In this document: piece by piece, positions 1 to 35,590 of the stretch
How positions within the stretch are numbered: position 1 is the stretch's first letter
Layout: the number at the start of each line of letters is the position of its first letter
Assembly (NCBI GenBank): GCA_021731695.1
Contig: JAKFWZ010000014.1
Coordinates: 1-35,590, forward strand
Length of the DNA stretch: 35,590 nucleotides
Direction: 5' to 3'
DNA from: Candidatus Daviesbacteria bacterium
Lineage (GTDB): Bacteria; Patescibacteriota; Microgenomatia; Daviesbacterales; UBA10151
Notes under the pieces: generated by a model
What the model was told of the DNA's origin: nothing
Database searches by the model: none
Seen by the model: only the letters and a program-made list of their open reading frames with translations
Program-made: the position numbers and the translations under genes

Positions 1-10
1 GAAAAATTCT

Positions 11-1627
11 ATGAAAAACATTCAAGTCCGTGAGCGCAAAAAAATTCCTGCCACTATGATTTCCCAGCACCCTGATCATGCCAGTACTCCGTATTGGAAG
101 TTACAAGATACAAGAAACAAGATACAAGAAAATAAAAAAAATACGTCATTGCGAGGTGCTTCCTCCGAAGCAATCTCAGTGAATCCGGCTTTCGTCTCCA
201 CTGCAGAAGAAGCGCATGAGCTGTACCTGTCTTTTTCAGACCTCGGGGCAACTGAATATAAGTGGGATTGGGAGGGAAAATTAGTTGATGAATCTGTGAT
301 GGAGCGGCTTTTATCTGAGCATTACGACTATTTTAAAAAAAATCCGCTCGGCGTTGAAAAATATTTAACTTTTCGTTTGCCTAATCCGCGGGTTGAAACT
401 GAATTTAGAATCGGCAGATCATTTATGAATTTAATTTCCTCATCAGCTATGGCAAGAGCATTTAAATTACCTGACACTCCTTTATTTGAAGTGATTTTGC
501 CGATGACTGCAAATGCTGAAGAGATGCTTGAGATTCACGAAGCGTTTTACGAGCTTGCTTCTTTAAAGCATAAATTATTCGCAATGAGTGAAAATCCCTT
601 AAAGAATATAAAAGTTATCCCGCTTTTCGAAGAGATAAATATCATTGCAGATTCTGATCAGATTTTAAAAACATATATTAAGGGCTTTATAAAGCGGTTT
701 AAAAGAAAACCGCAATATATCCGCCCGTATATCGCGCGTTCTGATCCGGCTTTGAACGCAGGTTTGGTGCCGACAGTTTTAGCTGTAAAAATTGCCCTAT
801 CAAAATATGCGGCACTGGAAGCTGAGTCAGGAATATCAATGTATCCGATTATCGGTGTAGCTGCATTGCCATTTCGCGGCGGTTTAACTCCTGAAAACGT
901 GCCCGATTTTGTAAAGGAATATTCAGGTGTCCGCACGGCATTAATCCAATCAGCCTTCCGCTACGATTACCCTAAAGATAAGGTTATTAAAGCAATTAAG
1001 GAGATTGAGGAAAGTTTACCTAAGGCAAAAGCTGTCAGGATTTCTGACAGTGATGAGAAAGAGCTGCGAAAGATAATGGACATTTTTGAAAAAGAATATA
1101 AGCAGACTATCGAAGGAATTGCATCAATTATTAATGATGTTGCTTCTCATTTACCAAAAAGAAGAGAAAGAGTGCAGCATACGGGACTTTTTGGATATAG
1201 TAGAGGAGTCGGAAAAGTAAAATTGCCGAGGGCAATTGGTTTTACGGCAGCATTGTATTCGATTGGTGTGCCGCCGGAATTAGTCGGAACCGGCCGCGGT
1301 CTGTCTTATCTCCTAACTCATAACCCATCACTCATAACAATTTTAGAAAAATATTACATTAATTTAAGAAAAGATTTGGAGAATGCGGGGAAGTATCTGA
1401 ACAAACAAAACTTGAAAATACTAGCAAAGAAAATTCCGGCATTCAAATTGATTGAAGAAGATGTTTTGGAAATTGAAAAATACCTTGGATTTGAACTAGG
1501 TCCTATAACGAGCAAAGAAAAACTACATAACGACCTGAGTACAAAAATATATGCAAAATTAGTTAAAGGGAAAGCTCTGACTGATCTAATCGAAGAGACT
1601 GCAATACTCAGAAAAAGCCTGGGATGA
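11..1627 (+). CDS. ppcA: Phosphoenolpyruvate carboxylase, archaeal type (PEPcase_2 / PpcA-like)
   Basis: 538-aa ORF with MISQHPDHASTPYW, RPYIARSDPALNAGLVPTV, GVAALPFRGGLTPENV and RRERVQHTGLFGYSRGVGKVKLPRAI, motifs of the short archaeal-type PEPC family. Confidence 0.88.
   Translation: MKNIQVRERKKIPATMISQHPDHASTPYWKLQDTRNKIQENKKNTSLRGASSEAISVNPAFVSTAEEAHELYLSFSDLGATEYKWDWEGKLVDESVMERLLSEHYDYFKKNPLGVEKYLTFRLPNPRVETEFRIGRSFMNLISSSAMARAFKLPDTPLFEVILPMTANAEEMLEIHEAFYELASLKHKLFAMSENPLKNIKVIPLFEEINIIADSDQILKTYIKGFIKRFKRKPQYIRPYIARSDPALNAGLVPTVLAVKIALSKYAALEAESGISMYPIIGVAALPFRGGLTPENVPDFVKEYSGVRTALIQSAFRYDYPKDKVIKAIKEIEESLPKAKAVRISDSDEKELRKIMDIFEKEYKQTIEGIASIINDVASHLPKRRERVQHTGLFGYSRGVGKVKLPRAIGFTAALYSIGVPPELVGTGRGLSYLLTHNPSLITILEKYYINLRKDLENAGKYLNKQNLKILAKKIPAFKLIEEDVLEIEKYLGFELGPITSKEKLHNDLSTKIYAKLVKGKALTDLIEETAILRKSLG
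145..177 (+). repeat. REP-like palindromic element inserted in frame in PEPC
   Basis: gtcattgcgaggtgcttcctccgaagcaatctc; imperfect palindrome ATTGCGA.../...GAAGCAATCTC inside a non-conserved N-terminal insert. Confidence 0.65.
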
Positions 1628-1738
1628 TTAATAGTTTAGAGTTAAAGGGTGACGAAGCTCGTATGGTTTAGAGTTATACGTTTGTCGTAAGACGCTTTAA
1701 GAAACTAGCATCGAAACCGTATAACCATTTACTAATTT

Positions 1739-2410
1739 TCAAACCGGGGGAGGATGTCTTTCCAATTTCTCAATCCTTTTATCCTGACTTGAAAGAATTT
1801 TGATTTGTTCCTTTGAGGCCAGATCAAATTTGCGTTCCAGACTTGCCAGACGATTTCTGACTTCCTGGTTCATGCGTACGATATTTGACCAGGTGAAGTC
1901 CTTACTGCTTTTATCCTTTTCCAACTGATCAAGCCTGTTTTCCTGAATCTCAAACCTACTCCTTAAATCATTCAAATCACTTTTCATTTCTGTTATCCCA
2001 CTATTCATCACAAACGCTTGGTCTTCCATTTTTTGGATTTTGCCCAAAATGTCTTTTAGCTCGCTGTTAATTTCAAAAAACTCATTTTTTGTGCTTTGAG
2101 CAAGCGTTTTTAGGTTAGTTTCCAGGTTACTAATTTGAAGAGCAATCTGATTAAAATTATTAGTTGCATTTATTGCCAGTTTATCAATGTTTTCATCTAC
2201 AGCATCAAATCTCCTGTCTACTGAACCAAACTTTTCATCTACAGAGTCAAATCTCTGATCAATCGAAGTAAACCTCTGATCAAACTTCTTTTCCTGCTCT
2301 TCAAATCTTTGATCAATGGTCTTAAATTTTTCATCAAACTTCTTTTCCTGTTCGTTGAATCTTGCATCAAGGATTTCTATTAGTTCTTTTTTAAATTGGT
2401 TATCCATGGA
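1739..2410 (-). CDS. Coiled-coil protein with heptad-like tandem repeats
   Basis: ORF with repeated (D/E)QRF-xx-(I/V)D/E units; likely start is MDNQFKK at 2410, with TATGAT 6 nt upstream. Confidence 0.7.
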   Translation of the reverse strand, partial: SMDNQFKKELIEILDARFNEQEKKFDEKFKTIDQRFEEQEKKFDQRFTSIDQRFDSVDEKFGSVDRRFDAVDENIDKLAINATNNFNQIALQISNLETNLKTLAQSTKNEFFEINSELKDILGKIQKMEDQAFVMNSGITEMKSDLNDLRSRFEIQENRLDQLEKDKSSKDFTWSNIVRMNQEVRNRLASLERKFDLASKEQIKILSSQDKRIEKLERHPPPV

Positions 2411-2609
2411 ACCATCATAAACTACCAAATAAAACCCATCAATTGATCTTAAATATTACTAAAACAGTCATTTTCTAAGTAACTAAGGTGGCTGAAGTTA
2501 CTGAGGTAACTAAGGTCTGCATTTTTCTGCGTTAGTCACATTCTTTGCTTTCGTTGCATTAGTTTCTCTCTGAAGTTGCTTCACTGAGCTTAATCTTTTA
2601 GAATAAATT

Positions 2610-3464
2610 ATGGCTGAAGACAAACCAGGAATTCAGGAATCATCTCGTTCACCCCAAATACAGGAATTAAAAAGACATGTGCGTTCTCATACCTCTGCTC
2701 AGGATCCCGAGCTGGAGCGCTTGAGCCGTAGAAAGTTTTTGGGACGGGTTGGAACCGTGATAGGAGTAGGTGGATTTGCAGCCACTGCCTGGTGGCAAAG
2801 ATTGTGGCCATTTAAAAATAGCACTCCTGAGCAAGGCTTGGAAAAAGCAGAAAATCCTGAATTATTAATAAAGAAAGAACAAATTCAAAAGCTTGGTTTG
2901 GTGATACAAAACTATATTAACCCGGATTTTCAAGGCAACTTCATAGCCGGAAGATTTAATAACAACAAGGTTAATGAGCTGTGCAATCTTATGCGAGTTT
3001 TGCCCGAGGAATATAATACCGCCAACTCGCTTCCTTCTGAACAGGCAGTTATTGATTTGGGAGATTTAAGCGATGATGTCCCTCGTTTAGGCCGTTTATT
3101 TGCGTCACTTCAAACTACCCCTGAGGGAAAATTAGCAAAAGTTACGCTAGCCGGAAATCTTAACGATAGAAATATTCCGGATGATCAGCTTAGTAAAGTT
3201 GCAAAAATCTACTTTAATACTTCAAGCTTTAAGGATGTGCAGCAGTCAAACGAGCTTTTTACAAGCGAGTCAAGAGATGCAGGAATTGATGCAAATAATA
3301 TGCCGATACTGCCTGAACTTCAAATAGAAGAATCCAGGCGCACTCATAATGGTCTTGAAAGAGGCGCTTTACTGGCGCTAAATCCTGAAGGAGGATTTTA
3401 TCTTGAGGTAAATGTTATGAGTGATGATGAGATGAAAAGTAATGCTGTAAGTGCAAAAGGGTAA
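2610..3464 (+). CDS. Hypothetical protein with Tat-like signal/anchor
   Basis: 284-aa ORF; LSRRKFLGRVGTVIGVGGFAATAWW resembles a twin-arginine signal; TAGAAT -10 5 nt before ATG. Confidence 0.7.
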   Translation: MAEDKPGIQESSRSPQIQELKRHVRSHTSAQDPELERLSRRKFLGRVGTVIGVGGFAATAWWQRLWPFKNSTPEQGLEKAENPELLIKKEQIQKLGLVIQNYINPDFQGNFIAGRFNNNKVNELCNLMRVLPEEYNTANSLPSEQAVIDLGDLSDDVPRLGRLFASLQTTPEGKLAKVTLAGNLNDRNIPDDQLSKVAKIYFNTSSFKDVQQSNELFTSESRDAGIDANNMPILPELQIEESRRTHNGLERGALLALNPEGGFYLEVNVMSDDEMKSNAVSAKG

Positions 3465-3492
3465 CGATATTTCAGAGTTCTTGATAAAGAAT

Positions 3493-3559
3493 GTCATCCC
3501 GAGCGAAGTCGAGGGATCTGTAGGTTCAAACTAATGGATTCCTCATTCTTCGGAATGAC
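3493..3559. repeat. Paired inverted REP/BIME-like intergenic element
   Basis: GTCATCCCGAGCGAAGTCGAGGGATCT ... GGATTCCTCATTCTTCGGAATGAC: two convergent GTCAT...GGAT units. Confidence 0.7.
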
Positions 3560-3643
3560 AAAACAGCTAATTGTCAAAGAGTCTGAAATGTTACAAAGGG
3601 TAGATGCCTTGCTCTTTATTTCCAAAAGTCTTTACAATGAGGT

Positions 3644-6151
3644 ATGGCATTAGAAGGACCACCCCCTGAGGTAGCACTAGCTGCTCAGGAAACATCTGAG
3701 AGAGTTAATCGTTCAAGAGAACTTAAAGCGCATGAATTCCGCTTTGGAAAAAGAGTAAACTCTCCACCTCAGGTGGCAGTTCTTCAGGTCATAAGAGCAG
3801 ATGAAGGTATTTGGGAAAGAGTTGACCCAACACCTGAACAGCAGCGAAAGCTGGAAGAGGCAACAGCCCTACCCGGAGAAACGCAAAGAATTTCTTCAGC
3901 ACTTTTTTCTAAAATATACCGCGATGACGAAGCGGCAGTTTTACTTGATGTTGCGAATTTTGAATCAACTCAACTTGAGAGTAATTTTATTAAGGATCAG
4001 ATTAGAAGAGGGAACAATTATGCACCAGTAGTTTTGGATGGAGCCGGTGTGTATGGAACAGTAGCTCAGGCAGCATGGCTTAAAGCAAGTCCTGAGAATC
4101 CTTTACTGGGGTTTGAGGCAAGTAACAGGAGAGGTGGAATCTGGACAACTTCAGGAGATGTTACGTTAGATAAATCTTGGTGGAGAATGAATAGTAGAAA
4201 CAGGCCGGAAAGACGCAAGTTAAGGACAAAAGGACAACCGGTTTTTATCGCTCCTGGAACCGATGATAATTTAAATTCTTTAGGAGCTGAAATTCAGAAT
4301 CTTCAGGTGCCGGACATCTCATCAGGTCAATATCCCGCAAATAATGAATTGGGCAGAGTATTAGAACATGACAGTATTATTTCAGGAAATTTAGCTGTAA
4401 ATTCTGAACTTGTTAAAGTCAGGTTGAATAAAGATTCGAATCAGCCGGGAAAATTTCAGCAGGAGTATCAGGATAGGTTAACTGGCGAAAGATTTTTCGT
4501 CTACTCCGATATTAGTCTTCAGGCTTCAGGGTTAGGAAAAGAAGCTTTGGGCTTCAGTCCTTTATTTTCATCGACAAGGGAGGCTTTGGGTGAAGTTGCG
4601 AAGGATTTGGCTGCAGGATTAACCACCCCAAGAGTTCTCACATTTTTTCAGTTAGTTGAAGCTACAACAAGTAATAGAAGAGGAGCAGAAGACGATTTTA
4701 AGAAGTTTGGTCTTATCGGTAAAGGAGATACAAGTCGAGTTATCAGGGAATATTTTTCAGGTATTGGTGGAATTGATCCCGGTCAGGCAACTCAGACTGG
4801 ATTTTTTGATGAGATTTTAGTTCTTGGTTTGGAAAAAAAGACTGCGGAAGAATTAGCCCGAACCGAAAGACCAAGATATTTGTTGAATTTGCTTGATGTT
4901 GAAAGAGACAGAGGTGGATTTTTCAGAGTAAAGCCGGTTGAAGGAAGGGTAGTCGGAATAGGAATTCCTAAAGAGGGGAAAGAAGTTATTGTTTATGTTG
5001 AGAAGATAATACAAACATCAGAAGGTCCTGTTAAGCAAATTGAGCGAGTCTTTGTACCAAGGCTTGTTTCAGCTGCGGGGTTTGAAGATGAAACTGACAG
5101 GACTTATTCAGGTTTAACAGCAGAAACTATAAATGATCAAGCGGGGATTTTTAAGCGTTTAGATGAAACTGCAGCAAAATCAGGAAGCACGATATATTTT
5201 AAACCTGATGGTGAAGTTTCAACCAGGTTAGGTATCACCAGAATGGATATTAATATGGTTTCCCTTAGGGAAAACATGGTCGAGATTGTGGCAATAGATA
5301 AAAAAGGCATTGCTCAAACAAAAATAATTGACAGGAATAATCCCTCAGAAGAAGATTCGTTACTTTTATCCGCTTCTCAAATATCAAAGTTAGAAATTGC
5401 GGGAGAACCTCCGGAGTTTAAACCGGTTATTGATCCTGAATATGATGATGAAATCCCAATTGCAGAAAAAGCAGAAGGATTTGATTTGTATAAAATTGGA
5501 GCATGTACAAATTATCCTTTAACCCAAAAAGAAAAAGATCAAACATCAGCTTATGAAGCAGTTCCTGCAAATACAAAATCCATTTTTAGATTTGAAGAAC
5601 CGGTGAAGTTTTTTGTTGGAAAGTTGGCAGAAAGTGTTAAGGCAGTTCAGGGTACGTTAAATTTAGCTGAAATGAGACCTGATATTGTTCAGCTAAATAG
5701 TGAAGGAGAGCGTAGATCAATAATTTCCGTGCCTGTTGATCCGAAAGCTATTGTTCAGGAATTCTCACCAAAACTTAAAATCCCAAATCTTTTAAGATAT
5801 TTAGCTGCCTCAAAACTAACTGCAGTCTTTCCTGAGGGTTTTAATAAATTATCATTTGGTGTTAAGAAAGTTGAAAGACGAGGAGAAAAAGGACAGTTTG
5901 ATTTTCAGATTCAATTTGATCAACAGATTCCGGAACAATGGCAGATTGTAGATAAATTCTTAGAAGATCCTCTGGTTCAAAGAGTTTTGGTTAGATTAAC
6001 CCGGCAGAGTACATCAGCAGCTGAAGTAAATATAGGCATTAAACAGGGGAAAGTTGATATTAGAAAAGTAACTGGAGTTTCTGTAAGTAACACTGATTTA
6101 AGTGAATTTAAGGAAAAATATCCGGAGCTTATTGAATCAAAAAACCATTAG
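3644..6151 (+). CDS. Large hypothetical protein with possible FAD/NAD(P)-binding (FMO-like) core
   Basis: 835-aa ORF; APVVLDGAGVYGTVAQAAWL...PLLGFEASNRRGGIW resembles GxGxxG plus E...GGxW; later FVPRLVSAAGFEDETDRTYSG. Confidence 0.6.
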   Translation: MALEGPPPEVALAAQETSERVNRSRELKAHEFRFGKRVNSPPQVAVLQVIRADEGIWERVDPTPEQQRKLEEATALPGETQRISSALFSKIYRDDEAAVLLDVANFESTQLESNFIKDQIRRGNNYAPVVLDGAGVYGTVAQAAWLKASPENPLLGFEASNRRGGIWTTSGDVTLDKSWWRMNSRNRPERRKLRTKGQPVFIAPGTDDNLNSLGAEIQNLQVPDISSGQYPANNELGRVLEHDSIISGNLAVNSELVKVRLNKDSNQPGKFQQEYQDRLTGERFFVYSDISLQASGLGKEALGFSPLFSSTREALGEVAKDLAAGLTTPRVLTFFQLVEATTSNRRGAEDDFKKFGLIGKGDTSRVIREYFSGIGGIDPGQATQTGFFDEILVLGLEKKTAEELARTERPRYLLNLLDVERDRGGFFRVKPVEGRVVGIGIPKEGKEVIVYVEKIIQTSEGPVKQIERVFVPRLVSAAGFEDETDRTYSGLTAETINDQAGIFKRLDETAAKSGSTIYFKPDGEVSTRLGITRMDINMVSLRENMVEIVAIDKKGIAQTKIIDRNNPSEEDSLLLSASQISKLEIAGEPPEFKPVIDPEYDDEIPIAEKAEGFDLYKIGACTNYPLTQKEKDQTSAYEAVPANTKSIFRFEEPVKFFVGKLAESVKAVQGTLNLAEMRPDIVQLNSEGERRSIISVPVDPKAIVQEFSPKLKIPNLLRYLAASKLTAVFPEGFNKLSFGVKKVERRGEKGQFDFQIQFDQQIPEQWQIVDKFLEDPLVQRVLVRLTRQSTSAAEVNIGIKQGKVDIRKVTGVSVSNTDLSEFKEKYPELIESKNH

Positions 6152-7010
6152 TGGGCTGTAATCTTCGTGTGGAGTAAGGCACAAAGCCAGCTTGGGTTTC
6201 AGCTATTTTTACAAAAGTATCAGGGGTAGCTCTTATCTCGATAGATTTATTGGTTCTATTCATGTATTCCAATTTAACAAATACTCCCTCTAAACCTGGA
6301 ACTTGCGGTTTAAGACCAGATATAACTGCACCACCATTAAGACGTTGACAATAGGGACGCCCAGAGTCAACAGTATTACCAGAACGTATTATCGGTGAAG
6401 TAAATTCAGTGAGGTCTTGGGTGGAGTCAGGCACTATCTTAAGAGCTTTTAATACAGCTAAAGATTCATTCGCAAGGCTACCCTGAGTACCTGTATTTAA
6501 GGATGCTAATAAATTACCATTCAATGATCCGCCTTGGATGACAACTGTCTCTGCATAATCTCCTATAGAGAGCTCCGGTCTGCCAGCCGCAAGATCTTCG
6601 CGTCTCAATTCTTGAATTGTTCTTTGATCATTGAAAATCTTACTATCTATACTTCCTAAAAGGAAGTTGAAATTATTTCGCATACCTTCATCTGTCGTTT
6701 GTTGAGCGGCATTTATAAAGAGGTTTTGCAAAATCGTAGCGGGGTTTTCTTTAAAAGCTGCTTCCAGTTCTTTAGATTTATCATTCTTTGCTATCTCTGC
6801 AGCTTTCAGAACTCCAGTTAACTCTTCAGGGGATAATCCGCCTCTTTGCGCAGCTAGATTATATAAATCAAAATAGGGTCTGGCAGCAGTAGCTAATGCT
6901 TTATCAAAACTGGTTTGTTCACCCTCAGGCTTTACTTCTCCTGGAAAAGCATCCCGCTCTCTTCCTAGGTATGGATCAAATATTTTATCTCCGTTTGGTT
7001 CTATGGCCAT
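6129..7010 (-). CDS. Hypothetical protein
   Basis: 293-aa ORF; convergent with a 23-bp 3' overlap with the preceding gene; TAATAT -10 upstream of ATG. Confidence 0.65.
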   Translation of the reverse strand: MAIEPNGDKIFDPYLGRERDAFPGEVKPEGEQTSFDKALATAARPYFDLYNLAAQRGGLSPEELTGVLKAAEIAKNDKSKELEAAFKENPATILQNLFINAAQQTTDEGMRNNFNFLLGSIDSKIFNDQRTIQELRREDLAAGRPELSIGDYAETVVIQGGSLNGNLLASLNTGTQGSLANESLAVLKALKIVPDSTQDLTEFTSPIIRSGNTVDSGRPYCQRLNGGAVISGLKPQVPGLEGVFVKLEYMNRTNKSIEIRATPDTFVKIAETQAGFVPYSTRRLQPTNGFLIQ

Positions 7011-7030
7011 AAATTTATATTATCATAAGC

Positions 7031-7978
7031 TTAAAACCCAGGCACCCACATCCAATACCCGTCTGTAGTCTTATCTGAAGGATTTCCTGAAGGCGAGCCC
7101 TGATTTTGAGTTCCGGGTAAAATATCTTTTGTTAGGGATCCCGAGGCAGATGCTGAAGCTGTGGCTATAGGTGAGGTTGAATACCAGGGGCCCGAGGCAC
7201 CAATTTTGCCTATATTGGCAAGTACCATATTCAAATCCCACGAATTAACAATATTATCCAGATTAAAATCATATAAAGGATTCCAATTTGAAGAAGCCGG
7301 ACTGGTGCCGATTGCGCCTTTGACTAAATTATAATCGAGTGAATCAATGACATTATCCTCGTTAACATCTCCGGTATACATAATCTGCGCACCTATATTA
7401 GTAGGAGTGGCTTTAACAACGAAAGCTGAAGCAGTAGCTATCTGCGCGCTGCCTTTTATGTACGCAGTATAGGTAGCTCCTGAATCTAATCCCTGAAGTG
7501 AAATTCCGTCGAATGCACCTGAAGCCGGAATATTAATCATAAAAGATAAAAGATAAGTAGGTTTATTTGTTGGTTGGCCTGCCGCAATTCCCAAAAATGC
7601 CTGAGTTGACATATTGTCCAAAGGTCTCGCCTGAAGTAAAACACTTAAACCTAAAGTCGGTCCTAAAACAAGCTGTGCATCAGTTAGAGCCGAACCTTCG
7701 GCATCATCTGTTGCCCCGGTAGAAGCACCGGCTGTTTTACTTGAAGAGCCTGCTGGAGTGCCGCTGTCTGCGTTAAGACGATCCAAGGCTTCTTGTAATC
7801 GGGAGGATGATGAGGCTTCTGATTTTTGTGACGTAACAGGGCGGGTGTATTCTTGAGCCTGAGACTCTGTCTTTGCTCTTAAAGACAGAACATAAGTTCC
7901 TGTTGGAATCAGGATGACCAGCAAAATTAAAGATACAACAATGATCCTGTCACGCTTTGACAGGTTAATCTTTGGCAT
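7031..7978 (-). CDS. Membrane-anchored dockerin type I protein
   Basis: N-terminal TM segment; GDVNEDNVIDSLDYNLVKGAIG...YDFNLDNIVNSWDLNMVLANIG is a two-repeat dockerin. Confidence 0.8.
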   Translation of the reverse strand: MPKINLSKRDRIIVVSLILLVILIPTGTYVLSLRAKTESQAQEYTRPVTSQKSEASSSSRLQEALDRLNADSGTPAGSSSKTAGASTGATDDAEGSALTDAQLVLGPTLGLSVLLQARPLDNMSTQAFLGIAAGQPTNKPTYLLSFMINIPASGAFDGISLQGLDSGATYTAYIKGSAQIATASAFVVKATPTNIGAQIMYTGDVNEDNVIDSLDYNLVKGAIGTSPASSNWNPLYDFNLDNIVNSWDLNMVLANIGKIGASGPWYSTSPIATASASASGSLTKDILPGTQNQGSPSGNPSDKTTDGYWMWVPGF

Positions 7979-7984
7979 TAACTC

Positions 7985-8018
7985 TAATAGTAAAGAGTAA
8001 AGAGTAAGGAGTAAAGAG
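7985..8018. repeat. Short tandem repeat (agtaaagagtaaagagtaaggagtaaagag)
   Basis: Repeated GTAAAGAGT units upstream of hicB. Confidence 0.6.
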
Positions 8019-8063
8019 GAAAAGATTGAGCAATCGGTCGGATTAGTTAATTAATTAAAGTGT

Positions 8064-8069
8064 TATAAT
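8064..8069 (+). promoter_or_regulatory. -10 box (TATAAT) 6 nt upstream of hicB ATG
   Basis: TATAATctgagtATG; the expected +1 coincides with the A of ATG. Confidence 0.6.
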
Positions 8070-8075
8070 CTGAGT

Positions 8076-8312
8076 ATGAAACAACAAAAGATGGACTATC
8101 TGATTAAACTTACCTATGATAAATCCTACAAAGGATATGTGGCTGATGTGGTGAATTTATACGGCTGCATGTCTCAGGGGAAAACGAAGAAAGAGGCTTT
8201 GGATAATGCAGAAAAAGCAATTAAAGCATTTAATGAAGTGTTAATTAAAAATAATAAAATCGGTTCTCTGGTGCAAAAGACTGTGGATACTCCGTTCACT
8301 GCGAATGCCTAA
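8076..8312 (+). CDS. hicB: HicB-family antitoxin
   Basis: YKGYVADVVNLYGCMSQGKTKKEALDNAEKAIKAFNEVL is typical of HicB. Confidence 0.8.
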   Translation: MKQQKMDYLIKLTYDKSYKGYVADVVNLYGCMSQGKTKKEALDNAEKAIKAFNEVLIKNNKIGSLVQKTVDTPFTANA

Positions 8313-8526
8313 ATTAACAAATATTTCAGGCACCAAAGCTGTTAAAGCATTTCTTAAATTTGGATACAAACATATTCACACCTCCGGAGATCATGCAATA
8401 TTACAAAAACTCGGTTCTCCAACCCTATCGATCCCTCTCCATAAGGAAGTTGCCCAGTTTCTACTCAAAGCTCAAATCAAAAGAGCAGATCTTACTATCC
8501 AAGACTTCATAAAAGCATTAAAGTAA
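8305..8526 (+). CDS. hicA: HicA-family mRNA interferase toxin
   Basis: AVKAFLKFGYKHIHTSGDHAILQK...IPLHKEVAQFLLKAQIKRADLT with the HicA catalytic His context (SGDH); 8-nt overlap with hicB. Confidence 0.82.
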   Translation: MPKLTNISGTKAVKAFLKFGYKHIHTSGDHAILQKLGSPTLSIPLHKEVAQFLLKAQIKRADLTIQDFIKALK

Positions 8527-8625
8527 GTTTAAGGAACGTAATTTTGTAGAACATTCAACCTTTTATTTGAGAGTCTTATCCGGTTTTTAGCTATGAAATT
8601 TGAAAAAATAAACAGATATTTCTAT

Positions 8626-8817
8626 TCAAAGGTTTGATATAGTTATTTTATGGATATTTTTGGTGACTCCCTCCATTCTTTTGGTTTTTAATGAGGGGTG
8701 TCTGAAGTTGTTTTCGAGTAATGTTAATTGTTTTGTAAACTTAATTTGGATTTTCTGCGGTAGTTTTTTGTATTGTTTTCTAAATTTCGGTGTTAACTCA
8801 ATTATGAGTTTAGCCAC
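8626..8817 (-). pseudogene. RelE/ParE-like toxin, apparently truncated
   Basis: LTPKFRKQYKKLPQKIQIKFTKQLTLLENNFRHPSLKTKRMEG is RelE-like, but the frame ends after NIHKITISNL, where the family normally continues with the core strands. Confidence 0.6.
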
Positions 8818-9035
8818 TCAGCAGCCTCCTTAGCAGATTTAAATTTCATTACATTCCCGGCTTTAATATCTTTTTCAGCTTTTTTATCTGACCATTCCCA
8901 CCATTCGTCGGATCCGTAAGCGGGTTCCTTGCTGTCAACTTTTTCAGCAAGCTTGGCCACCTCTTGTTTTATTTCAGTAAGAGTTTTAAGTATTTGATTT
9001 AATTTTGATTCCTCAATCGTTACTGTCTGTGCCAT
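8802..9035 (-). CDS. Antitoxin-like partner of the RelE-type toxin
   Basis: 77-aa ORF overlapping the toxin start; coiled-coil N-terminus and AKEAAEWLNS C-terminus; TATATT 6 nt before ATG. Confidence 0.6.
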   Translation of the reverse strand: MAQTVTIEESKLNQILKTLTEIKQEVAKLAEKVDSKEPAYGSDEWWEWSDKKAEKDIKAGNVMKFKSAKEAAEWLNS

Positions 9036-9064
9036 AGTTACAATATATTAGCATAAAATATATA

Positions 9065-10063
9065 ATGATATTCGTGCTCAAAAATATAATCAGGATTTTA
9101 ATTAATACGGGGATAGGGGCGGTTTTAGTTTTTGTCTGGTTAAAATTGGTAAATATAAATGAAATTATCGAAGTTTTAGAGCACTTTAATTTCTTTCTTC
9201 TAATTCCGGCAGGAATTTTTTTCGTTTTATCGGCAATTTTAAAATCGTTAAGATTTAAGATTTTGCTTTTAAAGGAAGTCAATGTCCCCGCACTCAAGTT
9301 GATTAACCTGACATTCTTAAGCCAGCTTTTATCCTTTACAATTCCTTTGCGCCTTGGAGAGCTAACTAAAGCTGTATATCTTACAGCGGATTACAAAATC
9401 CCTTTTGGCAAATCATTCATCTGGGTTTTTCTAGATAGATTTTTGGATTTCTGGTGTGTGTTGTCACTTTCTTTGTTATTTTTACTCATAACTCCAACAA
9501 ACCTGCCGCAGGGTCTGACTTCGTCTCTTCTCGTTGCCATTATCGTCGCTTCGTCGCTTGTGATTGCTGTTGTGTTAAAACCTGAATATTTTAAGCACTT
9601 GGTTCAATTCCTAAGTGGGCTGCTGGTTATTGAGAAACTAAAAAAGCTGTTTATTAAGTTTGGGCTTTTTATGATCGAATGTTTCGAGCTTCTAAAGGGG
9701 AGTGTTCAGCGAAATTCTGCGCTTTTTGTCTTAACTGTATTGGCAACTTTTTCTGAAGCACTTTGCTGGTACATAATTCTAGGCGCATTTATTCCCGAAT
9801 TACCCATTGTCAAAATCTGGCTTGGATCAATGTTAAATGCCTTAACTTTCCTTATTCCTGCAGCGCCGGGATATGTAGGTTCTGCTGAAGCTGCCGGGCT
9901 TGCAGTATTTTCTTATGGCTTAGGATTTAATGCGGTTTTTGTTTCAGCTGCGACTTTAATCTTTCATGCCTTAAGTTTGGTATTAATCTTGGGTACGGGC
10001 TTATGGGGCCTGTATAATTTAAAGTTTAATTTAGGTTTAGTCTGGAAAAGATTCAAAAAATGA
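9065..10063 (+). CDS. Lysylphosphatidylglycerol synthase TM-region / flippase-like (UPF0104) membrane protein
   Basis: 332-aa multi-TM ORF; LKSLRFKILL, SFTIPLRLGELTKAVYL, FLDRFLD and LIPAAPGYVGSAEAAGLAVF are family motifs. Confidence 0.82.
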   Translation: MIFVLKNIIRILINTGIGAVLVFVWLKLVNINEIIEVLEHFNFFLLIPAGIFFVLSAILKSLRFKILLLKEVNVPALKLINLTFLSQLLSFTIPLRLGELTKAVYLTADYKIPFGKSFIWVFLDRFLDFWCVLSLSLLFLLITPTNLPQGLTSSLLVAIIVASSLVIAVVLKPEYFKHLVQFLSGLLVIEKLKKLFIKFGLFMIECFELLKGSVQRNSALFVLTVLATFSEALCWYIILGAFIPELPIVKIWLGSMLNALTFLIPAAPGYVGSAEAAGLAVFSYGLGFNAVFVSAATLIFHALSLVLILGTGLWGLYNLKFNLGLVWKRFKK

Positions 10064-10065
10064 TC

Positions 10066-10480
10066 ATAATTTCTTCTTTGCAACTTTGACCGCAAAATTC
10101 TTTCTCTGTACTTTTGACCGCAAAAGTACCAAAACTCTCTTGCGATGAACGGTCTGGCCTAAAACCTTCGTTCGTGTAATCGGGGGATGCCCCCTCCTTG
10201 TTCGCTTCGCTCAAAGGCATCTCCCCCTGATACCCTCGCTCAGGTTTTATGGCAGCTGCGTTCAATGCAAGATTTTTCCTGAAAATGCGAGCTTGAAACA
10301 AAGCGCGTAAAGAATTTTTGAGTGAGTTATCAGGGGATTTCGGTTTTTTGTGATTAGCAAAAAAGCCGAAGGGGCAGCCTCCCCGATTAACGAACGAGAA
10401 AATTTAGCGCGACTTTCCGCGAGCAGAGTTTGCGCAACTTTGCGGTCAAAGTTGCAAAGAATAGTGGCAAAAGAAATTAT
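10066..10480. repeat. Long imperfect inverted-repeat element (~415 bp)
   Basis: 23-nt perfect terminal inverted match ttctttgcaactttgaccgcaaa (10074-10096) / tttgcggtcaaagttgcaaagaa (10439-10461), plus nested inverted matches such as cgttcg..taatcgggg and atcnccctgata. Confidence 0.75.
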
Positions 10481-10517
10481 AATTTTGTAATTAAAATGGT
10501 AAGGGACAAGATTAATA

Positions 10518-11414
10518 CTAAACTGAAGCCAGCTCAACTTTAACACCAATTCCCATTGAAGGTGAAATAACTGCTTTTTTGATTCTGGTTTTTCCAATTG
10601 CATTAAAAAGAATTTTTGTGTTTTGAACTACCTCATCTGTCGGCTGAGAAACTTTTCCAAGTGTTAAATGAATAACCTGAGAATCTTTTTGAGTTTTATA
10701 TTCAACTTTTCCAGACTGAATTTCACTAACAGCTTTTTTAAGATCAGTTGTAATTGTCCCGTTTTTAGGAGAAGGCATTAAACCTCTTGGACCAAGAACC
10801 TTTGCAGCTCTTGCGAGTTTCGGCATCCATTCAGCGCTCGTAACAATTACATCAAACCCGGTTATGCCTCTTATGATTTCGTTTAACTTTGCATCATCAC
10901 CTATCTCAGCGCCTAATTCTTCCAGCTCTTTTCTTTGTCCCGCCGAAGCTGAAAGCGAAGGAGGACCGAAAGCTAAAATCTTTAACTTTTTACCGGAAGC
11001 GAAGGGAAGGGAAACTAAACCGCGGATATTTTTAGCGCTTGTGGTCATGTGAATTTCTAATGAACCGTCGAATTTTGAATATGAAGTTTCTTTGGCAAGA
11101 TCAATAGCCTCAGTTATTGGGTACCTTTTGCTCTTCTCGGTTTTTTCTGCGACTGCCTTATATTTAACGCTTCTATATTTAGCTTTGCCTTTTTTCTGGG
11201 AGGCTTTGCTTGCCTTTGTTTTTTTAGCAGGAGCGTCTGAAGCTTTTTCCTCTGTCTTTGGAGCTTCTGTTTGAGTCTCTTCAGCTACTGTTTCAGACTT
11301 CACTTCGACAACCTCAGCTTCTTTTGTGTTTTCCTTAGATACCTTCGACCCCTTAGTTACCTTAGGTGCTTCTTCTATCGAGTCATCCATGATTGTTAAT
11401 TTTTTCTTGCCCAT
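10518..11414 (-). CDS. rplA: 50S ribosomal protein L1 with N-terminal low-complexity extension
   Basis: KSKRYPITEAIDLAKETSYSKFDGSLEIHM... and LGPRGLMPSPKNGTIT; start MGKKKLTIMDD at 11414; ~90-aa K/E/A/T-rich N-terminal extension. Confidence 0.92.
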   Translation of the reverse strand: MGKKKLTIMDDSIEEAPKVTKGSKVSKENTKEAEVVEVKSETVAEETQTEAPKTEEKASDAPAKKTKASKASQKKGKAKYRSVKYKAVAEKTEKSKRYPITEAIDLAKETSYSKFDGSLEIHMTTSAKNIRGLVSLPFASGKKLKILAFGPPSLSASAGQRKELEELGAEIGDDAKLNEIIRGITGFDVIVTSAEWMPKLARAAKVLGPRGLMPSPKNGTITTDLKKAVSEIQSGKVEYKTQKDSQVIHLTLGKVSQPTDEVVQNTKILFNAIGKTRIKKAVISPSMGIGVKVELASV

Positions 11415-11496
11415 GACAAAGAATTCTAACAAACTGAAGCTAGGATTACAATAATAAGTTATTGCTTATGAAAAAATGATGGGGTATAGTAAATTT

Positions 11497-11850
11497 ATGG
11501 CTGAAGGCTCAAGAAGTCCTGAGGGAAAATCAGGTTTTATAAAAAAAATTGCTGCGGTTCTAGGTATTGGTGGTTTGGCGGCCATGACAGCTACTCAGCC
11601 TCAACAAAGTCTAGAAACGCCACAACCTCCTACGCCGATAACCCGACCAGATGCAACTGCAACTCCTAGAACTGCTGTAGTTGATGGTAGGAAATACAAT
11701 GACGAACCAAGAGAGAACGGAGGATTAAGTGATGCTCAAATTATGCAAGCCCAAGCAACCCACCGAGCCCAACCCACACCGACTCTAACTACAGAAACTC
11801 TTGTAGACAGAGGTGGAAATTTGACCCCTCCAGCAGCACCCAAGCCCTAA
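11497..11850 (+). CDS. Hypothetical secreted/anchored Pro-Thr-rich protein
   Basis: ORF with hydrophobic IKKIAAVLGIGGLAAMTA; likely start MAEGSRS at 11497 with TATAGT 6 nt upstream. Confidence 0.5.
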   Translation: MAEGSRSPEGKSGFIKKIAAVLGIGGLAAMTATQPQQSLETPQPPTPITRPDATATPRTAVVDGRKYNDEPRENGGLSDAQIMQAQATHRAQPTPTLTTETLVDRGGNLTPPAAPKP

Positions 11851-11914
11851 ACTCAGCACTTTAACCCCATAGTATTTGATTTTTCTTTTTAGTTTTGTTA
11901 TAATATTTTCACTT

Positions 11915-12514
11915 ATGTCAGTTGAAATTCGACCAGAAACTTTTTTTAGTAACACTATGAATAGTCTTATAGATCGTTCTAATCCATGCGAAGAGAATGT
12001 TTTAGCGTCAAAAAGAAGAGCGATGATTCCGGCTAATTCGCCTGACGATCGCATTCCGTCGCCTGAAGAAATAATCTCATCTGTAAGAGTTAAAAATAGA
12101 CATCCTGGACCTCGTGTTGAAAGGTCAGATGATAACAATAGTGACATACCCACCCGAGATCCGGCAGAAATAATTAAAAATGATAGAGTGAAACATAGTT
12201 TGCTCCCTGGCATTAGAGTGAGCAGTTTCCCTATAGGCGGAGATTACTTTAAGTTAGAGAATGGTCGCTTAACTGGAAATGTTTCGGATATTATTGCAGA
12301 AGAAGAAGCGGCTGCTGCTCCGGGTACAGAAAGAATTAAAGCCCAAATTTCGCCAGCAGTAGCCCTAGTTCTAAGCAGAAGTCCAAGACCCGCAACACGT
12401 ATAGAAATATTGATGGGTGGCGTAATAAATCTGGCTGATGCTGTAACTCGTGGAGCTGACAGACTTTTTAGCAGAATAAACTCTTCTCATCAGATAAAAG
12501 TAAAATCATCCTAA
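11915..12514 (+). CDS. Hypothetical protein
   Basis: ORF restarted at MSVEIRPETFF; TATAAT 10 nt upstream of ATG. Confidence 0.5.
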   Translation: MSVEIRPETFFSNTMNSLIDRSNPCEENVLASKRRAMIPANSPDDRIPSPEEIISSVRVKNRHPGPRVERSDDNNSDIPTRDPAEIIKNDRVKHSLLPGIRVSSFPIGGDYFKLENGRLTGNVSDIIAEEEAAAAPGTERIKAQISPAVALVLSRSPRPATRIEILMGGVINLADAVTRGADRLFSRINSSHQIKVKSS

Positions 12515-12548
12515 ATTGAATATTTCCCTAAGCTGGACGAATAGCTAA

Positions 12549-13634
12549 CTACCTTTTAGTAGTAAAATTCTTAACTGTTGAGGAAAATTCGACGCCTGCA
12601 GAATTTTTAGAGTAAACTTTATAAAAATACTTAGTATTTGCGCTTAAATTATTCAAGTTAGCCTGGTGTAAAAGAACCATTTTTTCATCTAATGTGGTTA
12701 TTGAATTAAGATTTGATTGAGTCTTTCCGAAACTCACTCTTGTCGTTCCCGGGTAATCAGTTTTCCACTTAATTATTGCTGAAGTTTTATTGATAGATGA
12801 AACAGAAATATTGGTGAGTTTAAGCGAACTAACAGTAGGAGTTATTGAGGGAGTGGGAGTAGGAGTTGGTGCGAGACTTGCTGATACGCCAATAGTCCCG
12901 GATAGAATTTCTGCGTCAAGATTATCGATAACTCCATCATTATTAAGATCAGACCTTTGAACATACGCAACCTTAAACCCTAAATATTTCTTTAGTTCTT
13001 CCAGATCGCTAAAATCGACTTTTGAATCACTGTTAATGTCGCCTGTCAGAGACGGACTACCGCCACAACTTCCGCTGCCGATTTGAAATTCGCCATTTAC
13101 AACTGAAGCCAACCTATCCTGAAGAGTGTCCTTCTCAACAACGTTAGTATCGTTTGTTTTCGGGAGGTTATTAGGATCAAAATCAAAGGTAATGGGTGTA
13201 GCGCCGATTTGAGCATCTGATCTAACCTTAAAATTAACAGTCGCAAATTTTCCTGCTCCATTAAAGGGTGAGCTGATAGAAGCTAATCCTGATATTCGAA
13301 TCTTTCCATTAACGTTGTCAAATAGCGCTGTGGGGTAGTTTCCATAAATGCTTCCGTTTTGAACCAAAATAGCCTCAAGAACTGCTGGGTTAAATAATAA
13401 AACTACATCAGTACCATATGTATCAAACCCGCCTGTGTCCAAATTTATGTCAATTGAAACATCACAGCTTTGTTTAACGTTGTTACTTAGGGGAGAAATA
13501 GATAATGTTGCACCTGAAGTTGATGCTTTAGGTAAAAGGTTGGTTCTGGTCTGGACCAAAACGACTGAAATGATAATGCCCACGATCAGTATTATTAATA
13601 AAAAAGGATGAGCAAAACCTTTTTGGTTGAACAT
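12549..13634 (-). CDS. Cohesin-dockerin-FN3 surface protein
   Basis: N-terminal NQKGFAHPFLLIILIVG signal; cohesin-like SISPLSNNVKQSCDVSIDINLDTGGFDTYGTDVVLLFNPAVLEA; dockerin GDINSDSKVDFSDL...DLNNDGVIDNLDAEIL; C-terminal FN3-like domain. Confidence 0.82.
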   Translation of the reverse strand: MFNQKGFAHPFLLIILIVGIIISVVLVQTRTNLLPKASTSGATLSISPLSNNVKQSCDVSIDINLDTGGFDTYGTDVVLLFNPAVLEAILVQNGSIYGNYPTALFDNVNGKIRISGLASISSPFNGAGKFATVNFKVRSDAQIGATPITFDFDPNNLPKTNDTNVVEKDTLQDRLASVVNGEFQIGSGSCGGSPSLTGDINSDSKVDFSDLEELKKYLGFKVAYVQRSDLNNDGVIDNLDAEILSGTIGVSASLAPTPTPTPSITPTVSSLKLTNISVSSINKTSAIIKWKTDYPGTTRVSFGKTQSNLNSITTLDEKMVLLHQANLNNLSANTKYFYKVYSKNSAGVEFSSTVKNFTTKR

Positions 13635-13681
13635 TAACTAACTGTATAAAAGATAGGATTATTCTGTCAAGACGAAATTAA

Positions 13682-13740
13682 TTAACTTACTTTAACACCC
13701 ATAATCTGTACAATAATTTCAGCGAGGGGTGGAGTTTGCT
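13682..13740 (-). pseudogene. Possible decayed fragment of the rplK 3' end
   Basis: Reads PPLAEIIVQIMGVKVS*; compare L11 PPIAEMI...SMGVKVSA*; 18-nt identity cttactttaacacccata with the rplK terminus. Confidence 0.45.
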
Positions 13741-13781
13741 GAGCCTTATTCGTTTTTGGTGGAGCAGAAGTTGAAACAGGA

Positions 13782-16454
13782 TTACATTGGATAAACATAG
13801 AAGACGTTTTGTTTGTCCACAGTCCAACCTTTTGAAATGAGGTCGTTAATCTGGGTCGGGGTGATGGCAAACTGATAGAAGGTTTTACTATAGACAGAAG
13901 ACACAAACTTTAATCTGGTAACAGGTACTGTACCAGCCTTTTGGGTAAGAAAAACAAAAAAATCAGAATCAGCAGATTCTGTAAAGCCTTTATCCTTAAA
14001 ACTTTTAATATCCTCCTGTGAAGCTGCCCAAGTGTGGATTTGGGCACTGTTTTGATTATCAGTCAGCACCATCCGGCTTGCCATAAACGAGTCCGGTGCT
14101 CCCTTTATGGGGCTTTTAAAAACAGCACCTTTAAAACTCCAGCCCCGGGTTAGAAGATAATCCAGCTCTTGAGCTTTAGAAGTGTAGAAATTAGCATAAT
14201 AAGGAGGATTAGATTTGATTAGATTATCTACATGAGTTACCGTTGCTGTTTGACGATCCGGAGGGAATATATAGAACACATTATTTTTATCAACCGTCCA
14301 GCCCTGGGAGGATAAAACATCAGTTTCCACAACGCTGAGAGAGAAAGTATAGAAAGTCTGATTGTAGCCAGAAGAGGTAAATTTTAATCTGGTTACAGGA
14401 ACTGAACCAGGCACCTGGCTAAGATAGGCAAAGAAATCAGAATCCGGGTACTCAGTAAAGCCCTGGGATTTTAGAGCGGATATATCCTGGGGGTCTGCAG
14501 CCCAGGTTGTGATCTGGCTTTGATTTGCGCCATCATTTTTAATCATTCTGGAAGCCATAGAAACGCCGGAGCTCCCAGCTGCGGGAGCTTTGAAGACTAT
14601 TCCGCTATCTGTCCAGCCTCTGGCCGTTAGATAATCAATTTCATTTTGTTTTCCGGTAAAGAAAAAGACAGGGTACGGGGGAGTTTTAGGATTTGACGGG
14701 ACTAGCTTTTTAATGCTTACCGTTTGCACATTAATCGAAGGCGTTGATGTAGGAGCCGGAGTGGGATTCACGCAAAGTTTTGTGGTTAAACTTAGATTTC
14801 CAGATGCTATCTGATTATTTCCTGATTTAACTTCAACACGGTATCTATAAAGAGATTCTGGACTTAGATTGTCATCGCCAATATTACGGACATTTCGGGA
14901 GCCTAAGGATTGTTCGGTTCCAGCCGACACTTTGGTTTTAAAGACTTCGTAATTGAAGTTTGGGAAATTTCCGTAGTCATCCCATTCAAGCTCGATATAA
15001 GGAATATTATTACGGCAGCTATTACGGGCAGTAATCATACCAGCTCCATTGAAAGGGATGCTTTTATCAAACTGAACAAGCCAGTTATTTAAACTGTTTC
15101 CGTAAAGAGAGGGGGTATTATCGCTGTCACGGATGTTGCCCCGAGCGGAAGCGGGCCCTAAAGCGAGCAAAGCCGGGGTTTCCGTTTGCAGTCCAAAAGC
15201 CCCGGGGATGGAATTATTAATTCCAGTGTGAGCATACCGGAGACGAGGATTATCGGCGGCATTAGGAGCTTTGTCGAGGGTTATTTTTATGGTATCAGGA
15301 CCGGTGATTTCAACATATGTAATATTAGCTGGTGAAGCACTATTATCAAAATACTCAAATCCATATTTAGTGTCCGACTTATCGATGTTCGGGTATCTTT
15401 TAGGTCGTTCAGCTACTTTTACTGTGTCAATAACAATCGGAGCAACCGGCACGTTTAGCTTAATATCAATTATTTTGCCGTTGAAACTGATTTTTTGAGG
15501 GCTGAGAGGTTTCCAATCGGTTTTATCAGCGATGACTTTTTTAATGACTTTGCCATAGTATTCACCAAGCTGACGGTAAGAAGTGTTTTTAAGGTGAGCA
15601 GAAACCGGACCCCGGGAATTAATATATTCAAGAAAATATTTGGGTCCAACTAAATAAACTTTGCCCGTATTATTTTCTGCGGAATTAAGCTGAGCTTCAG
15701 GAATGGATGATGTTTTTTTGTCATAAGCTGTATGAGAGCTGGTTTGCGAGTGAAATAATGGTACCTGTTCAAACTGACCGGTTAAGGCTTTGGCATCGCT
15801 TTCATAGTCTCTTTGCCATTCAGCGATGCTGGCAGTGTACTGGTCTCCGGGAGTGCCGCTGATAGTATCAGTTTCTCCATGAATAATGGTTACAGCGGGA
15901 ACGCGATAAGGTCTGTTCATACCCTGGGCCGCAGATTTGGCCGCCTGTATCTGGGCCATACCTTCCTGATAAGGAGGAGTGCCTTTTTTTAGACCGATAT
16001 AGGGATACCCCTGGCCTCCATGCATGCTAACTACAAAGTCTTCGTAAGCTGGGGTAGTTGAGAGATTAGAAATTGTGTTTGCCATAGCGCTGCTAATACT
16101 TTCAACGCCTTTTCCTCCAACTTCCGGATTACAGGCAATCTGAAAATCCTCCACCAGCGATCTAAAAGAAGTTAGAGTTTTGAGTGTATTATCAGTGATT
16201 GATAAATTATTAAATGGTTGGGTTGTTGTGAGTGAGGGGCAGCCGTCTGCACCGACAGATAAGCTTTGACCGTTGGAAATTATATGGTTGATATAGGGAA
16301 TTGAATCAGAGGCAAACAAGGAATTTTTTCTGTAAAGAATTGAATAAAGATTATCTTTAAATGGAGCGTAACCTGCAGTAACTGTAAAAACAATAACTCC
16401 TAATCCAGCAATCAAAAGCAGCAGAGGGGCAAGACCTCTTTGGTTAAATCTCAT
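13782..16454 (-). CDS. Secreted multidomain protein: SASA/SGNH-like esterase, FN3-like, two DUF5648-like repeats
   Basis: N-terminal NQRGLAPLLLLIAG signal; ISNGQSLSVG and VTIIHGETD (SASA-like); two C-terminal copies of FxTxKxxExDYLxxRGWxxxGxVFK...VPVTRLKF. Confidence 0.7.
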   Translation of the reverse strand: MRFNQRGLAPLLLLIAGLGVIVFTVTAGYAPFKDNLYSILYRKNSLFASDSIPYINHIISNGQSLSVGADGCPSLTTTQPFNNLSITDNTLKTLTSFRSLVEDFQIACNPEVGGKGVESISSAMANTISNLSTTPAYEDFVVSMHGGQGYPYIGLKKGTPPYQEGMAQIQAAKSAAQGMNRPYRVPAVTIIHGETDTISGTPGDQYTASIAEWQRDYESDAKALTGQFEQVPLFHSQTSSHTAYDKKTSSIPEAQLNSAENNTGKVYLVGPKYFLEYINSRGPVSAHLKNTSYRQLGEYYGKVIKKVIADKTDWKPLSPQKISFNGKIIDIKLNVPVAPIVIDTVKVAERPKRYPNIDKSDTKYGFEYFDNSASPANITYVEITGPDTIKITLDKAPNAADNPRLRYAHTGINNSIPGAFGLQTETPALLALGPASARGNIRDSDNTPSLYGNSLNNWLVQFDKSIPFNGAGMITARNSCRNNIPYIELEWDDYGNFPNFNYEVFKTKVSAGTEQSLGSRNVRNIGDDNLSPESLYRYRVEVKSGNNQIASGNLSLTTKLCVNPTPAPTSTPSINVQTVSIKKLVPSNPKTPPYPVFFFTGKQNEIDYLTARGWTDSGIVFKAPAAGSSGVSMASRMIKNDGANQSQITTWAADPQDISALKSQGFTEYPDSDFFAYLSQVPGSVPVTRLKFTSSGYNQTFYTFSLSVVETDVLSSQGWTVDKNNVFYIFPPDRQTATVTHVDNLIKSNPPYYANFYTSKAQELDYLLTRGWSFKGAVFKSPIKGAPDSFMASRMVLTDNQNSAQIHTWAASQEDIKSFKDKGFTESADSDFFVFLTQKAGTVPVTRLKFVSSVYSKTFYQFAITPTQINDLISKGWTVDKQNVFYVYPM
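13785..14715 (-). repeat. Tandem protein-domain repeat (two DUF5648-like modules)
   Basis: Two ~150-aa homologous units: FFFTGKQNEIDYLTARGWTDSGIVFKAP.. and NFYTSKAQELDYLLTRGWSFKGAVFKSP... Confidence 0.75.
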
Positions 16455-16548
16455 CTCTTATTGTCTTATGATGGCAATTTCAGTAAAGGCTGTCAATAGA
16501 ATTACGGTCGGATTTTAACTCCCTGTTGAGGTTTTCGGGACTGTTTTA

Positions 16549-16665
16549 GAAGAAAAAAGATTGAAGACCTTAAGCGCTTACTTTAACACCCATACTGCGG
16601 GCCACACCCTCAACGATATGAACGGCCTGAGAAACTTCTTTTGTATTTAAATCTTCAAGCTTATT
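16549..16665 (-). repeat. 117-bp duplicate of the rplK 3' end (copy outside the gene)
   Basis: Identical base for base to 16704-16820; offset 155 bp. Confidence 0.95.
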
Positions 16666-16724
16666 TTCGAGAATATATTTCGTAAGAAAGAATTTGTTTA
16701 TTCGAAGAAAAAAGATTGAAGACC

Positions 16725-17150
16725 TTAAGCGCTTACTTTAACACCCATACTGCGGGCCACACCCTCAACGATATGAACGGCCTGAGAAACTTCTTTTGTA
16801 TTTAAATCTTCAAGCTTATTCTTAGCAATTTCCTCAGCCTGAGACATAGTTAATGTTCCTGCTGTTTCGTGTCCCGCTTTGCCTGAACCTTTTTCAATTT
16901 TTAAGGCTTTTTTAATCATTTCAGCAATAGGAGGCTGTTTTGTAATAAAAGTAAAAGTACGGTCTTCGTAAACTGTAATGACAACAGGCAAAATATTCCC
17001 GGTTTTATCCTTTGTTTTCTCATTAAAAGCTTTAACAAAATCCATGATAGGAAGTCCGTGCTGACCTAAAGCCGGACCAACAGGAGGAGCTGCAGTAGCT
17101 GCGCCTGCAGGAATTGTTAATTTTAAAAATGTTTTTATCTTTTTCGCCAT
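16725..17150 (-). CDS. rplK: 50S ribosomal protein L11
   Basis: MAKKIKTFLKLTIPAGAATAAPPVGPALGQHGLPIMDFVKAFNEKTKD; ends GVARSMGVKVSA. Start placed at 17150, not the longer ORF start. Confidence 0.95.
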   Translation of the reverse strand: MAKKIKTFLKLTIPAGAATAAPPVGPALGQHGLPIMDFVKAFNEKTKDKTGNILPVVITVYEDRTFTFITKQPPIAEMIKKALKIEKGSGKAGHETAGTLTMSQAEEIAKNKLEDLNTKEVSQAVHIVEGVARSMGVKVSA

Positions 17151-17158
17151 AGATCTTT

Positions 17159-17591
17159 GATTACCACGGATTAAAAACTGATTACCGCGGATTCTCGCCC
17201 CATATCTTTCTTCTGATTTCCAGCTTCCTGGAACCAAAATTCACTAACAGTCCCAAATTATACCTAGTTCCTCTCAAATAGTAAACTAGCTGAACTTCTG
17301 ATTCTCTTGTGAGAAAAGGTAAAGCTTTAATTTCTATTAAAACTTTCTCTTCAATCACAAAATCCGGTTTATAAATGCCAATCTTTTTGTCCTGATAATA
17401 AACAGGAAGGGAAGCTTCGCCCTTAAATCCGATTTGTCTTTTCTTAAATTCGACTTCTAAAGCTCGATGATAAATTAATTCTTTATGGCCAAAACCTAAA
17501 GTATTATAAACCTCAAATACTGCACCACGAATTTTATAAGTTAGGTCGGAATAAAGCAGCTTATCCGTGTTCATCCGTTATTAATCCGTGG
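17159..17591. mobile_element. Putative GxxExxY-carrying insertion unit with terminal inverted repeats
   Basis: ccacggattaa (17164-17174) and ttaatccgtgg (17581-17591) are inverted copies flanking the GxxExxY ORF; a second gattaccgcggatt lies at 17180-17193. Confidence 0.5.
17182..17574 (-). CDS. GxxExxY protein (PD-(D/E)XK nuclease-like family)
   Basis: IRGAVFEVYNTLGFGHKELIYHRALEVEFKKRQI...KPDFVIEEKVLIEIKAL...LVNFGSRKLEIRR: GxxExxY family signatures. Confidence 0.85.
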   Translation of the reverse strand: MNTDKLLYSDLTYKIRGAVFEVYNTLGFGHKELIYHRALEVEFKKRQIGFKGEASLPVYYQDKKIGIYKPDFVIEEKVLIEIKALPFLTRESEVQLVYYLRGTRYNLGLLVNFGSRKLEIRRKIWGENPR

Positions 17592-17595
17592 ACAT

Positions 17596-18699
17596 CTAAA
17601 GTTTCTGAACTTGAAGAAAATCCAGCTCAACGGGTGTTTCACGACCGAAAATGGAAACGAGGACTCTAACCCGCCCTTTTTCTTTATCAACTGAATCAAC
17701 TTTTCCAATAAATTCAGCGAAGGGTCCGTCAATGATCTTGACAGTATCGTCAACCATAAAGACATCTTTGAATGTCGGCTGCGCGCCTTGTGAAGTGAAT
17801 TTAACGATCGTTGAAACTTCAGCTTCTGAGATTGGAGTTGGTTTATTGCCGGATCCGATAAAGCTGGTAACGCCCTGAGTCGTGCGGACTGCGAGCCACG
17901 AAAGATCGCTTAATTCCATTTTGATTAAAATATATCCGGGGAATATCTTTTCTTTAACAGTTTCTTTTTTACCGCCTCTGATTTCGATTTTATCCTGCGT
18001 GGGGACTAAGATATCGTAGATTAAATTTTCTAAATGTTCAGCTTCAATTCTTTGTTTCAAAGCTGCTGCAACTTTGTTTTCGTGACCTGCGAAAGTATGA
18101 ACAACATACCATCGGGCGTTTGGATTTGCAGGAACTGCAGGCTCTTGTTTCGCAGAGTCGGAGGAGTCAACGGCAGCTTCGCTGTCCTGAGTCGGAGGAG
18201 TCGAAGGTTCTTTTTCGTCTGACTCTTTTGACTCATCTGAATCCCGAGTTTCCTCAGTTAATGCAGCTTCTTCAGTTTTCTGTTCTTCAGTTTCTGCAGT
18301 TTCGTCTGAAGTCTGAGAGCTGATAGCTGAAGGCTCTTTTTCAGATTCTTCAGATGTTTCAACTGCATCAACCGGTGTTTGGGCTGATGACTGAGAGCTG
18401 ACGTCTGATGACTCTTCTTTTAATGCTGCAAACGGATTTTCGGTATTATCATTCTGGCTTCCATCGGAAGGGTGTGTTGGAGCGTCGTGAGCCGAAGCCT
18501 CAGACTCGATCTGGGGGACGTCAGAATCTTGAAGATCTTCAGATCGCAAGCTCTGCTTATTTTGAGCTTCTAATCCAGATTGCGACGCTTCGCCCTCTGA
18601 GGCTTCGCTCGCAATGACACTTTCTTGAGCATCAGAAACATTCGACTCATCAGTCGCTTTAGTTACATCAGTTGCATCTTTATTATTATTGTCGTCCAT
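17596..18699 (-). CDS. nusG: Transcription antitermination protein NusG with ~190-aa acidic N-terminal extension
   Basis: NARWYVVHTFAGHENKVAAALKQRIE...FPGYILIKMELSDLSWLAVRTTQGVTSFIG and a C-terminal KOW region; N-terminus rich in S/E/D/T. Confidence 0.9.
   Translation of the reverse strand: MDDNNNKDATDVTKATDESNVSDAQESVIASEASEGEASQSGLEAQNKQSLRSEDLQDSDVPQIESEASAHDAPTHPSDGSQNDNTENPFAALKEESSDVSSQSSAQTPVDAVETSEESEKEPSAISSQTSDETAETEEQKTEEAALTEETRDSDESKESDEKEPSTPPTQDSEAAVDSSDSAKQEPAVPANPNARWYVVHTFAGHENKVAAALKQRIEAEHLENLIYDILVPTQDKIEIRGGKKETVKEKIFPGYILIKMELSDLSWLAVRTTQGVTSFIGSGNKPTPISEAEVSTIVKFTSQGAQPTFKDVFMVDDTVKIIDGPFAEFIGKVDSVDKEKGRVRVLVSIFGRETPVELDFLQVQKL
18577..18618 (-). repeat. REP-like palindromic element inserted in frame in NusG
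   Basis: Minus strand gtcattgcgagcgaagcctcagagggcgaagcgtcgcaatct, encoding VIASEASEGEASQS. Confidence 0.7.
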
Positions 18700-18806
18700 T
18701 TTTAGTTATTCGTTACCTCTGATGAAAGAGGGGCGTATTGTTGGTTAGTTGGTTCATCGCAAATTTGTGCTTGCTAACTAACTATGAACCATGAACTAAT
18801 AACTTA

Positions 18807-18986
18807 TTACCGATACAAATACGAATTGATCGTAGTTAATATGTAATCAAGTCCGCCAACAAAAAAGGCTACCATTATTGCTACAAATATAACAATAAAA
18901 GTAAGCCTAATTGTTTGATCCCGCGTGGGCCAAACAACCTTAGCTAATTCTACCTGAACCTCCCTTAAGAAATCAAGTGCTTTCAT
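18807..18986 (-). CDS. secE: Preprotein translocase subunit SecE (59 aa, absent from the ORF track)
   Basis: MKALDFLREVQVELAKVVWPTRDQTIRLTFIVIFVAIMVAFFVGGLDYILTTINSYLYR*; VxWPTR signature, single TM, adjacent to nusG. Confidence 0.92.
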   Translation of the reverse strand: MKALDFLREVQVELAKVVWPTRDQTIRLTFIVIFVAIMVAFFVGGLDYILTTINSYLYR

Positions 18987-19033
18987 ACAATGCCTAATAC
19001 TATCACAAAGGGCAGTTTAAATGCAGAGTCTAA

Positions 19034-20128
19034 TTAAAATTTAAGGCACTCCAGGTTACACTGGCCGTTGTAGCAATTATCCGGGCCTATATTGACTGTA
19101 AGCGTATTCATATCAAGACCATTACCCCAGATTTTATTTCCGTCAATATCGATCTGGCTTGAAGAAGAAACAGGGGAGGATTGGACAACTCCTGATCCGG
19201 GGTTTCCTGAAATTTCGTTGCAATAAATTCGGACACTATTAATATTGGTACTGCCAATTTCTAATCCCGATGGATATAAACCTAAGCTATCAAAAATTGT
19301 ATTTAATCCGCCCGAGATCTTATTTTTTCTGAATTCCACTTTTGAAGTTGGGCCGGTGATTTTTACCTGACTTCCAGTGCAGGGGTATACGCAATTTTCG
19401 TAAAAGCCCTTTGAGTGGTTATTTGTGAAAGTATTTGAATCAATAATACTCGGATTTTGGTTTGTGCCTATCGATTGATAAGCAAGAGCGTTGCCGGCAA
19501 CGTCGGTGAAGATGTTGTCGATTATCTGAATATCTCCCGAAAGCTGAACTGATGTTACTTCAATTCCGTTTTTTAATATGTTTAAAAATTTGGAGTTGTT
19601 CACTATTACTGTTATTGAATCTGAAACCAAAACAGCGGTTCCCTGTAGGTTAGTAAACTCAGAATCCTCAATTGTTATATTATTTGATTTATTGATTATT
19701 AAAGCCGGGGGACAAATGGTTCCGGCAGGACAAACGGCAAGTCCGTCATCCTCGAAGATAAGCCCGGAAAATTTAAGCCCCGATGATCCGTCAATGTTAA
19801 AAATTGTATAACTGAAATCGTTGCTTCGTAAAATTTTATTCGCGCTATTTGCGGCATAAAAAGTAGTATCAGTTTGAATTCCGCTAAAATCAAAAGCACA
19901 TTCTGACTGCTGATCACAAATAATCGGAGCATTAATTTTAACAAGCGGAACTTTATTTATTCTAACTTCGTTAATGCATTTTTTTAGTGTCGCCGGATCT
20001 ATGGCAGAACAGGCAAATTCTTCCATCAGGAGCGTATCTTTTGACTGTAGAGAAGCATCAGTTTGAGCCTGTGCCGGGATAAGAGGAAATAATAAAAGAA
20101 TTAATAAAGAAATTATGGTTATAGTCAT
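19034..20128 (-). CDS. Secreted right-handed parallel beta-helix protein
   Basis: Signal peptide; repeated N/D-rich coils such as INKSNNITIEDSEFTNLQGTAVLVSDSITVIVNNSKFLNILKNGIEV. Confidence 0.75.
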   Translation of the reverse strand: MTITIISLLILLLFPLIPAQAQTDASLQSKDTLLMEEFACSAIDPATLKKCINEVRINKVPLVKINAPIICDQQSECAFDFSGIQTDTTFYAANSANKILRSNDFSYTIFNIDGSSGLKFSGLIFEDDGLAVCPAGTICPPALIINKSNNITIEDSEFTNLQGTAVLVSDSITVIVNNSKFLNILKNGIEVTSVQLSGDIQIIDNIFTDVAGNALAYQSIGTNQNPSIIDSNTFTNNHSKGFYENCVYPCTGSQVKITGPTSKVEFRKNKISGGLNTIFDSLGLYPSGLEIGSTNINSVRIYCNEISGNPGSGVVQSSPVSSSSQIDIDGNKIWGNGLDMNTLTVNIGPDNCYNGQCNLECLKF

Positions 20129-20715
20129 CTGATTTCAACCTCAACTCCTAAGGCTTTCCCCAATAAATCCTCGCCCCTCCCGGTAATTAAGTTTGAATCA
20201 TTGGTGGCATTTGGGGTGTAAATTAATTTAAATTGGGTTTTGCCGGTTTTTTTAGGCTGGAAGACTAAATCAAATAATTCCTCGTCGTTAAAAATTTTGT
20301 CTTTTGAGTTTTCCATTAAAACTCCGCTGATTCTTAAGCTGCTGCTTGTGGCTTTTGCAAAGTAGCTAAATTCGCTCATTTTTTCTGATTGTTTATTAGT
20401 TAGGGAGAAAAATTCAGGGTCATATTCTATTACGACATCAAACGCAGTTATCGCTTTATTCCCTGAATTTGCAACTGCCTTAAGATCAACAATTTCAGTT
20501 GGCTTATAACTCGATTTTGAAGAAACCAGTTTTAAACTGCCCGTACTTTCAGCCAGCGGTTCAATTTGTGCCACTTCAGTGTTTGTAGCCGGAGAAGAAA
20601 AGCGGTTTTTTAGATTTTGGAACAGGAAAAATACGCTAAACACCAGTAGAAAAATTACTGAAAAAATTATTAAAGTAAGCCGCTTATGCGTGCTGATCCA
20701 GCTGAGCATTAACAT
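20125..20715 (-). CDS. Membrane-anchored cohesin-like domain protein
   Basis: N-terminal TM; LVSSKSSYKPTEIVDLKAVANSGNKAITAFDVVIEYDPEFFSL...LRISGVLMENSKDKIFNDEELFDLVFQPKKTGKTQFKL. Confidence 0.7.
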   Translation of the reverse strand: MLMLSWISTHKRLTLIIFSVIFLLVFSVFFLFQNLKNRFSSPATNTEVAQIEPLAESTGSLKLVSSKSSYKPTEIVDLKAVANSGNKAITAFDVVIEYDPEFFSLTNKQSEKMSEFSYFAKATSSSLRISGVLMENSKDKIFNDEELFDLVFQPKKTGKTQFKLIYTPNATNDSNLITGRGEDLLGKALGVEVEIR

Positions 20716-21815
20716 TACTGATCCGCCTTTCCTGATGTTGTCAAAAGAATATAGGAAACAATATCCAGATCTTTTTTATTAACCTGTCCGTCAAAGTTTA
20801 CATCGGCCGTAGGGGAGGCTGTGTGATTGTTTAAATTGTTCCTGATTAAAGCTAAATCATAGCCATTAATGTATCCGTCAGTTAATCCTAAGTCTCCGGG
20901 GAGCAGGGAAATACCTGAAAAATTAAAACTGTTTTCGCCTTTTTTAATAGTGAGTGACGGATCGCTGCACCGGTATGCCCCAATTTCTTTTTCAGCTTCC
21001 AAACTGCAAATCCTTTTAAGTAAAAACTTATCTGCTTTGATCATTAGCGAAAATTTATTGCCGTCGCGGAAGTTCGGAAAAGCAACCCGGCCTTTAAATA
21101 AACCCTTCCCCAGAGGAGTGAGCTCAAATTCCTGAGCATTCGTTTCAAATTTTTCATCACCAATTCTTCCTACTGCTACAGCAGCTGCCTTTAAATTCCC
21201 GTTAGCGTTAAGTGCCCCAAAAAGATTAAAGGTGACATTTAAAAATGCCGTATCCGCAGGATATTGAGGTTTAGGAAGCGTTGAACTGTTGATAAAATCC
21301 GGAGAGGATTGTCCGTTATGAGAGATAATATTTACAGAATACGGAAGGATTGGAAAAATATTACCTGCCCCATTAATAGATTGAGAGTTTTGATAATCGG
21401 CTGAGATTTTTCCACTACCTGCGGTGGCAGCTTCAACTTTGGCATAAATATTGATTGTCTCAGGCAGAGTGGATTGTGGAGAATTAAAAATATAGGAAAT
21501 CTCAGAATTTGAGCCGGTTATATTTTTCTTTACTTGCACAGCATTAAATGGATTGTAATTATTATTGGTTTCAAGTTCGTTTATGAAACCTGTGATTTTT
21601 AAAGGACCTGAGGTTTGGAATTTCAAATCAAATCCTGAAATTTTATCAGGGCTTGAAAGAGTAATCTTCACGATCTTTTCCTCGTTAAGATTAAGAGTTG
21701 CCTGACTAGGGGAAATAGTTAAATTAAGAGGGGATTGCTGGGCAGATAGTTTAGCAGGCATAAAAGAAACTACCAGCATAATAAAAATTATTGAACTTAA
21801 AATTAATTTATTCAT
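20715..21815 (-). CDS. Secreted cohesin-like plus dockerin protein
   Basis: Signal peptide MNKLILSSIIFIMLVVSFMPAKLSAQ; LTISPSQATLNLNEEKIVKITLSSPDKISGFDLKF; dockerin DLGLTDGYINGYDLALIRNNL...DVNFDGQVNKKDLDIVSYIL. Confidence 0.75.
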   Translation of the reverse strand: MNKLILSSIIFIMLVVSFMPAKLSAQQSPLNLTISPSQATLNLNEEKIVKITLSSPDKISGFDLKFQTSGPLKITGFINELETNNNYNPFNAVQVKKNITGSNSEISYIFNSPQSTLPETINIYAKVEAATAGSGKISADYQNSQSINGAGNIFPILPYSVNIISHNGQSSPDFINSSTLPKPQYPADTAFLNVTFNLFGALNANGNLKAAAVAVGRIGDEKFETNAQEFELTPLGKGLFKGRVAFPNFRDGNKFSLMIKADKFLLKRICSLEAEKEIGAYRCSDPSLTIKKGENSFNFSGISLLPGDLGLTDGYINGYDLALIRNNLNNHTASPTADVNFDGQVNKKDLDIVSYILLTTSGKADQ

Positions 21816-21816
21816 A

Positions 21817-24702
21817 CTATTCACTTGAATTACTGCCATTATCACCTCCGCTATCGCTCCCGCCAAAGTCGCCTCCGCTAGAGTCTCCACCCGAACCGCG
21901 GTCATCGCTGCCACTGGATTCGGTAGATTCTGAAGAAGCTGCTTCGGAGGCCTCCGTTGAAGCTGAAACTTCAGACGACACATTTGGCTCTGACACGTCT
22001 CCTGTGAACGAATCCATAGTTTGATACCCGCCTTGTTCAGGTGATATATCTCCACTATAGGTGTTATGAACAAGAGCCCCTTCGGCATAAAAATTATTAT
22101 TTGGGGAAACCCCCATTAAGTTATAAACAGTTACGTTTTCCTTTACTTTTTTAACTGAACTGACAGAGGTTAATTTGTTACCTTCATTAATTAACAGATC
22201 ACCTAAATTTAGCTCGTCTGCCCTTTTTAGGATTAATTTTCCGCCCGATTTTGTATAAAATCGGTGATTAACAGTGGCTTTTATTCTTCCGTTTATTATT
22301 AAGTAATCATTTGCCGGATTTACATCAAGCTCTTTAAAATCTGAAACTTCTTTTTTGCCGGTTTTTTCGTTATAGCTATAAACTTTCATGCCTGGTTTCA
22401 ACTGCTCGATTGGAATTTGACGGGAAGGAGTACTGATTAGTGTTCCTGCTAAAAAGCATACGAGACTGCTGGTATCAGAAGTTTCTGTATTATCATCACC
22501 AAAAACGTTTTCTATAGTTTGACTAGACTCAGATTGCAATGCATCCCGAAGATCGCCGGTGATTTCATTACCATTCGCATCAGTGGCTGATGTGATAACT
22601 CCATTGGTATCACTTTTACCACTGACTCCGTCCCTGTCTCCGCCCGAAAAAGACCAACTTGTTTCCCCAGTAGCAACATTAGAAGTTTGACTGAAAGTTC
22701 CGCCTCCCACAACATCAGTAGTGGTCGTAAAACTATCTCCACCGTTCCAATGGGTAGAAGAACGCTGTCCCGAATAATCAGCAGGGTTATTGGCAACATC
22801 TGCACCTATTCCGGCCGACCAGCCACCTGGACCGGATGTGGAGCCTGAAGGTCCTTCTGGAGGAGGACCTACTGCTTGATCTCCAGTCCCAGTTCCTGTC
22901 CCTGTTCCAGTCCCTGTCCCTGTCCCAGTCCCAGTCCCAGTTCCTGGTCCTTGTGGGTTATCTGCAGGTACACTTCTTGATAAATCTTCTAAAGAGCTGA
23001 ATTGGGAACGTTGAGCGTCGCCTAGGGCAGCCGCAGCTTGGGCTGCTGACATAGCTTGCGATGGCGACATATTACTTACGTCTGGAATATTTGCTGGGTT
23101 TGAAAAAGTCATCTGTGATGCTCCTCGGGACTCAGAGATCGCTCCTGCTGAACCCGGTCCGAATACTGATACTGTCATATTCTGCCGCCCGTCAGTCCCA
23201 GTAAAACTTGAAACCTGAACTGCAATACCGTCTTTAGTCTGGCTTATTGATTTTTCTTCTTCCTGAGCCTTTGCTTCTTTTATGATCCCTAAAACCTGAG
23301 GGGGGACTAGTGCTATTGAATAAACCTGATCAGCTTTGCCTACAGGTGTAGCAACGGATTTTACATTCGAGTTAAAAGAATCTCCGAAACTAACTGCAGG
23401 GGATTCAGATCTCGCAGCGGTCGAGTAATAATTCCATTTATTGATAATATCAGAGGGGCTTGGGGTATTTGAACCGATGGCCGAGATTGGGTTATCAACT
23501 GTTTTTTTGGACTCTTTATTGTTAACAACACTTAAAAGCTCCCACTTGCCTCCGGATGCTGGTATTGCAGAGTAATAGTTTTTCTTTGAATCAGTTTGAT
23601 TTATGATCATGAGATTATTATTGATAAAGTAATAAGTTGTTTGTCCTCCTAATTTATTAGGCATTGATAAATTAACCAGTCCTGCAGCGTTTATTGTTTG
23701 AGTGACAGAACCTGAACGCGCATCAATAGATGTATACAAGCCATTTCCCAAAAGCTTTTTTTGACTTAATATTTTTCCGTTTAAATCAGTTTCATTTAAA
23801 ATCCCGCTGCCATTGGGCTGAATGTTTAATGTTAAAAGAGTTTTATTGTCCCTTCCCGGGAGCGTAACTGATAGAGGAGGATCGTTTCTGTCATAGCTTT
23901 CCTGACTCGGCCATGATTTTAGTGCTATTAAAGACCCGTCAGGATTTTTAAACGATTGAAAGATTGCGCCGGTTGCAGCTTTACTGACCTGAATTGGGAT
24001 TCCATCCTGCTCCGTTGAAATAATAGTTGCGCCTGAATCAAGGTAAGAGATGCCCGCCAGTAAAACCCCGTTGTTGCTAAATAATTGGGAACTCGTGATG
24101 CCCGCGTCTTTATTAAAATTGACTTGCTGTGAATTCCCATTAGCCAAAGAATTTACAACGAAACTATCGCCTGAACTTCCGATAAAGGAATCTGAGGAAT
24201 TTACCTGCGGAGCATTGGAGTTATTTTCCTGAGCAAAAACAGTAAAGAGTGAAGAGGGAAGAGTGAAGAGGGAGAAAACTTTGGATAAAAACTGTCTGAT
24301 GCCGGATGATTTTTGAGGGAAATATGTATTTCTCCAAATTCCATAATCGACTAAATTAATGTAGCCATCAGAATTAAAGTCAGATCGCTTAGGACTGTTT
24401 TGAGAATTATATTCAATTTGCCAAACCGATAAATCAAATTCATTAACAAGTCCGTCGCAGTTGGCATCACCTTTTGGTTTTTGATTGCAATTTGATGATC
24501 CAGCCGGTAAAACCCCGGCAAAATCAGCCTTATAATTTTTGACAACATTCTTTTTAACAGAATCGGGAATTTCCTGAGCGTGAGTGGGTGTAGGTAATAG
24601 TTGATAGGTTATAGCTGTAAATAGTAAGGCACAAAAAAAATATCTGGTAAAAAGAAGTTTTCTGTAACTTGTAACCAACAAACTATAACCTTGCTTCAGC
24701 AT
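21817..24702 (-). CDS. Secreted dockerin protein with C-terminal Hint (intein/hedgehog-like) autoprocessing domain and Gly/Ser/Glu tail
   Basis: Signal peptide; dockerin GDANCDGLVNEFDLSVWQIEYN...DFNSDGYINLVDYGIWRNTY; Hint CFLAGTLISTPSRQIPIEQLKPGMKVYSYN...IKATVNHRFYT...NNFYAEGALVHNT. Confidence 0.85.
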   Translation of the reverse strand: MLKQGYSLLVTSYRKLLFTRYFFCALLFTAITYQLLPTPTHAQEIPDSVKKNVVKNYKADFAGVLPAGSSNCNQKPKGDANCDGLVNEFDLSVWQIEYNSQNSPKRSDFNSDGYINLVDYGIWRNTYFPQKSSGIRQFLSKVFSLFTLPSSLFTVFAQENNSNAPQVNSSDSFIGSSGDSFVVNSLANGNSQQVNFNKDAGITSSQLFSNNGVLLAGISYLDSGATIISTEQDGIPIQVSKAATGAIFQSFKNPDGSLIALKSWPSQESYDRNDPPLSVTLPGRDNKTLLTLNIQPNGSGILNETDLNGKILSQKKLLGNGLYTSIDARSGSVTQTINAAGLVNLSMPNKLGGQTTYYFINNNLMIINQTDSKKNYYSAIPASGGKWELLSVVNNKESKKTVDNPISAIGSNTPSPSDIINKWNYYSTAARSESPAVSFGDSFNSNVKSVATPVGKADQVYSIALVPPQVLGIIKEAKAQEEEKSISQTKDGIAVQVSSFTGTDGRQNMTVSVFGPGSAGAISESRGASQMTFSNPANIPDVSNMSPSQAMSAAQAAAALGDAQRSQFSSLEDLSRSVPADNPQGPGTGTGTGTGTGTGTGTGTGTGDQAVGPPPEGPSGSTSGPGGWSAGIGADVANNPADYSGQRSSTHWNGGDSFTTTTDVVGGGTFSQTSNVATGETSWSFSGGDRDGVSGKSDTNGVITSATDANGNEITGDLRDALQSESSQTIENVFGDDNTETSDTSSLVCFLAGTLISTPSRQIPIEQLKPGMKVYSYNEKTGKKEVSDFKELDVNPANDYLIINGRIKATVNHRFYTKSGGKLILKRADELNLGDLLINEGNKLTSVSSVKKVKENVTVYNLMGVSPNNNFYAEGALVHNTYSGDISPEQGGYQTMDSFTGDVSEPNVSSEVSASTEASEAASSESTESSGSDDRGSGGDSSGGDFGGSDSGGDNGSNSSE
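22063..22458 (-). other. Hint/BIL-like self-processing domain (Cys1 to His-Asn)
   Basis: ~132 aa from CFLAGTLI to ALVHN followed by Thr; block-B-like TVNH present. Confidence 0.75.
22882..22945 (-). repeat. Hexanucleotide minisatellite encoding a (Gly-Thr)n linker
   Basis: Tandem cc(a/t)gt(c/t) units encoding GTGTGTGTGTGTGTGTGTG. Confidence 0.9.
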
Positions 24703-24727
24703 GGCAGTAACTTCATAATATTATTTA

Positions 24728-24759
24728 AAGTAACAAGTAACAAGTAACAAGTAACAAGT
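24728..24759. repeat. 7-bp tandem repeat (AAGTAAC)x4
   Basis: aagtaacaagtaacaagtaacaagtaacaagt. Confidence 0.9.
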
Positions 24760-24782
24760 TAAGGGCTTCGTAATATAGTAAA

Positions 24783-25172
24783 ATGGCCCTAATGAAACAT
24801 ATCGCGGTATTAACTTCGTCGGAAATTAAAAGCATCCTGGAAACCGGAAAATATTTAATTAGATTTTATAAAAAAAAGCCGGATTTTTTTAATGTTCTAG
24901 GCATCGGGGATACAATCTTTTTTAAAGAAAAAAAGGGAGAGATCATAGGTCAGTTTGAAGCGGAATCTGTTTTTAAGATAGAGGGTTTAGAGCGTTCGGA
25001 CTGGAAATTCTTAAAAGAGACAGGTGTCGTTCAAGAAAGTGATTTTAATGAAAAAATCTTGCTCAATAAATATGCTTTTTTGGTAAAAGTCAGCAAAGTT
25101 GAACAGTTTATTACATCACCGGTGGAAATAGAAAAAGGGAGAAAAGAGTGGACAATTATCAGTGAACAGTGA
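24783..25172 (+). CDS. Hypothetical protein, possibly ASCH/PUA-like
   Basis: 129-aa ORF; GIGDTIFFKEKKGEIIGQFEAESVFKIEGL resembles an ASCH/PUA-like beta-barrel pattern; TAATAT 6 nt before ATG. Confidence 0.5.
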   Translation: MALMKHIAVLTSSEIKSILETGKYLIRFYKKKPDFFNVLGIGDTIFFKEKKGEIIGQFEAESVFKIEGLERSDWKFLKETGVVQESDFNEKILLNKYAFLVKVSKVEQFITSPVEIEKGRKEWTIISEQ

Positions 25173-25177
25173 AGAAT

Positions 25178-25387
25178 TTAGGCGGTCTTTGGTTTAATTG
25201 AGCGGCTGATTTCATTTGTTGCTATATAAGTTAAAGTAGTTAAAACTGCAAGTTTGAGAGCGGTGTGGGCCGGTCCAAGAGCTGCAAATAAAACAGCCGC
25301 AACAGCTCCAACTTTCCATAAGGCACCGCCTACTTTTTCAACAGGTTCTTTAATAAATCTTTCGAGAAATCCGCGTTCAGCTGACAT
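25178..25387 (-). CDS. Small hydrophobic hypothetical protein
   Basis: 69-aa ORF with a hydrophobic centre; convergent with the preceding gene, 5-bp gap. Confidence 0.4.
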   Translation of the reverse strand: MSAERGFLERFIKEPVEKVGGALWKVGAVAAVLFAALGPAHTALKLAVLTTLTYIATNEISRSIKPKTA

Positions 25388-25487
25388 AAGTGTATTCTAC
25401 CACTTACAGCTAATTTTAACTTGTAAAAAATATGCGATCGTGAGAAAAATACAAGTAAACTTTGATAAATTTGCAGCGGTTGTTCAC

Positions 25488-25976
25488 CTAGTTAATATTT
25501 GCGCAGGAGACTATTTTAATAGGTAGTGAGCTTGTATCAGAGAGTGCAATAGCTTGGGGTTTGGCCATAAACTCTTTCATATCTTTATCCAGAGTGGTTT
25601 CTGAGCTGCCATTAATAACTCTTGTTAAAGTGTAGGTTTTTTCACCTATATCGCCGCAAGTTCCTGAATAAACAAAAGCAGAATACGTCTTCGCATTTTC
25701 TTCCTCCATTACTATATTAACTAAAGTTTGATTCAAAACAGATGTTAAGGAAACTTTTCCGCCGGCACTGCCGACTAAAGGATAGTAACTTTCCTGGAGG
25801 CCTTTTACCGGAACATAAGCGGAAGGTTCCACAATAGAGCCTTGTTGTGTATTTGTGGCTCGAGAGGCAATGTCCTCAGATTTTTGATTATTTTCGCGGG
25901 ATAAAAAGAAGACAATTCCGCCTAGGATTAGCAGAATGATTAGTGCAGGAACTACATATTTTAAAACAGGCATCAC
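25488..25976 (-). CDS. Membrane-anchored hypothetical protein
   Basis: VLKYVVPALIILLILGGIVFFLS TM anchor and an extracytoplasmic domain with two Cys; promoter present. Confidence 0.6.
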   Translation of the reverse strand: MMPVLKYVVPALIILLILGGIVFFLSRENNQKSEDIASRATNTQQGSIVEPSAYVPVKGLQESYYPLVGSAGGKVSLTSVLNQTLVNIVMEEENAKTYSAFVYSGTCGDIGEKTYTLTRVINGSSETTLDKDMKEFMAKPQAIALSDTSSLPIKIVSCANIN

Positions 25977-25982
25977 AAGTTC

Positions 25983-26046
25983 AGTGTAGGATTTTTGGCT
26001 CTTTTATGTCAATGAGGTTGACACAGACAGCCTAAAATTCTAGCAT
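25983..26046. promoter_or_regulatory. Divergent back-to-back promoters
   Basis: Plus strand TTGACA(26018-26023)-17-TAGCAT(26041-26046)-7-ATG; minus strand TTGACA(26012-26007)-18-TACACT; the -35 boxes form TGTCAAtgaggTTGACA. Confidence 0.75.
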
Positions 26047-26053
26047 TAAGTTA

Positions 26054-27787
26054 ATGTCCTCCTTAGGTCAAAAAGGTGTTGCCCATCTATTGCTTTTGAT
26101 AGTTTTACTCTCCGGTATTGTTACCGCTACTTATTTAGTCCAAAACCGAACGAATATAGTTCCCAGAGCAGAGGAAGGTGATGATGAACCTGATGAACCT
26201 GAACCAGAATCTGAAACAGTAAGGAGAGAAAAGGAAGATAATCCGGAGCCTGAACCAGAGAAGCGATCTGAACCTGAACCAGAATCTGAAACAGTAAGGA
26301 GAGAAAAGGAAGATGCTGAAAGAAGACAAGAAGAGGAGAATCGACCAAGCGAGCCTGAGCCTGAATCTGAAACTGTTCGTAGAGAACAGGAAGAAGCAGA
26401 GGCACGAAGGCAGGCTGAAGGAGCAGCAAATCAGGGTGGTTCTGAACAATCAGAAGATCATCTAGGCGATGAAGCAAAGAAAAAATATGATGAGATGGAG
26501 GAAATTGGAAGGCGTTTTGATGCAGCCACAGACGAAGAAGAGAAAAATAGACTGGCAGCTGAATATGAAGCAAAAAATTTAGAATACAGGGAGGCAGCAT
26601 CAGCTTTTGAAAATAAAAATGAAGAGTCTTCTGAAAAAACTAAAACTGTAAAAGAGATTGCAAATAAAGTTTCTGACAATGAGATCAGCTGGGAAAAGGC
26701 TATTTCTGGTAATGAAGATAAATTAGGTGTTGATGGTATTGCAGCTGTTATCGGTTCTCAAAAAGATATTTCTGCTAAAGAAGCAAAGGAAGCTGCGATT
26801 AAGTATGCTGTAGATAGAGGCTATGATTCTAATGTAAGTTCAGGAATGGCTGCGATTGCAGTTCAGACTGCAGGAGGAACAGCAGATGAAATAATGGAGG
26901 CAGCTTTTGCCGGAGCGTTTGGAAGAAACGCCCAATCAGTGCCAGCGATGTCGAATGTTATAGCTACAGCAAATTATCTCGGTCTTAAGGGAGATCAATT
27001 AATTAATTCAGTCATAAATGTTGCTAAAACAAATAAAATGACCGCAGAACAGGCAGGAGCGGGATCCGCAGCCTTGCAAATGACTTCTGAAGAATTTCGA
27101 AAGGCATGGGAAAATAATCAAGGAGCGGATCCTGCTGCTGCAGCTGCGGCAAGACTGAAGGCTAAGGAAGATGAGGTGGCCGGCGCGCTGGGATCACTCA
27201 CGCCTCCTGGTGGTGGGGACAGGGGTTCTGCTCAGGACCCGAAAACTCCTTTTTCTCCAGAGGGGTTTCTAGAAATAAAAGCTAAAGATCCTATTAAAGG
27301 CGGTAATGCCGAGTTTGGTACTTTATCAAAACCATTTAATATTGAAGATCCAACAACTAAGCAGACCGTGGCGACATTCACTGTTACAACAGGTACAGGC
27401 ACAGGGAACCAAGGAGAAGGTCAGACTCTATTAAATATTCCAGGACAAACATCTGAACCGATAAATATCGGTCCGCCTAAAGTGTATACCTCGGCTGCAG
27501 AGCTGCAGAAGGCACTAGATGCATATAACATCGCAAATAATACGGATTATAAACTGCCCCAGGCAGCACCAGTTAATTCAGGCAGAATAGGCCCGACTTC
27601 TGTACAGGCTCCGGTAAGTGATGAAGCTTATAGAGCAGCTGAGAGGGCAAAGTGTACTGAAACGCAGGAAAAGAGAAAATGCGAAAATGGTAAATATGTA
27701 AAAAGGGCGGATTCTATTAATGTAAAAACAGGTGAATGCACAAAAAATAAAATTGTCGATGCTAATGCAGGTCCCTGCAGCAAATAA
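26054..27787 (+). CDS. Membrane-anchored repeat protein with charged EPEPESETVRRE linker
   Basis: N-terminal GQKGVAHLLLLIVLLSG signal, three EPEPESETVRRE(K/Q)E repeats, Ala-rich helical middle, Cys-containing C-terminus. Confidence 0.75.
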   Translation: MSSLGQKGVAHLLLLIVLLSGIVTATYLVQNRTNIVPRAEEGDDEPDEPEPESETVRREKEDNPEPEPEKRSEPEPESETVRREKEDAERRQEEENRPSEPEPESETVRREQEEAEARRQAEGAANQGGSEQSEDHLGDEAKKKYDEMEEIGRRFDAATDEEEKNRLAAEYEAKNLEYREAASAFENKNEESSEKTKTVKEIANKVSDNEISWEKAISGNEDKLGVDGIAAVIGSQKDISAKEAKEAAIKYAVDRGYDSNVSSGMAAIAVQTAGGTADEIMEAAFAGAFGRNAQSVPAMSNVIATANYLGLKGDQLINSVINVAKTNKMTAEQAGAGSAALQMTSEEFRKAWENNQGADPAAAAAARLKAKEDEVAGALGSLTPPGGGDRGSAQDPKTPFSPEGFLEIKAKDPIKGGNAEFGTLSKPFNIEDPTTKQTVATFTVTTGTGTGNQGEGQTLLNIPGQTSEPINIGPPKVYTSAAELQKALDAYNIANNTDYKLPQAAPVNSGRIGPTSVQAPVSDEAYRAAERAKCTETQEKRKCENGKYVKRADSINVKTGECTKNKIVDANAGPCSK

Positions 27788-27790
27788 TTT

Positions 27791-28510
27791 ATGAGCAAAA
27801 TTGTGCTGGTTATTATTTTAATAGCGGCTATATTCGGAGGAGTTTATCTTGCGACTAACCGTACCTCATTTTTTGGTCAGGCTAATGAATCTGCTTTGCC
27901 TGAAGGGATTGTTGTGAGCAATATTGAACCGAGCTCTTTAACAATTTCTTATTTTACGGCTCAACCCTCAAGAACTTTGGTTAATTACGGAGAAGGATCG
28001 ATTACTTCAAGTTCAGCAACAGATGACCGCGACGGTGCAGGTGCCGGTGAAAGAAAAACCCATACGGCGACCTTAAAGGATTTAAAACCCGATACAGAGT
28101 ATTCGGTAAAAATTGATAATCAGGATCAGATCTATTCTGTAAAAACTGCGCCCGGGACTATAAATTCATCAATTTCAAAAAACTACAAAGGAACTGTTTT
28201 GGGACCTGAGAAAAATCCGGTTAAGGAGGGGGTTGTGTTCTTTAGGCTAGAAGGAGGGCAGATGCTTTCGGCTCCGTTGGATGCGGGTGGTGGATTTCAA
28301 TTTAACCTATCGGATTACAGAAATGCTGATTTAGCTTCATCTTTTGCTTTTAATCCCGCAACGGGTACAGAGTTTTATGTTCAGGCTGGAGAAGATGGGA
28401 TTGGGTATTATAAAACTTTGTCCGGAACAAACCGCTCAATAGATATTTTAATCGAGAGAACGTTTATCCCGTTCTTTAGAATTCAGCAGGGGCCACTAAT
28501 CAGAAACTGA
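27791..28510 (+). CDS. Anchored FN3-like surface protein
   Basis: N-terminal TM followed by YLATNRTSF; FN3-like IVVSNIEPSSLTISYFTAQPSRTLVNYG...HTATLKDLKPDTEYSVKI; 3-nt gap from the upstream gene. Confidence 0.7.
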   Translation: MSKIVLVIILIAAIFGGVYLATNRTSFFGQANESALPEGIVVSNIEPSSLTISYFTAQPSRTLVNYGEGSITSSSATDDRDGAGAGERKTHTATLKDLKPDTEYSVKIDNQDQIYSVKTAPGTINSSISKNYKGTVLGPEKNPVKEGVVFFRLEGGQMLSAPLDAGGGFQFNLSDYRNADLASSFAFNPATGTEFYVQAGEDGIGYYKTLSGTNRSIDILIERTFIPFFRIQQGPLIRN

Positions 28511-28581
28511 GCAAAGCTTGTGATCTCGTTCAAAGCATTGTTTTTTTTATGATTCTTCCATATACTTCCAGAGCCTGAAGC

Positions 28582-30597
28582 ATGGCTCAGAAATTTTATA
28601 TAATAGATTTTGATTCGACCTTCATTACCAGCGAAAGCCTGGATATTCTGGCAAAAATCAGCCTCAAAAACTCTCCTGAAAAGATCGCACAAATTGAGCA
28701 AATAACTAGGGATGGTATGGTAGGGAATATCGGATTTAGGGAAAGCTTACAAAAACGTTTGGCTTTGATGAGTTTTGGGGAAGCTGAAATTGGTAAGACG
28801 CTTAAGATACTTAAGAAACTTATTACTCCTTCAATTCTTCGCAACAAAAAGTTTTTTAAAGCAAATCCTGAAAGTATTTATATTATTTCCGGCGGATTTG
28901 AAGAATTGATTCTCCCCATCGTTGCGCCTTTTGGGATTAAGCCGGCGCATGTTTTAGCCAACAAGTTTATTTTTAATAAAGAAGGCAAAGTCATTGGATT
29001 TGATACGCAGCGTCCTACGTCAAAAGCTCAGGGTAAAGCCTTTGCAGTGGCTTCGCTAGCCCTACAAGATGAAGTTCTAATAGTAGGAGATGGATTTACA
29101 GATCTTGAGGTAAAGAAATTGAATCAGGGGTCAGCCAGGAGTTATAGGACTGGGCAAAAAGATGTCATTCCGAGCGAACATCGTGAGCGTCGGAATCCTG
29201 ATTCAATCAAGATTGCTACGCTCCTGCCTGCCGGCAGGCAGGTCGCTCGCAATGACACCTTCTATAAATTCATTGCCTTTACCGAGAACGTCAGGCGTGA
29301 ATCGATTATTAAAGAAGCGGATTTGGTTGTAAATGATTTTGATGAACTGCTATTTTTGAATAAAGCACCGTCTTCGGTTTCATATCCAAAGTCGCGGATG
29401 AAGGTTTTGCTTTTGGAAAATATAGAATCGACAGCTGTCGAGAATTTTAAGAAAGAGGGCTACCAAGTTAAGGCTTTAAAAAGTGCTTTGGGGGAAGAAG
29501 ATCTCATAGTAGAAATAAAAAATACTATGATTTTAGGGATTCGCTCAAAAAGTAAAGTTAGTAAAAATGTACTCAAAAATGCCCGATTATTAAAGGCGAT
29601 AGGTACGTTTTCGATTGGCACAGATCAAGTAGATTTAGGCTCGGCACTGGATTTTGGAATTCCCATTTTTAATGCACCTTACCAAAACACCCGCTCAGTT
29701 GTTGAGCTCGCAATCGGGGAAATGATTGTCTTAATGCGCGGAGTTTTTGATAAATCGAATAAAGCTCACGCAAAAATTTGGGATAAATCCGCGAAAAATT
29801 CAAATGAAATTAGAGGAAAAACTTTGGGAATAATTGGTTACGGAAATATCGGCAGTCAACTTTCGGTTCTTGCGGAAAGCTTAGGAATGCAGGTTTTGTT
29901 TTACGACAAAGTTGAAAAATTAGCTTTAGGAAATGCAGTTAAAGCCGTTTCAATGGATGAAGTTTTGAAAAAATCAGATGTAATTTCTGTCCATGTTTCA
30001 GGAGACCGGGAGCTGAACACTAACTTAATCGGCGATAAAGAATTTTCAAAGATGAAAGAAGGTGTAGTATTTTTGAATCTGGCGAGAGGTTTCATTGTTG
30101 ATATCAAAGCTTTAGTTCGCGCTTTAAAATCCGGAAAAATAAGGGGAGCAGGAGTTGATGTTTTTCCTGAAGAACCGAAATCGAAAGATGAACCTTTTAT
30201 AAGCGAACTCTCCGGACTTCCAAATGTAATTTTAACGCCTCACATTGGAGGCTCAACTGAAGAAGCTCAAAGAAATATTGCCCAATTTGTTTCAGGCAAA
30301 TTGATTGATTTTATGAATACCGGAGATACTGATTTATCGGTTAATTTTCCAAATATAACTTTACCAAAACAGGGGAATGCGCATCGTTTATTACATATTC
30401 ATAGCAATGTTCCAGGGGTAATGTCTCAAATTAATAAAGTTTTTTCTGATCATGACATAAATATTTTGGGACAATATTTAAAAACAAACGACAAAGTAGG
30501 GTATTTGATAACTGATGTAAACCGCAAATATGATGAAAAGGTTTTAGAGGAGTTGAAAGAGGTTAAGTCTACGATTAATTTCAGGGTGCTTTATTAA
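28582..30597 (+). CDS. Fused phosphoserine phosphatase (HAD) / D-3-phosphoglycerate dehydrogenase with ACT domain
   Basis: N-terminal FYIIDFDSTFITSESLDIL and VLIVGDGFTDLEVKK (HAD); then SerA GKTLGIIGYGNIGSQLSVLAESLGMQVLFYD, GAGVDVFPEEP, LTPHIGGSTEEAQ; C-terminal ACT. Confidence 0.88.
   Translation: MAQKFYIIDFDSTFITSESLDILAKISLKNSPEKIAQIEQITRDGMVGNIGFRESLQKRLALMSFGEAEIGKTLKILKKLITPSILRNKKFFKANPESIYIISGGFEELILPIVAPFGIKPAHVLANKFIFNKEGKVIGFDTQRPTSKAQGKAFAVASLALQDEVLIVGDGFTDLEVKKLNQGSARSYRTGQKDVIPSEHRERRNPDSIKIATLLPAGRQVARNDTFYKFIAFTENVRRESIIKEADLVVNDFDELLFLNKAPSSVSYPKSRMKVLLLENIESTAVENFKKEGYQVKALKSALGEEDLIVEIKNTMILGIRSKSKVSKNVLKNARLLKAIGTFSIGTDQVDLGSALDFGIPIFNAPYQNTRSVVELAIGEMIVLMRGVFDKSNKAHAKIWDKSAKNSNEIRGKTLGIIGYGNIGSQLSVLAESLGMQVLFYDKVEKLALGNAVKAVSMDEVLKKSDVISVHVSGDRELNTNLIGDKEFSKMKEGVVFLNLARGFIVDIKALVRALKSGKIRGAGVDVFPEEPKSKDEPFISELSGLPNVILTPHIGGSTEEAQRNIAQFVSGKLIDFMNTGDTDLSVNFPNITLPKQGNAHRLLHIHSNVPGVMSQINKVFSDHDINILGQYLKTNDKVGYLITDVNRKYDEKVLEELKEVKSTINFRVLY
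29164..29256 (+). repeat. Paired REP/BIME-like element inserted in frame in the SerB-SerA gene
   Basis: GTCATTCCGAGCG...GTCGGAATCC then GATTGC...CCTGCCTGCCGGCAGGCAGG...CGCTCGCAATGAC; 93 bp (31 codons) with a 20-bp perfect palindrome at 29223-29242. Confidence 0.8.
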
Positions 30598-30598
30598 T

Positions 30599-31057
30599 TT
30601 ACTCAAGGCTATATATTAGTGGATTTATTCTCCTTTCATTTATTCCTACGAGTCCTCGAAACGGCCTAATATTATTTTCATAATATAACTGCTGGACATA
30701 TACATTCGGAAAGCGGGTATCCGCTTCTGCAACCCTTAATTCATTCGGATTTAATTCATTTTTAAGATTTGAATACCTTGTATTACCTACTGAGAATCTT
30801 TCTACATATATTTTCTGGTGGACTTCGGTTTCAGGGAATTCCATCCTCATGTCAGGTATACCATGAGCTTTTTGTATTGCATCGCTCAAATTATTCAAGA
30901 AATGTAGTCCCCGCCAATATCTTCCTAAAACACCCCCAACCCCCTTTTCTTTTACCTCCTGCCAGTTAATTACAGAAGCTGCAAGAATCACGGCTGTAAC
31001 AGCTGCTCCTTCTGCTAGTTTTTGTTTTGTAATTCCAAATGTTTTTTCAGGGTTCAT
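30599..31057 (-). CDS. Hypothetical protein with TM segment
   Basis: 152-aa ORF, 4-nt overlap with the upstream gene. Confidence 0.5.
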   Translation of the reverse strand: MNPEKTFGITKQKLAEGAAVTAVILAASVINWQEVKEKGVGGVLGRYWRGLHFLNNLSDAIQKAHGIPDMRMEFPETEVHQKIYVERFSVGNTRYSNLKNELNPNELRVAEADTRFPNVYVQQLYYENNIRPFRGLVGINERRINPLIYSLE

Positions 31058-31701
31058 TGTTTTATTAGTCTCGTATTAGCTTCTACTGCAGCTTGACCGA
31101 GAGTAAATTTTTTTAAAATTTCGTGAACAAGTTCCGGTCTTTGGGGGAGAAGAGGATGAAGCTCCCTTATGGAATTATTGCGGCCAACAATTGCAAGTCG
31201 GGTATGCTGCCAAAGGCTTCGAGGATTGGTTTCATCAGGAGCATAAGTAAATTGCACTTCTAATAGACTAATCCCTCCAAAGAATCTCCATTCTCTGACT
31301 CTGTTGATCGGTGGTACCGGGAGTATTAAGGGATTAGGCTCCCTTGTCATAGCTTGGGCAGCACGAGTTATTAATTGATTTTGTTCTGATGCCTCAGGTA
31401 ATTCGATAAAAGTATCGCTTGGATTTTCTCCCGCTCGTTTTAATCTATTGAATGTTGATTTAATTCTTTCAATTGAATTTTCCTGATCCGGTTCTGATGA
31501 AATTTGAGCCTCATTACCCCTTCTTCGGGCTTCTATGGCTACTAATGTTCCGAGAACTGCTGCTGTGGCTATTGCTACTCTCCATTTCCTATTTCTTCCT
31601 AATTTGACTGCGCTATCATAATCTTTTTTAATGTGATCGGGGAGAGACTCGTGATTCATAAATTTAGTGCTAACTATAATTTGAGCAGGGTTAATTGTCA
31701 A
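31054..31701 (-). CDS. Hypothetical membrane-anchored protein
   Basis: ORF with a VAIATAAVLGTLVAI TM segment; internal MNHES start also possible. Confidence 0.5.
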   Translation of the reverse strand: MTINPAQIIVSTKFMNHESLPDHIKKDYDSAVKLGRNRKWRVAIATAAVLGTLVAIEARRRGNEAQISSEPDQENSIERIKSTFNRLKRAGENPSDTFIELPEASEQNQLITRAAQAMTREPNPLILPVPPINRVREWRFFGGISLLEVQFTYAPDETNPRSLWQHTRLAIVGRNNSIRELHPLLPQRPELVHEILKKFTLGQAAVEANTRLIKQ

Positions 31702-31837
31702 TCTGTAAAAATCCCATAGTTTACATAAACCTATAGTTTCTTACTTTTTCAGGGTGGAGGATTTTGGTACTGGACAAAAGTTTTTAAAAATATTTAAATA
31801 CATTCGCCCGATAAAATCAGCAAGCTGTTGTCCAACA

Positions 31838-32977
31838 ATGAAAAAAATTTTCTATACCGTAGGCCCGTCACAAATTTATCCAACTGTCGCGCGTCACATA
31901 AAGAACGCAATTTCCACGGATGTATTGTCTTTAAGCCACAGAGGCGAGGGATTTAGCGAAATTTACAAATCAACGGTCAAAGGGGTGAGAAAGCTCCTGA
32001 ACGTGCCTGAAAGTCATGAAATTGTCTTCGTTGGGTCGGCTTTAGAGGCTATGGAACGGGTTACACAGGCGATGTCGCACAATAACACCTATCATATTAT
32101 CACCGGAAATTTCGGGAAAATATGGTCAGGCATTGCAAAAGACCTTAAAAAAAATACGCAGGAATTTACTCTTTTTGAGAAGGATACCGCTAAAATGTCC
32201 GACATTTCCTTGAAAAATATTAAAATTCCGGAGGAATCAGAATTAGTTTGTATCACTCAAAACGATACTTCTGTTGGATTTTCAATTCCTTTAGAACAAA
32301 TTTATACTTTAAGAAAAAAATATCCTAAGAGTCTTTTTGCGCTAGATGTTGTCTCCTCAGCCCCCTATGTCGATATCGAGTACAAAAATTTAGATGCTGT
32401 TTTCTTCTCTGTTCAGAAAGGTTTTGGACTTCCGCCCGGGCTTTGTGTCCTTATATTAAGCCCGAAAGCAGTTAAATACGCACGAAAGCTACAAAACTTA
32501 CCCAACTATTCAACTGGTTCATATCACAGCATTCCTAAACTTGTAGACAACGGAGCGAAATTTCAGACAACTGAGACACCAAATATACTCGGATTCTACC
32601 TTTTGGACTGTGTTATTAAGGATATGCTTAAAATTGGCATAAAACGCATCCGGCAAGACACCGAAGAAAAGGCACAAATGATTTATAGTTTTTTCTCTAG
32701 ACCCGAAAGGGGGGAAAATTATAGGGATACACAATATCTTGGGGTGCCATATGTAAAACAGTCGGAGTATTTGTCGGTTACTGACCCTGTAATTGAAATC
32801 AAAGGAGGTAGTGAAGGGATAAGAAAGTTTGCAGCCGAAAAAGGGCTCATTTTAGGGGCCGGTTATGGAGAGAGGAAAAATGAGCATATTAGGATAGCTA
32901 ACTTCCCTGCTCAAAGTGTTAGTGACACAAAAAAATTGATAAAAGTTTTTGAAGATTACGAAAAAACTCTAAAATAA
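31838..32977 (+). CDS. serC: Phosphoserine aminotransferase-like (class V aminotransferase)
   Basis: MKKIFYTVGPSQIYPTV, SLSHRGEGFSEIYK, FALDVVSSAPYVDIEYKNLDAVFFSVQKGFGLPPGLCVLILS (PLP-Lys context). Start set at MKKIF. Confidence 0.8.
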   Translation: MKKIFYTVGPSQIYPTVARHIKNAISTDVLSLSHRGEGFSEIYKSTVKGVRKLLNVPESHEIVFVGSALEAMERVTQAMSHNNTYHIITGNFGKIWSGIAKDLKKNTQEFTLFEKDTAKMSDISLKNIKIPEESELVCITQNDTSVGFSIPLEQIYTLRKKYPKSLFALDVVSSAPYVDIEYKNLDAVFFSVQKGFGLPPGLCVLILSPKAVKYARKLQNLPNYSTGSYHSIPKLVDNGAKFQTTETPNILGFYLLDCVIKDMLKIGIKRIRQDTEEKAQMIYSFFSRPERGENYRDTQYLGVPYVKQSEYLSVTDPVIEIKGGSEGIRKFAAEKGLILGAGYGERKNEHIRIANFPAQSVSDTKKLIKVFEDYEKTLK

Positions 32978-33084
32978 TTTATATTTAAGGTTCGGAAAGT
33001 CTTTGCTTACGTGTTCCCCAGCAAGTTGTTTTATTCAATTCATTCCATCGCGAACAACCTGTAAATTAAGTGGAGAGGGTAAGA

Positions 33085-33321
33085 TTAAAATAAATGTCTT
33101 TTAGTAAAAGCCCGTCCTGAACCGGATTTTAAATACTTTTCAAACTGGAAAGCTAAGTATTTATTAGGAAAAGCAAAATAGGCATGAAGCTTTACAGGAA
33201 GTCGCTCTTTAGTTGCAGGAACCTGACCTAGTTGATGCCTTTTAAATCTATTATCAAGATCGTTTGTGCACCCAGTATAAGTTTGTCCATCATTGCAAAG
33301 CAAGAGATAAACATAATACAT
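33085..33321 (-). CDS. GIY-YIG nuclease family protein
   Basis: MYYVYLLLCNDGQTYTGCTNDLDNRFKRHQLGQVPATKERLPVKLHAYFAFPNKYLAFQFEKYLKSGSGRAF; ATG at 33321 preferred over an upstream TTG inside a palindrome. Confidence 0.85.
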   Translation of the reverse strand: MYYVYLLLCNDGQTYTGCTNDLDNRFKRHQLGQVPATKERLPVKLHAYFAFPNKYLAFQFEKYLKSGSGRAFTKRHLF

Positions 33322-33335
33322 AAAACCATAGCAGC

Positions 33336-33435
33336 GGATTGTATCCGCCGAAGCCAAGCTGAAAAAAGGCGAATCTCTCCTTCGCGATCTACTTTGCGGA
33401 CTTTGTCCGCCGTAGCTCGCTATGGCGAGCGAAGG
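33336..33435. repeat. Cluster of short palindromic hairpins next to tRNA-Ser
   Basis: gcggattgtatccgc, gcggactttgtccgc and gctcgctatggcgagc are perfect or near-perfect hairpins; also ggcgaa...ttcgcg. Confidence 0.75.
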
Positions 33436-33522
33436 CGGAGAGGGTGAGATTCGAACTCACGGTGGGCTTGCACCCACGATAGTTTTCAAGACTATTTCCA
33501 TAAACCGCTCGGACACCTCTCC
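33436..33522 (-). tRNA. tRNA-Ser (anticodon TGA)
   Basis: GGAGAGGTGTCCGAGCGGTTTATGGAAATAGTCTTGAAAACTATCGTGGGTGCAAGCCCACCGTGAGTTCGAATCTCACCCTCTCCG; class II tRNA with long variable arm, anticodon loop CTTGAAA. Confidence 0.95.
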
Positions 33523-33592
33523 AAACCCAATTATTTTACCAATTCCAAGCGTGATTTAATAGTCTTGAGGCTTATGACCTTGCAAGCTTTGT

Positions 33593-33736
33593 TTACTGAA
33601 TAAATCCTAACCCTAGTAATCCAATGATGATTAAATACACTGCAATAAGATAATTTAAGAATTTAGGAAATATTAAGATTAATATTCCGAAAAGCAATGA
33701 GACTAATGGACTCATGCCTGCAAATGTTAAACTCAA
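33593..33736 (-). CDS. DUF3096-like small membrane protein (47 aa, absent from the ORF track)
   Basis: (TTG)SLTFAGMSPLVSLLFGILILIFPKFLNYLIAVYLIIIGLLGLGFIQ*; TTGA overlap with the Nudix stop codon, GGGGGTGA upstream. Confidence 0.65.
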   Translation of the reverse strand: MSLTFAGMSPLVSLLFGILILIFPKFLNYLIAVYLIIIGLLGLGFIQ

Positions 33737-34296
33737 ATCGAGTCACCCCCTCTCATAACAAACTTGACCCGATCAAGAAATGTTAATTTTTTAATATCAA
33801 TCTCTGAATTTTTTTTCTGACCCTGCCTGCCGGCAGGCTGGTTTTTATCCAAAACATTTCTGATTAAAACAAGTTGACTTTGCATTAATTCAGGCAAATC
33901 CTGAAACGCAAAAAATTTCGCTTCTGAAACTTCATGACTTTTTCTGAATTCTCCGCCGATAAATTCACCAACTAAGGAAATATCAATTCTCGCAGCTTCG
34001 CGATCCGTCCTTAAATTATATTGTTCGCTAACTCTGACGATTAATCCGGTTTCTTCTTCGATTTCGCGGGCTAATGCTTCCTTTGGATGTTCCTTTGACT
34101 TGATATATCCCCCCGGAAGACTCCAGCCCGTTTTCCCGCGATATGAATGCTTGCAAAGAAGTATTTCGTTTTTATCATTTAAAATCACACCGGTAACACC
34201 AATTAGAAATTCATCTTGAGTGGCGCGCATAGCAGCGAGCTGAACACTTTTGGGAAGAGCAAGTTTTTTCCAGGTTTTTGCCAGCATCGTCTTCAT
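33733..34296 (-). CDS. Nudix hydrolase
   Basis: GWSLPGGYIKSKEHPKEALAREIEEETGLIV is a canonical Nudix box. Confidence 0.92.
   Translation of the reverse strand: MKTMLAKTWKKLALPKSVQLAAMRATQDEFLIGVTGVILNDKNEILLCKHSYRGKTGWSLPGGYIKSKEHPKEALAREIEEETGLIVRVSEQYNLRTDREAARIDISLVGEFIGGEFRKSHEVSEAKFFAFQDLPELMQSQLVLIRNVLDKNQPAGRQGQKKNSEIDIKKLTFLDRVKFVMRGGDSI
33821..33842. repeat. CCTGCCGGCAGG palindrome inserted in frame in the Nudix gene
   Basis: ccctgcctgccggcaggctggt; 14-bp perfect palindrome 33825-33838 giving peptide QPAGRQG, the same core as 29223-29242. Confidence 0.8.
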
Positions 34297-34298
34297 AT

Positions 34299-34637
34299 TT
34301 ACATCGAATCAGGATCGGGATTTCTTTTTGTTCTTTCAGCAAGTTTTGCATTTTCAATTTCTAAATCATTAACTTTTCTTGTTAATTCGTTAATTCTTGT
34401 CTTAGCATCTTTTATGTCATGCTCTTTCCCGCTGATTTTCATAGCACTAGTGAACGAATCAACAAGGCTGATAACCCACGAAAGCGAGAGTCCGATAAGC
34501 AAAGTCGCTCCTATTGCGATGTAAAGGGGCAGGGAGATGGTGTTTCCTGCGAGGTTGATTGTTATGATTTGAGTATTGGCGGTAGCGAAAAAGGAAAAAA
34601 CTAAAGCAAGAATCACTAAAAGAATTAGCGTAAACAT
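34299..34637 (-). CDS. LapA-domain (DUF1049-like) membrane protein
   Basis: Two TM helices, FFATANTQIITINLAGNTISLPLYIAIGATLLIGLSLSW, C-terminal coiled coil. Confidence 0.7.
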   Translation of the reverse strand: MFTLILLVILALVFSFFATANTQIITINLAGNTISLPLYIAIGATLLIGLSLSWVISLVDSFTSAMKISGKEHDIKDAKTRINELTRKVNDLEIENAKLAERTKRNPDPDSM

Positions 34638-34703
34638 AGTTGAGTTAAATATTATGCTTAGTGTAATAGGATTACTGAAGAGTTTGGTAAGAAGAAGGAA
34701 AGA

Positions 34704-34907
34704 CTAATATCCAAACCAGGTTGAGCGCTCGGAACTGGAGATTGGTTTTGCCGGTTGTGCTCCCGTAACGATTAACTTCCGCTGATCCATAGCTTGCAAA
34801 GTAGAATCATGTTTCGTGCCCTCCCCAGGTTTTTTAAGCGCACTTGATGCACGCTCAGCTCTTCTAAGCATCATGCTGGCGGTAATATGTCTTAATGTTT
34901 CAGGCAT
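34704..34907 (-). CDS. Small hypothetical protein
   Basis: 67-aa ORF preceded by AGGAGAG Shine-Dalgarno-like sequence. Confidence 0.5.
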   Translation of the reverse strand: MPETLRHITASMMLRRAERASSALKKPGEGTKHDSTLQAMDQRKLIVTGAQPAKPISSSERSTWFGY

Positions 34908-34959
34908 AAATTTAATCTCTCCTAATGTGTTAGATCTCTTTTTGTGTTCTTAAGATTTG

Positions 34960-34983
34960 TGGCGGGAAGACCCCGCCACTTCA
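34960..34983. terminator. Hairpin (possible terminator)
   Basis: gtggcgggaagaccccgccact stem-loop between two small minus-strand ORFs; only a weak T-run. Confidence 0.45.
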
Positions 34984-34993
34984 ATCTAAAAAA

Positions 34994-35218
34994 TTATAAT
35001 CCCATTCTTTCTCTCAAGAAGCGTGCATTTACATCTTCAACGGATTTCTGATATGCAAAAGTTTGCGCCTTTTCTATATCCCTTTTTGTATCTTGGCCAT
35101 TTTCCGGTGCCGTTTTTGGTTGACCATCTTGTTGAATCTGTGGCCCAAAAATTTTTCTTGCACCCTCTACTCCTCGTGCAGGCTGTTGTTGTGGTTTGTG
35201 TTCTGGTCCTGGTTTCAT
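34994..35218 (-). CDS. Small hydrophilic hypothetical protein
   Basis: 74-aa ORF preceded by aaaggaggaaataaATG-like strong Shine-Dalgarno sequence. Confidence 0.6.
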   Translation of the reverse strand: MKPGPEHKPQQQPARGVEGARKIFGPQIQQDGQPKTAPENGQDTKRDIEKAQTFAYQKSVEDVNARFLRERMGL

Positions 35219-35249
35219 ATTTATTTCCTCCTTTCTTTAAAAAATTAAC

Positions 35250-35274
35250 AAAAAAAACCTCCCATTCGGGAGGC
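35250..35274 (-). terminator. Rho-independent terminator of the 31-aa peptide gene
   Basis: Minus strand cctcccgaatgggaggttttttttgtt. Confidence 0.8.
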
Positions 35275-35302
35275 GACTTTTAGTCCTTTTTTAAGCTTTT
35301 GC

Positions 35303-35398
35303 TTAAAAAATCCTCCCAAAGGAAGCTCCAAGAAGGAGCACACTAAGAAGGCTAAGTAAGACTGCGCTGTTAGAATTGATAGTTAATGTTTTAGTCAT
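35303..35398 (-). CDS. 31-aa hydrophobic peptide (novel small ORF)
   Basis: MTKTLTINSNSAVLLSLLSVLLLGASFGRIF*; upstream TTGACA-18-TATATT promoter, downstream strong terminator. Confidence 0.6.
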   Translation of the reverse strand: MTKTLTINSNSAVLLSLLSVLLLGASFGRIF

Positions 35399-35513
35399 AT
35401 TTTTACAACTTTAGCAAATATATCACTCAAGATATAAGCCTGTCAACAATTAAACGGCGGGTAATCTAAAGCAGTTGGTACAAATTAACGGCAAATAGTT
35501 GTTAAATTAAATT

Positions 35514-35590
35514 ATGTATCGACTAAATCAAATACCTTCTGAGGCACAAATCAAGAAACAGTTAAGGAGAATTGTTTTTGGTCAGAATCT
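35514..35590 (+). CDS. Partial ORF running off the window, possibly a transposase zinc-ribbon N-terminus
   Basis: MYRLNQIPSEAQIKKQLRRIVFGQN...; resembles N-termini of IS1/IS1595-type transposases, but only 25 codons are visible. Confidence 0.3.
   Translation, partial: MYRLNQIPSEAQIKKQLRRIVFGQN

Follow-up and report, generated by a model that had tools for sequence, protein, structure and literature searches.

In a 35,590-nt stretch of a Candidatus Daviesbacteria draft genome (the window), an 18-nt sequence on the far side of a gene for an 890-amino-acid surface protein is most likely the native 3′ end of the ribosomal protein L11 gene, rplK, displaced by about 3 kb through the insertion of the surface gene. 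The sequence, CTTACTTTAACACCCATA, is found exactly at 13686–13703, oriented like rplK, and, with the bases that come after it, forms ATGGGTGTTAAAGTAAGTTAA, which reads in frame as MGVKVS followed by a stop. It occurs three times in the window (at 13686, 16577 and 16732), and these three copies are also the only ones in the whole 1.45-Mb draft genome. All lie on one strand, and each corresponds to the last codons of rplK. By a first-order expectation, an exact match would arise by chance about 4 × 10−7 times per window, and 0.03 times if up to three mismatches are allowed. The first-pass annotation had reported this match at the far side of the 890-amino-acid gene and had proposed that rplK-derived ends flank the gene on both sides, through insertion at the 3′ end of rplK; our analysis bears out both proposals. 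The features of the region, in window coordinates, are as follows.

10518–11414, minus strand: rplA, which normally adjoins rplK (122-locus survey)
12549–13634, minus strand: gene for a 361-amino-acid anchored surface protein of cohesin/dockerin/Fn3 type (Pfam PF00963, PF00404, PF00041), positioned like the 357-amino-acid gene of genome G040
13635–13685, minus strand: probable native sequence formerly 3′ of rplK, comprising the stop codon and the spacer to the next gene (compared with the G001 flank and the G040 spacer)
13686–13703, minus strand: probable displaced native rplK 3′ end, the last 18 nt before the stop; exact repeat of 16732–16749 and 16577–16594
13704–16576, minus strand: DNA read as inserted between two copies of the rplK end; absent from G001
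13782–16454, minus strand: cargo gene (open reading frame) for an 890-amino-acid anchored surface protein with two DUF5648 matches (Pfam PF18885, E = 5e-17)
16546–16665, minus strand: second copy of a 120-bp repeat of the rplK 3′ end, with its own 18-mer at 16577–16594 (tblastn fragment, E = 6e-13)
16666–16700, no strand assigned: 35-bp filler of unrelated sequence between the 120-bp copies
16701–16820, minus strand: first copy of the 120-bp repeat (99% identity)
16725–17150, minus strand: working rplK (L11), ending MGVKVSA-stop, 91% identical to the rplK of G001, with its 3′ flank substituted
16732–16749, minus strand: the 18-mer inside the working rplK end (repeat comparison)

The adjacency of rplK and rplA is nearly universal in relatives. 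Among 122 surveyed loci that have both genes, the gap between them is below about 210 bp everywhere except in the window and in G040, which is included twice. G001, a Candidatus Daviesbacteria genus mate and the closest genome compared, has the two genes 144 bp apart, without the insert. Its rplK ends MGVKVS-stop and reads AGTTAGTAAATTTCT after the last V codon. The copy at 13686 continues AGTTAATTAATTTCG, which is identical to this flank at 12 of 15 positions, the best agreement among 56 distinct rplK ends (the next reaches 10 of 15). For the working rplK the continuation is AGCGCTTAAGGTCTT, which has no good counterpart among the relatives (8 of 15 at most, across the 56 distinct ends). G040 carries an anchored dockerin-type gene of 357 amino acids about 46 bp after rplK, and the 13686 copy in the window lies at a similar distance, 51 bp, upstream of the anchored cohesin/dockerin surface gene. 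The spacer at 13635–13685 aligns end to end with the spacer between rplK and the surface gene in G040 (16 of 5,000 shuffles score as well), and the 361-amino-acid surface gene is probably an older neighbour of rplK. Because the 13686 copy carries the native stop context common to G001 and stands at the expected native position, we read it as the displaced original end of rplK and not, as had been suggested, as a decayed third duplicate; 13704–16576 is therefore read as inserted DNA.

The same suggestion had included the residues encoded just upstream of the 18-mer, PPLAEII, as L11-like. This half of the claim is not supported, as the DNA at 13704–13781 scores no better than shuffled controls when aligned to rplK: the best score was equalled in 64 of 1,000 shuffles and lay in a different part of rplK. 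The in-frame protein score was equalled by 1–2% of shuffles for a motif that had been picked beforehand, and a remnant of rplK at this place would require a deletion of about 50 codons. PPLAEII was accordingly rejected as a remnant of rplK.

No full relative of the cargo gene is present in the family, and only 5 of the 373 other genomes of the class have partial ones. Neither rplK nor rplA lies beside any of these partial homologues, and none of 374 class genomes has rplK adjoining a gene like the 890-amino-acid one. The insert was also considered as a transposon and rejected, with no flanking terminal inverted repeats in the repeat listing and no transposase domain. No further copies of the junction regions occur in the genome. 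Because 35 unrelated bp, with no other match in the genome, separate its two copies, the 120-bp repeat of the rplK end (16546–16820) is not a plain tandem duplication. The idea of serial insertions at the rplK 3′ end holds weakly, to the extent of two rearrangements (the insertion of the 890-amino-acid gene and the 120-bp/35-bp repeat), and does not extend beyond them.

Some further features were noted in the window and in G001. Just 3′ of rplA is a strong inverted repeat (10074–10461; 26-nt arms, 96%) built on AACTTTGACCGCAAA, and positions 21817–24702 encode a 961-amino-acid secreted protein, the C-terminal part of which resembles an intein/Hint domain (CFLAGTLISTPS...LVHN). Between nusG and rplK the window has a gene for a PD-(D/E)XK_3-type nuclease (17182–17574), where G001 has three different genes. 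Beside these three inserted genes, and 64 bp upstream of its working rplK start, G001 has another rplK start, which has diverged (L051 5918–6012).

Displaced gene ends recur at several other housekeeping genes of the same genome, which we scanned in stretches totalling 420 kb and then 813 kb. Across the 813 kb, seven scars enclose one or two genes, at rplK, dus, dnaJ, uppS, a spoU-type gene, dprA and a gene for 252 amino acids (g252). The controlled scan returned nine displaced copies on the predicted side against one on the other side and no inverted pairs; the nine include a tandem pilin duplication and the 120-bp/35-bp repeat at rplK, so that seven with cargo remain. The pilin repeat (L201) passed the scan but, as a gene duplicated in tandem, was not counted as an insertion; on contig C3, tRNA-Leu repeats were also rejected as a bracket, being separate tRNA genes. 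The duplications are 18 to 172 bp long and occur at the 5′ ends of genes as well as at 3′ ends. At dus (contig C5; L158 3202–6107), the last part of the gene is repeated beyond an ABC-transporter gene (59 bp, 95%). In G001, dus adjoins a gene for 167 amino acids, giving an empty site; in the genome of the window, the orthologue of this neighbour follows the displaced dus end, and the sequence just upstream of it is common to both genomes. The other five scars are these.

spoU-type methyltransferase, gene start: 172 bp, 88%, around a PIN/MazE-type pair (Pfam)
dprA, gene start: 33 bp, around DUF5615/DUF433 (Pfam); insert absent in G001
g252, gene start: 22 bp, around a HepT/MNT nucleotidyltransferase pair (Pfam); insert absent in G001
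dnaJ, gene end: 20 bp, around a gene for 101 amino acids
uppS, gene end: 56 bp, 84%, around a PIN gene (Pfam)

The cargo of the seven gene-bearing cases thus consists of a surface gene, an ABC transporter, PIN, DUF5615/DUF433 and HepT/MNT modules, and one unknown. Genes of toxin–antitoxin type stand at gene starts or ends at four loci of this genome (L191 15886–17404, L195 9247–11008, L167 16624–18126 and L152 15373–16888), each flanked on both sides by duplicated parts of the adjoining housekeeping gene.

Similar scars are present in other genomes. The scan gave three displaced copies on the predicted side, none on the other side and no inverted pairs in 400 kb of G028; one, none and one, respectively, in 400 kb of G013; five, two and two in 356 kb of related contigs; and none, one and none in 673 kb of other bacteria. 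On a Levyibacteriota contig (L091 8536–11769), the 3′ end of rplA is repeated (82 bp, 85%) beyond a surface-type gene for 714 amino acids, adjoining rplK. In G040 (L231 1290–4435), a spoU-type 3′ end is repeated 3 kb away (80 bp, 84%), with three genes between the copies.

Both rplK ends could derive from the resident gene if a staggered break had left a long overhang that was filled on both sides, with the cargo ligated between. Identical rplK anatomy is expected from such a break, with native sequence upstream of one copy and downstream of the other. If one resident end were duplicated, however, the displaced copy should decay regardless of codons. In 16 pooled cases, the displaced copies instead differ from the gene ends at 25, 15 and 66 sites of codon positions 1, 2 and 3, and the reading frame is intact in nearly all displaced copies. 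This third-position bias suggests two functional alleles and not decay. For the pooled cases, the advantage of two functional alleles over a model in which one copy decays neutrally is about 6 log units, a figure to be taken as an indication, as the codon-model frequencies were assumed and illustrative, not fitted; at 18 bp, the displaced stretch of rplK is too short for a codon-position test of its own. At dus, the displaced copy has non-synonymous changes at two of the three sites that differ; these polarised changes resemble decay of that copy and fit decay after in-place duplication equally well. The genome contains no Ku gene, and a staggered break would require the in-frame stops at rplK and dus to have come from the insert by luck. 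Overall, we consider such a break unlikely.

The remaining explanations are far less probable. Gene 3′ ends, those of ribosomal genes included, are common integration sites: streptococcal integrative and conjugative elements (ICEs) reportedly use the 3′ ends of rplL and rpsI, and 18 bp is a usual length for an attachment core. The 18-mer could be a core of this kind, used by a tyrosine or serine recombinase to integrate a mobile element at the 3′ end of rplK. Against this, neither the insert nor the window has an open reading frame for a recombinase, and the only two tyrosine recombinases of the genome are on contigs C30 and C17, neither near the locus. The related scars range in length from 18 to 172 bp and include cases at gene 5′ ends, and by inspection the repeats at rplK, dnaJ, g252, dprA, dus and spoU have no shared core, all of which makes integration at a specific site highly improbable. 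It is also very unlikely that strain variants of rplK were chained into one contig by the assembler. The genome is a draft of 102 contigs with an estimated contamination of 3.3%, and elsewhere the differences between the two copies are of the kind that strain variants would show. Nevertheless, neither the window nor the parallel loci contain any N, an 18-bp repeat is too short for the overlaps on which assembly usually relies, and parallel cases are found in independently assembled genomes (for example, L091, L231 and the single-contig G028). That the 18-mer is a coincidence, or that it encodes an L11-like C terminus by convergence, is scarcely credible. The end of rplA does have a similar coding stretch (ACTTTAACACCAAT, at 10537), but the chance expectation given above, the fit of orientation, place and native flank, and six parallel cases all speak against it.

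Recombination with foreign DNA that carried an rplK 3′ end together with the 890-amino-acid gene is, in our judgement, a reasonably probable account of the displaced end at rplK. Foreign DNA in which the surface gene followed the donor's own rplK 3′ end would have met the chromosome; on one side, homologous recombination within the conserved rplK would have made the join, and the other end would have joined illegitimately, 18 nt before the resident rplK end. By an alternative route, a re-circularised fragment may have integrated by a single crossover. The outcome would be a whole rplK with the donor-type end MGVKVSA-stop, a gained cargo gene and the old rplK end left as a scar. These two routes are the most likely because the genome has no Ku and the locus no recombinase. 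The divergence of rplK from that of G001 rises towards the 3′ end (third positions, 0.44 to 0.64), but only by about 2 s.d. above background, so that the gradient is no more than suggestive. The repeat, the native flank of the displaced copy, the site without insert in G001 and the recurrence at other housekeeping genes are observed. The sequence of events, the origin of the new end in a donor and the route of recombination are inferred, and we predict a donor in which the cargo adjoins the same gene. In Escherichia coli, DNA with homology at one end was mostly integrated with duplications of 109–950 bp of the homologous gene end, and gene-end duplications by single crossover of re-circularised DNA have been seen experimentally (PMC3240628). 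Saccharibacteria, which are also Patescibacteria, are naturally transformable, and take up and recombine DNA (PMC10633639).

More tentatively, we hypothesize that housekeeping genes of Microgenomates may serve as anchors for the capture of relatives' DNA, with the adjoining donor gene riding along and the old gene end remaining as a directional scar. The acquisition of single genes by small, host-dependent bacteria without obvious mobile elements is poorly understood, and displaced gene ends would mark each acquisition in a simple way, along with its target and direction. If this is true, reading scars across a genome could list the single genes acquired, including toxin–antitoxin pairs and surface proteins. 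The codon pattern between the copies can separate in-place duplication from recombination with DNA of a relative, and the mechanism of long target duplication is therefore testable from sequence alone. There is also a warning for annotation: a short fragment of a ribosomal gene far from that gene may be its original end and not a copy.

The scars share features with several known systems. Like the ICEs and genomic islands that sit at ribosomal gene 3′ ends (rplL and rpsI in streptococci), they have a conserved gene 3′ end as target and a displaced end that forms a direct repeat. Here, in contrast, 5′ ends are used too, and because there is no integrase and no common core, the scars are not those of a site-specific integrative element, as far as our tests extend. 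In homology-facilitated illegitimate recombination, one homologous arm captures adjoining non-homologous DNA, as is proposed here, but typically with a deletion of about the size of the insert and with 3–10 bp of microhomology; the products of single crossover with re-circularised DNA resemble the scars in duplicating the homologous gene end (PMC3240628). The pattern agrees with that of insertion with long target duplication, which is known from Helicobacter pylori (Nobusato et al. 2000, cited by PMC1643837 and PMC3031569) and in which genes are inserted between direct target duplications of variable length and are recognized by comparing related genomes. The Helicobacter cases are frequently linked to restriction–modification genes, a link described as frequent and not as defining; no such gene is among the cargo of the seven gene-bearing cases, which includes a surface gene, an ABC transporter and toxin–antitoxin pairs, in a Microgenomates host and with duplications from 18–22 bp upwards. 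The insert is absent at the same site in G001 for rplK, dus, dprA and g252, and the direct target duplications span 18 to 172 bp, the rplK case by itself being short for the class at 18 bp. Judged at the level of the genome, where both the defining comparison and the duplication are found, the anatomy of these scars is, on sequence evidence, that of insertion with long target duplication.

Follow-up and report, generated by a model that had tools for sequence, protein, structure and literature searches.

The serB-serA locus and its insert

The window (the whole stretch of DNA analysed here, 35,590 nucleotides) contains a serB-serA fusion gene with a palindromic insert in its coding sequence. 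The features of this locus are the following:

28582..30597, + strand: serB-serA fusion ORF (HAD phosphatase, 2-hydroxyacid dehydrogenase, ACT), 671 aa, frame open through the insert (ORF list and Pfam)
29121..29163, + strand: about 12 further codons, QGSARSYRTGQKD, without counterpart in the same-genus ortholog
29164..29256, + strand: complete inverted-pair (dimer) element, 93 bp = 31 codons, encoding VIPSEHRERRNPDSIKIATLLPAGRQVARND; one member of a 13-copy alignment
29164..29196, + strand: left unit of the dimer, GTC tag and ATTCCGA...TCGGAAT hairpin, found by hairpin scan
29197..29211, + strand: conserved spacer CCTGATTCAATCAAG of the dimer
29212..29256, - strand: right unit of the dimer, GTC tag and ATTGCGA...AGCAAT hairpin, loop enlarged by the nested palindrome
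29223..29242, no strand assigned: perfectly self-complementary 20-bp palindrome CCTGCCTGCCGGCAGGCAGG of the second family, nested in the right unit and read as LPAGRQ in serB-serA

Pfam places PF12710/PF00702 on residues 7-176 of the protein, PF00389/PF02826 on residues 275-588 and ACT on residues 603-665, and the HAD and dehydrogenase catalytic motifs are undamaged in sequence. The sequence of 29164-29256 is exactly as the initial annotation had described it, and the frame is open for 671 aa, its HAD, 2-Hacid_dh and ACT domains flanking the insert. The reading of a paired, BIME-like (here also REPIN-like) palindromic element lying in frame in SerB-SerA is supported. The extent of 31 codons also stands, but the element itself, from GTC to GAC, encodes the peptide listed above, and about 12 upstream codons are extra as well when compared with the ortholog of the same genus (genome G001). 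Moreover, the two units were correctly seen as paired, while it was missed that CCTGCC/GGCAGG belongs to a separate, nested repeat family. The element is composite, with two asymmetric units and a nested second palindrome, and similar inserts are found in further genes of this genome.

Both units of the serB dimer read TGTC at the outer end, with the tag unpaired. The outer arms (29159-29177 and 29243-29261) are 19 nt long with 89% complementarity, and the inner arms lie at 29185-29203/29205-29223 and 29212-29232/29233-29253. Since the outer ends pair with each other, the entire element can fold as one long hairpin, with predicted energies of -45.0 kcal/mol on the plus strand and -49.2 kcal/mol on the minus strand (z of -5.8 and -6.0), which were reached by none of 200 shuffles. 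An RNA-family search of the window returned a tRNA only. RNAalifold found no double-sided changes in the dimer because its paired columns barely vary, a result that counts neither for nor against.

The insertion site is, as we assume from knowledge of the HAD family, the turn that leads from the helix behind motif IV into the next strand. When the protein was aligned by phmmer with solved phosphoserine phosphatases (3kd3, 6hyy), the alignment was interrupted from query residue 177 to 228, a stretch for which those chains have about 6 residues. Family knowledge and alignment gaps together indicate that the insert most likely occupies a loop. A single-sequence AlphaFold model had a pLDDT of 36 and was discarded.

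Two repeat families in one genome

The genome of 1.45 Mb (assembly 97% complete, 102 contigs) contains 48 matches to the 13-bp core GTCATTSCGAGCG with at most one mismatch, and 24 matches on the plus strand and 25 on the minus strand (about 25 sites in all) to the inner palindrome core CTGCCGGCAGG; controls, with the pattern reversed in the case of the 13-bp core, gave 0 in both cases. At least 16 dimer copies are present (13 aligned and 3 more from the spacer pattern), and the 183 kb around the matches hold 23 inverted pairs (46 cores) and 43 unpaired cores; dimer counts, like those of genic copies, are lower bounds because they were gathered from stretches around matches and not across the whole genome. 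The 13 aligned dimers measure 74-113 bp; their alignment has 39 columns without variation, among them the two outer ends and the inner GGAATCYTGATT and AATCNAGATTGC blocks. In the rplD dimer, the 25-bp centre GGAATCCTGATTCAATCAAGATTGC (C48:3678-3702) is identical to that of the serB copy. Dimer DNA is found in intergenic positions too, at many loci. Further repeat copies were seen in the window itself at 145-180 (PEP carboxylase N-terminal region), 3493-3559 (an intergenic pair) and 18579-18618 (the acidic N-terminal extension of NusG, VIASEASEGEASQS).

The five genic dimers that were checked all have lengths divisible by three (serB 93, purL 90, rplD 81, pcrA 87 and topA 72), for which the probability would be about 0.004 if lengths were random. 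This reflects selection on the survivors and does not in itself prove targeting. In-frame genic copies of one or the other family are present in topA, purL, pcrA, dnaG, atpD, gatA and pyrG.

In the serB dimer, the 20-bp palindrome CCTGCCTGCCGGCAGGCAGG lies in the loop of the GTCATTGC unit at CGA^AG, and it has this position at six or more other loci (C11:6736, C36:9072, C55:208 in shortened form, C3:25830, C2:47224 and C28:13003). It is also found outside dimers, with 14 clear genic copies in this genome (for example window 33822-33841, C3:14132, C8:23995, C18:8760, C20:3146 and C39:10943), in hosts that include dnaG, atpD, obg, gatA, gatC, pyrG, a heavy-metal P-type ATPase and a pseudouridine synthase. 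All 14 are read in one frame, LPAGRQ (PAGRQ), though stops are missing from all three frames. Within the class, the palindrome core occurs on either strand in 188 of 289 genomes, with controls near zero. In the genome richest in it (G223), none of 15 sampled copies lay within an ORF of at least 200 aa; thus, the genic habit of this palindrome is not universal.

The serB-serA gene is about 43 codons longer than its same-genus ortholog; the dimer accounts for 31 of these, and the remaining 12 or so lie upstream of it (roughly 29121-29163). No second copy of the 26-mer at 29130-29155 was found in the genome, even with 3 mismatches allowed. A comparison of the upstream 36 nt with the dimers gave as best similarity an 11-nt match, equalled by 17 of 500 shuffles. 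At 29118-29128, ATTGAATCAGG is an exact inverted copy (11 nt) of the dimer spacer. With these extra codons upstream, no target-site duplication could be delimited.

Empty sites and age of the insertion

In the ortholog of the same genus (about 67-69% identity), both the dimer and the roughly 12 flanking codons are missing from SerB-SerA, and the insert was not found in the orthologs of G010 and G037 either. These insert-free orthologs span the same genus, family and class, which points to a recent, frame-keeping insertion, and the peptide is not broadly shared. Both observations named beforehand as telling against the initial annotation (a motif unique in the genome, or a peptide conserved among orthologs) were looked for, and neither was made: the motif has many copies, and the insert is missing from three orthologs. 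The same-genus relative also lacks the dimers of topA and purL, and the 20-bp palindromes at the dnaG, pyrG, gatA, pseudouridine synthase, P-type ATPase and purP sites.

The dimer spacer pattern with core was matched 10 times in the genome studied, never in the same-genus relative (79% complete) and a single time across 36 further relatives, so that the dimer has expanded recently in this species. The single match lies in another genus (G021), in a DinB-type polymerase gene (L151:1110-2441), where this dimer type stands in frame directly behind the SIDE motif (VIPRERSDRRNPDSNLDCHAPSELAMT). Obg of the same-genus relative retains a decayed LPVGRQ, and the obg copy is therefore older.

Different palindrome-like repeat DNA, CCTTCGACTCGCTCAGGACAAGG, is found in AtpD of the same-genus relative (L094/L100) at the exact site of PAGRQ in atpD of the genome studied (L088). 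PurP offers a comparable case (L104 and L037), with differing palindrome-like inserts at the same protein loop in two species of one genus. Both sites suggest tolerant loops with recurrent insertion.

Which machinery moves the element

The initial annotation had suggested looking for a RAYT/TnpA_REP gene, and a link to one is not upheld by our searches: neither PF01797 nor NF047646 (the latter at E up to 10) detected a Y1 transposase or RAYT in this genome, and the Y1 genes sampled in relatives have different palindromes beside them. The mover might nevertheless be a RAYT (Y1 HUH transposase), as for the classical GTAG REPs, with its gene lost or missing from the assembly, since an assembly that is 97% complete and in 102 contigs could miss a gene. 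Y1 genes are present in 194 of the 289 genomes of the class, and the two repeat families are statistically associated with a Y1_Tnp gene, being commoner in genomes that have one (odds ratio of about 6.6, p < 1e-7, phylogeny being ignored). Against this, the two models find none here despite the third-highest GTCATTGCGAG count of the 289 genomes, and among 19 Y1 genes of repeat-rich relatives the immediate flanks contained the GTC core in 0/19 and the nested palindrome in 0/19. The CGTC superfamily is likewise without an associated transposase: Di Nocera et al. (2013, PMC3733652) reported that genomes with CGTC repeats hold Y1 genes, none of which is flanked by these repeats, the same pattern as in our study. 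We therefore regard a RAYT mover as unlikely.

The Y1 genes of relatives (L116-L135; G025, G254, G266, G017, G007 and others) mostly have palindromes of their own in their flanks (e.g. GCCTCAAAAGGGGACGCCTTG), resembling TIR-flanked tyrosine transposases. In one case (L116), the 3' flank harbours a further, nested palindrome.

Interpretation of the insert

Our preferred reading is that of a recently inserted, non-autonomous palindromic mobile element, consisting of two inverted GTC-tagged hairpin units with the tags outermost and a conserved spacer between them. Its architecture may be described as a REPIN-like pair of CGTC-like REPs, one of which harbours the second, 20-bp palindrome in its loop. 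Direct observations are the family of repeats, the paired architecture of the dimer with its nesting, the frame left open, and the relatives' sites without insert. The element would have entered serB-serA after the split of this species from its same-genus relative, presumably by single-strand, hairpin-based transposition, and would have survived because neither its length nor its content closes the frame. Most likely the element is translated and tolerated, its peptide forming a loop that links the helix behind HAD motif IV with the beta-strand after it, far from the catalytic motifs; it would be carried as selfish DNA with a near-neutral effect on the enzyme. Taken as a whole, this explanation (a recent, frame-keeping insertion of selfish palindromic DNA, likely translated and near-neutral) appears to us highly probable.

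It has been weighed against two other explanations. The 31-residue peptide might have been co-opted for a selected role in SerB-SerA, in regulation or in protein contact, and it could be put forward in this sense that the frame is kept with no stops through the insert and that the stretch RRNPDSIKIAT is common to the serB and rplD copies. However, the common peptide is explained by the common DNA, the spacer being identical, the same DNA is also present outside genes, and the three orthologs do without the insert; co-option thus seems improbable. The very stable hairpin predicted within the coding region might instead let the ribosome skip the element, so that the peptide would never be made. 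Such a bypass would need neither the multiple-of-three lengths of the genic dimers nor a frame left open in the direction of the gene, and one reading frame is common to the 14 genic copies of the nested palindrome; we give this idea hardly any credence. The reading as a recent, near-neutral selfish insertion is the one that we retain.

A broader and speculative possibility, which we would not favor at present, is that this lineage carries coding-compatible palindromes spread by non-Y1 machinery, that the second palindrome prefers the hairpin loops of the first (loop-directed nesting), and that core proteins (DNA primase, ATP synthase beta, GatA, topoisomerase I, SerB-SerA) are reshaped again and again by such layers of selfish DNA.

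In-frame coding palindromes are best known from Rickettsia; our results add a distant small-genome lineage, in which empty sites within the genus date some of the insertions, and provide an example of one selfish palindrome nested within another inside an enzyme gene. LPAGRQ or VIASEA..QS in predicted proteins are to be read as peptides of repeat DNA and not as conserved domains. Moreover, the presence of the element in a genome with no detectable REP transposase sharpens the question of how CGTC-type repeats move.

Comparison with known palindromic elements

In the open-access literature, we found neither LPAGRQ nor CCTGCCGGCAGG in the sense of a repeat insert, nor a description of such inserts in this lineage. 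The element adds to a known kind, coding palindromes, in a lineage for which we found no earlier report in that literature.

The CGTC-tagged REP superfamily includes Rickettsia RPE-4 and RPE-6 and Neisseria dRS3 (PMC3733652). Its members are defined by a CGTC, TGTC or CCTC tag, a stem of 8-9 bp starting with AT, a loop of 4-5 nt and a 3-nt tail that is mostly CCA, and they occur mainly as inverted dimers; other loop lengths are reported as exceptions in some species (PMC3733652). The present element shares the unpaired (T)GTC tag at one end of the unit, as do most other copies in the genome, and the stem beginning with AT, and it also shares the inverted pairs with spacers, the in-frame genic insertion and the lack of an associated transposase. 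In contrast, the perfect stem is 7 bp (ATTCCGA/TCGGAAT; ATTGCGA/TCGCAAT), the loops are of at least 9 nt and often hold further palindromes, the tail is CTTGATT or CCTGATT, and the pairs are asymmetric with a second palindrome nested in the loop. This genome also contains units whose stem and loop are of the described sizes (e.g. C2:60542, C2:11971). Since tag, AT start, inverted pairing and missing transposase fit whereas stem length, loop and tail do not, we consider the element a CGTC-like variant and not a strict member. The likeness to Rickettsia palindromic elements (RPEs) noted in the initial annotation holds, but its attribution to a different sequence family is only partly right, as the GTC tag, the AT-start stem and the inverted pairing are those of the superfamily that includes RPE-4 and RPE-6 (PMC3733652).

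REPINs and BIMEs also consist of two inverted REP units and a spacer that form one long hairpin, with conserved ends and pairing inner parts, but they are of GTAG type, extragenic and tied to RAYT (PMC3116915), none of which holds here. The RPEs of Ogata et al. (2000), as summarised in PMC10969869, are palindromic DNA of about 150 bp in protein-coding genes. They share with the present element the in-frame position of palindromic selfish DNA in many unrelated genes, a peptide tolerated by the host protein, and orthologs that lack the inserts; they differ from our aligned copies (74-113 bp) in length, in the unrelated small-genome lineage and in the nested second family found here. Judged from its sequence, the element is thus CGTC-like and behaves like the coding RPEs.
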